A stretch of DNA of 64,000 nucleotides from Flammeovirgaceae bacterium (lineage in GTDB: Bacteria; Bacteroidota; Bacteroidia; Cytophagales; Cyclobacteriaceae), in NCBI GenBank assembly GCA_027487845.1, contig JAIYCV010000046.1, positions 27,481 through 91,480 of the forward strand, written 5' to 3'. This document shows positions 1 through 64,000 of this stretch, piece by piece; position 1 is the first letter of the stretch, and every line of letters begins with the position of its first letter. Below the pieces are notes generated by a model, which saw only the letters and a list, made by a program, of their open reading frames with translations, did no database searches and was not told the origin of the DNA. Both the position numbers and the translations under genes were made by a program.

Positions 1-1
1 T

Positions 2-34
2 TTTACGTTCTCGAGTTTATCGGATGCGGTGTAG
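2..34 (+). CDS. 3' end of a TldE/PmbA-like protease gene (partial, truncated by window start)
   Basis: Bases 2-34 translate to FTFSSLSDAV*, identical to the C-terminus of the complete TldE-like ORF ending at 6292. Confidence 0.6.
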   Translation, partial: FTFSSLSDAV

Positions 35-126
35 AAAATAGATTTGAGACATTAGTCTTGAGATTTGAGAAAATTCCCAACTGAAAGGCTGAGGATTTTT
101 TTGTTTGAATTGTTTGATTACTTTAG

Positions 127-381
127 ATGAAAAGTACGACTATGAACACTATCCTTTTATTCGGAATGCCCGGCTCGACAGAGATAACTATTTTAGCTTT
201 GTTTTTCGGAATTGCAATATTAACTTTGCTTATCCCCATATTGGCCATTGTTGACATTGTAAGAAGTCAATTTAAGGCCGAGAATGATAAGCTAATTTGG
301 ATTATAGTTGTTGTTTTCTTGCCGTTGGTAGGCTCCCTTCTTTACTTCTCCATGGGGCGAGCCCAAAGATTAGTTCAGTGA
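127..381 (+). CDS. Small membrane protein with PLDc_N (phospholipase D nuclease N-terminal)-like domain
   Basis: 84 aa, two TM stretches, 'IPILAIVDIVRSQF...DKLIWIIVVVFLPLVGSLLYFSMGR' pattern typical of PLDc_N. Confidence 0.75.
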   Translation: MKSTTMNTILLFGMPGSTEITILALFFGIAILTLLIPILAIVDIVRSQFKAENDKLIWIIVVVFLPLVGSLLYFSMGRAQRLVQ

Positions 382-562
382 TTTTTTCTTTCTGAAATGA
401 TAAATAAAGCCTTTATCGTAACACGAGGGATTTTTATTTGCAGTGGTTCACGTTTGGTTTAGGATGTTTCTTCGCTGGCCATTACTGATGCTTGTTTCGT
501 TAATGCGGATATATTTCTGATATTAATGTGCATTTTGCTCTCATCACTTGTTCCGCAATTTT

Positions 563-2968
563 ATGAATCCAAAACAGATCTTTTTATTATTCCTTTTAGT
601 TGCTGGTTGTTCCGCCCCGGAAACAAAGAACAGCCCTAGTTTTTACAAGAAAATCTCGGCACTTGAGTCGATAAAGGGTAAATCCCAATACGTAGCCTCG
701 CCTTTCGTAGCGGCTGGCGATCGCGTGTATTTGGTGGGTCATCAAGATGGCAGTTTCCCAGATATTGGCTGGCATATTACTGGTGAGATGGGCGGAATCT
801 GGGATCATCCAATTAAACTTATGGACGGATTTACCGCGGCCATAAAAGCCAAGGAGGGTAGGGAAGTGTACTGTCTCAATAATGCAGATCAGTTTACCAA
901 TTTCCCAATTGGGAATAGCCACCATTTTACCTGGAAGGAAGAGAATATTGAGATTGATAGAGTACAATTTATACCTGATGGAGTTGAAGGTGCTATTGTT
1001 GAATTTACAATTCATAACCAAAGCCAAAAAAACAAGGAGTTGATTTTTTCTTTTACTGGAATGATCGATCTGAGACCTACGTGGCTGGGGGAGCGCACCA
1101 ACATGGTGGATGCCGAAGATCAGGTAACTTTTGATAACAATTTATCGGCAGTGGTCGCAAAAGACAAAGACAACCCTTGGCATGTTGTGTTTGGGTCATC
1201 TGGGCGAGCAACTGTTGGGCAAGCGGAAGATTTATGCCCAAAGCAGCTCAGGAAAGGTTTAGGCAAAGATGCTACGCTTTCTTATTCCGTTATCGTTAAT
1301 GCCAACGATGAAGTAATCATTCCATTTTATATTGCAGGGTCTTATCAATCGGAAGATGCACTTCGAGCCAACTACGATGTTTTGAAAACGCAAGGGCAAG
1401 CATTGCTTGAAAAAAAGATGGACCGCTTTAAAAAAATAGATGAAGCTTCTCATCTCACAATTCCCGACAAGGAAGTGCAGCGAATGTACGAATGGCTTAA
1501 GTATAATACGGACTGGCTTACACGCAATGTGCTAGAACAAGGCCGCGGACTTAGCGCTGGCCTTCCGGATTATCCTTGGTGGTTTGGTGCCGATGCCACT
1601 TATGCACTTCAAGGTGCGTTAGTTACAGGTGACCATCAGCTAGCCAAAAGCACTATTCTTCTTCTCCATCAACTATCAAAAAAAACAAATAGTAATGGTC
1701 GGATTGTCCATGAGGTGTCTACCAATGGGTCAGTTTATAATGCAGGCAATGTGAACGAAACAGCGCAATTCATAACGTTGGTGAACACCTATTATGCCTG
1801 GACGGGCGACAAAGAGCTGGTATCACAACTTTTTCCGGATTTAAAAAAGGGAATACAATGGCTACTTGGAGAAAAAGATCCTGACGGCAATCGCTACCCT
1901 AATGGCAGTGGTATGATGGAGATACCAGGCCTTGAATCAGAGTTGGAAATGATTGATGTAGCAGTTTACACACAACAAGCAGTTGCCAGTGCAGCGTCTC
2001 TTGCCACCGCGCTGGGAGATATTGCGACTGCTTCTGAGTATCAAAAAATAGCAGATGAATTGAAAGTCAAAATAGATACGGAATGGTGGCAGCCAAAAGA
2101 AAGTTCTTTTGGCGATTTCAGAGGAACGGTAGCGGAGGCGATGCCAGTTCTAAATGCTGCGTTGGTTAGAAGTGATACGCTTGGTAAAACTTGGGCTGTA
2201 AAAGAGCTAGAAACTACAAAGAAGAACATGGCCAGTTATTCGGTAGGCAAGCGCATTCCTCATGTAATTTATCACAATTGGGTGGTCAACACTCCTATGG
2301 AAACAGGCATTGCAGATTCTGTTAAGGCACGTGCTGCGTTGACAAAGGCAAAAGCCTATGAGAATGCGTTCGGTGCTTTTGTTACAGGTATCGACCGAAC
2401 CGAGGAAGCCGATAGTGTAGTGCTGAAATCGAGAAGGAAAGTTTTCTCCTACACTGGAGCAGTGATGACGCTGCCAACAAGCGTGCTGGCCGTTGGCGCT
2501 GCACGTTATGCAGGTGCAGATGAGGCACTGCATTATGTAAAGAAACTCCAACAATCTTTTAGCTATGCGTTGCCAGGATCTATGTATGAAGTTTCCCCCG
2601 ACTTTGGAATGATGACACAAGCCTGGAATATTTATGGCGTGGCCGTGCCGTTGATTAACTATATTTTCGGTATTCAACCAAAGGCCTTTGACAAAAGTAT
2701 CTACCTTTCTCCGCAGCTCCCTGTTTCTTGGAAGGATGCTTCCATTGAAAATGTAAAGATGGGAGCCAATTCATTGAGTCTGACAATCAACCTAAAGAAT
2801 GACTATAAAGAATATCGTATTAGCCAAACGATCGCTGATTGGAATATTTTTATTGACGTCAAAAAGACGAAAAAAATACTTGTGAATGACAAAGAAGTTG
2901 CAGTTAAATCGATTTCAAACAATTGGCTTAAAATCAGTGGTAAGGAGTTGGTTGTAAAGATTTATTGA
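563..2968 (+). CDS. Lipoprotein glycoside hydrolase, (alpha/alpha)6-barrel / glycogen-debranching-like
   Basis: Signal with lipobox LLVAGCSA; 'GLSAGLPDYPWWFGADATYALQGAL' and 'DPDGNRYPNGSGMMEIPG' resemble six-hairpin glycosidases. ORF track starts at TTG 548; the ATG at 563 is a better start. Confidence 0.6.
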   Translation: MNPKQIFLLFLLVAGCSAPETKNSPSFYKKISALESIKGKSQYVASPFVAAGDRVYLVGHQDGSFPDIGWHITGEMGGIWDHPIKLMDGFTAAIKAKEGREVYCLNNADQFTNFPIGNSHHFTWKEENIEIDRVQFIPDGVEGAIVEFTIHNQSQKNKELIFSFTGMIDLRPTWLGERTNMVDAEDQVTFDNNLSAVVAKDKDNPWHVVFGSSGRATVGQAEDLCPKQLRKGLGKDATLSYSVIVNANDEVIIPFYIAGSYQSEDALRANYDVLKTQGQALLEKKMDRFKKIDEASHLTIPDKEVQRMYEWLKYNTDWLTRNVLEQGRGLSAGLPDYPWWFGADATYALQGALVTGDHQLAKSTILLLHQLSKKTNSNGRIVHEVSTNGSVYNAGNVNETAQFITLVNTYYAWTGDKELVSQLFPDLKKGIQWLLGEKDPDGNRYPNGSGMMEIPGLESELEMIDVAVYTQQAVASAASLATALGDIATASEYQKIADELKVKIDTEWWQPKESSFGDFRGTVAEAMPVLNAALVRSDTLGKTWAVKELETTKKNMASYSVGKRIPHVIYHNWVVNTPMETGIADSVKARAALTKAKAYENAFGAFVTGIDRTEEADSVVLKSRRKVFSYTGAVMTLPTSVLAVGAARYAGADEALHYVKKLQQSFSYALPGSMYEVSPDFGMMTQAWNIYGVAVPLINYIFGIQPKAFDKSIYLSPQLPVSWKDASIENVKMGANSLSLTINLKNDYKEYRISQTIADWNIFIDVKKTKKILVNDKEVAVKSISNNWLKISGKELVVKIY

Positions 2969-3246
2969 AAATAGAGTGACGTTACCGATCAAATAAAGTT
3001 GGTAACTTTTTATGAGTTGTTTCCGTCTTAAGGCGAACTATTTACTAAGTTAAATTGTCGGTATAACAATCATTGGGGAATTAAGAAAGAGTCTACATTT
3101 ACCAGTACAATTAGAGTTTAAAAAACAATTACTAACACGTGAAATCGTCATTAAGATTCTCTACACCCAGCGGCATGATAATCTCAGCGATTCCCCCGCT
3201 AAGGCTGGACAGGCAATGTGACACCTAAAAAACAAATTACTAACAA

Positions 3247-4881
3247 ATGAAACGCAGAGATTTTATTTACTTATCGGGCCTGGGAGCAGCAGCGAGTATG
3301 TTGCCCGGAATTCCGTTGATGGGAAACCCGATAGATCCGAGCCGCGCGCTGGAGACAGTGGATGTGGCGTTGAAAAAGCAATTGGCCGATGTGGCACTCA
3401 ATGCCGCCCGAAGCAAAGGCGCTACTTACACCGATGTCCGCATCGGTAGATACCTCAATCAGTTTGTGGTAACCCGCGAAGACAAAGTGCAGAACATTGT
3501 CAACACGGAATCGTATGGCATGGGTATCCGCGTAATTGCCAACGGCAGTTGGGGTTTTGCAGCCATCGACAAAATGGACAAAGACAACATCGCAAAAGCG
3601 GCAGAACAAGCGGTAGCAATTGCCAAAGAAAATGCCCGCCTGCTCACAGAGCCAGTTCGTCTTGCTCCACAAAAGGGATATGGTGAAGTAAGTTGGAAAG
3701 CCCCTATCGAGAAAAATTCGTTTCAAGTGCCGATCAAAGAAAAAGTCGATTTGCTCTTGAGTGTGAACGATGCTGCCATGAAAGCCGGTGCTGACTACAT
3801 CAATTCCATATTGTTTATGGTGAATGAGCAGAAGTATTTTGCTTCTACCGATGGTTCATATATTGATCAGGATGTTCATCGTATATGGCCAGCTTTTTTT
3901 GCTACCAAAATTGATAAGACTACAGGAAAATTTGAAACCAGAAATTCATTGAGCGCGCCAATGGGCATGGGTTATGAGTACTTGTATGCTCGTCCACAAG
4001 ATAAGATTGCTGGTGTAACAACGCTATACAAAGGTCGCTATGATATGTTGGAAGATGCAAAAGCGGCTGGAGCACAAGCAGGTGAAAAACTGAAAGCCAA
4101 ATCAGTAGAACCGGGCAAGTATGATCTGATTTTAGATCCTTCTCATTTATGGCTTACCATTCATGAATCTACCGGTCACCCAACGGAATTGGATCGCGTG
4201 CTTGGCTACGAGGCCAACTTTGCGGGCACCAGTTTCTTAACACTCGATAAATGGGCATCGAAGAATTTCCAATATGGGAGTAAACTAGTAAATATTGTAG
4301 CAGACAAAACTCAAGTAGGATCTCTTGGAGCTGTAGGTTATGACGATGAGGGTGTCGGCTGCGGGCAATGGGATATCGTGAAAGAAGGAATTTTGGTAAA
4401 CTACCAAACCATTCGCGATCAAGCACACATGCTGGGTCTCACTGCATCACAAGGTTGCTGTTATGCCGATAATTGGAGTAGCGTACAATTTCAACGTATG
4501 CCAAACATATCGTTGCAACCGGGCAAGGAAAAGAGAAGTATTGACGACATTATTAAAGGGGTGGAGAAAGGAATTTATATTATTGGTGATGGCTCTTTCT
4601 CCATCGATCAACAGCGATACAATTTCCAATTTGGTGGTCAGTTGTACTACGAAATCAAGAATGGCAAAATCGTTGGCATGTTACGCGATGTTGCTTACCA
4701 AGCAAACACAAAAGAGTTTTGGAATTCATGCACTGCCATAGCCGACCAAAGTGACTATCGCTTGGGCGGATCATTCTTTGATGGAAAGGGGCAGCCTTCA
4801 CAAAGCAGTGCAGTTTCGCACGGATCTTCTACTGCGCGCTTTAATGGCGTGAATGTAATTAACACAGGAAGAACTATTTAA
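3247..4881 (+). CDS. tldD: TldD family metalloprotease
   Basis: N-terminal Tat-like MKRRDFIYLSGLGAAAS; HESTGHPTELDR (HExxxH) motif; followed by TldE-like gene. Confidence 0.9.
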   Translation: MKRRDFIYLSGLGAAASMLPGIPLMGNPIDPSRALETVDVALKKQLADVALNAARSKGATYTDVRIGRYLNQFVVTREDKVQNIVNTESYGMGIRVIANGSWGFAAIDKMDKDNIAKAAEQAVAIAKENARLLTEPVRLAPQKGYGEVSWKAPIEKNSFQVPIKEKVDLLLSVNDAAMKAGADYINSILFMVNEQKYFASTDGSYIDQDVHRIWPAFFATKIDKTTGKFETRNSLSAPMGMGYEYLYARPQDKIAGVTTLYKGRYDMLEDAKAAGAQAGEKLKAKSVEPGKYDLILDPSHLWLTIHESTGHPTELDRVLGYEANFAGTSFLTLDKWASKNFQYGSKLVNIVADKTQVGSLGAVGYDDEGVGCGQWDIVKEGILVNYQTIRDQAHMLGLTASQGCCYADNWSSVQFQRMPNISLQPGKEKRSIDDIIKGVEKGIYIIGDGSFSIDQQRYNFQFGGQLYYEIKNGKIVGMLRDVAYQANTKEFWNSCTAIADQSDYRLGGSFFDGKGQPSQSSAVSHGSSTARFNGVNVINTGRTI

Positions 4882-4957
4882 TCGTTGTTCGATGCTGGTT
4901 GTTCGTTATTCGAGCGACCAGTGCGAACGACCAATAACCAATAACTAATAACGAATT

Positions 4958-6292
4958 ATGCCAATACTAACAAAAGACGAAGCCTTCGCTTTACTAAAAA
5001 AAGTGCTGAGCTATTCCAAAGCAGACGAATGTGAAGTAAACCTCAATGGAACCGATAGTGGAAATATTCGCTACGCGCGAAATTCCGTTTCTACTAGTGG
5101 CAAGATCAGTCAAGCACAACTGGTGGTATCTTCTTCTTATGGAAAGAAATCGGGCGTTGCAACGATCAACGAATTTGACGATGCCTCATTGGAAAAAGTA
5201 GTGCGCAGATCGGAGGAGCTTGCCATGCTTGCTCCAGAAAATCCAGAATATGTATCTTTTCTTGGACCGCAGAAATATGCAGAGCCAATCACGTTCGTTC
5301 CCGCTACAGCGGCCATCACCCCCAAGTTAAGGTCCGACTTAGTGGCTGCTAGTCTGCAAGTGGCAAAAGAAGCCAAGGCTGTGGCGGCAGGGTTCTTGGA
5401 AGACAATAACGGCTATTCTGCCATGATGAATTCCAAAGGACTGTTTGCCTACAACACGTCTACGAATACAAATTTTTCGATTACGGTAAGAACAGAAGAT
5501 GGTCGAGGGTCTGGTTATGCAACCCGGGGCTACAATGACGTAACAAAACTTGATACCAAGAGGGCCACACAAATCGCTACTGAGAAGGCCGTAAAATCTG
5601 CGGAAGCGAAAGCCATAGAGCCAGGGAAATATACAGTGATTTTAGAACCAGCTGCAGTTGCCGTTTTATTGGAACGCCTATTTTTTGGATTAGATGCACG
5701 CCAGGCCGATGAAGGTCGCAGCTTTTTAAGCAAAGCAGGAGGTGGAACCAAGTTGGGCGACAAGCTAGTGGACGAACGCGTAAACATTTATTCCGATCCA
5801 TTGAATCCTGAACTTCCAACCAGTACATGGAATGGCGATGGCCGCCCGCTAGAAAAAGTATCATGGATAGAAAAAGGTGTAGTTAAGAATTTAACCTATT
5901 CGCGATATTGGGCTGAGAAGAAAGGGGTAAAAGCAATACCAGGGCCAGATGGTGCGATTATGGAAGGTGGAACAAAATCATTAGAGGAATTAATTGCCGG
6001 AACAAAGAAAGGAGTACTTGTGACCCGCCTTTGGTATATACGCGATGTTGATCCTCAAACGCTATTGCTTACCGGGTTAACGCGCGATGGTACTTTCTAT
6101 ATTGAAAATGGCAAGATTCAATACCCAATTAAAAATTTCCGTTTTAACGAAAGCCCGGTAATCATGTTAAACAACTTGGAAGAGTTGGGCAAAGTTGAAA
6201 GAACGGTGAGTGTAGAATCAAATGCTAATTACTTATTGCCTCCGCTGAAGATCAGAGACTTTACGTTCTCAAGCTTATCGGATGCGGTGTAA
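4958..6292 (+). CDS. pmbA: TldE/PmbA family protein
   Basis: 444 aa PmbA/TldE-like sequence, partner of upstream TldD; lacks HExxxH. Confidence 0.85.
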   Translation: MPILTKDEAFALLKKVLSYSKADECEVNLNGTDSGNIRYARNSVSTSGKISQAQLVVSSSYGKKSGVATINEFDDASLEKVVRRSEELAMLAPENPEYVSFLGPQKYAEPITFVPATAAITPKLRSDLVAASLQVAKEAKAVAAGFLEDNNGYSAMMNSKGLFAYNTSTNTNFSITVRTEDGRGSGYATRGYNDVTKLDTKRATQIATEKAVKSAEAKAIEPGKYTVILEPAAVAVLLERLFFGLDARQADEGRSFLSKAGGGTKLGDKLVDERVNIYSDPLNPELPTSTWNGDGRPLEKVSWIEKGVVKNLTYSRYWAEKKGVKAIPGPDGAIMEGGTKSLEELIAGTKKGVLVTRLWYIRDVDPQTLLLTGLTRDGTFYIENGKIQYPIKNFRFNESPVIMLNNLEELGKVERTVSVESNANYLLPPLKIRDFTFSSLSDAV

Positions 6293-6319
6293 CAGATAAG
6301 TTGAAGTTTTTATCAAAAG

Positions 6320-6347
6320 TCTCCGAATTCGTTTTCGGAGATTTTTT
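6320..6347 (+). terminator. Rho-independent terminator after tldE
   Basis: TCTCCGAA(6320-6327)/TTCGGAGA(6334-6341), followed by TTTTTT. Confidence 0.75.
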
Positions 6348-6398
6348 GTTTTTGGCTCGCCCTGAAATGTTTCCGCTCATAACATTATCCATGATTAG

Positions 6399-7073
6399 TT
6401 GAGGCGAAAAGCCGACTTTTGTAGATTGAAAAATCAAAGAGAATTTGTGATTTCGTCAGACAACCGCTTTTTCTTTACCCGCTTGCAATATGAGTCGGGA
6501 GATTGGGATGTTGATCAGCGCATGCCGGTCAATGTCTTGAATTCATTGATCGAATACACTACGCTGAAAATAGATACCAATGAAAATATCGTGTCGTTGA
6601 GCAGCGATGAAATTTTTCGTTGCCCCTTCTGCTATCTTAGTGGCCACAAGTTGCTCGAGTTTACCGCAAAAGAAAAAGAGAATTTTGAGAAGTATGTTAA
6701 GAATGGGGGCTTCGTATTTGTTGACGATTGCAATCACGATATTGATGGATTATTTGCCAAGTCATTTGAGTCGCAGATGGATCGAATCTTTGGGGCACAG
6801 TCGTTGAAAAAAATCCCTAATAATCATCCAATCTATGCATCCTTTTTTCAATTTGAAGGGCCACCTACGACTTCTCAGGAACTGAACGGTTGGGGAGACG
6901 ATATTGTTCATGACTATTTAAAAGCCATCGAAGTTAACAAGCGGATAGGAGTGCTTTACAGCAACAAAGATTATGGCTGCGAATGGGATTACGATTTTAG
7001 AAACAAACGATTTTATAGAATTGACAATACGAGATTTAGTGTGAATATTGTGATGTATGCTTTAACGAGTTAA
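6399..7073 (+). CDS. DUF4159 domain-containing protein
   Basis: 'FFFTRLQYESGDWDVDQRMPVNVLNSLIEYTTLKI' and 'YVKNGGFVFVDDCNHD' are DUF4159-like; linked to MoxR/DUF58 genes. Start codon uncertain. Confidence 0.75.
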   Translation: MRRKADFCRLKNQREFVISSDNRFFFTRLQYESGDWDVDQRMPVNVLNSLIEYTTLKIDTNENIVSLSSDEIFRCPFCYLSGHKLLEFTAKEKENFEKYVKNGGFVFVDDCNHDIDGLFAKSFESQMDRIFGAQSLKKIPNNHPIYASFFQFEGPPTTSQELNGWGDDIVHDYLKAIEVNKRIGVLYSNKDYGCEWDYDFRNKRFYRIDNTRFSVNIVMYALTS

Positions 7074-7141
7074 GTAGTCCGAAAGTCGGGAAGACGGCAA
7101 GCTCCTTTCTTACTTCCCGATTTTTCTGACTTTCTAACTAC

Positions 7142-8158
7142 ATGAAAATTATGAATGAAGAACTAAAACCAACCGAACAATCCGTGCAAGAGATTATAAC
7201 AGACCTTAACAATCTCAAGAAGGAGATCAAAAAAGTAATTGTAGGACAAGAGGAAACTATCGATCAGTTGCTCATTACTTTTTTAGCAGGCGGCCATGCT
7301 TTGTTAGAAGGTGTTCCAGGCTTAGCGAAGACCTTAATGATTCGCTCCTTATCAGAGGCGATTGAATTACGCTTTCGCAGGATTCAATTCACACCCGACT
7401 TGATGCCTTCGGATATTATTGGTACAGAAGTGTTAGAAGAAGATCATACTACCGGCAAACGGATTTTTCAATTCAACAAAGGTCCTATTTTTGCCAATAT
7501 CATTTTAGCGGACGAAATTAACCGGACGTCACCAAAAACGCAGGCTGCTTTACTCGAGGCCATGCAAGAGTTTGAAGTTACCTACGCGGGTGTGACGTAT
7601 CCGCTAGAGAGACCTTTTTTTATTTTAGCAACACAAAATCCGATTGAACAAGCAGGCACGTTTCCATTGCCAGAAGCACAACTAGATCGTTTCTTATTGT
7701 ATATCAAAGTAGGTTATCCGACAGCCGAAGAAGAAAAATCGATTCTTGAAAACACCACTGGTAAACGAGGCGAAGCAATTCACAAAGTAATTGAAGGAAG
7801 TAAAATTATAGAAGCCCAAAAATTAGTTCGTGAAGTTCATATCAACAAAGACTTGATTGCATGGGTGAGTAGTATTGTGCGGGCAACTCGCTCCGGTACA
7901 AGTGACGTGAAGTATGTGAACGAATGGGTGCGTTGGGGGGCAGGTCCTCGTGCCGGTCAGGCAATGATACTCACCGCCAAGGCAAGGGCGTTGCTTAATG
8001 GGCGTTTTGCTGTAAAGCAAGAAGACATTCAGCATGTTGCTTATCCTGTTTTACGCCATCGCATCTTAATGAATTTCAAAGCTGAATCAGAAGGTATTAC
8101 TTCAGATTTTGTGACAAAGCACCTACTTGAAAAGGTTGTTATAAAGGAGGATTTATAA
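7142..8158 (+). CDS. MoxR family AAA ATPase
   Basis: Walker A-like LLEGVPGLAKT, 'LADEINRTSPKTQAALLEAMQE', 'ATQNPIEQAGTFPLPEAQLDRF'. Confidence 0.95.
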   Translation: MKIMNEELKPTEQSVQEIITDLNNLKKEIKKVIVGQEETIDQLLITFLAGGHALLEGVPGLAKTLMIRSLSEAIELRFRRIQFTPDLMPSDIIGTEVLEEDHTTGKRIFQFNKGPIFANIILADEINRTSPKTQAALLEAMQEFEVTYAGVTYPLERPFFILATQNPIEQAGTFPLPEAQLDRFLLYIKVGYPTAEEEKSILENTTGKRGEAIHKVIEGSKIIEAQKLVREVHINKDLIAWVSSIVRATRSGTSDVKYVNEWVRWGAGPRAGQAMILTAKARALLNGRFAVKQEDIQHVAYPVLRHRILMNFKAESEGITSDFVTKHLLEKVVIKEDL

Positions 8159-8192
8159 TCTGTAAGTACCCTGCTAGTTAAAAAATTGGTGT

Positions 8193-8200
8193 TATCTTTG
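8193..8200 (+). promoter_or_regulatory. Candidate Bacteroidetes -7 promoter element (TAnnTTTG)
   Basis: TATCTTTG, 18 bp upstream of the ATG at 8218. Confidence 0.5.
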
Positions 8201-8217
8201 AAATACAAATTACAAAT

Positions 8218-8454
8218 ATGAGTACCCTCGCAATTCGACAAAAACTACATCAATACATAGAAACTGCTCATGACAAAAAAATTAAGGCGATTTTTGCCAT
8301 TGTTGAAGACGAAATAGAAGATGCCAATATTATTTGGACAGATGAATTTGTAAGCGAACTTCAAAAAAGAGCAGATGATTTTGAAAATGGGAGAGTGAAA
8401 GGACGCACTTGGCAACAAGTGAGGCGAGGCGTAAAAAAGCAAAAACGTGGATGA
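8218..8454 (+). CDS. Putative antitoxin (addiction-module component)
   Basis: 78 aa, directly followed without gap by a RelE/ParE-like ORF; C-terminus 'RADDFENGRVKGRTWQQVRRGV' typical of these antitoxins. Confidence 0.75.
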   Translation: MSTLAIRQKLHQYIETAHDKKIKAIFAIVEDEIEDANIIWTDEFVSELQKRADDFENGRVKGRTWQQVRRGVKKQKRG

Positions 8455-8754
8455 GTGAAATATAAAATAATTTTTCATCCTGTTGCCGAAAAAGAGTTTA
8501 ATGATGCCTATTATTGGTACGAAGAGCAGTTAGCAGGTCTTGGGTATCGTTTCGAAGAGTGCATTGATATAAAATTAAATCAAATAACATCGAATCCTCG
8601 TCTTTTTCCAAAGGGAAAGAGAATTTTCAGAGAAGCATTAGTTGATACATTTCCATACCAACTGGTCTACAAAATTTTGGAAAAGGAAAAAGTAGTGTTT
8701 ATCGTAGCGGTGTATCATTCTAGTCGCAATCCTACAAAGAAATATAGAAAGTAA
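8455..8754 (+). CDS. RelE/ParE family toxin
   Basis: GTG start; 'IIFHPVAEKEFNDAYYWYEEQLAGLGYRFEECID...FPYQLVYKI...VAVYHSSRNP' is RelE/ParE-like. Confidence 0.88.
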   Translation: MKYKIIFHPVAEKEFNDAYYWYEEQLAGLGYRFEECIDIKLNQITSNPRLFPKGKRIFREALVDTFPYQLVYKILEKEKVVFIVAVYHSSRNPTKKYRK

Positions 8755-8799
8755 ATCAAAAAGATAAGGTGTAACGATACTGACAAATAGTATTACAGA

Positions 8800-9696
8800 A
8801 TGGATGCGCGCATCAAAGAGTTATTAAGTCCGGCAACGTTAAACTCCATTAATGGATTGGAGTTGATAGCACGTATCATTGTGGAGGGTTTTATGAGCGG
8901 TAGTAATAAAAGTCAGTCGGTGGGGGCAGGGCAAGAGTTTAGTCAGTATCGAAGTTATCAACCGGGCGATGATTTGCGCCAATTGGATTGGAAGATGTTT
9001 GCTCGATCTGAACGCTATTATATAAAAGAAGCAGAGATTGAAACCAACATTACCGTTAAATTTATGTTGGATGCAAGTCGTTCGATGGCGTACGAGGAGA
9101 ATGGTATTTCCAAATTGCAGTACGCAAAAGTAATGATGGCTGCGCTGGCGTACCTTGCACGCAAACAAGGCGACACCTTCGGTCTCTTCACGGTAAACGA
9201 TCATCAAATTAAATCAGTATTGCCCCGTTTTGAGCAGCAACAATTCATCCGATTTCTAACTGAATTGGTACGGGCAACAGGCGAAGGCAAATGGGAAAAA
9301 TCAAAAGGCATTGAACAGCTCTTCGATCATCACGGCAAAGAGATGATTGTATTCATTACCGATTTGTATGATGATGGTAAGGATATTCAACATTTCATCT
9401 CGCGACTAAAAACGAAGCGAAACGAAGTGATTGTGTTTCACCTCATGGGACAACACGAAATTCAGCTTGACTTTGAGGGCTCGTTTACTTTTGAAGATTT
9501 AGAGACAGGCATCAAAACAAAAGTGGACACCAGAACTGAGCAAGTAGGTTATAAAAATCGGGTTCAAGAATGGCTAAAGCAATCACGCGCATGGATGCTG
9601 GAAAGGCAAATCAATTATCGTCTGGTTCAGATGAATGAGCCGGTGGAAGAAGTATTGCGGAATTTTTTAACGATTCGGAAACGGTTAGTAAGATAA
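8800..9696 (+). CDS. DUF58 domain-containing protein
   Basis: 'SQYRSYQPGDDLRQLDWKMFARSERYYIKEAE' is the DUF58 signature. Confidence 0.93.
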   Translation: MDARIKELLSPATLNSINGLELIARIIVEGFMSGSNKSQSVGAGQEFSQYRSYQPGDDLRQLDWKMFARSERYYIKEAEIETNITVKFMLDASRSMAYEENGISKLQYAKVMMAALAYLARKQGDTFGLFTVNDHQIKSVLPRFEQQQFIRFLTELVRATGEGKWEKSKGIEQLFDHHGKEMIVFITDLYDDGKDIQHFISRLKTKRNEVIVFHLMGQHEIQLDFEGSFTFEDLETGIKTKVDTRTEQVGYKNRVQEWLKQSRAWMLERQINYRLVQMNEPVEEVLRNFLTIRKRLVR

Positions 9697-10913
9697 TGCA
9701 GTTTGCACAGCCGATATTTTTATGGGCCTTGGCGGGATTGTCGATCCCGATAGCGATCCATCTATTAAGTCGCAAAGATGGAAAAGTAATAAGGCTGGGA
9801 AGCTTGCGTCATTTGCAGGAGACCAACACCCAACAATTTAAAGGGATAAAACTCAATGAGGTAATTTTACTTGCCTTGCGATGTTTATTGATTATTCTTT
9901 TCGTGTTATTGATGAGCGGCCCTTATTGGCACAGCGAGCACTCTAATCGTTGGCTGTTGGTAGAGAATGGCTTGGAGAAAAATCCATCGGCAGCAACACT
10001 AATAGATAGTTTGACAGCTCAGGGCTTTGAAAAACGTCAGTTACAAAAGGAGTTCCCTACCGAAAGGCCACAAAGCAAAAAGGTGATTAATTATTGGGAA
10101 ATAATTTCTTCCTTAGAGCAGCACGAACTGCAACAAACGATTGTACTTTCTTACAGTAGAGTGGATGATTTTATTGGGATGCGAAAATCTATTAGTCCAA
10201 CAGTCCAATGGATAACCTTCCCTTCTGATTCAACTAATTTTATTGCAGAGACCATTCAACAAACACCGGAACGCACATTAGTCAGGCGAGGAAATTCATC
10301 CGCAGAACAAACAAGTTTTATGACTGAGTTTTCTACTAAACCCATTCCTGATTCAATCAAATCAAAAAAAATGGCCGTTATCTCTGCATCCATTGTGTGT
10401 AGTCCTGATTTTGAAACTGATAAGCAAATTGTAAAAGCTTCATTGGCTGCAATAGCAAGGGCATTGCCCATCGAAATCAAAGTGAATGAGACAACTCCTG
10501 CAAAAGCGGATATCGTTTCATCCGATGTGATAATCTGGCTGTCTGAAACTACTGTTTCAAAAATGGATTCGGTTAAACTAATTTCATATTCAGAAAAATC
10601 TTCGAATCAATTGTTGGAGCAAGTTGCTCCCAATCATTGGACCATTAACAAACGACTTAGTATTGATGTTGCACTTCAGGAGAATCTTACATTACAGTTG
10701 GCCACATTATTATTTGATGAGCAAGAAAAGTGGAACAGTATTTCCCATCACGACAGAAGAACGCTTCCGGATAGTATTCTCCTAGGCGGAACTCAAATAA
10801 ATACTACAATAGGGAAATTCAAACCAAGTAATTCAACTAATAAATATATTTTACTAATGCTATTGGCCCTATTAGTGATTGAAAGAATAGTCTCCTATCA
10901 ACGGAATCAATGA
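9696..10913 (+). CDS. BatA-domain (aerotolerance regulator N-terminal) membrane protein
   Basis: N-terminus 'MQFAQPIFLWALAGLSIPIAIHLLSRK' typical of BatA N-terminal domain; overlaps adjacent ORFs. Confidence 0.85.
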   Translation: MQFAQPIFLWALAGLSIPIAIHLLSRKDGKVIRLGSLRHLQETNTQQFKGIKLNEVILLALRCLLIILFVLLMSGPYWHSEHSNRWLLVENGLEKNPSAATLIDSLTAQGFEKRQLQKEFPTERPQSKKVINYWEIISSLEQHELQQTIVLSYSRVDDFIGMRKSISPTVQWITFPSDSTNFIAETIQQTPERTLVRRGNSSAEQTSFMTEFSTKPIPDSIKSKKMAVISASIVCSPDFETDKQIVKASLAAIARALPIEIKVNETTPAKADIVSSDVIIWLSETTVSKMDSVKLISYSEKSSNQLLEQVAPNHWTINKRLSIDVALQENLTLQLATLLFDEQEKWNSISHHDRRTLPDSILLGGTQINTTIGKFKPSNSTNKYILLMLLALLVIERIVSYQRNQ

Positions 10914-13174
10914 GTAACACGGAGACCAAATATAGAATTAGTCGTTTAAAGAATCGATACGTAATTGTTCGGTTGTTAGAAGTACTATTTTTTGTGGCGT
11001 CTTCCGTATTCTTAATGTTAGGAATTTTATATTTATTGAATACCGATTTCTATGTTAAAATTGCCCTCTCGTTCGTAACAGGTACAGCAGTCATTGCTGA
11101 AAGAGTTCTGCGATACAAGCTCATTTATTTAACTGACCAGACTCTTGTTCGTCATTTGAATTTTCACTACCCTCAGTTGGAGCAAAGTGTTGATTTACTT
11201 TTACTAGATGTCGATTCCTTGGCAGGCCTTCAACAAATTCAGCAACGGAAAATAGCAAGTCAATTTTATTCTATGTATCCGGAAATTAAAATCCCCAACT
11301 TGTTGCCGCGGTCAATTGGGGTATTTGTATTTTGTATGAGTGCCTATTTTGCATTAACATCCTTTGCATCTCCATTTCATTGGTCCAAAAGAAAAAGTTC
11401 TTCCAACCTTGCCCCCACCTTCGTTAAACAAAATGGAGATACCGCTAAAATTGATTTTCTATCCATCACTATCACCCCACCGCTTTATACAGGTTTAAAA
11501 TCATTTGTTGCCACATCATCTCATTTGATAATACCCGAGGGAAGTGTTGCCACTTGGTCTATTAGATTTTTGGGAGAGGTTGAGCAACCGCAGATTTTGT
11601 TTGCAAATAAAGACGCAATCAACTTAACTCAGGCGAAGGAAGGCTATTCCAAAAGTGCTATCTTAAAGGAATCAGGGTTTTATCAGATTCAATGGAAGGA
11701 GGGTCAAAAGATAACTCGATCGGACTATTTTAAAATTGAAATCGTCAAAGATGAATTACCAAAGGTTGCGATCGACAATCTAAATCAGTTTACACAGCTT
11801 TCATTAACCAATCCATTAAAGGTGCAAGTTAAGTCTACCATGCAAGATGATTATGGATTAAACAGTGCTACTATAATTGCCACAGTAAGCAAAGGAAGTG
11901 GCGAATCGGTAAAGTTTCGTGAGGAGAAATTGAAATTCGAAACACCTAAATCTATTACGGGCAAAAAGGTGAATGCTTCTCTAACACTCGATTTGATAAA
12001 ACTAGGAATGGAAGCGGGAGATGAATTGTATTTTTATGTAGAGGCGTTAGACAACAAGGCATCAACTCCAAATTATAGTCGAACGGAAACATTTTTTATC
12101 GCTATCAAAGATACGGTAAAGCAAGTAGCTGTGGAGGATGAGGGGCTGGGAGTAGACCTTATGCCTGAATACTTCCGCAGTCAGCGACAAATTATCATTG
12201 ATACTGAAAAGCTTTTGAAAGAGAAAAAAAGGGTTGCACTTCAGCAGTTTAAATCTACAAGCAATGAATTGGGTTACGATCAGAAAGTGCTGCGTTTGCG
12301 GTATGGGCAATTTTTGGGAGAGGAATTTGAAGGGCAGATTGGTAAAGCTTCCGTGGAAGAGGATCATGATGACCATGAAAGCACCATAGAAAAATTTGGA
12401 CACACACACGATAAAGAGAATGAACATAATTTAGTGTCCGACAAGAAAGTCGACCCAACCGCGCACCAGCATAACGAAGCACAGAAAGGTACGGACGCCA
12501 AAGAAAATCCGTTGGAGGCCTTTGCGCACAACCACGATGATGGCGAAGAGGCTACCTTCTTCGTGCAATCCGTTAGAGCGAAACTAAAAGCTGCATTAAC
12601 GGTAATGTGGGATGCCGAACTCTACTTGCGTTTGTTTCAGCCTGAAAAATCACTTCCATACCAATATACCGCATTAAAGTTACTGAAAGAGATTAGCAAT
12701 GATTCACGTATTTATGTGCATCGCACAGGCTTTGATCCGCCTCCGCTTAAAGAAGAGAAGAGACTCACGGGAGACCTAACGGAGGTACGGAATTCTTCTG
12801 CTCAAACTAAGCAATCGAGCGAGGCATCCTTTCCTGAAATAAGAAAAGCACTTGTTTTGCTGGATTATTTGGTAGATCAAGATGTTTTAACGTTATCACA
12901 GAAAGATAAAAATCAATTCCGGTTAGCTGGGCAAGAACTGGCTGTTGAAATCATGAATAGACCCGGTAAATTTTTAGAGGGGTTGTCGTTATTGAAAAAG
13001 ATGGAAGATACTGAGATGAACAAAACGGATCTTCATTTAAGTTTGCGATCTATTCAAAAAATCTTTTGGAAGCTAATTCCAGAACAATCGGTGTCGCCAT
13101 CAAAAGCGACTACCTCCGCACACGAACTTGACCAACAGTTTCTAGAAAGCCTTATGGAGTTGCAACATGATTGA
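10910..13174 (+). CDS. DUF4175-like large membrane protein with His/Asp/Glu-rich insert
   Basis: Operon position, N-terminal TM helices, 'YFYVEALDNKASTPNYSRTETFFIAIKD'; His-rich segment ~12358-12540. Confidence 0.6.
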   Translation: MSNTETKYRISRLKNRYVIVRLLEVLFFVASSVFLMLGILYLLNTDFYVKIALSFVTGTAVIAERVLRYKLIYLTDQTLVRHLNFHYPQLEQSVDLLLLDVDSLAGLQQIQQRKIASQFYSMYPEIKIPNLLPRSIGVFVFCMSAYFALTSFASPFHWSKRKSSSNLAPTFVKQNGDTAKIDFLSITITPPLYTGLKSFVATSSHLIIPEGSVATWSIRFLGEVEQPQILFANKDAINLTQAKEGYSKSAILKESGFYQIQWKEGQKITRSDYFKIEIVKDELPKVAIDNLNQFTQLSLTNPLKVQVKSTMQDDYGLNSATIIATVSKGSGESVKFREEKLKFETPKSITGKKVNASLTLDLIKLGMEAGDELYFYVEALDNKASTPNYSRTETFFIAIKDTVKQVAVEDEGLGVDLMPEYFRSQRQIIIDTEKLLKEKKRVALQQFKSTSNELGYDQKVLRLRYGQFLGEEFEGQIGKASVEEDHDDHESTIEKFGHTHDKENEHNLVSDKKVDPTAHQHNEAQKGTDAKENPLEAFAHNHDDGEEATFFVQSVRAKLKAALTVMWDAELYLRLFQPEKSLPYQYTALKLLKEISNDSRIYVHRTGFDPPPLKEEKRLTGDLTEVRNSSAQTKQSSEASFPEIRKALVLLDYLVDQDVLTLSQKDKNQFRLAGQELAVEIMNRPGKFLEGLSLLKKMEDTEMNKTDLHLSLRSIQKIFWKLIPEQSVSPSKATTSAHELDQQFLESLMELQHD

Positions 13175-14918
13175 AGGCGGAATTAGCATACATCCTGTAT
13201 TCCCTATCTGGGCAATTTTGATTGTGGGGATATTTCTCCTTGCATTTTTGCTCTCGAAGGAAATAAATCGTAAGATCAGATTTCGCAAATGGCGAATCGT
13301 TGCGGTGATAATTTTATTGCTGTCAATAGCAGGATTGTTTCTACAGCCCGCTGTGCAAAGAGGAGTAAGTTCACAGGGTGTGGTTCTGCTAACTCCTAAC
13401 TATAAAAAGGAAATTGCAGACAGTCTGCGTAGAGCCAATGATCAGCTCACCTTTATAAGAACACCCGATGCAGCGACTTATCCTGGCGCGACTGAAATCG
13501 AGGGGTTATCTGAACTGGCTGAATCGAATGTCAGATTTGTATTAGGTGATGGCTTGCCCTACTATGCCATTCAAAAAGGCGTGCGTTTTCAGTATTTTAA
13601 AGGAGAGCAACCAACAGGGATTGTGCAATTAGTAAGCCCTTCTGTTTTTAAATTGAATCAGGTAAACTTCATTTCTGGATTATTTTATTCAAAAGGTAAA
13701 TCGAAGGTCAAACTGATCAGTCCGGGCGAAGTTGAAGACTCAGTTACCTATTCGATAAGTGGAGTTCATGATTTTACTTTTTCATTCAAACCGCAGCAGC
13801 CTGGTTTATTTGTCTACGCGATCGATGTTCAGGACGGCAACGAGGTGTTGTCGCAGAAGTTGCCAGTAGAAGTAACACCAAGCGAGAGATTGAACGTCTT
13901 ATTCATTCAAAACTTTCCTACTTCAGAAGCTAAATACGTGAAGAATTTTTTGATGGAGCAAGGACATGGATTAGTGGTAAGATCACAGCTTTCTAAAAAT
14001 AACTATCGATATGAATATGCCAATCACGATCAAGTGCGAATAGACCGCCTTTCTCCCGATCTACTCAACGCATTTGATCTTCTGATAGCAGACAATGAAA
14101 CCCTGGATTCATTCAATAGCATGGATAAGAAGATGCTTGAAGGAGCAGTAAAAAATGGATTGGGAATTGTTCAGCTTTTTAATTCAATCAATAACAAAAA
14201 AATAAATGAATTTCTTTCGATACCAATAACGGACTTTCCGAAGGATACCGTTCAGATTCAATTGAATTATGCTACTTATACCTTGTCTGCTTTGCCTGTG
14301 GCGATCAATCAAGATAATACCAGCATCTTACAAACAAAAGACAGAGTTCTGTCAGGCTTTGTTGACAGAGGTGCCGGGAAAATAGGCTTTCAGTTTCTTC
14401 AGGAAACGTATCGACTTATTTTACAAGGCAAGCAATTGGAATACGCTTTGATTTGGTCGCCACTCATAGAACGAAGCGCGCGCTTCAAAAATCAATCTTC
14501 AAAAATTCAATTAGAAAACGCCTTTCCAATTTACCCAGATGAACCAATCACGCTAAATGTGATCGCTTCAAAAGCAGCGCTGCGCCTTAAGGCTGACGGT
14601 ATATCGCTACCGCTCAGGGAAGATGTAGTGATTGATAATTTCTTTCATGGCAAAATGTGGGCGGGGAAACACGGATGGCATCAATTTACGATAGAGGACG
14701 ATTCTATCACAAAAAACTATTATGTTTCCGATGAGCATGAATGGCAATCGCTGCGGAGAGCCCAGCAGCAGAAGGCAAACGAACTCGTTTCTCACAGTGA
14801 TACGGTTAGACTACCTAGGGATCAATCCAGTAAGGAAGAGAAACCTATTTCGCTCTTGCTGTTCTTTATTGCCTTTCTTTTGTCTGCTGGCTTTTTGTGG
14901 TTAGTACCCAAATTATGA
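13167..14918 (+). CDS. Membrane-anchored hypothetical protein of the MoxR/DUF58 operon
   Basis: TM helices at both ends, long extracytoplasmic region, overlaps upstream ORF by 8 bp. Confidence 0.7.
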   Translation: MIEGGISIHPVFPIWAILIVGIFLLAFLLSKEINRKIRFRKWRIVAVIILLLSIAGLFLQPAVQRGVSSQGVVLLTPNYKKEIADSLRRANDQLTFIRTPDAATYPGATEIEGLSELAESNVRFVLGDGLPYYAIQKGVRFQYFKGEQPTGIVQLVSPSVFKLNQVNFISGLFYSKGKSKVKLISPGEVEDSVTYSISGVHDFTFSFKPQQPGLFVYAIDVQDGNEVLSQKLPVEVTPSERLNVLFIQNFPTSEAKYVKNFLMEQGHGLVVRSQLSKNNYRYEYANHDQVRIDRLSPDLLNAFDLLIADNETLDSFNSMDKKMLEGAVKNGLGIVQLFNSINNKKINEFLSIPITDFPKDTVQIQLNYATYTLSALPVAINQDNTSILQTKDRVLSGFVDRGAGKIGFQFLQETYRLILQGKQLEYALIWSPLIERSARFKNQSSKIQLENAFPIYPDEPITLNVIASKAALRLKADGISLPLREDVVIDNFFHGKMWAGKHGWHQFTIEDDSITKNYYVSDEHEWQSLRRAQQQKANELVSHSDTVRLPRDQSSKEEKPISLLLFFIAFLLSAGFLWLVPKL

Positions 14919-15083
14919 CGTTCGTTTTTCAGCTCCATGATTACCGGCTTCATGGCTGGCGGAACTGAGCTACGACGCTTGAGTTAGGATTCATAAGACA
15001 TGGTTATCGCGAGGCACGAAGCGATGTCAACCATCCCGCTTGCCCTTCGAAGTATTCAGCGCGTTGTTGTATTTAGTAGATTA

Positions 15084-15215
15084 AGGGCATCTATATAAAC
15101 CTGTACGTGATTGCAAGCGGTAGCGAAGCAATCCCCGATTCGGAGTCAAGAAGGCGATTGCTTCGGGCGTGCCTCCCTAGCAAAGAGGAAACTTTGAGGT
15201 GTTAGAGATGCCATT
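15084..15215. repeat. Diverged inverted-repeat-bounded intergenic element
   Basis: aagggcatctatataaacc (from 15084) versus the reverse complement of ggtgttagagatgccatt (~15198-15215), which is aatggcatctctaacacc. Confidence 0.4.
15124..15165. repeat. REP-like hairpin
   Basis: Perfect 10-bp arms cgaagcaatc (15124-15133) / gattgcttcg (15156-15165); second imperfect inverted match to gaggcacgaagcgat (~15011) from gcttcgggcgtgcctc (~15160-15175). Confidence 0.6.
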
Positions 15216-15456
15216 AAAATTATTTTTTTATCGCGCAACTGAATTTAACTCGTTCGAACTTGCGTTAATTTCGATCGAAACGTTTTTAGTTTTATTCAAA
15301 ACTGGTTTAGTTTTTGGAAATGTGAAAACAAAATTGAGTCAAAAAGATTTAATCGTGCGCAAAATTGAAACAAAAGCGCGCGAAATTTTTTTAGTATGTA
15401 GCAAAATTAAATCAGTTTAATTCAATTTTAAATTGATTGAAGTCGAAACCGATTCG

Positions 15457-15470
15457 ATTTCGATCGAAAT
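15457..15470. repeat. 14-bp perfect palindrome ATTTCGATCGAAAT
   Basis: Self reverse-complementary; 12-bp core TTTCGATCGAAA also at 15269-15280. Confidence 0.7.
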
Positions 15471-15659
15471 TTTTAGAGGTAAAGTGCGTAAAACCCCTAA
15501 AAAACACCGAATTGAGGTTCTTGGAGCTAGAATATGTGATCGCACACGCTGCCATTTGCAGTGACAAAATGAATCATGTTTCTGTTGAACGTAATTCGCA
15601 GAATATTTAGGTGGCGCGGAAACAAGGCGGGCAAATAATTGTAAAGTAGCGAGGTAAAA

Positions 15660-15745
15660 CGGAAACGGATTGAGGTGGATCGTATCGTCCTCCTTGAGTT
15701 CTTGCAAGACGAGACTGAAAAAGAGTTTGACGAACTTAATCAAAA
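15660..15745 (-). pseudogene. Degenerate coding remnant, copy A (KEDDTIHLNPFPF)
   Basis: Minus-strand KFVKLFFSLVLQELKEDDTIHLNPFPF aligns with copy B; no intact gene. Confidence 0.4.
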
Positions 15746-15824
15746 ATAAAATACGATAACGAGGCAGTTTTTTTGTCGTGAATCGCTCTCGCAGCGGCCG
15801 GTGCGTGAACTGACCGAACGATTA

Positions 15825-15905
15825 AACTGAAATGAATTGAGATTGATTGTATCTTCCTCTTTACGTGACGATACTTGAAAAAAGTGGGTATTTGCGAACT
15901 CTGAG
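15825..15905 (-). pseudogene. Degenerate coding remnant, copy B (KEEDTINLNSFQF)
   Basis: Minus-strand EFANTHFFQVSSRKEEDTINLNSFQF, paralogous to copy A; stop codon just upstream. Confidence 0.4.
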
Positions 15906-16030
15906 CTAGGTAATCACCCACCGTGGCAGTTGTAAGATGAACCAGCGACTTTGATTATTTCAATTAAAATTTTGACAAATGACTTGTAACGAGGCAGGAT
16001 ATTGCATTACCTTAGAACGAGCTTATTTAT

Positions 16031-18076
16031 ATGAACCTTCTTTATTTTTCTAACAAAACAATAAGGGGAGGGGTTTTCCTTCTCCTCATTAGTGCTACCC
16101 TTTCATTTGCTCAAACCAAAAAAATCGATTCCCTTAAGGCCGTTATACCGAAGAAGGAAGGTGCCGCAAAGTTTGAGCTTATGATTGATTTAATGATCTT
16201 GTATATGGACTTGAATGATACTACCGCGATGGCAGTTGCAGAAGATGGTTATCAAGTTGCCCGTCATTTAGGTGATACAGCTACAATTGTAAGCGCCAGT
16301 CGGATAAGGGCAGAAATATTAAGAAGATTTGAGCGAATAAAAGAAGCAATTGATATCGGCACTCATGCGCTTAACATCGCGAAGCGCCATGGGTTGCGAA
16401 AGGAAACCAGCAAGTTACTAAACACGTTGGCTCTAATATACACGAACAAAGCTGAATATGATAAAGCGTTAAAATATCATTTTGAGTCGCTCTCGATCAG
16501 AGAAGCTTCGGGAAATGATGAAAGTATATCCATTGTATTAACTAATATCGGACTCGTCTATCATCGATTGGGGAATCTTAAAAAAGCGAAAGAATATTAT
16601 CAACGAAGTTTACACGTAAAAAACAAAATCAACAATACCTATGATCTTGATTTATTGTTGATTAACCTAGGGTTGATATATGTAAATTTGCATCAATTGG
16701 ATAGTGCAGTTGATTACGTTAATAAAGGGCTAAATGTTTGCGGAAAGAATTGTTCGTTCCAAATTTTAATTTCTTCAAAACGTGTATTGGCCATGGTAGC
16801 TGAAGAAAATAAGAAACTCTCTGAGACAAAAATGTATTATGAAGAAGCCCTTCAAATCGCCAGAAATTCAAAGAATAGATTTGAGCAAGCAGGTACTTTG
16901 ATAAGCTTGTCCCGGATACAGTTGGAGATGGGTGAGCCGATGAAAGCATTAAAAACGCTTGATGAAGTGGAAGCACTTACCAAGGATTCCGAATATGACA
17001 GACTGATCGCTTCAAAATATTATCAATATTCACTTCTGTACAGTAAATCAAAAGACTATAAAAACGCTGCCCTTTACCAAAGCAAATACATCGAGTTGTC
17101 GGACAGCATTAACGCTAGGAATTTGGCACAAAACCTTGCTTCCAGTGAGTCGGAATATGAACAGCGCGCCAACCTTGCCATCATTGAAAACAAAGAGGCA
17201 CTGCTGCAAAGGCAACAATATTTAAGCTATGCCATTGGCGGCATCGCCCTGTTATTGGCCGTGCTTGGTTATGTCTATTATCGAAACAACCGAAATACCT
17301 CATTAATCAATAAAGAGTTATCGGTAGCGAAAGTGTCACTTGAAAAGCAAAACAACGAGATTCGCAAAGTAAACCAGGACCTTGAAACACTAAACACGGA
17401 GAAAAACAATCTTATTGGCATCGTTGCCCATGACCTGAGAAGCCCGCTGAACCAGGTAAAAGTATTAATCAACGTGATTAAATTGACGCCTGGTTCTGTT
17501 AGCGGAGAGGCTGTTGACTGCCTCCGCATGATTGAAAATAGTGTGGGCATACTCTCCAAAATGATCGGCAAGATCCTGGATGTAGAAGCAATTGAGGCAA
17601 AGCAACTCAATGTAGCGTTAGAGCGGTTAAATTTTTCTGAAGAAGTAAGATCCATTGCAACTCGTTTTGAGATGGAGGCCCTGCAAAAGAAAATACAGCT
17701 CCACACTTCGATTGCGGATAACGTAATGGTAATGGCGGACCCAACCTATATCGATCAGGTACTCGAGAACCTACTTTCAAATGCGATTAAGTTTTCACCC
17801 CCAGAAAGAAATATATACATTTCAATTTCGCCTGTTAGCAACGCTGCCTTGTGCGAAATACGCGATGAAGGGCCAGGGTTAAGCGATAACGATAAATCCA
17901 AACTCTTTGGAAAATACCAACGCCTAAGTGCAGTCCCAACGGCCCAGGAGCCGTCTACGGGTTTGGGGCTGTCAATTGCAAAAAAGTTTGTAGATGCCAT
18001 GCAAGGGCAGATCTGGTGCGAAAGCGAAGCAGGTAAAGGAGCTAGTTTTTTTATTAAATTTAATTTGGCCGCCTGA
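16031..18076 (+). CDS. TPR-repeat sensor histidine kinase
   Basis: Signal peptide, TPR-like repeats, one TM, H-box 'IVAHDLRSPLNQVKVL', HATPase N/G boxes 'NLLSNAIKFS', 'STGLGLSIAKKFVDAMQG'. Confidence 0.93.
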   Translation: MNLLYFSNKTIRGGVFLLLISATLSFAQTKKIDSLKAVIPKKEGAAKFELMIDLMILYMDLNDTTAMAVAEDGYQVARHLGDTATIVSASRIRAEILRRFERIKEAIDIGTHALNIAKRHGLRKETSKLLNTLALIYTNKAEYDKALKYHFESLSIREASGNDESISIVLTNIGLVYHRLGNLKKAKEYYQRSLHVKNKINNTYDLDLLLINLGLIYVNLHQLDSAVDYVNKGLNVCGKNCSFQILISSKRVLAMVAEENKKLSETKMYYEEALQIARNSKNRFEQAGTLISLSRIQLEMGEPMKALKTLDEVEALTKDSEYDRLIASKYYQYSLLYSKSKDYKNAALYQSKYIELSDSINARNLAQNLASSESEYEQRANLAIIENKEALLQRQQYLSYAIGGIALLLAVLGYVYYRNNRNTSLINKELSVAKVSLEKQNNEIRKVNQDLETLNTEKNNLIGIVAHDLRSPLNQVKVLINVIKLTPGSVSGEAVDCLRMIENSVGILSKMIGKILDVEAIEAKQLNVALERLNFSEEVRSIATRFEMEALQKKIQLHTSIADNVMVMADPTYIDQVLENLLSNAIKFSPPERNIYISISPVSNAALCEIRDEGPGLSDNDKSKLFGKYQRLSAVPTAQEPSTGLGLSIAKKFVDAMQGQIWCESEAGKGASFFIKFNLAA

Positions 18077-18204
18077 TTTGCGTTTTACCATGGGGTAACC
18101 GGCTATGTCTTTGTTAGCCGTCATCGGGTCAGCTGGACATTAACATGTCGAACCCATTGGATTTCTGTTTTTCTATTTATAAGTTGTGACAAAGAAGATA
18201 CCCT

Positions 18205-18933
18205 ATGTGTTACCACGGAAGCAAAGCCTACACGCTAAACCAATTGCGAGAACGCTATCAATTGCCTTCTGTCGATCACCTGACCGACCAATGGCAAATG
18301 CGCTACCATGAAAATGGCTTTGATCATGGCTCATCGCCCGTGTTGGTTTCGCCAACTTCAGCAGGACTCTTTACTTGGGGCCTCATTCCGTGGTTTACCA
18401 AAACAGTTGCCGTGGCCAACATTATCCGCAACCAAACCTTGAACTGCATTAGTGAAGAGATGTTTGATAAACCTTCTTACCGCGATTCGCTCAAGCAAGG
18501 CAAGCGCTGCCTCATACCTATGACGGGCTTCTTCGAATGGAAGTGGCAAGACAGCAAAGGCAAAGAAAAAACACCCTACTACATCTACCTGAAAGATCAA
18601 TCAATATTTAGTGTGGCGGGTATTTACTCTACGTGGGAAGATAAGGCCAACGGAACGACCGTGTATTCATACACCCTATTTACCACCAAGGCTAATAAAC
18701 TGATGGAGGAGATACACAATCGTAAAAAACGTATGCCAGTAGTTTTGCCTTTGCAGTATGAAAAAGATTGGCTTAACCCAACGCTTACGAAGCATGATGT
18801 TTTGGCCTTGTGCCAACCTTTGCCCGAAGTTCGTATGGACGCCCACATCATAAGCAAACAGATAACCAGCAGAAAAGCACCGACAAACGTGCCAGCCGTG
18901 TTAGCAAAAGCCGAGAGTGGGTTGCTGTTTTGA
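18205..18933 (+). CDS. SRAP / YedK-HMCES family protein (SOS response-associated peptidase)
   Basis: MCYHGS with Cys2, 'RCLIPMTGFFEWKW', 'KKRMPVVLP' motifs. Confidence 0.93.
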   Translation: MCYHGSKAYTLNQLRERYQLPSVDHLTDQWQMRYHENGFDHGSSPVLVSPTSAGLFTWGLIPWFTKTVAVANIIRNQTLNCISEEMFDKPSYRDSLKQGKRCLIPMTGFFEWKWQDSKGKEKTPYYIYLKDQSIFSVAGIYSTWEDKANGTTVYSYTLFTTKANKLMEEIHNRKKRMPVVLPLQYEKDWLNPTLTKHDVLALCQPLPEVRMDAHIISKQITSRKAPTNVPAVLAKAESGLLF

Positions 18934-18969
18934 TCTTCAAGACCTGTTACGTTTACTAGGGAAATAGAA

Positions 18970-19467
18970 TTGACAAAAAAATTAAAAAAAATTATGATTT
19001 GGTTTAACACAAAGGAATTGGAAAAGCAATTGATCGATGGGGCATTAAGTGACAAAGACAGTTATTATTATTTGTTTACTACTTTTATTTTGTTTTCGCT
19101 CCTGCCTTATTTACCAGATGAAGATTTTATTGAAGCAAGTTATTGGTTTCGTGTTAGTCTCGTTATTGTTGACGTTGGTATAACAGCAATTACCATCAAA
19201 GAAACCTATAAAATTAACCAACAAGGTGATAGCCAGGACTATCTCAAGCGCTTTCTCAGTCTTTCATTTGTCAATTCAATTCGATTAGCTATTTACCTTG
19301 CTCCGGTTTTTGTTGTACTGGAGTTATTAGATGATTACTTAAACGATAACACACTACACAGTTACTGGCCTGGAGCACGCATTCTATTTTTAACCATCGC
19401 TTCTTCCGTAATTTTCTATTTTATGCTGACTAACTCATTCAAACGCGTTAATTTGGTTAAATCGTAA
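18970..19467 (+). CDS. Hypothetical membrane protein
   Basis: 165 aa with several hydrophobic helices; start may be ATG at 18994. Confidence 0.55.
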   Translation: MTKKLKKIMIWFNTKELEKQLIDGALSDKDSYYYLFTTFILFSLLPYLPDEDFIEASYWFRVSLVIVDVGITAITIKETYKINQQGDSQDYLKRFLSLSFVNSIRLAIYLAPVFVVLELLDDYLNDNTLHSYWPGARILFLTIASSVIFYFMLTNSFKRVNLVKS

Positions 19468-19594
19468 GGGCTGGTTAGCCTTGCAGAAGTACATATTAGA
19501 AAAATACAGCCAAGATAAATAATATGGAGAAATATAACTTTAATAAAAAATCATTAAAAATAGGGCACACAAAATTGGAACAAAAGAAAAACCA

Positions 19595-19969
19595 TTGTCA
19601 TTAAAAACCCCGCCATTAACGAGTGAATACACCATGCACGTAGATCAGGAAGATGGAAAGGAGGTATTGGTGTGCACCGTTGGAAAAACAGTTTTGCTAT
19701 ACGACATCCGCTGTTTAGATGACCTCCATGCCATGCTAAAGAAACACGGTGATTGGATGGAGCTCGGCAGCGCAGATGAACAAAAACCAGCCAAAGAAGG
19801 AACAGTAGAAGCGTGGGGCCGATCAGAGACAAACCCGGTGAAAGGTTGGTATGGTTTGAAGAAGGGTCTTCGCGGTCGTTTTGGCATGTACATACCCCCT
19901 TTGATGGAGGAGCTTGGCCTTGCTGAAGTTACGCACGATGCCAAGGGCAATAAGATGAAAGCTAAGTAG
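19595..19969 (+). CDS. Conserved-looking small cytosolic protein of unknown function
   Basis: Coding-like composition 'LYDIRCLDDLHAMLKKHGDWMELG...GRFGMYIPPLMEELGLAEV'; probable ATG start at 19634. Confidence 0.6.
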   Translation: MSLKTPPLTSEYTMHVDQEDGKEVLVCTVGKTVLLYDIRCLDDLHAMLKKHGDWMELGSADEQKPAKEGTVEAWGRSETNPVKGWYGLKKGLRGRFGMYIPPLMEELGLAEVTHDAKGNKMKAK

Positions 19970-20188
19970 GAGAACGTTATCGGTAGGCACACCCAACTGC
20001 CAATAGAAATAGCAAATGTGTTCGATTGCTTAGAGATATTGTCGGACAGTGTAATTCTACCCCACTAGGTATTGTGATAGTAGCTGGTAAGGGATTGAGA
20101 ATGGCAATCTGAATTACCAATTATCAGCATCTCTAGAAGTAATATTCTTTGGTAACTCATTCCAGAAGTTTGACTACTAAAGTAGGGA

Positions 20189-21364
20189 TTAATCAATTAC
20201 ACCGCTACCGATCAATTCATCATTTTCATACCATGCAGCAAATTGGCCTGGGGTAATCCCTCGTTGTGGACGATCAAAAATAATATAGAGGCCTTCTTCT
20301 TTTTTATACAATGTACAATGTTCAAGTGGTTGGCGATAGCGAATACGCGCCAGATATTCACGCTGTTGGCCAACAGCTAATTTTAAATCTTCGCGAATCC
20401 AGTGCTCATCTTGGCTAGGAACAAAAAGGCCTTTGCGATAGAGGCCGGGATGTTCTTCTCCCATGCCAGTATAGATGATGTTCTTTGATGTGTCGGTGCC
20501 AATTACGAACAGCGGTTTTTCAAAACCGCCAATGTTCAGACCTCTTCGCTGACCAATTGTATAATAGTGTGCACCGTTATGGTCGCCCACCACTTCGCCC
20601 ATCGATTCGTTCAACAAATAGGGTTTTGTTAACGACACTAAATCAGTATCTGAAAAGCCATTTACAAAAGTTGCCGCGTCAGCACCAATCTCTATTACTT
20701 TTCCTTTCTTTATTTCTAATCGTTGTTGTAGAAACTCAGGAAGATGAACTTTGCCAATAAAGCATAAACCTTGAGAATCTTTTTTCTCAGCAGTAACTAG
20801 TCCGATTTTCTTTGCGATCTCCCGAACCTCAGGTTTTGTTAATTCACCGATAGGAAATAACGCTTTTGAAAGCTGTGCTTGAGTTAGCTGGCATAAAAAA
20901 TAGCTTTGATCTTTATTGCCGTCTTTGCCAGCCAGAAGCTGAAAAGTTTTAGAACCGTTATTTTCCATCTCGCCCCTACGGCAATAGTGTCCTGTCGCCA
21001 CAAAATCGGCTCCGAGTTTCAAGGCTGTTTCTAAAAAAATATCGAACTTAATTTCTCTGTTGCAAAGCACATCGGGGTTGGGTGTTCTTCCTCGTTGGTA
21101 TTCAGCAAACATATAATCAACAATGCGGGCTTTGTATTCTACACTAAGGTCAATCGCTTGAAAAGGAATGCCCAAGTGCTGAGCCACAATCATGGCATCA
21201 TTGCTATCATCCAGCCAAGGACATTCATCACTTATCGTTACGGAATCATCATGCCAGTTTTTCATGAACATGGCGATTACCTCGTAACCTTGTTCTTTTA
21301 AAAGATAAGCGGCCACGCTTGAATCAACACCACCGGAAAGACCGACTACTACTTTCTTTTTCAT
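20189..21364 (-). CDS. mnmA: tRNA-specific 2-thiouridylase MnmA
   Basis: [20 protein letters not shown]-loop; '[12 protein letters not shown]'; '[10 protein letters not shown]'; '[11 protein letters not shown]'. Confidence 0.97.
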
Positions 21365-21445
21365 TTTTAGTGAGCTTTGAGTTGCGAGTTTAAAGCCATA
21401 ATGTTATCAACCCTACTCGCAGCTCATAGCTAGTAACTGATAAAC

Positions 21446-22666
21446 TCATAACTGCCTTTGTGCTAACAACTCATTCACCGTTTCATTAAAATATTGAATA
21501 AACTGGTCGTAATAGATACCCGCGCCAGGGCCGGAGAAGCCCGTATGAATGTGTTTCACCTTGCCGTCTTTTCCAATAAATATTGTGGTAGGAAAAGAAA
21601 TGATCTTATTGAGCGCTGGCAACGTCAATGAAGCTTTTTCTTTGTCATTAGTGCCCGCAATAACAAAATCATAAGGCACACCCAGCTTTTCTTTCATCTT
21701 CGTTACGCGGCCACTTGCATAATCAAAATCATCTTTTCGTTCGTAGGCTAGACCAAGTATTTCCACGCCACGGCTACTGTTTGCTTTATACCAGTTCGTT
21801 AGGAATTTGGTCTCGTCCATGCAGTTGGGGCACCACGTTCCAAATATCTGTAGAACCAATACTTTGCCTTTGTATTTTTTATCGGATGGACTGATTCTAT
21901 TCTTTGTCAAATCGGGGAAGCTAAACTCTAACTTTTCAAAACCAGGTTTCAAATACGTCAATGATTCTGCATCAGGAAGTTTTGCTTGCTGATCTTTTAT
22001 CCCCGTCCATGTTTCATGAGAAGTTTTTCCGGAATAAAAATCACCTGTTAACGTATCACCTGATTTTGTAGCTGAAAACAAGAAAGCATGGTTGCCATCG
22101 AAGGTGCTAAGCATTAATTTGCCCTCTACTACATTTCCTTGCAAGTATCGATAGTCGCCCGTGGGGGTGAGGAAAGTCCCAGTTACTTGACTTTCTTTTT
22201 GATCGAAAATTGCAACGGAGAGGGTCGTATCATTTTTGGCGTTGATAAACTGAACGGCATACTTTCCAGAATAATCTTTTGTTACTGCTGAGTCGCTGCT
22301 AAAGCGGAAGCTTTCACCGAAGGTGGCTGAGAAGGGAAGGCTTGCGTCTTTCGCATAATTTTTTACAAAAGCTCCAGTTAACTTTCCGTCTTCTATTTTT
22401 GCAATAAGGGCAGCATCAAAGATGTGAAGTGCCATAGAAATACTGTCCCCATTTACTTCCACTTCATCTAGCAAAATCTTCTCGTCTCCATTAATAAGGT
22501 TAGCAGAATACGTTTCGCCTTCTTTTATTACTTCAAAATTAAAAGGCAGTTGTTGCTCTTGCAACGAAATAATTCCTCTCCATGCTCCGGTTTTCATTTC
22601 TACTTTTTTAGATGTGCAAGAAACAACAACAAGTGAAGTCAAACCAATCATTACCAATAAACGCAT
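21446..22666 (-). CDS. TlpA/thioredoxin-like disulfide reductase lipoprotein
   Basis: Lipobox SLVVVSCTS; 'LVLQIFGTWCPNCMDET' CxxC thioredoxin motif. Confidence 0.88.
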   Translation of the reverse strand: MRLLVMIGLTSLVVVSCTSKKVEMKTGAWRGIISLQEQQLPFNFEVIKEGETYSANLINGDEKILLDEVEVNGDSISMALHIFDAALIAKIEDGKLTGAFVKNYAKDASLPFSATFGESFRFSSDSAVTKDYSGKYAVQFINAKNDTTLSVAIFDQKESQVTGTFLTPTGDYRYLQGNVVEGKLMLSTFDGNHAFLFSATKSGDTLTGDFYSGKTSHETWTGIKDQQAKLPDAESLTYLKPGFEKLEFSFPDLTKNRISPSDKKYKGKVLVLQIFGTWCPNCMDETKFLTNWYKANSSRGVEILGLAYERKDDFDYASGRVTKMKEKLGVPYDFVIAGTNDKEKASLTLPALNKIISFPTTIFIGKDGKVKHIHTGFSGPGAGIYYDQFIQYFNETVNELLAQRQL

Positions 22667-22787
22667 TTTATCTTAAGTTTTGTCCAAAACACAAAAATGC
22701 AATTATTAATTCGCTGTTGGTGGCTGGTTATTCAATTTTCGCTCTTAATTTTCGCGTTCTTAAACACAATCAATTAACACTGCGTGC

Positions 22788-23903
22788 ATGTTTCAAAACT
22801 TAAAGGTCTTAGAACTGGCGTCTGTTTTGGCTGGCCCCAGCGTTGGCCAATTTTTTGCCGAACTAGGTGCCGAAGTAATTAAAGTTGAAAACCTAAGAGC
22901 GGGTGGCGATGTTACTCGATCGTGGAAAACAAAAGGAGAAAATGAGGGCGACCTTTCTGCCTATTTCTGTTGTTGCAACTGGGGCAAGAAATCGATAGCA
23001 GTGGATTTGACAACCGATGATGGGAACAGAATTGTTCAAAAGTTAGCAGCACAATCAGATGTAATTATTGCCAGCTACAAGCCTGGAGATGCCGAAAAGC
23101 TTGGCGTTGCTTACGAACAGCTAAGAGCCAACAACGAGCAACTAATTTACGGACAAATAACAGGCTATGGAGCTGATGACGATCGGGTAGGGTATGATGC
23201 GGTAATTCAGGCCGAGTCTGGTTTTATGGAGTTGAATGGCGAGAAAGATGGACCTCCAACGAAGATGCCCGTAGCGTTGATTGACGTTTTGGCGGGCCAT
23301 CAGCTGAAAGAAGCAGTATTGTTGGCTTTATTAAAGAAGGAACGAACTGGCGCTGGTAGCCTTGTAGAAGTTTCGCTATTGCAGACGGCCATCGCATCCT
23401 TGGCCAATCAGGCTACAAATTGGTTGGTGGCAAACAAGCTCCCCACACGGCAAGGATCTGCCCATCCTAATATTGCACCTTACGGGGAATCATTTCTAAC
23501 AAAAAACGGCAAGCGCATTCTATTAGCAGTTGGGAATGACAAGCAATTTCAGGCACTGGCAACTGTTTTGGGTAAGCCAGCGCTGGCTCAACAACCGATT
23601 TACAAGAGCAATGAAATTAGGGTCGCAAATCGCACGTCATTAAATGAAATACTTTCTTTATCAATAAAGCAATTCGATGGTGTTGAATTAGCGTCCAGAT
23701 TAAACGCGAGCAAAGTACCTGCCGGTTTGATCCAGACCGTAAGGGAGGTGCTCGAAACACCGGCAGCTAAAGGGCTTATTATACGTGATAATGAAATGAA
23801 AGGTGTTAGGACTTTTGTTGGAACAGGCTTTGGCGCGGGGCATCTATTGTCACCACCTCACGTTGGGCAGCATACCGATGAAGTATTGAAAATGATAAGG
23901 TGA
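22788..23903 (+). CDS. CaiB/BaiF family CoA transferase
   Basis: 'LKVLELASVLAGPSVGQFFAELGAEVIKVE' class III CoA-transferase N-terminus. Confidence 0.95.
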   Translation: MFQNLKVLELASVLAGPSVGQFFAELGAEVIKVENLRAGGDVTRSWKTKGENEGDLSAYFCCCNWGKKSIAVDLTTDDGNRIVQKLAAQSDVIIASYKPGDAEKLGVAYEQLRANNEQLIYGQITGYGADDDRVGYDAVIQAESGFMELNGEKDGPPTKMPVALIDVLAGHQLKEAVLLALLKKERTGAGSLVEVSLLQTAIASLANQATNWLVANKLPTRQGSAHPNIAPYGESFLTKNGKRILLAVGNDKQFQALATVLGKPALAQQPIYKSNEIRVANRTSLNEILSLSIKQFDGVELASRLNASKVPAGLIQTVREVLETPAAKGLIIRDNEMKGVRTFVGTGFGAGHLLSPPHVGQHTDEVLKMIR

Positions 23904-23916
23904 TTTCTTCTACTTG

Positions 23917-24567
23917 CTATTTCCCCCAAGTTTCAGGGCTTTCCCTCCAAGATTGGATATGACTTAATTGATCCTCGCTAATGTATTTTTTGGTCACCGC
24001 TTCTTTCACCAGCCAATTAAAATCGCTCAGACAAACAAGGGGTATTTTTGCGTCTTCAAAGTTTTTACTGGCTACATCGAAGCCATAGGTAAAAATGGCC
24101 ACCATTCCCAACACAACAAAACCAGCTTCTTGCAACGCCTGCGCAGCCTTCAATGAACTGCCTCCTGTTGAAATCAAATCTTCCACCAGCACTACTTTCT
24201 GTCCTTTTTCAATTTTGCCTTCAATCAAGTTGCCCATTCCATGGTCTTTTGGTTTTGGCCGAACATAGATGTAGGGTAAATCGAGCACGTCTGCTACTAA
24301 TGCACCTTGCGGCACGCCCGCGGTAGCTACACCCGCTATGCAGGCTGCCTCTTGAAAGTTTTCTTTAATCGCTTCTGCTAGTTGTTCTTTAATATAGCTT
24401 CGTAGGGCAGGGTAGGAGAGCGAAAGCCGATTGTCGCAATAAATGGGCGATTTCCAACCAGAACTCCAGGTAAATGGGTTTTCGCTATTCAATTTTATGG
24501 CTTGAATTTCAAGAAGTTGGGCAGCCACTAAACGTGCGGTGGATTCTTTTAATTGGACAATACTCAT
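23917..24567 (-). CDS. pyrE: Orotate phosphoribosyltransferase
   Basis: 'FTWSSGWKSPIYCDNR', PRPP motif 'VVLVEDLISTGGSSLKAAQAL'. Confidence 0.96.
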   Translation of the reverse strand: MSIVQLKESTARLVAAQLLEIQAIKLNSENPFTWSSGWKSPIYCDNRLSLSYPALRSYIKEQLAEAIKENFQEAACIAGVATAGVPQGALVADVLDLPYIYVRPKPKDHGMGNLIEGKIEKGQKVVLVEDLISTGGSSLKAAQALQEAGFVVLGMVAIFTYGFDVASKNFEDAKIPLVCLSDFNWLVKEAVTKKYISEDQLSHIQSWRESPETWGK

Positions 24568-24687
24568 GAAGGAGGTTGGTTATTTCAGAAAGCGACAAAT
24601 TAATTGGAAAAATCAAGATTTCGATTTGTCTGCTAACGAATAATTTATGTTTTTGCACTTCAAATCGCCAGCTTGCCTAAACACGTA

Positions 24688-25374
24688 ATGAACTTATTCA
24701 TTAATGACATCCCCGTAAAAATCTTAAAGCTTGGTGAAGAACCTGATCGAGGCGAGATTAATTACTTTTTTGACGGAGCAACAGATGTGATAACGAAGGC
24801 AAAATTGATCAATCACGTATGGATCAACCATGCGTCACTGGCCATTCTAGATGAGGCGTTAGAATTGATTAGTACAAAAGTGCCCACTCCGTTGCTTTCG
24901 CTTAACATTTCGGTATTAGACTACGATGCGGTAAAATTATACTTTCGGAAGAAATACAAGATCATTAAAGCGGCCGGAGGAATAGTAAAAAAGAAAGACA
25001 AGTTTCTGATGATCTATCGCATGAAAAAGTGGGATCTGCCGAAAGGCAAAAAGGAAACGGGGGAGAACTATAGAAGAACAGCCGAGCGGGAGATTAATGA
25101 AGAGTGTAACGTTCAAACTAAGGTGGGCAAGAAGATTTGCACTACGTGGCATACGTACACGATGAATAAGAGTAACATGCTTAAGAAGACCCGCTGGTAT
25201 GTGATGGAATGTGTTGATGACTCCAACATTGCACCACAAGTAGAGGAGGATATTGAAGAAATACGCTGGATGAATCAAAAGGAAGTATTTCATGCCTTAC
25301 AAAACTCCTATCGCTCTATTCGGTTTGTTTTTGAGGAGTATTACAAACGAAAAGAGAAAGCAGGAGCTAGATAG
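24688..25374 (+). CDS. NUDIX hydrolase
   Basis: Nudix box 'GKKETGENYRRTAEREINEECNV'. Confidence 0.9.
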   Translation: MNLFINDIPVKILKLGEEPDRGEINYFFDGATDVITKAKLINHVWINHASLAILDEALELISTKVPTPLLSLNISVLDYDAVKLYFRKKYKIIKAAGGIVKKKDKFLMIYRMKKWDLPKGKKETGENYRRTAEREINEECNVQTKVGKKICTTWHTYTMNKSNMLKKTRWYVMECVDDSNIAPQVEEDIEEIRWMNQKEVFHALQNSYRSIRFVFEEYYKRKEKAGAR

Positions 25375-25405
25375 TATTTAGCCGGTTCCAGTTCGTTTTT
25401 GATGG

Positions 25406-25861
25406 CTAGAGTGAATATGGTAAGAAGTCGGAAACGATGCCTTTGTATTTATGCACCTCTCGGATAATGGAGGAGCTGATGGACGCTAACTGGGGCGAGG
25501 TAATCAAGAAAACCGACTCAAGGTTTGCGTTCAAGTGCTTGTTTACTTGCGAGATGCTGTTCTCGTATTCAAAATCAGTAGTATTCCGCAAGCCTCTCAA
25601 AAGAAACTTCGCGTTGTTTTTTTTCGCAAATTCTGCCGTCAATTCAGCGTAAGTTTGAACTGAAATAGACGGATATTCCTTGAATGTTTCATTGATTTTG
25701 GTGATCATCAGATCAATTTCAAAGTAGCGCTTTGATTTCGTGCTGTTGTAGCCTACCGCAATAATTATTTCATCGAAAAGACTTAACCCCCTCAATACTA
25801 TGTCTTCGTGGCCTTTTGTAAAAGGATCGAACGATCCCGGAAAAAGGGCAATCCTCTTCAT
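25406..25861 (-). CDS. coaD: Phosphopantetheine adenylyltransferase
   Basis: 'MKRIALFPGSFDPFTKGHEDIVLRGL' and 'RGLRNTTDFEYE'. Confidence 0.96.
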   Translation of the reverse strand: MKRIALFPGSFDPFTKGHEDIVLRGLSLFDEIIIAVGYNSTKSKRYFEIDLMITKINETFKEYPSISVQTYAELTAEFAKKNNAKFLLRGLRNTTDFEYENSISQVNKHLNANLESVFLITSPQLASISSSIIREVHKYKGIVSDFLPYSL

Positions 25862-25867
25862 GTGTGA

Positions 25868-26749
25868 TTAAAGCAAGTTCATTGAAAAGAGATCGAAAAA
25901 GTGATGCTCTTGCACTTCATCAAACATATATCCAAACTTAATGTGCGAAGGTCGCCCAGCAAAAGACACGTTTCGAACATACTTGTAGAATTCTTGATAA
26001 TGTGGTGAATTTTTACCGATATATCCCCACAATACCACTTGGCTTGTGGCCTGATCAATTTGAAGCCCTTTCATCACCAGCATAATGTACTTCACGTAAT
26101 CTGAAAACTGTTTGATCACGAATTGATTGTAATAAACGAGCTTTCCCTCCTGAACATACAAAATATGTAACTTAAATCGGTCTACATAAATATAAAGGGG
26201 GGTTCCAGCCAATTTCTTTTTGTAATCGAGCAGGCCTTCAATTAATGCTGCCGATTGATGTATAATGTTTACTGTTGTATTTAAATAAACTTCTCTCACC
26301 AATTGGTGAAGCTCCTTTTGAACAGCAAATACGGTGATCGCGTCTGTCAATTTATTCTGGCAAAATAAAACGTCCTCTTTGGTTAAATCGATAGACGCAT
26401 TGAACTTCAAATAGTCAGCAGCAGCATCTTCGATAAACAAGGCTTCTGGCACTTGAACCATTTTGTTGTTTTTAATCGATAGGGTGACTTTTTTCCAGAA
26501 GCCAGCCATAAGCAGTTGGTGCGATTCAAACAGGCCACGCAACTGATCGATCAGTTCTTCATGAGAACTCATTTCACCGAACACGTAATCTTCAAGAAGA
26601 ACGATGCGTTTTTCATCATCAATTACGGCCACCTGACAATCGCGAACGCCCAGTTGAACGAGTAAACTGTAGAGGTGAAGGTGCTCTTCGTCAAACTTTT
26701 CGTCTTTGACTTTCTTGATTAATTTGTAGTTAATAGCGGTTTGGCGCAA
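25868..26749 (-). CDS. DUF3822 family protein
   Basis: Similarity by recall to DUF3822 proteins located beside coaD in Bacteroidetes; 293 aa coding ORF. Confidence 0.7.
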   Translation of the reverse strand: MRQTAINYKLIKKVKDEKFDEEHLHLYSLLVQLGVRDCQVAVIDDEKRIVLLEDYVFGEMSSHEELIDQLRGLFESHQLLMAGFWKKVTLSIKNNKMVQVPEALFIEDAAADYLKFNASIDLTKEDVLFCQNKLTDAITVFAVQKELHQLVREVYLNTTVNIIHQSAALIEGLLDYKKKLAGTPLYIYVDRFKLHILYVQEGKLVYYNQFVIKQFSDYVKYIMLVMKGLQIDQATSQVVLWGYIGKNSPHYQEFYKYVRNVSFAGRPSHIKFGYMFDEVQEHHFFDLFSMNLL

Positions 26750-26807
26750 AGCAGATGGGTAAAAGTTTGTACAATAATAATTATTTTAAATGGTTAAAAG
26801 CAACGAA

Positions 26808-27278
26808 TCACACTTTAAAATAACCAGTTAAATTTTTGATTTCGGAAGGAATATCCAGAAAATTGAAAATTCCGTGTAGCGACCCGCTGGGGCAAGATGT
26901 AAACTCCTCCCAGCGCATAAACTTTAATGATTTGATAAACTGGTCAGCGTTTTCCAGTTCCGGATCAATACCGAGGCTTGGGTTACCTGCATATGAATCA
27001 ATTTCAAAAAAAAGCTCGATCGCATGCAGCGGCTGCTTGATAAATTCGCAAGCAAACAGAAACTTGCCAACGTTCACCTCCAGCGAGGTTTCTTCCCTGA
27101 ATTCTCGAACGAGGCACATTTCTGCGGTTTCGCCAAATTCGATTCCACCTCCGGGTGGCGACCAAAAATCGCCATCGTGAAGACCGCCATGGTTGATTAA
27201 CAAGATTCCTGTTTCATTCGTACAAATGCCGCAAGCACGCATTCTCAGTCTGTTCCCGTACACATCAAGTGCATTCAT
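26808..27278 (-). CDS. NUDIX hydrolase
   Basis: Nudix box 'GGGIEFGETAEMCLVREFREETSLEV'. Confidence 0.9.
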   Translation of the reverse strand: MNALDVYGNRLRMRACGICTNETGILLINHGGLHDGDFWSPPGGGIEFGETAEMCLVREFREETSLEVNVGKFLFACEFIKQPLHAIELFFEIDSYAGNPSLGIDPELENADQFIKSLKFMRWEEFTSCPSGSLHGIFNFLDIPSEIKNLTGYFKV

Positions 27279-27360
27279 TTTTTATGATTTTTTTATCTTT
27301 ATTGCGAAAATAGTTTTCGCGTTTCTGCGTTATCTTTATAAAAAACTCCGTTATCAAATA

Positions 27361-27774
27361 ATGATACGAATAACTTTCTTCTTTTTGTTACTTTCTGCTT
27401 CGCGCTTTTTATTTGCCCAATCTACTTCTATAGATCAACAGAAAGAGCCTAAGATAACAATTGAACACCCAACCTACGATTTTGGCGAGATTTTGCAAGG
27501 CGACAAAGTTGAGCACACGTTTAAATTTACGAACACGGGCAGTGCCCCGCTCGTCATTACCAACGTGCAAGTTACCTGCGGTTGCACTACCCCCAAGGGT
27601 TGGCCTCGCGATCCAATTGAAGTTGGTGAAAAGGTAGAGTTAACAATCGCCTTCAATAGCGCAGGTAAAATGGGTAGACAGAATAAAGTGGTAACCATCG
27701 TCTCGAACGCACCTGGTGCTAACACCATCACTTTTTCAGCTACTGTACTCGAAAAAACAATCGCCAAAAACTGA
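27361..27774 (+). CDS. DUF1573 domain-containing secreted protein
   Basis: Signal peptide MIRITFFFLLLSASRFLFAQ; 'YDFGEILQGDKVEHTFKFTNTGSAPLVITNVQVTCGCTTP' signature. Confidence 0.93.
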   Translation: MIRITFFFLLLSASRFLFAQSTSIDQQKEPKITIEHPTYDFGEILQGDKVEHTFKFTNTGSAPLVITNVQVTCGCTTPKGWPRDPIEVGEKVELTIAFNSAGKMGRQNKVVTIVSNAPGANTITFSATVLEKTIAKN

Positions 27775-28155
27775 TTATTTTTTTACAAAGGTGAGCAGTA
27801 GCATGAGCCAGCCAAGTAGAAAGAATACCCCGCCAATGGGGGTAACGAAAGCGACTAACTTTCCCGCGTTAAACGACAAGGCATAAAGGCTTCCGCTGAA
27901 TAGGGCAACCCCAAGCGTCATAAAAAGTGCTGCTTTTTGTAAATTCGATTCAGCGGGGAACTGGTTCATTAATAGCCCTATAAAAAGTAATGCAAACGCA
28001 TGGTAGAATTGGTAACGCACCGCCAGTTCAAACGTATCCAGTTTATTGTTTGCCATTAGCATTGGCTTTAACGCATGAGCTCCAAAAGCACCTAGGGCCA
28101 CGCCTAAACCGCCACAGGCAGCTCCTATTATAAATGTTAATTTTTGTGTAAACAT
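27775..28155 (-). CDS. DUF423 family membrane protein
   Basis: 'GLGVALGAFGAHALKPML...FYHAFALLFIGLL' signature. Confidence 0.92.
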   Translation of the reverse strand: MFTQKLTFIIGAACGGLGVALGAFGAHALKPMLMANNKLDTFELAVRYQFYHAFALLFIGLLMNQFPAESNLQKAALFMTLGVALFSGSLYALSFNAGKLVAFVTPIGGVFFLLGWLMLLLTFVKK

Positions 28156-28175
28156 ATTTTTTTCAATTATCGAGG

Positions 28176-28841
28176 CTAATTGTAATTCCGCTCTCCAAAG
28201 ATAGAAGTTCCAATTCTAACCAGGGTACTTCCTTCTTCAATAGCAATTTGATAGTCAGAACTCATGCCCATACTAAGCTCTTTCATATTTTGTGAATGTG
28301 TTTTCTTAAATAGCTCAAACAATGATTTAAGCCCTTTGAATTCATTTCGTATTTTATCAGTATCATCGGTGAGTGAAGCCATCCCCATAAGGCCTTGCAC
28401 AAAACAAAACGGAAATGACTTAGGTAGGTCTCTTTCAAAGAAAGAAGTTACTTCGGCTTCGTCAAACCCAAATTTTGTTTCTTCCTGTGCGATGTAAATT
28501 TGCAACAAACAAGGCACCACTCGGTTATGCTTGCCGCCTTGCTTATTGATCTCTTCTAACAGCTTAATACTGTCAACAGAGTGAATTAAACCCACAAAAG
28601 GAGCAATATACTTTACCTTATTGGTTTGCAAATGACCGATCATGTGCCATTCAATGTCCTTAGGCAAGGCTTCAAATTTGGCTTCCATTTCCTGCACTTT
28701 GTTTTCGCCAAAAAGCCGCTGCCCGGCATCATAGGCCTCCTGAAGCAGTTCAACAGGCTTTGTTTTGCTCACGGCAATTAACCGGCAATCAGATGGGCTA
28801 AATGATTTCTTAAAAAAGTTTATATTATTTTTAACACTCAT
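28176..28841 (-). CDS. YggS family PLP-binding protein
   Basis: 'LIAVSKTKP', 'GENKVQEMEAK', 'WHMIGHLQTNKVK', 'LSMGMSSDYQIAIEEGSTLVRIGTSIFG'. Confidence 0.96.
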   Translation of the reverse strand: MSVKNNINFFKKSFSPSDCRLIAVSKTKPVELLQEAYDAGQRLFGENKVQEMEAKFEALPKDIEWHMIGHLQTNKVKYIAPFVGLIHSVDSIKLLEEINKQGGKHNRVVPCLLQIYIAQEETKFGFDEAEVTSFFERDLPKSFPFCFVQGLMGMASLTDDTDKIRNEFKGLKSLFELFKKTHSQNMKELSMGMSSDYQIAIEEGSTLVRIGTSIFGERNYN

Positions 28842-28883
28842 TTTATAACTTGGGCGACTAATCGCAACCTGATTCTTTAAAAC

Positions 28884-30419
28884 ATGGCAATATTAGGCAC
28901 TCTACTTCAAAAAGGCATTAAACTTCGCGAGAACTTAGAACAAGAATATTCCTCACCAATAGAACTTCAAAAAAAAGAACTGAAAGAATTGCTCATAACT
29001 GCCGATGGAACCGAATTTGGCAAGGTTTATAATTTCCAACAGATTCTAAGGCATTTTAGGAAGGACTCCAATGAATTTTATAAACATTACAAGGAGTCGG
29101 TGCCTATTCATGATTACAACAAAATCTATAAAGATTGGTGGAAGCTTTCTTTAAAAGGGGTTAAAAACCTTTGCTGGCCAGGGCGAGTAAAATTTTTTGC
29201 CTTAAGTTCAGGCACGTCTGAAGCCGCCTCAAAATACATTCCAGTAACCAAAGATATGACCAAGGCGATGCAGCGTACCAGTATTCGCCAGATCTTAACT
29301 CTGTCTAAATATGATTTGCCTGCGGAGATTTTCACTACAGGTATTTTAATGATTGGAGGCAGCACACACTTAAACAAAAAAGGAAGTTATTTTGAAGGAG
29401 ACTTGAGTGGCATTCAAGCCGCGAAGCTTCCATTTTGGTTTCAACATTTTTATAAGCCAGGAAAAAAGATTGCCAAAACCCGGGGGTGGGATGAAAAGCT
29501 TGAAGAAATTACCAAAAAAGCGAAAGATTGGGATATTGGAATAGTAGTAGGCGTACCCGCGTGGATTCAGATTTTACTCGAAAAAATCATTGACCATTAC
29601 CAACTTGAAAATATACACGAACTGTGGCCTAATCTCCGCGTGTACGTTCATGGTGGCGTTTCTTTTGATCCTTATCGCAAAGGCTTTGAAAAACTGTTAG
29701 GTCGGCCCATTTACTACATCGAAACCTATTTGGCATCGGAGGGTTTCTTCGCCTACCAAGCGTTGCCCGGTCGTAGATCAATGCGATTGGTGTTGAACAA
29801 TGGTATCTTTTATGAGTTTATACCCTTTGAAGAAAGCAATTTTACCTTAACAGGCGAAGTGAAACCAGAAGCGCAAACCTTGTTGGTTGATGAAGTGGAA
29901 GAGGGGAAAGAATATGCTATTTTGATTTCCACTTGCGCAGGTGCATGGCGTTATTTGGTTGGCGATGTTATTAAGTTTGTTTCGATTGAAGAATCTGAGA
30001 TTGTAATTACAGGAAGAACCAAACACTTTCTGAGTTTGTGTGGCGAACACCTTTCGGTGGATAACATGAACAAGGCTATTGAACTGGTGTCTAACGAAAT
30101 GAATATCACTATAACAGAGTTTACAGTTGCTGGAATACCTTACGGAAGTCTTTTTGCTCACCATTGGTTTGTTGGCACTGACGATGCGGTGGATAAGATG
30201 AAGTTAAAAGAACGAATTGATTTTCATTTGAAAGAACTAAATGATGATTATGCCGTGGAACGAAGTGCCGCTTTAAAGGAGGTTTTTGTGGACGTACATC
30301 CCGTTAAAATGTTTTATGATTGGATGCAGTCGAGAGGGAAAGTAGGAGGGCAGAACAAGTTTCCCCGCGTACTTAAAAAGGCGCAGCTAGAAGAATGGAC
30401 TGCTTTCATAAACCAATAA
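28884..30419 (+). CDS. GH3 auxin-responsive promoter family protein (acyl-adenylate ligase fold)
   Basis: 'FALSSGTSEAASKYIPVT', 'YLASEGFFAYQ', 'ISTCAGAWRYLVGDVIKF'. Confidence 0.9.
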   Translation: MAILGTLLQKGIKLRENLEQEYSSPIELQKKELKELLITADGTEFGKVYNFQQILRHFRKDSNEFYKHYKESVPIHDYNKIYKDWWKLSLKGVKNLCWPGRVKFFALSSGTSEAASKYIPVTKDMTKAMQRTSIRQILTLSKYDLPAEIFTTGILMIGGSTHLNKKGSYFEGDLSGIQAAKLPFWFQHFYKPGKKIAKTRGWDEKLEEITKKAKDWDIGIVVGVPAWIQILLEKIIDHYQLENIHELWPNLRVYVHGGVSFDPYRKGFEKLLGRPIYYIETYLASEGFFAYQALPGRRSMRLVLNNGIFYEFIPFEESNFTLTGEVKPEAQTLLVDEVEEGKEYAILISTCAGAWRYLVGDVIKFVSIEESEIVITGRTKHFLSLCGEHLSVDNMNKAIELVSNEMNITITEFTVAGIPYGSLFAHHWFVGTDDAVDKMKLKERIDFHLKELNDDYAVERSAALKEVFVDVHPVKMFYDWMQSRGKVGGQNKFPRVLKKAQLEEWTAFINQ

Positions 30420-30420
30420 A

Positions 30421-31047
30421 ATGCTTATTCTACTAAACGGCTTTAAAACAGGAATGGTGCTGGCCTTTCTTGTTGGCCCCGTTTTTTTTACCATTATCCA
30501 AACAAGCATTGAAAGTGGCTTTTGGAAAGGTGTGTTGGTGGCCTTTGGCGTTTCGTTGAGCGATACGTTTTACGTAGTTGTTTGCTATTTTGGGTTAGCT
30601 CAATTTATCAATAACCCCGTTGTGAAGGAATACATGGCTTACGGTGGCGGAGGCATCCTAATCTTGTTTGGAGTTTACTATCTTTTTTTCAAAAGCAAAG
30701 CCAACAAAAATGCACGCAGCGAAAGCCTGCATGAAAAAAAGTATTACAAGTATGTGTTAAAGGGGTTTATTATTAACGGCTTTACACCCACTATTATTCT
30801 TTTTTGGCTAGGTACAACCAGCGTTGCTTCTATCGATTTTGGATACGTGAAAGGGATAGAGTTTTTCTTATTCTTTTTGGCTGTGCTTGTAACAGTGTTG
30901 GCTACTGATATTGCCAAGGCGTTTTTGGCAGATAAATTAAGATTACTAATAACTCCTCGCCTGCTTAACATCATGAACGCCACCCTGGGAGTGTTAATGA
31001 TTGGTTTTGGGCTTCGGTTAATATTTGTATCGCAGACGTTGATGTAG
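30421..31047 (+). CDS. LysE family translocator
   Basis: 'GFKTGMVLAFLVGPVFFTIIQTSIESGFWKGVLVAFGVSLSDT' LysE signature. Confidence 0.9.
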   Translation: MLILLNGFKTGMVLAFLVGPVFFTIIQTSIESGFWKGVLVAFGVSLSDTFYVVVCYFGLAQFINNPVVKEYMAYGGGGILILFGVYYLFFKSKANKNARSESLHEKKYYKYVLKGFIINGFTPTIILFWLGTTSVASIDFGYVKGIEFFLFFLAVLVTVLATDIAKAFLADKLRLLITPRLLNIMNATLGVLMIGFGLRLIFVSQTLM

Positions 31048-31178
31048 TTTGCCTTTTCTCAATTCGGCAGACAATTGTTTCTGCATTCTCTCAAGATTTA
31101 GCAAAAGAATAAAATGCCATCAAAGTGTCAGGATTTAGAATAATTGCCGCAAATAGGTAGCCTTAATAATAAAAGTTA

Positions 31179-31186
31179 TATTTTTG
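31179..31186 (+). promoter_or_regulatory. Candidate Bacteroidetes -7 element
   Basis: TATTTTTG (TAnnTTTG) 20 bp before the ATG at 31207. Confidence 0.4.
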
Positions 31187-31206
31187 CATGTTAATTGAAA
31201 AAAAAT

Positions 31207-31818
31207 ATGAGCGTTTTTCGTCAAGTTAATAGAGCGATAGAAACATTTGTCGAATACTTGGTATTCGCGTCAAGATGGCTTCAAGCACCCATTTACCTTG
31301 GTCTAATTGTAGGCTCATTTTTATACGTATATAAGTTTATTGAACAATTGGTGGTTTTAACCATGAATATTACCATCATGAGCGAGGTAGATGCTATGCT
31401 CATGATTCTTGGTCTCATAGATATTTCGATGGTAATGAACTTACTTATTATCGTAATTATTGGTGGTTACTCAATTTTTACCAGCAAAATTGATTTTGAT
31501 GAGCAGGAAGATAGACCTCAGTGGATTGATCATCTGGATGCCGATCGACTAAAGGTAAAGCTGGCGTCTTCGCTCGCCTCGATTTCTGGGGTTCATCTGC
31601 TTAAAACATTTATTGATATTCATTCTGAAACGGAAACAGGAAGTTACGAATCTCTCAATTTTGAGATCATGATTCACCTTGTATTTATTGTTTCAGCACT
31701 GATATTGGCATGGATTGCAAGAATTTTAGGAGTAGAAAAACCTAACTCTGCTACCTATAAGCCGATTGGAAATTTACTTTCTGGTGTGAAAGGGACAAAA
31801 GATACTCCTAACAACTAA
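31207..31818 (+). CDS. YqhA/UPF0114 family membrane protein
   Basis: 'VEYLVFASRWLQAPIYLGLIVG...LGLIDISMVMNLLIIVIIGGYSIF' typical of YqhA. Confidence 0.88.
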   Translation: MSVFRQVNRAIETFVEYLVFASRWLQAPIYLGLIVGSFLYVYKFIEQLVVLTMNITIMSEVDAMLMILGLIDISMVMNLLIIVIIGGYSIFTSKIDFDEQEDRPQWIDHLDADRLKVKLASSLASISGVHLLKTFIDIHSETETGSYESLNFEIMIHLVFIVSALILAWIARILGVEKPNSATYKPIGNLLSGVKGTKDTPNN

Positions 31819-32858
31819 TCTTGTAGCACGTTGCTTATGAAGGTGGACTTCAAAAGGATCCATATCAAAAACAAAATGATCGCCCACCTTAAGTAAATAA
31901 AGTAAAAGTCGCTGGTATCTTTAAACCGAGTTTCCTTTATCTCTGCTTTTTCATAAAGATCAATTTTCTCGAAAACACTTTTTAATGCTTGGTTATCAGT
32001 GGCGCGAAAAAATTCGCCTCCACCAATTGCCGCAATCTTGCGCATAGTTGTTTCGTCAACTGTATTTTCAACCATTTGAGGCCTGCCAAAGAAGTCTTTC
32101 CCGAATGGAACGAGCCCCTCTTTGCCCACTACAATAGTGTACATTTTTATTCCGTAAGCTGCAGCGAGTTCGGAAGAAGTAATTGGGTCAATGTTTCCCG
32201 CGGTATTGTCTCCATCGCTCAAAAGGATACATACCTTCGATTTTGATTCCGACTCTCGCATTCTGTTAGTAACTACTGCAATGGCACTGCCTATAGCTGT
32301 ACCTCGGTTTTCGATCATTTCAAAATTTACATCGTTAAGATAAGCGTTGAGCAGATCATAGTCGGTAGTGAGTGGTGCTAATGAGAATGCGTCACCAGAG
32401 AAAACAACTAATCCAATTCTATCTTGCACTCTTCCTTTAATAAAATCACGTGCCACCGTTTTGGCCGCTTCCAAGCGATTGGGCGTAAAATCTTCAATTT
32501 GCATGGACTGCGAAATATCCATTGCCAGCATGATGTCTATTCCTTCTGTCCATTGTTCTACTTTTTCATTCGTGCGCTGAGGTCTGGCGAGGGCAACAAC
32601 AATCAGCGAACTGGCAAGTAAAATAAGTAGATCAGGCACAAATCTAACTGCGGTGAGAGGTGAGCTTTTCAGTTCCTTCTTAACGAGTGCGATCGGTAAT
32701 GTCTGATTTAAATAAAAGCGCAAAACCCACCTCAATAAAACAGCAATCGGTAGAAGCAGCAATCCATACAAAAGCAGTGGATTTGCCCACGTGAACGCGC
32801 TAAAAGTGCTGGGAGAAAACCAACTAAACGAATACCAAGGGTCTGAGAACTTATCCAC
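31815..32858 (-). CDS. VWA domain membrane protein (BatA/BatB-like)
   Basis: MIDAS 'LAMDISQSMQIEDF', TM helices at both ends. Confidence 0.92.
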   Translation of the reverse strand: MDKFSDPWYSFSWFSPSTFSAFTWANPLLLYGLLLLPIAVLLRWVLRFYLNQTLPIALVKKELKSSPLTAVRFVPDLLILLASSLIVVALARPQRTNEKVEQWTEGIDIMLAMDISQSMQIEDFTPNRLEAAKTVARDFIKGRVQDRIGLVVFSGDAFSLAPLTTDYDLLNAYLNDVNFEMIENRGTAIGSAIAVVTNRMRESESKSKVCILLSDGDNTAGNIDPITSSELAAAYGIKMYTIVVGKEGLVPFGKDFFGRPQMVENTVDETTMRKIAAIGGGEFFRATDNQALKSVFEKIDLYEKAEIKETRFKDTSDFYFIYLRWAIILFLIWILLKSTFISNVLQD

Positions 32859-33762
32859 GATTTATCTCTTTTAGCTTCTGGTTAAATTGGTTGTTCGCAA
32901 ATGAGCGAAGGGTATCAAACGATTCTGCCGCGTATGAGCTCCCTCCGTAAATCATGCGGTCAATTAATTGAAGTGCATTTCCTAGGCGTTCGTCTTTTTC
33001 TTTATTGATGATCTCTCTTGAGGTGAATTTTGTATAGGGTACTTCATTTAGTTTTTCCATGTAGCTTTTCCATAGCAAGGCAGTTGTTTCCGCTTTCTTC
33101 GAAGAGAAGTCGGAACTTAACTGACTAACTGTGGAAGTAAATTTATTAAGGAAAGCCTCGTGATTCTTTGATAATCTTCTTTTTCTAAAAAACGCTTTGA
33201 TTCTTTTACCGAAAACAATCCAAACTATAATGACTGCGACAAGTAAAACGCCTCCAATAGCAAGCAAAAGAGGATAATCGAGCAGCCATTTTACATTTTG
33301 GTAAGCAGTATTTGTTTTTAGCGGCAACGCAGGTGCTTCAATAGAATCCAATTTTTGCGTTACCAGATTTTTGAAAAAGACGGTGTCAATTTCAGCAAAA
33401 ACTGCGGTGCAGTCTTTTTCAAGAATTTGAAAAGCTGGAAGTTGTAACGTTTGAATGCTGTCAATCTCAAACGTGGTGAGGTAATATACCGCGCTGTCAA
33501 AACTGACTTTATCAGTTGTTTTTGTTTGGAAATATTTTTTTTTACTAAACTCAAAAGGGGCAAATGAGAACGTACTATCGGGGAATACTAAATTCAGATT
33601 AGATGGATAGGAAGCTGTCATGCTATAGGGAACAAGCTCACCAATTTTTACACTATCCACTAAAAACCTTCCGTTTACACGAACTTCATTTTCGCTTTGC
33701 GCGGATAAGGCGAAGGAAACTGAAATGACAAATAGAAAGCAAAGAGAAATTCTACTAAACAC
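32851..33762 (-). CDS. Bat-locus membrane protein (BatD/DUF4381-like)
   Basis: Signal peptide, central TM 'LLAIGGVLLVAVIIVWIVFGKRI', located between DUF58 and VWA genes with overlaps. Confidence 0.6.
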   Translation of the reverse strand: MFSRISLCFLFVISVSFALSAQSENEVRVNGRFLVDSVKIGELVPYSMTASYPSNLNLVFPDSTFSFAPFEFSKKKYFQTKTTDKVSFDSAVYYLTTFEIDSIQTLQLPAFQILEKDCTAVFAEIDTVFFKNLVTQKLDSIEAPALPLKTNTAYQNVKWLLDYPLLLAIGGVLLVAVIIVWIVFGKRIKAFFRKRRLSKNHEAFLNKFTSTVSQLSSDFSSKKAETTALLWKSYMEKLNEVPYTKFTSREIINKEKDERLGNALQLIDRMIYGGSSYAAESFDTLRSFANNQFNQKLKEINRG

Positions 33763-34657
33763 GTTTTAATGATTTATTCCTGATTTTAAACAGTTTTAGC
33801 AACTTGGGCACATAGTCATCTCCAGTATCAATACTGATAAAATTGATTTGGTGTTTTCGACTGAAATCTTCGAGTGTTTTCTGTCTTGACATATAGTTTG
33901 CAGTCAAATTACTTCTGAAACCACCAAAGGAAGTATTGATCCAAATGGTTTTTTTTGTCTCTTTATCTTGAACCGGTATAATACCAAGTTTAGGCAAGTT
34001 TGTCTCTCGTTTATCGCAAATACGAATAGCAACCAAATCATGTTTCCGAGCCAACGATTTTAAATTGTGTTCATACCCTTCGTCAATGAAATCAGATATC
34101 ATCACAATTACGCTTCGCTTTTTGATAGAATTTAACGCAAACGAAATTGCTTTGGCCAAATTTGTTTTAAGCGACTTTGGCCTAAGCTTTGCCAATGCGT
34201 AAATCAGTTGATAGGCTTGGGGCAGGCCCTTTCGGGGCTTCATAAAGTGCTCGCGTTCATCTGAATAGCAAATCAATCCTAGTTGGTTTGATTCTTTTGC
34301 ACCTGAGAGTGCTAGCACGCCACATATTTCCTTACCTATGTCAAATTTGGTCTTTCCTTCGGCACCAATCTCTTGAGACGCACTTACATCCAAAATGAAG
34401 AAAATGGTTTGCTCCTTTTCCTCCTTAAATGTTTTTACAAATGTTCCGTGGCCCTTGGCCGACACATTCCAATCGATCGTTCGCACGTCATCTCCGTATT
34501 GATACGGGCGCACCTCATCGAACTCTAATCCCGAACCCTTAAAAATAGAATGAAAATCTCCTTGCATTTGGCTATTGATCGCCTTGCGTATTTGGATTTC
34601 ATACTTTCTAAGTCTTTTTAACAGCTCTTTCAACTCTTGGCACTTTATTAGCAGCAC
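33755..34657 (-). CDS. DUF58 domain-containing protein
   Basis: 'FDEVRPYQYGDDVRTIDWNVSAKG' signature. Confidence 0.95.
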   Translation of the reverse strand: MLLIKCQELKELLKRLRKYEIQIRKAINSQMQGDFHSIFKGSGLEFDEVRPYQYGDDVRTIDWNVSAKGHGTFVKTFKEEKEQTIFFILDVSASQEIGAEGKTKFDIGKEICGVLALSGAKESNQLGLICYSDEREHFMKPRKGLPQAYQLIYALAKLRPKSLKTNLAKAISFALNSIKKRSVIVMISDFIDEGYEHNLKSLARKHDLVAIRICDKRETNLPKLGIIPVQDKETKKTIWINTSFGGFRSNLTANYMSRQKTLEDFSRKHQINFISIDTGDDYVPKLLKLFKIRNKSLKRV

Positions 34658-34711
34658 AAAATTAAACGATGCAGGTTTCGTTTTGCGCTAACCGCCAAAA
34701 ATACGTGAATT

Positions 34712-35137
34712 ATGATTAATTTTGAGCGTTTAAATATGGAAGCAACGAAAAAAATAGATATCAAAAAGAATCTTTTCAATTCAGTTAAAACGCTGGTTTT
34801 TAGTTTTTTGATATTCGCCTTCGTAGGATGTCAGAAAAAGGAACAAAGGCCGAGCAATGTATTAGATAAGCAACAATTGGCTTCAGTTATGATTGATTTA
34901 TACTTGGCGGAAGCCCGATTGAGCAGTTATCCGATTCAGCGAGACTCATCATTAGCGCTTTTTCTGCCCAGGGAAAATGCTATTCTTGCCAAAAGAAATC
35001 TACAAGATTCTACCTTAAAGATGACGTATGACTATTATCTGCAACATCCGGATGATTTTAATGAAGTGTACGACATATTGATTGATTCGCTCACGGTTCT
35101 TGAGAAGGTAAAAGGGGATGAGAGCACGAAAAAATGA
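34712..35137 (+). CDS. DUF4296 family lipoprotein
   Basis: Lipobox FAFVGCQK; 'LASVMIDLYLAEARL' and 'DYYLQHPDDFNEVYDILIDSL' typical of DUF4296. Confidence 0.8.
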   Translation: MINFERLNMEATKKIDIKKNLFNSVKTLVFSFLIFAFVGCQKKEQRPSNVLDKQQLASVMIDLYLAEARLSSYPIQRDSSLALFLPRENAILAKRNLQDSTLKMTYDYYLQHPDDFNEVYDILIDSLTVLEKVKGDESTKK

Positions 35138-37500
35138 TCTATCCTGTTGATCTGGAGCAAAAACTCGGGTTCACGCAGCTTCGCGAAAAGCTCCAACACT
35201 ATTGCCTCTGCCAACTAGGAATTGACCAACTCGGTCAACTTAGCTTCTCTCACGATGTTTCAGTTGTCAAATGCCAACTTAACCAAACCTTCGAATTTAA
35301 GTCGATAATTGAAAAAGCGGAGCCTTTTCCCAGTGCTAACTACTTTGATCCAACAGCTTTATTTTCAATAATCGCCATTGATGGCAGTTTTGTTGAATCT
35401 GAAGATTTTTTAGCCATTGGCCTTTCCTTACAGACAATAAAAAGTGCTCATGACTTCCTTTCCAAGAATTCCGAAATCTATCCCTACCTTTTTCAGCTTG
35501 CTGATCCAGTTGCTTTTCCGGCATCACTAATTAATTCGATTCATGGCAAGATTGACGAAACGGGGAAAGTAAAAGACAATGCCAGTGTGGAATTAAGTCG
35601 ATTGCGGAGAAAAATTCGGGAGGAAGAAGGGCGAGTTCGAAGAATGATGGATCAAGTTTTTAGGCAAGCTGCCGCCAATGGCTGGGTGCCAGAAGGCGTT
35701 TCGCCAACTATTCGCGAAGGGCGCGTGGTAATACCCATTTTGGCAGAGCACAAGCGTAAACTTCGTGGGTTTATTATGGACGAGTCTTCGACCGGACAAA
35801 CCATTTATTTGGAGCCAGCGGAAGTATTGGAAGCTAATAATGAGATTAGAGATTTGCTCCATGCAGAAAGAAGGGAGGTAATTAAGATTCTGCGCGATTT
35901 AACTTCGCTGCTGCGTACTTACCTCGATGCGCTCAAACTTGCTTATCAGTTTCTTGGTCAGCTTGATTTTATTAGAGCAAAAGCGAAATTGGCCATCGAT
36001 TTGGACGCGTTGTTGCCAACTATTTCTGCCGAGCCAGACTTAAATTGGCTCTACGCGAGGCACCCCTTACTTTTTTTAAGCCTGAAAGGGAAACGAAACC
36101 TCGTGCCTCTCACCATTAACATTACTTCGCAAAACAGATGGCTTTTGGTAAGTGGCCCCAATGCGGGTGGCAAATCAGTATGCCTGAAAACGGTTGGTCT
36201 CATCCAATACATGGCGCAATGTGGCTTGCTTGTTCCATTGCATGAAAAGTCAACGGTAGGCATTTTCAAAAACATCTTTCTTGATATTGGTGATCAGCAA
36301 AGCATAGAAAATGACTTAAGCACGTATAGTTCGCACTTAAAAAACATGGCTTATTTTATTCAACATGCTACACCCCAAACACTGATTTTATTGGATGAAT
36401 TGGGTGCGGGTACAGATCCTAATTTCGGTGGAGGAATAGCGCAAGCGGTAATAGAAACATTGTTGAAAAAATCTACTTGGGGTGTGGCCACCACTCATTA
36501 TTACAACCTAAAGTTATTTGTCGAAAACAATCCAGGGATAAAAAATGCAGCCATGGTTTTTGATTCAAAAAAGCTGGAACCACTTTTTGAGCTTGAAATT
36601 GGTAAGCCAGGAAGTTCCTTCGCACTGGAAATAGCAAGAAAGACAGGGTTACCTCAGCATACCCTCGCTTCCGCAGAAGATATAATTGGTAAAGACATTA
36701 CTGGTTTGGAAACGCTTATGAAATCTGTTGCTGAAGACAAGCAGCAGGTAGCAAAAAAACAACTGGAATTAAGGCAAAAAGAGGTTATGCTTTCTCAGTT
36801 ACAAGCGAAATATGAAAAGCTATCGAGCGAACTTGAATTAAAAAAGAAAGAAATTATCAATAAAGCCAGGGAGGAGGCTTCGTATTTGCTAAAAGAGACG
36901 AATCGCGAAATCGAAAAAACGATTCGGCATATTCAAGAAAACAAGGCCGAGCAAAAGGAAACACGCAAGGTGCGCAAAGGGCTGCAAACGCTCACCCAAA
37001 GAGTGCAACCAAACCAGGACTTACCTAAGGTAGTTTCAAATGAACTAATAAAAGAAGGTGATAAAGTGAGGATTATTGGTCAGGAGGTAACAGGCGATGT
37101 TCTCTCCATAAAAGATAAAACGGCTGTTGTGCAGTTTGGTGGCTTGCGATCTACCTTAAAACTCACGCAATTGGTCCGCAGTGATCTGGCGGTTACCAAC
37201 CCAACAATTACAAAGGCCAGGTCAATGGGTATAGACATTCATCGAAAGCAATCACAATTTGTAAGCAGTCTTGATATTCGCGGAAAGCGGGTGGAGGAGG
37301 CAATACCAATGCTTGATCAATTCTTAGACGATGCCATTCTGTTGGGACAGGCCGAACTCAACATCCTTCATGGAAAAGGGGAAGGCATTCTGCGCCAAGT
37401 AATCCGCGAGAAATTAAAATCGACAAAGGCGGTTGCTTCATTTGCAGATGCCCATGCCGATAGGGGTGGAGCTGGTATTACCGTAGTGGTGCTAAAATAA
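35134..37500 (+). CDS. mutS2: Endonuclease MutS2
   Basis: Walker A 'GPNAGGKSVCLKTVGL', 'LDELGAGTDPNFGGGIAQA', C-terminal Smr domain 'LDIRGKRVEEAI...LHGKGEGILR'. Confidence 0.96.
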   Translation: MIYPVDLEQKLGFTQLREKLQHYCLCQLGIDQLGQLSFSHDVSVVKCQLNQTFEFKSIIEKAEPFPSANYFDPTALFSIIAIDGSFVESEDFLAIGLSLQTIKSAHDFLSKNSEIYPYLFQLADPVAFPASLINSIHGKIDETGKVKDNASVELSRLRRKIREEEGRVRRMMDQVFRQAAANGWVPEGVSPTIREGRVVIPILAEHKRKLRGFIMDESSTGQTIYLEPAEVLEANNEIRDLLHAERREVIKILRDLTSLLRTYLDALKLAYQFLGQLDFIRAKAKLAIDLDALLPTISAEPDLNWLYARHPLLFLSLKGKRNLVPLTINITSQNRWLLVSGPNAGGKSVCLKTVGLIQYMAQCGLLVPLHEKSTVGIFKNIFLDIGDQQSIENDLSTYSSHLKNMAYFIQHATPQTLILLDELGAGTDPNFGGGIAQAVIETLLKKSTWGVATTHYYNLKLFVENNPGIKNAAMVFDSKKLEPLFELEIGKPGSSFALEIARKTGLPQHTLASAEDIIGKDITGLETLMKSVAEDKQQVAKKQLELRQKEVMLSQLQAKYEKLSSELELKKKEIINKAREEASYLLKETNREIEKTIRHIQENKAEQKETRKVRKGLQTLTQRVQPNQDLPKVVSNELIKEGDKVRIIGQEVTGDVLSIKDKTAVVQFGGLRSTLKLTQLVRSDLAVTNPTITKARSMGIDIHRKQSQFVSSLDIRGKRVEEAIPMLDQFLDDAILLGQAELNILHGKGEGILRQVIREKLKSTKAVASFADAHADRGGAGITVVVLK

Positions 37501-37507
37501 GGAAATG

Positions 37508-37538
37508 AAAAAGCCTTTCGGTTAGGAAAGGCTTTTTT
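37508..37538 (+). terminator. Rho-independent terminator after mutS2
   Basis: AAAAAGCCTTTC / GAAAGGCTTTTT hairpin with T-run. Confidence 0.85.
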
Positions 37539-37557
37539 ATCTAAATAACGAGGGTAA

Positions 37558-38100
37558 TTACTTCTTTTTGAATTTAAAAACCCAAGCGCCTTTCACTACT
37601 TCTACGCGTCCACCCGATCTGTCAACACCTGTTCCGGTGAAGCTAAAATTCATCACAAGTTCTGTGTCACTCACTGAATATTGGATCGCAGTAGCATCAT
37701 CTCTTGTTAATTTAGTGGCTGGAGCATCTTTATCAAAAGTAAACTTACCTGTTTTTGCCCATGGGCTAAAGGGAGATTCTGATGCGCTGTAGGTAGGCTT
37801 TGTTGTAGTGTAATCGAAACTAGCTGTTGCCCCAGCCGCTAGCGTCTTGGCAATTTCACCAGAGAGTGTTATGGTAAACGCAGACGTATAATTTGCGGTC
37901 TTATCAACTCCATCAAGAGTTGCGGAGGTACATGTCCAACCTAACGTAGCAGCCCCCGAACGAGCTGTTGTTCCTAACAATTTTTGAAGTTGCTGATCAG
38001 CTTGAGGCAACTCGGGTTCCGGTGTCGGACCGCACGATGAGTAAGTGATCAAAGCACCAACCAAACCTACAAATACTATTCGATTCAATATTTTTTTCAT
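37558..38100 (-). CDS. Small lipoprotein, tandem paralog 1
   Basis: Lipobox ITYSSCGP; aligns along its length with neighbouring ORF 38159-38677. Confidence 0.75.
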   Translation of the reverse strand: MKKILNRIVFVGLVGALITYSSCGPTPEPELPQADQQLQKLLGTTARSGAATLGWTCTSATLDGVDKTANYTSAFTITLSGEIAKTLAAGATASFDYTTTKPTYSASESPFSPWAKTGKFTFDKDAPATKLTRDDATAIQYSVSDTELVMNFSFTGTGVDRSGGRVEVVKGAWVFKFKKK

Positions 38101-38158
38101 TTCTACTCTCTTAAATTAAAAAAAACGTTTAAAAATGACACCTGTTAAAAACTACAAT

Positions 38159-38677
38159 TTATTTCTTAAAGACAAACTCCCAAGCTCCTTTAACTACTTC
38201 ACTTCTAGAATTTCTGGCATACCCATCACCAGTAAAGTTAAAATTAAGTTTCAACTGTGTTTCAGAAACCTGATAAGTTACTTCTGTTTTATCGTCTCTA
38301 ATAACTTTGTTGGCTGGTGAGGCGGCATCAAAAGTAAATGACCCTGTAGAATTCCAAGGGCTTTTCTTGATAGTTGTATTTCCAGGGTTTGTCGTTTCGT
38401 AACTAAATGGAGAAGTAGATGAAGACCCAATTGTTCCTTTCAGGGTAAGTTTGAAATTGGTAGTGTAATCTGTTGTTTTGTCAACGCCATCTAGTGAAGT
38501 TGAAGTCAATGTCCAGACGCTGGTAACAGATCCGCTTGTTTCAGTCGTTAACAACAGTTTTTGCAATTGCTGGTCAGTAACTGGTAAGACTTCAACAGGT
38601 TTAGAGCCGCAAGAAGCGTAAGTTAGCAAAGCCACTAACAACCCAGCAGATGAGACCAAATTCATTATTTTTTTCAT
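38159..38677 (-). CDS. Small lipoprotein, tandem paralog 2
   Basis: Lipobox LTYASCGS; shared 'DQQLQKLL', 'LDGVDKT', 'EVVKGAWxFxFKK'. Confidence 0.75.
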   Translation of the reverse strand: MKKIMNLVSSAGLLVALLTYASCGSKPVEVLPVTDQQLQKLLLTTETSGSVTSVWTLTSTSLDGVDKTTDYTTNFKLTLKGTIGSSSTSPFSYETTNPGNTTIKKSPWNSTGSFTFDAASPANKVIRDDKTEVTYQVSETQLKLNFNFTGDGYARNSRSEVVKGAWEFVFKK

Positions 38678-38803
38678 AATATGTTGAAAATTAAAACTCC
38701 TAAATCTACAAAAACGGATTCGAAAAAAAAGAATTTTGATTGTTTGTTTTCGAATTTTCTCGCCTCAATCTTTCTTAGATGATGCGTGGCAACGTGTAGT
38801 AAC

Positions 38804-39421
38804 CTATTTGTAGTTTAAAATCTCTATTTTCTTCGCGTCATTTGGGTATTCATGCTCTTGGTTGGAGGCAATAAAAATCAGCATATCTTTCGGTAGGCCG
38901 TGAAGATTTTTTAAGTACCATTGCGTAGAGGTCTTGTCTAAATTGGTTGTGGGTTCATCCAAAAATATTGCCTGCACGTCACTATAGAAAGCTAACCCAA
39001 GTTTTACCCTTTGCCGCATTCCGGAAGAAAACTTGTCCAAGGTTTTATTTTTGGCTGGTTTCAATTCCAACAATTCAAGAAAATCATTGGTGGATAGTCC
39101 GTTTCTTAACTTCTTGAATTTAAAATGGAATTCAACCATTTCAAGCAGTGTAAATTCTTCAATCAAATCCATGTAAGGGGTAGCAATGCTTAGGTGTTCG
39201 AAAACATCACTGCCTTCTACTACCTCACTGCTTCGTGTGTACTTAATCTTTCCTACACTTTGCGGCAATTGCCCCCAGAGCACTTGAAGAAGGGTGGACT
39301 TGCCACAGCCATTGGGGCCAACGATAGCGTAGGTAGTTCCAGCGTCAAATAGAAAAGTGAGCTTTTTGAAAATCCATTCGCGGTTGAATCGCTTTCCGAG
39401 ATTTTCAACTTCTATGTTCAT
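38804..39421 (-). CDS. ABC transporter ATP-binding protein
   Basis: 'VGPNGCGKSTLLQVL', 'FSSGMRQRVKLGLAF', 'AIFLDEPTTNLD'. Confidence 0.93.
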   Translation of the reverse strand: MNIEVENLGKRFNREWIFKKLTFLFDAGTTYAIVGPNGCGKSTLLQVLWGQLPQSVGKIKYTRSSEVVEGSDVFEHLSIATPYMDLIEEFTLLEMVEFHFKFKKLRNGLSTNDFLELLELKPAKNKTLDKFSSGMRQRVKLGLAFYSDVQAIFLDEPTTNLDKTSTQWYLKNLHGLPKDMLIFIASNQEHEYPNDAKKIEILNYK

Positions 39422-40218
39422 TCAAATGACGTGGTGCTGGTAGTAAAACCTTTCATTATGCCTTGTTCTGAGGTTTTGATAAATTGAACGACATAGTGCC
39501 GCTCAAAGCTCTCGGGTAGTTCTTGCTCAATCAAGTCCAACGCAGTTGAGTTGTTCAACCCTTTCATGAAAATGTAGCGATAGATCTCCTGAATTTCAGA
39601 TATTTTTTCAGAGTCGAACCCTCTTCTGCGCAGCCCCACTGTGTTGATTCCTGCATAAGAGAGCGGTTCGCGAGCGGCTTTTGTGTATGGAGGCACGTCT
39701 TTTCGAACCAAGGACCCTCCTCCAATGTAAGCATGCGAACCAATCCTCGAAAATTGTTGCACCGAGCACGAGCCACCAAAAATTGCGTAATCTTCAATTT
39801 CCACATGGCCTGCCAACTGAACCACGTTGCCAAGAATGCAATTGTTACCAATAATACAATCGTGACCTACGTGTACATAGGCCATTAGAAGGCAATTTGA
39901 ACCTATTACCGTTTTGTATTTATCAACCGTCCCTCTATTAATCGTTACGCTTTCGCGGATAGTAGTGTTATCTCCGATCTCAGCTGTGGTCACTTCGCCT
40001 TTGAATTTAAGATCTTGTGGAACGGCAGAGATAACGGCTCCTGGAAATATTTTGCAATTCTTACCTATTCTGGCACCGTCCATAATAGTAACATAGGGGC
40101 CAATCCAAGTGCCATCGCCAATTTCTACATCCTTATGGATGGTGGCAAAAGGTTCAATGGTTACGTTGTTTCCAATCCTAGCCTGGGGATGTACGTTTAC
40201 GAGTGCTGAGTAAGTCAT
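39418..40218 (-). CDS. lpxA: Acyl-ACP--UDP-N-acetylglucosamine O-acyltransferase
   Basis: Left-handed beta-helix hexapeptide repeats, 'TIRESVTINRGT', 'AYVHVGHDCIIGNNCI'. Confidence 0.95.
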   Translation of the reverse strand: MTYSALVNVHPQARIGNNVTIEPFATIHKDVEIGDGTWIGPYVTIMDGARIGKNCKIFPGAVISAVPQDLKFKGEVTTAEIGDNTTIRESVTINRGTVDKYKTVIGSNCLLMAYVHVGHDCIIGNNCILGNVVQLAGHVEIEDYAIFGGSCSVQQFSRIGSHAYIGGGSLVRKDVPPYTKAAREPLSYAGINTVGLRRRGFDSEKISEIQEIYRYIFMKGLNNSTALDLIEQELPESFERHYVVQFIKTSEQGIMKGFTTSTTSFE

Positions 40219-41615
40219 GCGTTTTTACGTACAATTTGGGCGGTCATCGTTCCTTCACACACTAAGGTATTTCCAACGTAACCACGGCCACGCATCTTGG
40301 CAATGCCCCTTTTGATGGGGGCAAGCAAATCACATTGAATAACTAACGTATCTCCTGGTAACACCATTTTTCGGAAACGGCAGTCGTCAATTCCTAAAAA
40401 ATAAGTCCAGTAATTCTCAGGATCAGGAACTGTATTCAACACCAAAATTCCGCCCATTTGAGTCATCGCTTCTACTTGTAAAACACCTGGCATTACTGGG
40501 TTGCCAGGAAAATGCCCTTGAAAGAAAGGCTCGTTCATCGTTACGTTTTTTATACCCGCTACGCTTTCGCTATCCAAATAAATAACCTTGTCGATTAACA
40601 AGAATGGATACCTGTGGGGAAGGGTGGCAGCAATTTTGTTTATGTCCATTACCGGTGGCAGATTTGGGTTGTACCTTGGTACTCCCTTTTTATCTGACTC
40701 GCTCATGGCCTTTTTTAACTTTTTTGCGAACGCAACATTTGCTGCATGTCCTGGTCTTGCCGCTAAAATCTGTGCTTTTAGTGGGCGTCCGGCCAACGAA
40801 AGATCGCCAATAATATCTAACAGCTTGTGCCTGGCGGGTTCATTGTTGTAGCGAAGTTCAATGTTATTGAGTATTCCTTCTTTTTTTACTTCTACTTTAG
40901 GTTTTCCCAACATTCGGGCAATATTATCCAGTTCGTGTGGCTCTACCACTCGATCAACAATGACGATGGCGTTGTTTAAATCTCCCCCTTTAATCAAATT
41001 GTTTTTATAGAGCATCTCCAACTCATGGAGAAAACAGAATGTTCTACAGGAAGCAATCTCTTTTTCGAACTGCTGAATGTTGGTAATTGACGCGTGCTGA
41101 CTTCCCAAAACGGGAGAGTTGTAATCGATCATGACCGTTACCCGGTAATCATCGAGTGGAAGTGCGGCTATTTCTACGTTTCTGGAGGCATCACGGTACC
41201 AAATACTGTCTTGCACTTCATAAAAATCGCGCAGCGCATTTTGCTCTTCCCGGCCTGCTTCGTTGAGAATGTTCACAAATTGGATAGAACTTCCGTCCAT
41301 AATAGGAGGTTCTGGTCCATCTAATTGAATTAACACATTATCAATTTCTAATCCAACGCAGGCAGCAAGGGTGTGTTCAATAGTGCTAATTCTGGCCCCA
41401 CTTTTTTCGATGGTTGTCCCTCTGGAAACATCTACCACAAGGTCGCAATCTGCGTCTACAATGGGGGAACCAGGTAAATCGATACGTTGAAATTTTATCC
41501 CATGATTCGGTTTTGCAGGGACGAACGTCATATTGGTCTGAACCCCGGTATGAAGCCCAACCCCTGAAAGGGTCACCGATTTGTTAATAGTTTGTTGTTT
41601 ATGATTTAACATCAT
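40215..41615 (-). CDS. lpxC/fabZ: Bifunctional LpxC deacetylase / FabZ dehydratase
   Basis: N-terminal LpxC ('SGVGLHTGVQ', 'STIEHTLAA', 'RHKLLDIIGDLSLAG') fused to C-terminal FabZ ('LPHRYPFLLIDKV', 'GHFPGNPVMPGVLQVEAM'). Confidence 0.96.
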   Translation of the reverse strand: MMLNHKQQTINKSVTLSGVGLHTGVQTNMTFVPAKPNHGIKFQRIDLPGSPIVDADCDLVVDVSRGTTIEKSGARISTIEHTLAACVGLEIDNVLIQLDGPEPPIMDGSSIQFVNILNEAGREEQNALRDFYEVQDSIWYRDASRNVEIAALPLDDYRVTVMIDYNSPVLGSQHASITNIQQFEKEIASCRTFCFLHELEMLYKNNLIKGGDLNNAIVIVDRVVEPHELDNIARMLGKPKVEVKKEGILNNIELRYNNEPARHKLLDIIGDLSLAGRPLKAQILAARPGHAANVAFAKKLKKAMSESDKKGVPRYNPNLPPVMDINKIAATLPHRYPFLLIDKVIYLDSESVAGIKNVTMNEPFFQGHFPGNPVMPGVLQVEAMTQMGGILVLNTVPDPENYWTYFLGIDDCRFRKMVLPGDTLVIQCDLLAPIKRGIAKMRGRGYVGNTLVCEGTMTAQIVRKNA

Positions 41616-41714
41616 GGTAATAAAGGAGGCGAAATTAAAACTTTATCCGTACTAAGGGGGAAATTTAGCTGAAAATAAGCTGAAAATAATCGCAAACTGA
41701 ATTTTTGAGGCTCC

Positions 41715-42794
41715 CTAATTGACTTTATCGTTTGCGTAAGGCGATCCATCCACCGTGGATGTTACCTTAAGTCTGTTTTCAAGTTCTGTCATTCTTTCGT
41801 TTAAGGAAGGCAATTTCTTAAAAACCGCGTACGATTTATAATAGCTTTTGACATCAAAAGCTGGGGATCCCATTATCTTCGCGCCTTCTTTGTCTATGGA
41901 TTTACCGATTCCGGCTTGAGCACCAATTCCAATTTTGTTTGCTACCACTAAATGACCGGCAATTCCCACTTGGCCGGCAATAATGCAATTTTCACCAATT
42001 TTGGTTGAGCCAGAAATGCCCGTTTGGGCTGCAATTACGGTGTTTTGGCCTATTTCTACATTGTGGGCAATTTGAATGAGATTGTCCAATTTAACACCCC
42101 TGTGTATAATGGTAGCATCTCCAAATAGGGTGGCGCAATCAATTACCGTATTACTACCAATTGAAACATTGTCCTCAATTACCACATTGCCTAGTTGGGG
42201 AATGGTTTTATAACTCCCGTCCGCTTGTGGTGCGAAACCAAAGCCATCGCTACCAATTACCGCTCCCGCATGGATGGTACAATTGTGGCCTATTCGGGTG
42301 CCAGAATATAATTTAACACCCGATTGTAGGATGCAGTTATCGCCAATTACCACATCGTCTCCTACGTATGCATGTGGGTAGATTTTCACATTATCCCCAA
42401 TCTTTGCGTTGTTGCCTATGTAAGAAAAGGCACCTCTATAGATATAATTTCCTACCATAGCATTTTCGGCTATGTAACTTGGTTGTTCTATGCCTACTTT
42501 CTGAAACGATGTGAGTTTATGGTACTCTTCCAGTAAAACAGTGAAACTTAGGTAAGGATCGTCAACAAGGATTAAAGTGGCATCAATTTCTTTTTTTAAT
42601 TCGATGTCCTTCTTTACGATTACTGCGCTCGCGAGCGTAGTATATAAATAGTGCTCATATTTTGGATTGGACAGAAATGCTATTTGACCTGGTTTTGCCT
42701 CTTGAATCTTTGCCAGCATGTTGATTTTGCGGCTTGCATCCCCCGAAATACTTCCCCTCAACATGCCTGCGATTTGCTGAACTGTAAACTCCAT
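41715..42794 (-). CDS. lpxD: UDP-3-O-(3-hydroxymyristoyl)glucosamine N-acyltransferase
   Basis: Hexapeptide repeats, 'GSDGFGFAPQADGSYKTIPQLGNVVIED'. Confidence 0.95.
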   Translation of the reverse strand: MEFTVQQIAGMLRGSISGDASRKINMLAKIQEAKPGQIAFLSNPKYEHYLYTTLASAVIVKKDIELKKEIDATLILVDDPYLSFTVLLEEYHKLTSFQKVGIEQPSYIAENAMVGNYIYRGAFSYIGNNAKIGDNVKIYPHAYVGDDVVIGDNCILQSGVKLYSGTRIGHNCTIHAGAVIGSDGFGFAPQADGSYKTIPQLGNVVIEDNVSIGSNTVIDCATLFGDATIIHRGVKLDNLIQIAHNVEIGQNTVIAAQTGISGSTKIGENCIIAGQVGIAGHLVVANKIGIGAQAGIGKSIDKEGAKIMGSPAFDVKSYYKSYAVFKKLPSLNERMTELENRLKVTSTVDGSPYANDKVN

Positions 42795-42817
42795 CTAAAA
42801 CTTTTTAAATGTTAACG

Positions 42818-44050
42818 TTAAATCAAAGATACATTTTTAGGCCAGCACATATAATTTTTTTTCACGATTTTACTTATTGCTTTAATATTTGAAAGGTCAG
42901 AGGCTTCAGCGATGTCAATCAGTTTTCCGGTTTTTAAAAGAATGTTAATTGTGTTGCCATCTGCTATGTAAGCCTCGTTAGTGACGCTGCCCACCGAAAA
43001 AAGAAATTTACTATCGGTTCTCAGCACGTTGTAGGTCTTGCAAATGTTTTCTTTGATGAGGTTGAGTTGGTCTTTTTTTACTGCTTCTGTCGATAGTGAA
43101 ATTTTAAATAGATTTCGATTGATTAAGCAAGTTGATAGGTAACTCAAAATAAAGTCAGAATGATTTTTCCAGAGTTTTATAGCTCCCCAAACATCGTTGT
43201 CATCTAGATCTCCATAGGCAGCTCTGAGCGCCCTGTCATTCACAAATTGATCTATTGTAAACTCTTGGCTAAGCAATAAAGTCAAAGATTCGCTGCATAT
43301 CAATTTTTCTCCGGCCTTTAGCAAGTAGTGCGCTCGTTGCATTAAATTTACGAGTATTCGTTCAGCGCTTATGGAGGTTTTATGAAGGTAAACTTGCCAA
43401 AACATCAACCTTCTTGCTTGTAAAAAGTTCTCGATGCTGTATATGCCTTTTTCTTCAATTACCAATTCATCTTTGATGATGGTCATCATAGAGATAATTC
43501 TATCCGCACTTATTGAGCCTTCCTTGACTCCCGTAAAAAAACTATCGCGTGTCAAATAATCCAGTCGATCAATGTCAAGCTGGCTGCTTACTAATTGGTG
43601 GAAAAATTTTCTTGAGTAACTGTCTCGAAAAATTTGTAGAGCAAGATCTAATCTATTGTCAAAATGGGTATTTAAATCTTTGATAAACAGATAGGAAAGG
43701 CTTTCGTGCTTAATGGTGGGGAAGAATGTATTTTCAAGCGCGTGCGAAAATGGGCCATGACCAATGTCGTGTAGCAAGATGGCTAATTGTGCAGCTTCGT
43801 ACTCTGGGTTCGAAATTTCAATTCCCTTGGTTCGGAGGCTGTCCAAGGCCTTGCTCATTAAATGCATCGCGCCAAGCGCATGATGGAAGCGGGTATGCAG
43901 CGCACCCGGATATACAAAGTCGGTAAGGCCGAGTTGTTTAATATGGCGAAGCCGCTGAAAATACGGATGCTGAATGACGTCAAACACCAAGTCATTGGTG
44001 ATGGCGATAAACCCATAAACGGGGTCATTAATGATTTTCTTTTTGTTCAA
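42818..44050 (-). CDS. HD domain phosphohydrolase (dGTPase-like superfamily)
   Basis: 'HTRFHHALGAMHLM', 'AILLHDIGHGPFSHALE'. Confidence 0.93.
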   Translation of the reverse strand: MNKKKIINDPVYGFIAITNDLVFDVIQHPYFQRLRHIKQLGLTDFVYPGALHTRFHHALGAMHLMSKALDSLRTKGIEISNPEYEAAQLAILLHDIGHGPFSHALENTFFPTIKHESLSYLFIKDLNTHFDNRLDLALQIFRDSYSRKFFHQLVSSQLDIDRLDYLTRDSFFTGVKEGSISADRIISMMTIIKDELVIEEKGIYSIENFLQARRLMFWQVYLHKTSISAERILVNLMQRAHYLLKAGEKLICSESLTLLLSQEFTIDQFVNDRALRAAYGDLDDNDVWGAIKLWKNHSDFILSYLSTCLINRNLFKISLSTEAVKKDQLNLIKENICKTYNVLRTDSKFLFSVGSVTNEAYIADGNTINILLKTGKLIDIAEASDLSNIKAISKIVKKNYMCWPKNVSLI

Positions 44051-44159
44051 AGTAGATACTAGAAGTTGGCAAGAATAGTGGCAGTAAAGGTAACTTGAAA
44101 AATGAAATTGATAATTGATAATTCAATCGTAAATTAGAAAGATTTTTTAAAACCAACGT

Positions 44160-45719
44160 ATGCATAATTATACCATTTTGTGGGCCGATGACGAGATTGA
44201 TTTGTTGAAACCTCATATTTTATTTCTTCAGCAACGTGGTTATCTAATAACTCCTGTAAACAATGGTTTTGAAGCGATAGAATTGTGCGAACAACGAAAT
44301 TTTGATTTGGTTTTTTTGGATGAACATATGCCCGGCATGTCGGGGCTAGAAGCGTTGAATCAAATTAAAAACCTAAAGCCTAATCTTCCGGTGGTGATGA
44401 TCACAAAAAATGAGGAGGAGCATATTATGGAGGAGGCCATTGGTGGGAAAATTGCCGATTATTTGATCAAACCAATTAACCCAAGCCAGATTTTGCTATC
44501 GGTAAAAAAGATACTTGATAACAAAAGGTTAGTGATGGAAAAGACTAGCCTCGGTTATCAACAAGAATTTCAAAAAATAAGCTTGGCCTTTACCGATAGT
44601 TTGAGCCACGAAGAATGGGCAGACATCTATAAGAAATTGATCTATTGGGAATTGCAGATGGACGAGGCCGATAACCAAAGTATGTCGGAGGTGTTAGACA
44701 TGCAAAAGGTGGAGGCAAATGTTAATTTCTGCCGATTTATCAAGCGCAATTATGAAAGCTGGTTAAATGATCCGAAAGCCGACAGACCTCTACTTTCACA
44801 TCAAATTATTAAAAAAAAGGTATTCCCCGAATTAAAAGAAGGAACACCCACCTTTTTGATTGTGATTGATAATCTTCGGTTTGACCAGTGGAAAGTAATT
44901 GAACCTATTGTTTCAGAGTATTTAACGGTAGAGCATGAAGAGACCTATTACTCGATATTGCCTACCACTACGGCCTATGCCCGAAATTCAATTTTTGCTG
45001 GAATGATGCCCAGTGAGATAGCAAAAACAAACCCCGATTTATGGGTAGGCGAAGACGAAGACGATGGCAAAAATAACTTTGAAGACGAATTTTTACAGAA
45101 GCAACTGAAACGAAACAACATAAACATAAAGTCCTCCTACCATAAAATCAAAAAGCTAGAGGAGGGTCGTGACTTAGTTGATACCATCAATAACTTATTT
45201 AAGAATGATTTAAATGTAATCGTATACAATTTTGTCGACATGCTTTCACACGCGCGAACGGACATGGCAATGATTCGAGAGCTGGCTCCCGATGAAGCGG
45301 CCTATCGTTCGCTTACAAAATCGTGGTTTTCGCACTCTCCATTGCTGGATATTATTAAGAAAATTTCTGAGAAGAAGGTGAAAGTAATCATCACCACTGA
45401 CCACGGAACCATCCGCGTAAAGCGACCCTTTAAAATTGTGGGCGATAAAACAGTCAATTCTAACTTGCGCTATAAACAAGGTAAGAACCTCGGTTATGAA
45501 GGAGATAAGGTGATGGAGGCACCGAAACCTGAGCGGTTATTTCTTCCGAAAGGAAACATGTCAACCACCTATGTTTTTGCAATTGAAGATCAGTTTTTTG
45601 CTTACCCTAACAACTACAATTATTATGTAAATTTTTATAAGGATACTTTTCAGCATGGGGGGGTTAGTTTGGAAGAAATGATAATTCCCTTAATTTTTTT
45701 GAAGAGTAAAAATACATAG
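44160..45719 (+). CDS. porX: PorX-type response regulator with PglZ domain (T9SS regulation)
   Basis: Receiver domain 'ILWADDEIDLLKPHI...DLVFLDEHMPGMSG' plus C-terminal alkaline-phosphatase/PglZ region 'VIDNLRFDQWKVI', 'TTDHGTIRV'. Confidence 0.92.
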   Translation: MHNYTILWADDEIDLLKPHILFLQQRGYLITPVNNGFEAIELCEQRNFDLVFLDEHMPGMSGLEALNQIKNLKPNLPVVMITKNEEEHIMEEAIGGKIADYLIKPINPSQILLSVKKILDNKRLVMEKTSLGYQQEFQKISLAFTDSLSHEEWADIYKKLIYWELQMDEADNQSMSEVLDMQKVEANVNFCRFIKRNYESWLNDPKADRPLLSHQIIKKKVFPELKEGTPTFLIVIDNLRFDQWKVIEPIVSEYLTVEHEETYYSILPTTTAYARNSIFAGMMPSEIAKTNPDLWVGEDEDDGKNNFEDEFLQKQLKRNNINIKSSYHKIKKLEEGRDLVDTINNLFKNDLNVIVYNFVDMLSHARTDMAMIRELAPDEAAYRSLTKSWFSHSPLLDIIKKISEKKVKVIITTDHGTIRVKRPFKIVGDKTVNSNLRYKQGKNLGYEGDKVMEAPKPERLFLPKGNMSTTYVFAIEDQFFAYPNNYNYYVNFYKDTFQHGGVSLEEMIIPLIFLKSKNT

Positions 45720-46157
45720 GTGCGAATGGTAGGCGTGAAGTCGGTATTTCATTATGATTTTCAGCAACTAGACGAGGCCGCTCGCCTTCTTCAAGAAGCT
45801 GCGGGCGATTTAAGAGTTTGGGTTTTTAGAGGGGAAATGGGGGTTGGGAAAACCACCCTGATTAAAATGATCGCCAAACAAGTAGGTGTTAAAGAAACCG
45901 TTCAAAGCCCTACTTTTTCTATTGTCAACGAATATTCAGCTACTGAAAGAAAAGTCTTTCATTTTGATTTTTATCGGATTAAGAAGGAAGAAGAGGCAGT
46001 GGATATTGGCGTGGAGGAATATTTTTATTCTGATAACTTTTGCTTCATAGAGTGGCCAGAAAAAATCTCCTCGCTGCTACCTGATTCTTTTTTTGAAATA
46101 GCAATAAGTGTGGAAGCGAGCGGGTTTAGAAAAATAGAATATCGAAAGAATGAGTGA
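45720..46157 (+). CDS. tsaE: tRNA threonylcarbamoyladenosine biosynthesis ATPase TsaE
   Basis: 'RGEMGVGKTTLIKMI', 'VQSPTFSIVNEY', 'HFDFYRI', 'FIEWPEKI'. Confidence 0.95.
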   Translation: MRMVGVKSVFHYDFQQLDEAARLLQEAAGDLRVWVFRGEMGVGKTTLIKMIAKQVGVKETVQSPTFSIVNEYSATERKVFHFDFYRIKKEEEAVDIGVEEYFYSDNFCFIEWPEKISSLLPDSFFEIAISVEASGFRKIEYRKNE

Positions 46158-47373
46158 AAAAAAGAAGAGCGGATTTGAAGCCCTTGCTAAGAGCAGCTTA
46201 TATCCGCAAGAAGAATTACTTCAAGTAAAGCGAAGCAAACATTCATTTGCAATTGGTTTACCGAAGGAGATTTCATTACAAGAGAACAGGATCAGTTTAA
46301 CACCTGATGCTGTTGCGCTGCTCACATCACAAGGCCATGAAGTTATGGTGGAGACGAAGGCCGGAGAAGGTTCTAAATTTAGCGACAAGCTGTATAGCGA
46401 GGCGGGCGCAAAAATCGTATATTCTCCATTGGAAGTATACAAAGCAGAAGTGATTCTCAAGATTGAGCCGCCCACGTTGGAAGAACTTGAGTTTTTCAAA
46501 CCAGGGCAAACGCTTATCTCCGCACTGCAACTAGGTAATCTGGATAAAGAATATATAGACGCGATTACAAAAAAGCGAGTGACCGCGTTGGCCTATGAGT
46601 TTATCGAGGACAAAGTAGGGGGGATGCCAATTATACGCGCTATGAGTGAGATAGCAGGCAGCACGGTAATATTAATTGCTGCCGAGTACTTGAGTACTGT
46701 GAATAAAGGTAAGGGAGTAATTTTGGGTGGGATAACTGGTGTTCCACCTACAAAAGTAGTAATTGTAGGTGCAGGAACTGTTGCGGAGTACGCGGCAAGG
46801 GCTGCGCTTAGCTTAGGTGCGGAGATTCAAGTTTTCGATAATCAGATCTATAAGCTGCGTAGAATAAAGCACACACTTGGTCATCAATTTTACACCTCTA
46901 CCATAGACACCAGTACGCTAAGCGAAAGTTTAAAAAAGGCCGATGTTGTAATTGGCGCTTTACGAGCTGAGAAGGGCAAAATTCGCCATGTCATTAGTGA
47001 AGAAATGGTGAGTCAAATGAAGCCAGATTCTTTAATTATTGATTTAAGTATTGACCAAGGGGGATGCGTAGCAACTTCTGAAATAACTACTCATGATAAG
47101 CCTGTCTTTAGAAAGTATGATGTAATTCATTATTGCGTGCCAAACGTTGCCTCGCGGGTAGCCCATACGGCCGCAACGGCACTAAGCAATATCTTTACGC
47201 CAACCATTATTCGCGCTGCCGAAGAAGGTGGGGTAGAAGCGATGATCTTTGCCCACAAGTGGTTTATGAAAGGGGTTTATACTTATAAAGGTGGATTAAC
47301 AAATGAGTCGCTGGCACACAAATTTGGTATGAAATACAAAAATATTGAGTTGTTAATGGCGGCAAGGGTATAG
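46150..47373 (+). CDS. ald: Alanine dehydrogenase
   Basis: 'GLPKEISLQENRISLTPDAVALL', 'VVIVGAGTVAEYAARAALSLGAEIQVFDN', 'SLIIDLSIDQGGCV'. Confidence 0.9.
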   Translation: MSEKKKSGFEALAKSSLYPQEELLQVKRSKHSFAIGLPKEISLQENRISLTPDAVALLTSQGHEVMVETKAGEGSKFSDKLYSEAGAKIVYSPLEVYKAEVILKIEPPTLEELEFFKPGQTLISALQLGNLDKEYIDAITKKRVTALAYEFIEDKVGGMPIIRAMSEIAGSTVILIAAEYLSTVNKGKGVILGGITGVPPTKVVIVGAGTVAEYAARAALSLGAEIQVFDNQIYKLRRIKHTLGHQFYTSTIDTSTLSESLKKADVVIGALRAEKGKIRHVISEEMVSQMKPDSLIIDLSIDQGGCVATSEITTHDKPVFRKYDVIHYCVPNVASRVAHTAATALSNIFTPTIIRAAEEGGVEAMIFAHKWFMKGVYTYKGGLTNESLAHKFGMKYKNIELLMAARV

Positions 47374-47411
47374 CGATTTTTGTTGCGAAGTAGTTCAAGT
47401 TGATATAAAGC

Positions 47412-47439
47412 AAAATGCCAGACTTACATCTGGCATTTT
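47412..47439. terminator. Bidirectional terminator between ald and mdh
   Basis: AAAATGCCAGA (47412-47422) / TCTGGCATTTT (47429-47439), convergent genes on each side. Confidence 0.85.
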
Positions 47440-47464
47440 CTACTTATAAATATACTCTTTGATC

Positions 47465-48397
47465 TTATTTTGAGAGATTATCCAAAACAGCCATTACTTC
47501 CTTCACATGCTGGCGGCTGGTTTCTAGCAGTGCTTTTTCGTCTGAGTTCAAATCAAGTTCAATTACTCGTTCAACGCCATTCTTACCCAACACAACGGGT
47601 ACCCCCAAATAGCAATCTTTTATACCGTATTCTCCATCTAATTGTATGCAAACAGGAAGTACTCTTTTTTGATCTTTTACAATCGCTTCCACCATCTGTG
47701 CGGCAGCAGAACCAGGCGCGTACCAAGCGGATGTTCCCATTAATTTCACCAACTCTCCGCCCCCCACTTTGGTGCGTTCAATAATAGCATTCAATTTATC
47801 TTTATCGATCAATTCAGTAACTGGGATCCCTCCCACAGTTGTATAACGCGGAAGCGGCACCATTGTATCGCCATGGCCACCTAACAGCATTGCTTGAATA
47901 TCTTTTGGTGATACATTTAGCGCCTCCGCTAAAAAAGCCCTATAGCGAGCGGTATCCAGAATGCCAGCCATACCAATTACTTTGGTGCGGGGAAGCTTGG
48001 AGGTAATATGCGCTTGATAGGTCATTACGTCCAATGGATTTGAAACGACAATGATAATTGCATTTGGCGAATGTTTCACAACGTTTTCAGTAACCGACTT
48101 CACGATTCCGGCATTGGTGCCAATTAAATCATCGCGCGTCATGCCTGGCTTACGTGGAAGCCCCGAAGTAATCACCACCACATCTGAACCGGCAGTCTTT
48201 ACATAGTCATTAGTTGAGCCAATTGTTCGACTGTCATACAAATCAATCGGAGCTTTTTGCCAAATGTCAAGTGCTTTTCCTTCCGCAAATCCCTCTCGGA
48301 TGTCCACCAAAACAATTTCATTTGCAATTTCTTTATATGCCAATACATCTGCACATGTGGCACCTACATTTCCAGCTCCGACAACAGTTACTTTCAT
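47465..48397 (-). CDS. mdh: Malate dehydrogenase
   Basis: 'VVGAGNVGATCADVLA', 'VITSGLPRKPGMTRDDLI', 'GMAGILDTARYRAFLAEAL', 'LLGGHGDTMVPL'. Confidence 0.96.
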   Translation of the reverse strand: MKVTVVGAGNVGATCADVLAYKEIANEIVLVDIREGFAEGKALDIWQKAPIDLYDSRTIGSTNDYVKTAGSDVVVITSGLPRKPGMTRDDLIGTNAGIVKSVTENVVKHSPNAIIIVVSNPLDVMTYQAHITSKLPRTKVIGMAGILDTARYRAFLAEALNVSPKDIQAMLLGGHGDTMVPLPRYTTVGGIPVTELIDKDKLNAIIERTKVGGGELVKLMGTSAWYAPGSAAAQMVEAIVKDQKRVLPVCIQLDGEYGIKDCYLGVPVVLGKNGVERVIELDLNSDEKALLETSRQHVKEVMAVLDNLSK

Positions 48398-48475
48398 TTT
48401 CGACAGGTTTATATTTGATCAGGGTTAATTTACAGGCGGCAATTTATCAACCTCATCATGAAACAAAAAAGATTT

Positions 48476-49795
48476 TTATCTAATTCGGTACTTTATTTTC
48501 AAATGCAAGATCGATTTTGTCTGGTTGGTTATTTTAAAGCGATCATCAATGCGATAGCCAACAACCCAACAGATATTATTTTCTGATTCCATCACTAAAA
48601 CCTTATTTTTATCGGGCATCGAGATTTTTTCATCGATCAAGAAATCACTCACTTTTTTCTTTTTATCCATACCCAATGGGTAAAAGAGATCTCCATTTTT
48701 CCGGGTGCGAATACGTAACGGAAATTTGAGACAGTCCCTATCAAGATACGCCTCTAGGGGGCTAGAAGAAAATGCTACATTTTGTGTTTCAGTTAGGGTT
48801 ATTTCACAATTGTTGAGCTCAATAGATGTATCGTTTTCTTTGATTTCTATCAGTTGGTTTTCAATAGACTGTTTTGTGATAATAAATGATTCACGATCAA
48901 TAGTAAGCGTAAATTCATTTGTATGAAATTGTTTCCCAGATTGACCAAAAATTGAATCCATAACCAATTCACATTGATCCACATTAAACCCATACTCTTT
49001 AATCAGTTCCCAAAGAACTCCCGCTTTGTTATGAAATTGGCTAATAACTTCTTTTGAAATTATCACCTGATTATTGTTTTGTGAAACGTATTGAGTAGCT
49101 AAATATTGATGCGCAAATTTGACTAGCTCCTCTTCGGCATTGAATCGTGTGGCATTGTGTAGAAATGTGTTCTCTAAGGACGGATTGATTTCCTTTAGTT
49201 TTGGAATAACTTCATGACGTAAAAAATTACGATGATAGTTGGAACTGCTGTTGCTTACATCTTCTCTCCATTTTAAGTTTTTATTTTTTGCGTAGAATTG
49301 AAGCTCTTCCTTTCTGAAAAGTAAAAGTGGTCGTATTAGCTTATCGGCTTGAGAGGGCATGCCGCGCATACCGCTAATGCCTGTGCCTCGAACAAAATTA
49401 AGAAGAGAAGTCTCTATATTATCATTCAAGTGATGGGCGGTCATCAAAAAGTCTATTTTCTCTTTCCTCATTATTTCTGCAAACCACAGGTAGCGCAGTT
49501 GTCGAGCAGCCATTTGCTTGCTTATGCCATGCTTTTTTGCGAAAGTGAGCGTATCAAACCTTGTTACGAAAAACGCGGCTCCGTATTGCTCGGCTAATTC
49601 TTTTACGAAACACTCATCGCCATTTGAGTCTTCGCCTCTCAATTCAAAATTCACATGCGCAACCGAAAAGTTCAGATTAGCTTTCGCTGCTAAGTCTAAC
49701 AGCACCGTGGAGTCTAAACCACCACTTACGGCAAGTAAAATCTTTTGTGAGGGCGAAACTAGCGTGCCGATGAAAGTGTTGAATCGATCTTGCAT
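48476..49795 (-). CDS. tilS: tRNA(Ile)-lysidine synthase
   Basis: 'ILLAVSGGLDSTVLLDLA', 'TAHHLNDNIETSLLNFVRGTGISGMRGM'. Confidence 0.96.
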   Translation of the reverse strand: MQDRFNTFIGTLVSPSQKILLAVSGGLDSTVLLDLAAKANLNFSVAHVNFELRGEDSNGDECFVKELAEQYGAAFFVTRFDTLTFAKKHGISKQMAARQLRYLWFAEIMRKEKIDFLMTAHHLNDNIETSLLNFVRGTGISGMRGMPSQADKLIRPLLLFRKEELQFYAKNKNLKWREDVSNSSSNYHRNFLRHEVIPKLKEINPSLENTFLHNATRFNAEEELVKFAHQYLATQYVSQNNNQVIISKEVISQFHNKAGVLWELIKEYGFNVDQCELVMDSIFGQSGKQFHTNEFTLTIDRESFIITKQSIENQLIEIKENDTSIELNNCEITLTETQNVAFSSSPLEAYLDRDCLKFPLRIRTRKNGDLFYPLGMDKKKKVSDFLIDEKISMPDKNKVLVMESENNICWVVGYRIDDRFKITNQTKSILHLKIKYRIR

Positions 49796-49822
49796 GACCT
49801 CATAAAGGTAGGCCTTGTAAAT

Positions 49823-50722
49823 TCAATTAGAAATTATCTTTTGGTAAACAGTTCTTTTTGGGTCGATCGAAGTAAGAATGTCGTATGAGTCACGCTTTAT
49901 ACCGATACTACCTTCTGAAAAGATATTAGCCAATTCAACCGCCTTTGTATCAAAGAAGGAGATCACAAAAATGGAAGTTGGGTTTATGTTCCAAACCTTT
50001 TTAACCGTCTTTACCACATCCAGAATTATTTCTCTACTCGCTTCCGGGGTCTTGTCGTAAGTGTCTAAGGCAAGGCGATGATACCTATACGTATTTTTGC
50101 GGAGATCAAGCATTTGAGGATTGTTGATATTCTCAATTAACGCATAGCGATTTCGGGTACCGCTCAACGCTTGCCATCCGTTGCGGCCAGAGGTTTGAGC
50201 ATTATTTACAACATTAAGAGCTTTTTGAAAATATGTGGTGCCACCAAGTTCAGCAAAAGAATCATCGTCCATTCCGATGATAACATAGGCGTAGTAGGCA
50301 AGAATGGAGGTAAGATTGCTGATGTAGCTGTTATCATTGTATTCAAGTGGCTGCGATTCTATGTATTCAAATTCCCAATCACGGTCAGCAAAATTCAATA
50401 ATATGGTTTCGTAGTTACTATGAAAAACAGGCCGAGAAGAAGTGATTTGTGCACTTGCTTTGAAGTTGCCGATCGATGGGTTGTTGTTGGGCTGTATATT
50501 CAAGAAAATTGAACAACTTATTTTTTCATGATTCTTGTAAGTATCGGTCGTCCATTTTCGTGTGTTCATGAAATTGGCGAATGCGCGCTCCATGTCTTTA
50601 AAGACGGACCGATCACTGCTGGCTACCTGTTGGTCGTTGATTACCACTTTGCAGTTTAGTTCTTGACCGACTGACGCAGCGGTTGTAAAAAGAAGAGCAA
50701 GGAGTAAACTAGGCTTTTGCAT
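49823..50722 (-). CDS. DUF4835 / PorD-like secreted protein (type IX secretion associated)
   Basis: Signal peptide; 'LNCKVVINDQQV', 'DRWEFE'-like 'DRDWEFEYIESQPLEYND', 'LTSILAYYAYVIIGMDDDSF' typical of DUF4835. ATG at 50722 preferred over track start 50755. Confidence 0.88.
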   Translation of the reverse strand: MQKPSLLLALLFTTAASVGQELNCKVVINDQQVASSDRSVFKDMERAFANFMNTRKWTTDTYKNHEKISCSIFLNIQPNNNPSIGNFKASAQITSSRPVFHSNYETILLNFADRDWEFEYIESQPLEYNDNSYISNLTSILAYYAYVIIGMDDDSFAELGGTTYFQKALNVVNNAQTSGRNGWQALSGTRNRYALIENINNPQMLDLRKNTYRYHRLALDTYDKTPEASREIILDVVKTVKKVWNINPTSIFVISFFDTKAVELANIFSEGSIGIKRDSYDILTSIDPKRTVYQKIISN

Positions 50723-51917
50723 GGAGTAGGTTGCCAATCGCATTGACAATGTCATTGGCCACTTCTTTTTTTGATTTCAAACTAAACTCCTCTATTTTTT
50801 TGTTTCGATCCATGATCGAAATTTTATTAGTATCGTGGCCGAATCCAGCTCCGGAATCGCGCAACGAATTAAGCACAATCAAATCAAAGTTCTTTGTTTC
50901 TAACTTTTTTTCAGCGTTGCTTTTTTCATTCTCTGTTTCCAATGCAAATCCGACAATCAATTGTCGATCTTTTTTCTTTTTTCCCAGTTCGGCCGCTATA
51001 TCTTTTGTTTTAGTGAGTTCAATAACAAGATTCCCTTCCGTCTTTTTAATTTTTTGATCGGCCACCAAAACAGGGCGATAATCTGCCACAGCAGCCGAAA
51101 GGACAGCAATGTCTATTCCATCAAAAAAATCGATACACTTTTGGTACATCTCTTCTGCAGAAACGACAGGGTAGGTCGTAATATTATGGTGATTAGCAGA
51201 CTGAGCGGTAGGGCCAGAAACTAAAATAACTTCTGCCCCCATCCCTGCTAGGCTTTCTGCAATGGCAAAACCCATTTTTCCGCTTGAATTGTTTCCTATG
51301 AAACGAACCGGATCAATCGCTTCGTATGTGGGGCCAGCAGTAACGAGTGCCTTTTTTCCACTAAGCATGAGTTTTTTTCCAACGTGTTTAGATAAATAAC
51401 TTAGTATTTCTTCGGGTTCGGCCATTCGGCCATTTCCTATCAATCCGCTGGCAAGTTCACCGAAGCCAGGGGCTATAATTTGATTGCCAAATGATTTAAG
51501 CTTATCAAAATTGCTGCATGTAGACGGGTGTTGAAGCATATCCAAGTCCATTGCCGGGGCGAACAAAACTGGACATCGAGCAGATAGATAAGTGGCATCT
51601 AATAACGTTTGGCAAATACCATTGGCTAGTTTCGCAATGGTGTTGGCGGAGGCAGGAGCTACCACAAAGACATCCGGCCAAAGCCCCAACTCTACGTGGT
51701 TGTTCCATTGCCCAGCATCATCTTTAATAAACTTACTAAAAACCGGATTTTTAGAAAGCGTAGCTAGCGTTAGAGGGGTTATAAAATTATGAGCAGACGG
51801 TGTCATGATCACTTTCACCTCTGCCCCGGCTTTTACCAAAAGCCGCACAAGAACTGCTGATTTGTAGGCCGCAATACTGCCGCATACTCCTAGCAGAATT
51901 TTCTTGCCAGCAAGCAT
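50709..51917 (-). CDS. coaBC: Phosphopantothenoylcysteine decarboxylase/synthetase
   Basis: 'ILLGVCGSIAAYKSAVLVRLLVKAGAEVKVIMT', 'NNSSGKMGFAIAESL', 'AAVADYRP'. Confidence 0.96.
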   Translation of the reverse strand: MLAGKKILLGVCGSIAAYKSAVLVRLLVKAGAEVKVIMTPSAHNFITPLTLATLSKNPVFSKFIKDDAGQWNNHVELGLWPDVFVVAPASANTIAKLANGICQTLLDATYLSARCPVLFAPAMDLDMLQHPSTCSNFDKLKSFGNQIIAPGFGELASGLIGNGRMAEPEEILSYLSKHVGKKLMLSGKKALVTAGPTYEAIDPVRFIGNNSSGKMGFAIAESLAGMGAEVILVSGPTAQSANHHNITTYPVVSAEEMYQKCIDFFDGIDIAVLSAAVADYRPVLVADQKIKKTEGNLVIELTKTKDIAAELGKKKKDRQLIVGFALETENEKSNAEKKLETKNFDLIVLNSLRDSGAGFGHDTNKISIMDRNKKIEEFSLKSKKEVANDIVNAIGNLLHAKA

Positions 51918-51923
51918 GTCGGC

Positions 51924-52244
51924 TTATAATTCAACGGTTGGCTCTTGCCCCTGAAGCCTGTACATCAATTTGCTTTCAAGAAACTCTTCTATTGCTGACG
52001 AAGTAGGTTTTGGCATTCGTTCATAGAATTTGGAAATTTCTATTTGCTCACGGTTTTCAAAAACCTCTTCCAAATTATCAACCGTTGTGGCAAACTCTGA
52101 AAGCTTTCCGTTGAGCTCTTCTTTTATATTGATTGCAATCTGTCTTGACCTTTTCGAAATAACGACCACCGATTCGTAGATGTTACCAGTTTCCTTTGTT
52201 ATCTTATCGATATCGCGCGTAATTATTGACGGTTGTGCTGCCAT
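51924..52244 (-). CDS. rpoZ: RNA polymerase omega-like subunit (Bacteroidetes RpoZ)
   Basis: 'TRDIDKITKETGNIYESVVVISKRSRQIA', between coaBC and bamD. Confidence 0.88.
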   Translation of the reverse strand: MAAQPSIITRDIDKITKETGNIYESVVVISKRSRQIAINIKEELNGKLSEFATTVDNLEEVFENREQIEISKFYERMPKPTSSAIEEFLESKLMYRLQGQEPTVEL

Positions 52245-52249
52245 GTAGT

Positions 52250-53092
52250 TTAAGAATTAGAGTTTTTCGGTTTTAATTTATTGGCCTTTTCTAGGCTATC
52301 GGAATACAATTTTTCTGCTTGTTTTAAGAATGCGCTGTTAGGGTAGGTATCTACCAATTCGCGATAGGACTCTAACGTTAAGTTATAACGTTCTAACTGT
52401 TTCGTTGAAATGCTTTGGTCAGCCAATGCATGCTGCGCAATGATCTTTTTATATAGAAGTTCTTCAATATAGTGAGAGTCTGGAAAATTTTTACGAAAGC
52501 CATCCATAGCCACAATGGCAGCTTTGTATTGCTTTAATTTTAAATATAGAGTTACATCTTCAAATCCCTTTCGCTCAAGTTTCTCCTGACAGTTTGCAAT
52601 TACTCCTACAGCCTTCTCCTGAAAAGTGCTGGAAGGATACATGTTTAAAAAATTTTGCATGGCCGCCATCGCCTCAACACTACTTTTTTGATCTAAATTA
52701 AAATCAGGAGAAGATATATAAAGAGAGTAGGCATACATAAAGCGAGCTTCGATAGCAAGTTGGCTTCGCCCGTAGGTCTCGTAAAACGTCTTAAACTGAT
52801 TGGATGCCAGCAAATAGGTTTTTTCGTAGTAACGGCAATATCCTAAATAGAATTCTACCTTTTCGCCCTCCGGCAAACCACGAACAATGGGTTGAATCTG
52901 CTCAAAAAGAATGGATGAGTGATAATAGTCTTTCTTTTCATAATAACTTAGGGCTGCATCATATTTTACGCGCCAGTCTTCACTTCTTTCCACAGCTCTA
53001 AACTTGCTACAATTGGCTAAAATCAATATTACAGAAACAGCCAAAATTGTCCTGAGATTATAGATAGCTCGATAAGAAACCCAATTAAACAT
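52250..53092 (-). CDS. bamD: Outer membrane assembly lipoprotein BamD
   Basis: Lipobox LILANCSK, TPR/tol-pal-like repeats 'YPNSAFLKQAEKLY'; ATG at 53092 chosen. Confidence 0.9.
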   Translation of the reverse strand: MFNWVSYRAIYNLRTILAVSVILILANCSKFRAVERSEDWRVKYDAALSYYEKKDYYHSSILFEQIQPIVRGLPEGEKVEFYLGYCRYYEKTYLLASNQFKTFYETYGRSQLAIEARFMYAYSLYISSPDFNLDQKSSVEAMAAMQNFLNMYPSSTFQEKAVGVIANCQEKLERKGFEDVTLYLKLKQYKAAIVAMDGFRKNFPDSHYIEELLYKKIIAQHALADQSISTKQLERYNLTLESYRELVDTYPNSAFLKQAEKLYSDSLEKANKLKPKNSNS

Positions 53093-53185
53093 CGAGGAAA
53101 GCGTTTTTTTAAGCCTGCAAATATACGACTCGAAAGACAAATTTCAATCTTTATAGCTTGAGACTGTCAAAAAGGAATTTTAGTT

Positions 53186-53887
53186 TCACTTCCGCACAAT
53201 AAGTTTTCGGGTTAACACTGCCTCTTGATCAATGTAAATGGTGTAGAAATAAACACCGATGGGCAGGTCTTCGGTTGGAATTTTTAGTTTTGTTTCTGAT
53301 GATGGCAATTGATAATCCCCCAAAACTCTACCTAGAATGTTATGAATTAGCAATTTAGCTTTAACATTTTCACTATTTATTTTATACTCCATAAATGCCT
53401 GATCTGAGGCGGGATTGGGATAAACATCCTGAAGTGTAATCTCTTTCGATTGAAAAATATAGGCTTTTGATCTTTCTTCAACACTTACCGTGACGGAATG
53501 CTCGGCAACTTCCTTAGCCACACCTTTCAAGAAGAATTCAAATTTTAAGCTCGTTTGGCCACTTATTATGCCAGTTTCAAGTACAAAGTAAAGACTTTGA
53601 ATTGTTTCATTCCCCTCGATTGTAACCGAGAAATCAGTCACTCCAAGTTCCTGACAACTATTGTTGGCGCAAAAGTAGCCCTTCGGTGGACTGCCCATTT
53701 CGCCCGAAACATTTCGAACAATGTAAGTTTGTTGTTTGTCAGAGTTATTTTTGAGCCGAAGTGGAATTCTCAGCTTTTGAACAGAAGTAGTTTGATAAAA
53801 ATCTTGCTTATCGAGTAGTTCTAACGTTTGAGAAAAAATGTTTTCAGTAGAAAAAGCAATCAAACAAATGATTAGAAACTGCTTCAT
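53186..53887 (-). CDS. Secreted protein with type A T9SS C-terminal sorting domain
   Basis: C-terminus 'VYPNPASDQAFMEYKI...LLIHNILGRVLGDY...LPIGVYFYTIYIDQEAVLTRKLIVRK'. Confidence 0.9.
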   Translation of the reverse strand: MKQFLIICLIAFSTENIFSQTLELLDKQDFYQTTSVQKLRIPLRLKNNSDKQQTYIVRNVSGEMGSPPKGYFCANNSCQELGVTDFSVTIEGNETIQSLYFVLETGIISGQTSLKFEFFLKGVAKEVAEHSVTVSVEERSKAYIFQSKEITLQDVYPNPASDQAFMEYKINSENVKAKLLIHNILGRVLGDYQLPSSETKLKIPTEDLPIGVYFYTIYIDQEAVLTRKLIVRK

Positions 53888-54001
53888 ACTCCACTCATAA
53901 TATCGGACAATTTAGTAAAACGAAGTAGATAGATTAATGAATCCGATAATTATTTTTTTTAAAAGGCATAATAACTAGTGGAAATGGCCGTTTTGTTCTG
54001 C

Positions 54002-55525
54002 TTATCGCAGCACTACACTCTTTTTGGAGGGCCTTGCCTCTCCTCGCCAAGAAAATCCCTTAAGTTTTTTCAGATCTTCTTTTAGTTCATGGGGGGGTAT
54101 AAATGAGGCGTCCGGTTTTATCAGAAAAGTGATGTTATCTACCTTGCCTTGAACAAAATTGATTTTCATGTTGCTGCAGATAATTTTGTTCATACCCATT
54201 GTTTCGGAAACAGCTTTTAGCGAATCCGCTTTGGGTTCGGTCTTTTGAAGCGCATAGTAGATACTTTCACCATTTCCTTGAACAATTACTGACCTTATAT
54301 TTTTTCCATCAAAATTAGCCGTCATTTTACGACCCTTAATTTGGTTGAAGTTTTTCATAGAATCCTGCGATGCCACAAATGAATTTCCTACGAGATATAG
54401 CTTATCAATTTTTTTCTTTTTCAGCAATATCCGAATGGAATCCGATGTCATTTGGTTTTCTTCCGCCCACAATACGGGGTCTTTAAAGAAACGAATAGTG
54501 CTATCTGCACTGCTGTAGGCCAGTGAATCAGCCAACCCCTGCAAATCGGACTTGAAAATTTTGACATGTCGATACGCCAGCAGTCGCTTTTTCTTGGTGT
54601 CTTTATTCTCAATAGAAACGAGGGTATCTGCAGAAATGTAAAGAGTGTCTTGATTGTCTCCCACTTTTGCAGCAAAAGCATGGCCGTAAACTTTTGAAAT
54701 ACCTTTCTTTTTATTGTAATCGATATCGTCTCCGTAAATAATCAGGTTGTCCTCCTTGGAAGTCATCACCACATTGCCTTTGGATTTGTAAGTTTTCTTT
54801 GCGTCATCTATAAAATATTTTTCACCCACAATTTTGAATTCGGGCGTCTCAATTACCCCTTTATTAAGGTTTGAGCTTTTGATTACCGTGTTGTAAGTAC
54901 CGCTTTTGTACACCGCGGAACCACCCTCCTTATCCACTAAGACAGTTGAATCCCTAAAATACACAATTTTAGTTTTTGAGTTGTATTGTAGTGTATCTGA
55001 TTTCATGGTGTAGTCTGGATTTACCACCTCTACATTTTTTTTGAAGGAAGCTAGGTTAGAAGATAGTTGGTAATAACCTTTCGAACTGGTGAGGGTGTTG
55101 ATGCTATCCACCAATTTTCCACCATTAAAATAACGCGCTTCCCCTTTTGGGCGATCATAATCGAGGTTATCGGTATACAGTTTTGCTATTCCCAATTTAG
55201 AAAAAACCACGTTTCTACGCAGCTTTGCTAATCGCCTATTGCCATCGTAAGAAAGACCATTCGAAGTACAATCCACCGAGTCGCCATCGATAATGTGTAC
55301 CCTCCCAAATCCTTCTACGCGGTTTTCAGATCTATACACCCATGCAGAATCGCAGTAAATGGTTGTTGTGTTCTGAATGAGGTGCACATGACCAATTAGC
55401 CGCTCTATGCGCACTCCGTCTTTGATCGATCCCTTAAAATTATCAGAATGCTGAATTCTTACCCTCTTCTGAGCAATTGTAAAAAGTGGGATAAAAAATA
55501 AAAGAAATAAGAAAATCTTCTTCAT
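54002..55525 (-). CDS. OstA/LptA-like organic solvent tolerance protein
   Basis: Signal peptide MKKIFLFLLFFIPLFTIAQ; 'IYCDSAWVYRSENRVEGFGRVHI', 'KGNVVMTSKEDNLIIYGDDIDYNKKKGIS'. ATG at 55525 chosen. Confidence 0.88.
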   Translation of the reverse strand: MKKIFLFLLFFIPLFTIAQKRVRIQHSDNFKGSIKDGVRIERLIGHVHLIQNTTTIYCDSAWVYRSENRVEGFGRVHIIDGDSVDCTSNGLSYDGNRRLAKLRRNVVFSKLGIAKLYTDNLDYDRPKGEARYFNGGKLVDSINTLTSSKGYYQLSSNLASFKKNVEVVNPDYTMKSDTLQYNSKTKIVYFRDSTVLVDKEGGSAVYKSGTYNTVIKSSNLNKGVIETPEFKIVGEKYFIDDAKKTYKSKGNVVMTSKEDNLIIYGDDIDYNKKKGISKVYGHAFAAKVGDNQDTLYISADTLVSIENKDTKKKRLLAYRHVKIFKSDLQGLADSLAYSSADSTIRFFKDPVLWAEENQMTSDSIRILLKKKKIDKLYLVGNSFVASQDSMKNFNQIKGRKMTANFDGKNIRSVIVQGNGESIYYALQKTEPKADSLKAVSETMGMNKIICSNMKINFVQGKVDNITFLIKPDASFIPPHELKEDLKKLKGFSWRGEARPSKKSVVLR

Positions 55526-55600
55526 TGAGGGCACAAAAATAGGATTAATGCAGCATTCATTTTTAAAAGGAACTAACAAATCAATTAATATTGTGGCGGT

Positions 55601-57256
55601 ATGCTCAAACACCTCTCTATCAAAAATTACGCCTTAATTCAGCAGTTAGAACTGGAGCCAGATAAATCATTGAATGTGATTACGGGGGAAACCGGGGCTG
55701 GAAAGTCGATCATGCTTGGTGCGATTGGTTTATTGCTGGGAAATCGAGCCGACTCAAAAATGCTTTGGGATGAAAACGAAAAATGTATAACGGAAGCTCA
55801 CTTTGAGCTTAGAGATAGCAAGCTGAAATCGTTATTTGATGCGGAAGAATTGGATTATTACGATCAAACTATCTTGAGGCGCGAAATAGCAGCAGGGGGA
55901 AAGAGTCGCGCTTTTGTAAACGATACGCCCGTCACTCTTGACGTGATTAAAAGAATTGGCAAACGCCTTTTGGACATCCACTCGCAGCACGAAACGCTGG
56001 AGCTAGGCAATAAAGGCTTTCAGATTGAGCTGATTGACAGCTTAGCTGGAAACCAAGACATTAAAACACGTTACGAAGGTGCCTGGAAAAATTATAAGAA
56101 AGCAAAACTAGATCTGGAGACGCTTAAAAGCGAATCGGAGGCTCTTCGGCTGCAATCCGATTTTGTAACTTTTCAATTGGAAGAGCTTACCAAAGCCAAC
56201 TTGCAGGAAAAGGAGCAGGAGATGCTGGAATCGGAACTTAAGATACGCGAACATGCCGAGGACATTAAAGTTCGTTTCAATCAAACACTTGCTCAGCTTA
56301 GTACTGATGAGTTTTCCGTAGCGTCATTGCTATTGTCGGTACGCGGGCAACTAAATCCCGTTGCCAATTTTTCACCAGCCTACTCGAAGTTGGGGGAGCG
56401 TCTTGAAAGCGTTCGCCTGGAACTTCTCGATCTTATCAGCGAAATAGAAAGTGAAGAGGAAAGAATAGAGTTTGACCCCAAACGCATCGAATATGTAAAA
56501 CAGCGATTGAGTCTAATTTATTCGCTGTTGAAGAAGCACCAGGTAAAGGATGTTGCAGCGTTATTGGAGATTAGTTATTCGTTGTCCGAAAAGGCTAGCA
56601 AAGCGTCAAATTTGGATGAACTGCTAAAAAATGCAGTCTCGAATTATAATGTGGCTCATAGCGATGTGCTAACACTTGCTAAGGAATTAAGCGTTTCGCG
56701 CAAGAGCGTGTTTTCACCATTGACAAAAAAGATCGTATCGCTTTTAAAGGAACTGGGCATTGAAAACGCAAAGTTGGAAGTAGAAGCAGCTGATCAACTA
56801 CCTGATTCTACAGGTGCCGATAGCATTGAAATTCTTTTTAGTGCTAATAAGGGTGTTTTACCAAGGCCGTTGGCGCAAGTAGCATCTGGTGGCGAGTTTA
56901 GCCGATTAATGTTTGCTGTGAAATTTGTAATGGCAGAAAAAACTTCAATGCCCACGTTAATACTGGATGAGATCGACAACGGTGTTTCCGGAGAAGTTGC
57001 TATTCAGTTAGGCAACATGATGAAAATTATGGCGAAAAATCATCAGGTTATTGCCATTAGTCACCTTCCACAAATCGCTGCCAAAGCCGACAAGCATTAT
57101 TTTGTATTTAAGGATAACTCGTCTGCCAAAACAGTAAGTCAAATAAGAGAATTGGATGGTCAAGGGAAAGTGTTGGAGATTGCTAAGATGATTGGAGGAG
57201 CGAACCCATCTGCGTTGGCATTGGCAAATGCACAGGAGTTGATCAATTCAAAATAG
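55601..57256 (+). CDS. recN: DNA repair protein RecN
   Basis: 'MLKHLSIKNYALIQQLELE', 'ITGETGAGKSIMLGAIGLLLG', 'VASGGEFSRLMFAVK', 'ILDEIDNGVSGEVAI'. Confidence 0.96.
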   Translation: MLKHLSIKNYALIQQLELEPDKSLNVITGETGAGKSIMLGAIGLLLGNRADSKMLWDENEKCITEAHFELRDSKLKSLFDAEELDYYDQTILRREIAAGGKSRAFVNDTPVTLDVIKRIGKRLLDIHSQHETLELGNKGFQIELIDSLAGNQDIKTRYEGAWKNYKKAKLDLETLKSESEALRLQSDFVTFQLEELTKANLQEKEQEMLESELKIREHAEDIKVRFNQTLAQLSTDEFSVASLLLSVRGQLNPVANFSPAYSKLGERLESVRLELLDLISEIESEEERIEFDPKRIEYVKQRLSLIYSLLKKHQVKDVAALLEISYSLSEKASKASNLDELLKNAVSNYNVAHSDVLTLAKELSVSRKSVFSPLTKKIVSLLKELGIENAKLEVEAADQLPDSTGADSIEILFSANKGVLPRPLAQVASGGEFSRLMFAVKFVMAEKTSMPTLILDEIDNGVSGEVAIQLGNMMKIMAKNHQVIAISHLPQIAAKADKHYFVFKDNSSAKTVSQIRELDGQGKVLEIAKMIGGANPSALALANAQELINSK

Positions 57257-57625
57257 CTACTTTTTTACCTTCACTACAACGCCATGCAATATCATTCCGT
57301 CCTTTAATTCAAGTTGTTTTAGTTGGCTGGTATCTACTTTTAGTAATATCAATTCGTTATTTTCCGTCCAGCCTTGCACATGATAGCCGGTTGGTACCCG
57401 TTTTTCTTTTGGCTTTATGCCACTTTTAGTTGCGGGTACGATTGCCCAAAAAATGCTTGAGTCCTCGGAGTGACTCATGCGGTATTTTAAATACTTCATT
57501 TTGCCATCGGGGGAGAGAGAATCGCTCAATAAAGTCATTGTTTCCTTTTTGTCTTCAGGTTGGCTCTTGGTGGTACAAGCGGCTGCCGAAATACAACTAA
57601 TAACGATCACAAGTAGTTTTTTCAT
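57257..57625 (-). CDS. Hypothetical lipoprotein
   Basis: Lipobox SAAACTTK; ~122 aa. ATG at 57625 chosen. Confidence 0.7.
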   Translation of the reverse strand: MKKLLVIVISCISAAACTTKSQPEDKKETMTLLSDSLSPDGKMKYLKYRMSHSEDSSIFWAIVPATKSGIKPKEKRVPTGYHVQGWTENNELILLKVDTSQLKQLELKDGMILHGVVVKVKK

Positions 57626-57667
57626 AAAGTTCATAATTAGATTGCCCACTGAGACAATTGGTTTTTG

Positions 57668-58657
57668 TTACTTCAATTTCAATCTTAATATAAGCATATC
57701 AGAGGTAATAAACAATGTTTTTCCATCACCGCTTAAGGCACAATTGGAAGTGGCCTCGGGTATTTTTATTCTGCCAACTAGTTTTCCTTCGGCATTAAAA
57801 ATGAACAACCCTCCGGGCCCTGAGGCGAAAATAGTTCCCTGCTTATCGATCTTCATGCCATCGGGGAGCCCTTTTTCAGTTGCGGTCAGGTTGGTAACAT
57901 CATAATATATTTTTCCTGCGGTGATAGCCGAATCTGATAGTTCAAATTTGTACCAGCGCGCTTTTGCAGGATCTGAATTGGCCACAAATAACGACTTTTC
58001 ATCGGGCGACAAAGCAATGCCGTTGGGGCGTGTGAGTGAATCAATCAATAGGCTGACCTTGCCTGCCGGGTCAATTTTATAAACTCCTTGATAAGGCGTT
58101 TCTTTTGCAGGATCGTCTACGTTTTTCACTAACCCATAAGGCGGGTCAGTAACATAAAAGTTTCCCTTAGCATCAACCACTGCATCGTTGGGGCTGTTAA
58201 ATCTTTTGCCATCGTAGCTGTCGCCAATAGTTTTAAAAATGGGTTTAGGATCATTGACAGACGATTCCATCAATGCCAAACGTCTGTCACCGTGCTGGCA
58301 AAGCACCAATTGGTTATTGAAAAGCAGCAAGCCGTTAGAGCCGGGCTCACCCGCGCGGGCGACATTGCCTGTATATCCTGAAGGGGTTAAGTACGTAGTA
58401 GAACCACCTTCTTCTGTCCATTGATAGATTGTGTTTTTCGGCACATCAGAGAATAGAAGTTTTTTTTCCGCATCTATCCATAAAGGCCCCTCGCTCCATT
58501 CATACCCTTCGGCAATGACTTCTAATTTGGCTTCGGGTGAAATAATTTGGTCGAGCGATGGGTCAAGTTTTTCGATTGAACCGATGGTTTTATATTTTTT
58601 CTGATTGGTGCAGCAAATTGATAAAACCAATAAGCTGAATAATAAGACTGACCTCAT
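57668..58657 (-). CDS. SMP-30/gluconolactonase/LRE family lipoprotein
   Basis: 'GYEWSEGPLWIDAEKKLLFSDVPKNTIYQW', 'FNSPNDAVVDAKGNFYVTDPPYG', 'PNGIALSPDEKSLFVAN'. Confidence 0.93.
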   Translation of the reverse strand: MRSVLLFSLLVLSICCTNQKKYKTIGSIEKLDPSLDQIISPEAKLEVIAEGYEWSEGPLWIDAEKKLLFSDVPKNTIYQWTEEGGSTTYLTPSGYTGNVARAGEPGSNGLLLFNNQLVLCQHGDRRLALMESSVNDPKPIFKTIGDSYDGKRFNSPNDAVVDAKGNFYVTDPPYGLVKNVDDPAKETPYQGVYKIDPAGKVSLLIDSLTRPNGIALSPDEKSLFVANSDPAKARWYKFELSDSAITAGKIYYDVTNLTATEKGLPDGMKIDKQGTIFASGPGGLFIFNAEGKLVGRIKIPEATSNCALSGDGKTLFITSDMLILRLKLK

Positions 58658-58787
58658 ACGATTGGGGTTAAAGTATTTCTAAAATTAGCATTTCCTACGC
58701 AAAAAAATGACTTTGATTGGCCCGAATATTTTTTGTGTTTCTGTCCATCGAAATTTATGGTAAGTTCGCCCTTTCAAATTTTATTCC

Positions 58788-60509
58788 ATGGCTTCGTTAG
58801 AAATACCTGTTCGTCCTGCTCGCCTGTTTGTAACTGAAAACTTTCAAGTAACCACCTGGGAGGAGTTAAAGCCTCTTTTCGATAGGCTGCTTTCCCAAGA
58901 AATCAGGTCGGCTATTGAGTTAAGAAATTGGCTTCGCAATCGGAGTGAGCTGGAATCCATCCTTTCGGAAGATATGGGTTGGCGTTACATTAGAATGACT
59001 TGTTTTACTGAGAACGAGGAGTATCGAAATGCCTATCAATATTTTGTGGAGCACATACAACCAAATATTGCGCCCGTTGCCGATCAACTAAACAAGAAAT
59101 GTTTTGAAAGCCCGTTTTTAGATGAGTTATCAAAACTCGAAGGCTTTGATATCTTGATTCGTAATCTGAAAAAGGAAATAGAGATTTTTAGGGAAGAAAA
59201 TATTCCGCTACTGACTGAAATTTCAACCGATACCCAGAAGTACGCCCAACTTTCGGGTGCTATGATGGTGGTGCTAGATGGAAAGGAAATGACACTGCAA
59301 CAAGCGGCCGTGTTATTGATGTCGATCGATCGCGTGAAGCGAGAAGAAGCGTATCGTGCTATTTCCGTCAGGCGATTAAAGGATAAAGAAGAGTTAGACG
59401 TTTTGTTCTCTAAGCTGATTGAATTGCGCCATCGGGTGGCCTCCAACGCGGGCTTCTCCAACTTTAGAGATTACATGTTCAAATCCTATGGCCGCTTTGA
59501 TTATGCACCGAAAGATTGTTTTAATTTCCATGAGTCAATCGCCCGCGAAGTGGTGCCGCTTCTTAATAAAATATCACAAGAACGAAAAGAAAGCCTGAAA
59601 CTTGATGCGTTAAGGCCTTGGGATAAAGCAGTCGATACCGAAGGAAAGCCACCACTCAGCGCTTTTATTGACGGCAACGATCTTACCGAAAAATCAATTG
59701 AGTGTTTTAGAAGATTAGATCCGTTCTTGGGTCAGTGCCTATCGATAATGAAAGAAATGGGGCACCTCGATTTAGAATCCCGCAAGGGTAAAGCACCCGG
59801 AGGTTACAATTATCCGTTGGGTGAAATTGGTGTGCCATTTATTTTTATGAATGCTACTTCCACCCTACGTGACATGATCACCATTATGCACGAGGGTGGT
59901 CATGCGGTTCATAATTTCTTAACCAAAGAGTTAGAACTAGGAGATTTTAAGAATACTCCCATGGAGGTAGCTGAGTTGGCTTCTATGAGTATGGAACTAA
60001 TCTCGATGGATCATTGGGATGTGTTCTTTGATAACGAGGAAGACTTGAAACGGGCGAAACGTGAACAGCTGGAGGACATTATTGAAACGCTGCCTTGGGT
60101 TGCCACCATCGATAAGTTTCAACATTGGTTGTATGAGAACCCTACTCACTCTCAAGAAGAAAGAAAACAAAACTGGAATCGTATCTTCAATGAGTTTGCG
60201 GATACTGTTACGGATTGGAGTGGACTAGCGGAAGCAAAAGACTACCTATGGCAGAAGCAACTGCATTTGTTTGAGGTGCCGTTTTACTACATCGAGTATG
60301 GCATGGCGCAGCTCGGTGCAATTGCCGTGTGGCGAAATGTTACAAACGATCCTAAAAAAGGACTGGAAGGATATATGAATGCGTTGAAAAAGGGCAACTT
60401 AACTACCATTCCCGAAATATATAAAGCAGCGGGAATCCGCTTTGATTTTAGCAGAGGCTACATTAACGAGCTAATGACTTTTGTGAAAGCGGAGATGGAG
60501 AAAATTTGA
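58788..60509 (+). CDS. M3 family oligoendopeptidase
   Basis: 'TIMHEGGHAVHNFL' HExGH motif, PepF-like architecture. Confidence 0.94.
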   Translation: MASLEIPVRPARLFVTENFQVTTWEELKPLFDRLLSQEIRSAIELRNWLRNRSELESILSEDMGWRYIRMTCFTENEEYRNAYQYFVEHIQPNIAPVADQLNKKCFESPFLDELSKLEGFDILIRNLKKEIEIFREENIPLLTEISTDTQKYAQLSGAMMVVLDGKEMTLQQAAVLLMSIDRVKREEAYRAISVRRLKDKEELDVLFSKLIELRHRVASNAGFSNFRDYMFKSYGRFDYAPKDCFNFHESIAREVVPLLNKISQERKESLKLDALRPWDKAVDTEGKPPLSAFIDGNDLTEKSIECFRRLDPFLGQCLSIMKEMGHLDLESRKGKAPGGYNYPLGEIGVPFIFMNATSTLRDMITIMHEGGHAVHNFLTKELELGDFKNTPMEVAELASMSMELISMDHWDVFFDNEEDLKRAKREQLEDIIETLPWVATIDKFQHWLYENPTHSQEERKQNWNRIFNEFADTVTDWSGLAEAKDYLWQKQLHLFEVPFYYIEYGMAQLGAIAVWRNVTNDPKKGLEGYMNALKKGNLTTIPEIYKAAGIRFDFSRGYINELMTFVKAEMEKI

Positions 60510-60514
60510 GAAGG

Positions 60515-60967
60515 TTAACTTCTACACCGATCGAGTAAGTAGCTGAGTTGGTTAGCTTCGTCTTCGGTTAGTTGCTCCAAAGAACCGGCAAAATTGAAAA
60601 CCTTTCTGTCGATTTTTTGAAGGAGTGAAATGCCTAGATCAGAAATTCCAACGTCAGCTGAGCGCTTGTCGTTTGGGCATTGACTCTTTATTACTAGTTT
60701 TTTTAGAATCATGCGATCCAGTAGGCGAGAAACGTCTGAATTTTTATCCAGCATTCGCGATTTAATTTCAGTGCCCGAAATCTTTGAAGGATGTTGACCT
60801 TTCAAAATTCTTAAGATATTGAATTGTTGGTTGGTCAGTCCATATTCTTTAAAATAATCGCGATGTTTATTTTCTAACCAATTGGAAGTGAAAATAAGAT
60901 TAAGCATTGCCTTTTGTTGGGCACTTTTAAACTTCGTTTGCTTTATCTCTTCTTCTATGGTTTTCAT
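60515..60967 (-). CDS. MarR family transcriptional regulator
   Basis: 'YGLTNQQFNILRILKGQHP', 'SDVSRLLDRMILKKLVIKSQCPNDKRSADVGISDLG'. Confidence 0.92.
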   Translation of the reverse strand: MKTIEEEIKQTKFKSAQQKAMLNLIFTSNWLENKHRDYFKEYGLTNQQFNILRILKGQHPSKISGTEIKSRMLDKNSDVSRLLDRMILKKLVIKSQCPNDKRSADVGISDLGISLLQKIDRKVFNFAGSLEQLTEDEANQLSYLLDRCRS

Positions 60968-61144
60968 GTGTTTAAATTAGTAGTGAGACATTAGTATCTA
61001 GACGTGAGACCTGGTACTCATGTTATTTGGTGCAGAGCATCTTAATGGCGATTTCATGCGTTTTAATTAGTAGTTAGATATTAGTATCTAAACGTGAGAC
61101 CGCATAATCATGCTGTTAGGTGTAGAGTTCTTCAATAGCCATTT
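60965..61144. repeat. 90-bp gapless tandem duplication (2 copies)
   Basis: 60965-61054 versus 61055-61144, both starting catg(t/c)gttt(a/t)aattagtagt and ending attt; ~20 mismatches in 90 by hand count. Confidence 0.9.
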
Positions 61145-61163
61145 CATAGGATGGAAGTTAAAA

Positions 61164-61193
61164 AAAAAGCTTTGCCTAGCGGCAAAGCTTTTT
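61164..61193 (-). terminator. Terminator for yceI-like gene
   Basis: AAAAAGCTTTGCC / GGCAAAGCTTTTT with loop TAGC; poly-A on plus (poly-T on minus). Confidence 0.8.
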
Positions 61194-61211
61194 CCGATGA
61201 ATTGCAATGAA

Positions 61212-61781
61212 TTAATTTTTTGCAAATTCTGTATTCGCATTTAGAGTTACTTCATCGCTAACCACCGCTGAAGGAGTTCCTCCACCGACAGTGAAATCGG
61301 AACGTTTAATAACGCCAGCAACTTTAAATCCAGCAATAGTCTTTTTGTTGTAAGGGTGAACAGCAGTTCCGTTGAACGTAACTGTTAATTCAACTGGTTT
61401 TGTTACACCATGTAATGTTAAGTCGCCTTTTGCTTTGTAGGTTTTCCCCTCAACTTTTTTAAACGAGGTGCTTTTGAAAGTTAGCTTTGCGAATTGAGCA
61501 GCATCAAAAAAATCAGGGCCATTTAAATGCTTGTCGCGGCCTTCATTGTCTGTATTTACGCTGGCAACATCTGCGGTCAATTCAATGACCGCATCTGAGA
61601 AATCGTCTTTAGACGAAGTAATGGTAGCGTCAAAGTTTTTGAACGACCCTTCTACTTCAGAAATCAAAAGGTGAGTTATTTTAAAACCCAATTTTGAATG
61701 CGCCTTGTCTAACGACCAAGTTTGAGCAAATACTCCGCCAGCTACAAAAAGCATAGCTGCTAATAGATTAATTTTTTTCAT
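61212..61781 (-). CDS. YceI family protein
   Basis: Signal peptide; 'WSLDKAHSKLGFKITHLLISEVEGSFKNFDATI', 'DLTLHGVTKPVELTVTF'. Confidence 0.95.
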   Translation of the reverse strand: MKKINLLAAMLFVAGGVFAQTWSLDKAHSKLGFKITHLLISEVEGSFKNFDATITSSKDDFSDAVIELTADVASVNTDNEGRDKHLNGPDFFDAAQFAKLTFKSTSFKKVEGKTYKAKGDLTLHGVTKPVELTVTFNGTAVHPYNKKTIAGFKVAGVIKRSDFTVGGGTPSAVVSDEVTLNANTEFAKN

Positions 61782-61834
61782 TTTTTTAAGTGTTTATTTC
61801 ATTTGTATTGCAAACATACGCAAGAAATAAATAT

Positions 61835-61846
61835 ATGTTTAAACAT
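61835..61846. promoter_or_regulatory. 12-bp perfect palindrome ATGTTTAAACAT upstream of yceI-like gene (candidate operator)
   Basis: Self-complementary; TGTTTAAA core also present in the marR start region (60969-60976). Confidence 0.4.
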
Positions 61847-62120
61847 GTAATTAATTTTTTGTTAAATAATTGATAATCAATTATAAATAAATCTACTGAT
61901 TTTATAGAACAAGCCTCTGTTACGTGTTTTCCCCCTTCTTCTATTACCGTGAAAATACATGAGACCACCATCGAGCGTTGGCCAATCAAGTCTGGAAAAA
62001 TGTCGATCTTCCTACTTGTGTATACTTGCTTTTACCAAAGCCTTCGCACAGAACATGACTTCATATAGCTAGTAGCAATAGAAAATAGACTAGAAACGAA
62101 AAAGTGCCTTTTCTTTTAGT

Positions 62121-62435
62121 TTGACGTGTTTTCCTAACGGAACTATCACTCTTGCTAATAGCAAGATATAGTTCTGTCGTTATACTATCTATTCTTGTAT
62201 AAGAAACCCATAGTATTATAATCAAACTATGTGTTTTCGGTAGGAAGCTATCTAATGTTGCAACAAGAATACATGTTCTTTTCACACAACTATATATTGT
62301 CTTATCACATCCATGTATTATCCTCATAGGACTATGTATTTTAGTGAGATTACTATATCGTGTTATGAAGGGACAATCTATTTCCTTAACAGAAGTATAT
62401 CTTCTCATTTTAAAAACACATCACAATAACGGTAA
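62121..62435. repeat. Degenerate tandem array with 21-bp period (about 14-15 units)
   Basis: Cut every 21 bp from 62142; in 13 consecutive units A at pos 4, T at pos 7 and T at pos 10 each occur in 12/13, and pos 1 A, 5 T, 12 T, 15 T in 11/13; rough consensus ACTATnTATTnTnnTaa. Confidence 0.8.
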
Positions 62436-62629
62436 AGTATATGACTTTGGCACATGATTTGTTTTTAGCTATGCAACGATATAAAAGCTACACTCACTAA
62501 CTCTCCACCACTATGCAAACATCTACTTGCTGACAATTAAATGTTTAACCCGCTTGGCTACCACACATACTGCTTTGAACGATCGCAAAGAAGTTGATCA
62601 GCAGTAGCGAGGCACAAACAATACTAAAA

Positions 62630-63256
62630 ATGACAAAAGCAAAAGTGAGCTTGGGGCTAGCTAAAATGCCCGTACCCAAGAAAATTGAAACGTCTAGAAA
62701 AATAGTGAAGAGCATAGGTGCGGCTCCTTATTTTACAACTCCTTTGCCCCCTTTAGCGGAAGTTACTACCGCTACGGATGAGTTGGAAACCGCCAGCATA
62801 GCAGCGCAGGGTGGTGGCCCAGCCCAGACTGCAATTATGCACGATAAAGAGGCTATACTGGATAGTAAGCTTACTCAACTAGGCAATTATGTAGAAATTA
62901 TAGCCAATGGCGAAGATACCATTATACTTGCTGCGGGCATGGATGTAAAAGGAAAAGCCTCTCGCCAACCAAATAAGTTTACCATAGTACATGGCGACCA
63001 TGAAGGGGAGGCAATTTTGCAGACACCCGTAACGCCACGTGCTAGCTATGTATGGCAAAAAAGTGTTGATCCACTTCCAATGGATAACCCCACATCGGCA
63101 AATGCCAGCAAGTGGGAGCAGTTTGCCATTACCACTATTGCCACGGCCACTATTGGCGAGCTAGTGCCTGGCACTAGGTATTGGTTTAGGGTAGCCCCCA
63201 TCACCTCTAGCGGGCAGGGTTTGTGGAGTGACCCTATTAGTATGATTGCTCAATGA
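62630..63256 (+). CDS. Small fibronectin type III-like domain protein
   Basis: 'LVPGTRYWFRVAPITSSGQGLWSDPISMIA' FN3 C-terminal strands; N-terminus 'KVSLGLAKMPVPKKIETSRKIV'. ATG at 62630 preferred. Confidence 0.8.
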   Translation: MTKAKVSLGLAKMPVPKKIETSRKIVKSIGAAPYFTTPLPPLAEVTTATDELETASIAAQGGGPAQTAIMHDKEAILDSKLTQLGNYVEIIANGEDTIILAAGMDVKGKASRQPNKFTIVHGDHEGEAILQTPVTPRASYVWQKSVDPLPMDNPTSANASKWEQFAITTIATATIGELVPGTRYWFRVAPITSSGQGLWSDPISMIAQ

Positions 63257-63284
63257 TAGGCAGAGACGGTAAGAGTATTTTTAA

Positions 63285-63314
63285 AAAGCCCTTGTAGATT
63301 TCTACAAGGGCTTT
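63285..63314 (+). terminator. Strong terminator after FN3-like gene
   Basis: AAAGCCCTTGTAG (63285-63297) / CTACAAGGGCTTT (63302-63314), 13-bp perfect stem, ATTT loop. Confidence 0.85.
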
Positions 63315-63503
63315 GGTTTTATAACGGATAGCACCCTCGGTTCAACAGAAAAAGGCAAGTCAAGAAATAGGTAAAACTGTAAGAAAAGTATTGGGTGGAT
63401 ACTCCCAAGGAGGGTTATATGGTATACGACTTAATACAATGTATCAAATAAATTGTGTAATTGCTAACGCGCCAAGACCATTAAACCTTTGTTTATAGAT
63501 GTC

Positions 63504-64000
63504 TTACGATTCAACTTGCGCAAGCGATAACGAAAATTGAAATAGCGAGCCCTCGCCCTCTGAGCTTTCAACCCAAATTCGTCCACCATTCTTTTCTACA
63601 AATTCTTTGCAAAGCAACAGGCCAAGGCCCGTACCCTTTTCATTAGCAGTACCCTTAATTGAGTGCTTTACATCAAGCCTGAAAAGTTTTTGAATAACCT
63701 CAGCGCTCATTCCTATCCCTGTATCTTGTACCGAAACAATCACCTCATTTCCGTTCAGTTGTGTGCCGATGGTAACCAATCCACCATCCGATGTAAATTT
63801 AATAGCGTTCGAGATCAGATTACGGATGATTGTATCTACAGACTGTTTATGTGCCCTTACTTTGATTGGTTCATTTGAATCGATACGTTCAATGCGAATG
63901 TGCTTGTTGTCTGCTTGCCCTTTTAACAACTCGCAATTTTGTTTTATTGATTCCGTCAAATCAAAAATTTCAGGTGTAAAGTCAATGTTACCACTTTGAG
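63504..64000 (-). CDS. Sensor histidine kinase, C-terminal part (truncated by window end)
   Basis: 'NLISNAIKFTSDGG', 'VQDTGIGMSAEVI', 'KGTGLGLLLCKEFVEKNGGRIWVESSEGEGSLFQFSL'; frame remains open to the edge. Confidence 0.92.
   Translation of the reverse strand, partial: QSGNIDFTPEIFDLTESIKQNCELLKGQADNKHIRIERIDSNEPIKVRAHKQSVDTIIRNLISNAIKFTSDGGLVTIGTQLNGNEVIVSVQDTGIGMSAEVIQKLFRLDVKHSIKGTANEKGTGLGLLLCKEFVEKNGGRIWVESSEGEGSLFQFSLSLAQVES

What the first reader, a model, noticed from the sequence alone, without database searches (positions are those of the whole stretch)
62121..62435. Cryptic tandem array with strict 21-bp period upstream of an FN3-like gene
The intergenic DNA can be cut into consecutive 21-mers from 62142 without any insertion or deletion: actatcactcttgctaatagc / aagatatagttctgtcgttat / actatctattcttgtataaga / aacccatagtattataatcaa / actatgtgttttcggtaggaa / gctatctaatgttgcaacaag / aatacatgttcttttcacaca / actatatattgtcttatcaca / tccatgtattatcctcatagg / actatgtattttagtgagatt / actatatcgtgttatgaaggg / acaatctatttccttaacaga / agtatatcttctcattttaaa. 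A4, T7 and T10 are each conserved in 12/13. Exact period with strong sequence decay suggests spacing is the maintained property. 21 bp is two helical turns, so the motifs would sit on one DNA face. Possible roles: a cooperative protein-binding or nucleoprotein filament site, a centromere-like site, intrinsically curved DNA, or a decayed heptapeptide-repeat gene.
Basis: seen in the sequence. Interest (0 to 1): 0.72.

Follow-up and report, generated by a model that had tools for sequence, protein, structure and literature searches.

The report
21-bp DNA array heading FN3-like genes
The strict 21-base rhythm is real, and the same kind of array, each with its own sequence, sits in front of almost every relative of the next gene in at least five bacterial phyla, which gives a known but unexplained class of bacterial repeats its first partner gene.

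Summary
Window 62121-62414 is cut by a strict 21-bp period (autocorrelation z 6.5-7.7 at lags 21-105; column statistic 4.04 against a shuffle maximum of 1.80). Only 3 of 400 random segments pass the same detector. A second, distantly related helix+FN3 family shows it in 10 of 14. Unit sequences differ from locus to locus, even within one genome. What is conserved is spacing, 5' position and, on average, dyad symmetry of the unit. The arrays are noncoding, with no conserved neighbours, and absent from sampled FN3-less relatives. Constant-size, variable-sequence 20-21-nt satellites are described (Subirana & Messeguer), but I found no report of a partner gene. Best mechanism (inferred): a DNA-level, helically phased, palindrome-like binding platform that controls or packages the gene's 5' region. 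The binding protein is unknown. Heptad coding, RNA hairpins and simple curvature are not supported.

The parts
62121..62414 (.). Array of 14 units of exactly 21 bp, approximate consensus ACTATNTATTNTNNTNANNNN; strongest units 62184-62414
62436..62456 (.). Possible outlying in-phase unit (AGTATATGACTTTGGCACATG)
   Evidence: leave-one-out score 4.9
62150..62166 (.). Perfect inverted repeat TCTTGCT-AAT-AGCAAGA across the boundary of units 1 and 2, one of several in the array
   Evidence: read from sequence; fold
62415..62629 (+). Leader between array and start codon; no conserved promoter motif found
   Evidence: negative
62630..63256 (+). FN3-like gene, 208 aa; ATG at 62630 by comparison with relatives (the mechanical ORF starts at TTG 62594)
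62630..62944 (+). N-terminal helical bundle (residues 1-105); no Pfam, NCBIfam or PDB counterpart found
62963..63253 (+). C-terminal FN3 domain (residues about 112-208)
   Evidence: (PF00041, E 9e-4, below the gathering score), model, fold match
63286..63315 (+). Terminator-like hairpin AAAGCCCTTGTAGA-TT-TCTACAAGGGCTTT followed by T-rich sequence, so the gene is probably monocistronic
   Evidence: read; similar hairpins after many relatives
15216..15505 (.). Second, gene-less 21-bp array in the window; 76% identical over 289 bp with no gaps to the array in front of another FN3-like gene of this genome (L013/L124)

Best explanation
The array and the FN3-like gene form one two-part genetic module. 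Shown: the array is noncoding, always 5', made of about 12 units of 20-22 bp (two helical turns), and its units tend to be dyad-symmetric. Its sequence drifts freely between loci while spacing is kept. The gene encodes a small protein (helical bundle plus FN3) that is under purifying selection. Inferred: the array works as double-stranded DNA in cis, as a phased row of palindrome-like sites on one face of the helix. A dimeric or oligomeric protein assembles cooperatively on it and controls, or packages, the adjacent gene's promoter region. Because paralogous arrays in one genome have unrelated sequences, the binder either reads spacing and symmetry more than sequence, or is locus-specific; the adjacent FN3-like protein is the only locus-specific candidate known.
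For: Array in front of 56 of 58 homologs versus 3 of 400 random segments, and 10 of 14 of a second family. Arrays of 20, 21, 22 and 41 bp period occur. Flat unit-to-unit similarity argues against recent local duplication. Column conservation is uneven in 36 of 52 arrays. Dyad symmetry of the unit: 23 of 50 arrays at p<0.05 against flanking genomic 21-mers, Fisher 3e-20. Zero gap events against 133 substitutions inside three compared arrays, versus 3 gaps per 21 substitutions in one leader. The sense strand is not favoured over antisense in folding. Third codon positions change far more often than first and second. No conserved neighbours.
Against: No binding protein, transcription start or expression data. 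Solo arrays without the gene exist (5 in 1.26 Mb of this genome). Arrays of period 20 and 22 would drift off one helix face over 12 units. Conserved and variable columns change at similar rates in close pairs. For the window array itself the dyad symmetry is only p=0.07 under the stricter null. One 42-bp (two-unit) indel separates L069 and L072.
Confidence: 0.42

Rival explanations
1. Structured leader RNA: the array is transcribed with the gene and folds into a row of hairpins that the FN3-like protein or a regulator binds.
For: Several arrays contain long perfect inverted repeats (24 bp in L079, 21 in L099; arrays mean 9.2 vs 7.0 in non-array segments). Fold energy is below column-shuffled arrays (mean z -1.12), and below the non-array baseline of -0.45 (p=0.009). 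Bacillus 52-nt satellites are reported as transcribed (PMC8625621).
Against: Both strands fold equally well. The sense strand is the more stable one in only 22 of 52 arrays, and G-U over A-C mismatches are not clearly favoured (71 vs 51). No fixed-column covariation overall. No Rfam match above gathering score.
Confidence: 0.2
2. Mobile module or transposon-like end: the array is the recognition end of a non-autonomous element moved in trans, and the gene is cargo.
For: Patchy distribution (4 of 59 relatives), several divergent copies per genome, different neighbours everywhere. L054/L055 are a 1.5-kb duplication ending at the stop codon, and L050/L062 homology begins at the array edge. A solo array copy sits at window 15.2 kb. 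Synteny with relatives breaks just left of the window array.
Against: Unit sequence differs at every locus. No terminal repeats or target duplications seen, and block ends differ between pairs. No recurrent transposase neighbours. No hits in plasmid or phage records with single queries.
Confidence: 0.17
3. Mutational satellite: 21-bp units arise by slippage or template switching of a fixed length and have no function.
For: Array sequence evolves at about the rate of the leader. One 42-bp, two-unit indel between L069 and L072. Alternating and inverted units in a subset of arrays. Constant-size satellites occur without this gene (PMC8161180).
Against: Near-obligatory 5' placement before one protein superfamily across phyla. 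Sampled FN3-less relatives have none of note (800 kb). No gaps under 24% divergence.
Confidence: 0.12
4. Intrinsically curved DNA that bends the promoter region.
For: Phased repeats of any sequence sum their bends; predicted curvature 12.1 vs 9.2 degrees per 21 bp.
Against: Only 8 of 50 arrays exceed column-permuted controls at p<0.05. The wedge parameters were recalled from memory. No 10.5-bp half period.
Confidence: 0.06
5. Decayed or recoded heptapeptide-repeat gene.
For: 21 = 7 codons; one antisense frame of 115 aa is open across the array.
Against: No frame is consistently open across arrays. Periods 20, 22 and 41 occur. The antisense frame has no family match.
Confidence: 0.01

Closest known systems
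Constant-size, variable-sequence noncoding satellites of bacteria (Subirana & Messeguer; PMC8161180 read here)
   Same: Noncoding, 20-21-nt period, several families per genome with the same length and different sequence, a short conserved word per array; the authors also note two helical turns and suggest protein polymerisation on DNA
   Different: Here most arrays are degenerate, tied 5' to a defined protein superfamily, biased to dyad symmetry, and found in Bacteroidota, Verrucomicrobiota, Planctomycetota and Acidobacteriota. No partner gene is mentioned in the parts of the paper read
Iterons and plasmid centromere arrays (from general knowledge)
   Same: Row of about 20-22-bp sites with spacing kept near two turns, unit sequence specific to each replicon, next to a dedicated gene
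   Different: Chromosomal, many per genome, neighbour gene is not Rep or Par, units dyad-biased and highly degenerate
Tn7-like transposon ends with tandem 22-bp TnsB sites (from general knowledge)
   Same: Several about two-turn sites in a row at an element edge
   Different: About 12 units on one side only, no conserved site sequence, no recurrent transposase nearby

Membership tests
Constant-size 20-21-nt bacterial satellites | Noncoding tandem array with 20-21 nt period | tested here: met
Constant-size 20-21-nt bacterial satellites | Same length but unrelated sequence between arrays of one genome | tested here: met
   L005, L009, L013, L015 of G000; profile similarity at background below 60% protein identity
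Constant-size 20-21-nt bacterial satellites | Found by standard tandem-repeat search (high unit identity) | tested here: not met
   the window array is absent from TRF output at score 30; several other arrays are less degenerate (L019, L082)
Iteron or centromere (parS/parC) array | Adjacent replication or partition gene | tested here: not met
   neighbour clustering finds no recurrent family; the linked protein is helical+FN3
Tn7-like end | Shared transposase-binding site and adjacent transposase | tested here: not met
   unit sequences differ, no recurrent neighbour
Fibronectin type III domain | FN3 fold | tested here: met
   AF2 model pLDDT 93, Foldseek prob 1.00 to FN3 domains; Pfam PF00041 in 29 of 46 relatives, though below the gathering score for the window protein
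Rfam RNA families | Match at gathering score | tested here: not met
Protein-binding operator array | Demonstrated binder | not testable with these tools
   needs EMSA or pull-down

The most novel reading that the evidence does not exclude
The helix+FN3 protein itself assembles on its own phased array by reading helical spacing and dyad symmetry rather than sequence. The module would then be a new kind of self-recognising DNA-protein element spread across phyla, and the first explanation for constant-size bacterial satellites.
Probability: 0.18. Interest if true: 0.92.

Novelty: new variant of a known kind. Interest (0 to 1): 0.76.

Why it matters
Constant-length, sequence-variable satellites are an open puzzle in bacterial genomes, with no known partner and no known function. 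A near-obligatory partner protein superfamily, conserved placement and a symmetry rule turn that puzzle into testable biochemistry. The work also shows that degenerate arrays missed by repeat finders can be recovered through their neighbouring gene.

Tried and rejected
(1) Heptad coding: rejected. (2) Fixed-column hairpin covariation: absent overall, clear only in L075. (3) My first dyad test (column-permuted null, 40 of 50 at p<0.05) proved too lenient, because coding 21-bp repeats also passed in 4 of 6; a stricter null leaves 23 of 50, and only that is used. (4) The fold-energy test also needed a baseline: non-array DNA scores -0.45, so the excess is modest. (5) Bacteroidota promoter motif TAnnTTTG in leaders: 9 hits vs 4 expected, not conserved. 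(6) 10.5-bp sub-period: none. (7) Curvature: weak. (8) Conserved neighbour genes: none. (9) Phage, plasmid and viral-contig homologs of single members: none. (10) Empty-site search: left synteny (peptidase-MarR-YceI) is kept in relatives, the array is absent from the relatives inspected, and the right flank is not syntenic, so no exact insertion site could be defined. (11) FN3-domain-only hits (L024-L028, L094-L096) lack arrays, which serves as a negative control.

Full report
Observation. Dinucleotide-preserving shuffles show the period is far beyond chance: z 6.5-7.7 at each multiple of 21 up to 105, column statistic 4.04 against a shuffle maximum of 1.80. Similarity does not fall with distance along the array, which argues against recent local duplication. 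TRF misses it. Leave-one-out scoring puts the array at 62121-62414 with a possible extra unit at 62436.

The gene. The next gene (ATG 62630, 208 aa) has three paralogs in the same genome and relatives in three other genomes of the genus. Every full-length locus has its own array of period 21 just upstream, each with a different unit sequence. A sample of the whole phylum gave further full-length relatives in five genomes of other groups, all with arrays in the fetched loci, while loci that match only in the FN3 part have none. A scan of one genome per species gave 54 loci, from Bacteroidota, Verrucomicrobiota, Planctomycetota, Acidobacteriota, Ignavibacteria and Methylococcales by record title. 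With a uniform detector, 56 of 58 loci with a start codon and at least 150 bp upstream score above 6.5; the two failures are L056 and L057. L066, which has no clear start codon, also lacks an array. A few of the 58 are near-duplicates (L054/L055, L050/L062, L069/L072). Only 3 of 400 random 900-bp segments of this genome pass. The arrays have a median of 12 units (range 6-24) and end a median of 190 bp before the ATG. Periods of 20 (L080), 22 (L090) and 41 (L087) also occur.

A second family. Scanning 1.26 Mb of the own genome found nine noncoding period-21 arrays against one noncoding array of any other period from 13 to 35; four precede FN3-like genes and five are solo. The automatic table lists eight; L136 was labelled coding only because of a spurious ORF. 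Three relatives without the FN3 gene (800 kb sampled) have none of note: a marginal hit of z 7.1 in G016, and a 22-bp hit in G007 (L206) that looks like a tRNA-type 110-bp repeat. A solo array in G032 (L171) is followed 40 bp later by a different small protein. A search with it gave 14 members with a readable gene, L171 included, 10 of them with an upstream array. Profile comparison joins the two families over 191 columns (E 9e-6, probability 83%), and both models show a helical N-terminus and a beta-sandwich C-terminus. So the array belongs to a helix+FN3 superfamily.

What is conserved. Unit sequences are shared between loci only when the proteins are closely related: profile similarity 0.97 above 90% identity, 0.46 at 60-75%, near the background of 0.30 below 60%. 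Spacing is conserved much better. The window's second array (15216-15505) is 76% identical over 289 bp, with no gap, to the array in front of the FN3-like gene L013. With two other close pairs this makes 133 substitutions and no gap inside arrays, against 3 gaps per 21 substitutions in one leader; the only indel seen in another pair is exactly two units (L069/L072). The counts are small. Column conservation is uneven in 36 of 52 arrays. Units are dyad-symmetric more often than flanking genomic 21-mers (23 of 50 at p<0.05, Fisher 3e-20). In a subset, units alternate with a 42-bp super-period (10 of 44). Arrays hold longer perfect inverted repeats than neighbouring DNA (10 of 50 at 11 bp or more, against 5 of 150). 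The protein is under purifying selection.

Mechanism. Coding is excluded by the 20- and 22-bp arrays and the lack of open frames. RNA is possible but not favoured: folding is strand-symmetric and shows no clear G-U preference. Curvature is weak. The pattern of strict two-turn spacing, free sequence and dyad bias fits best with a double-stranded DNA platform on which a dimeric or oligomeric protein assembles. Placement before the gene suggests control or packaging of its 5' region. These last two steps are inference. The binder is unknown; since four paralogous arrays in one genome have unrelated sequences, a single sequence-specific regulator is unlikely.

Mobility. The module has no recurrent neighbour and is patchy. 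It is duplicated within one genome (L054/L055), and homology can begin at the array edge (L050/L062). At the window locus the peptidase-MarR-YceI synteny is kept in relatives, but the array is absent there. No terminal repeats were found, so true transposition is not shown.

Known context. Subirana and Messeguer described bacterial satellites of constant length (20-21 or 52 nt) and variable sequence, suggested protein polymerisation or RNA roles, and noted two helical turns (PMC8161180). A term search of that paper finds no mention of fibronectin or of Bacteroid- groups. Their 2020 J Bacteriol paper is not in the library and was recalled only from memory. Literature searches found no report of a link to FN3-like genes. 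The finding is therefore a new variant of a known, unexplained kind.

Noticed in passing
window 15216-15505: Second, gene-less 21-bp array in the window, homologous without gaps to the array in front of FN3-like paralog L013.
   Followed up: yes
L125:5133-5419, L126:8472-8961, L136:2088-2542, L195:239-680: Four more solo noncoding 21-bp arrays in this genome; L195 units are strong palindromes (GGTA..TACC). No FN3 remnant was found near L125, L126 or L136.
   Followed up: partly
L171:11841-12530: Small protein family (helical N-terminus plus FN3-like C-terminus) with no Pfam match, multi-copy in G311 and also headed by 21-bp arrays.
   Followed up: partly
window 60962-61147: Two 90-bp direct repeats (81% match) between a MarR-like gene and a YceI-like gene.
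   Followed up: no
L079 upstream array: 24-bp perfect inverted repeat spanning two units, far longer than expected; perhaps template-switch repair of quasi-palindromes.
   Followed up: partly
L126:4652-7969: Sensor kinase with a long N-terminal heptad coiled coil, giving a coding 21-bp periodicity; a useful positive control for true heptad coding.
   Followed up: no
window about 41900: Period-18 signal (z 11.3), probably a coding hexapeptide repeat.
   Followed up: no
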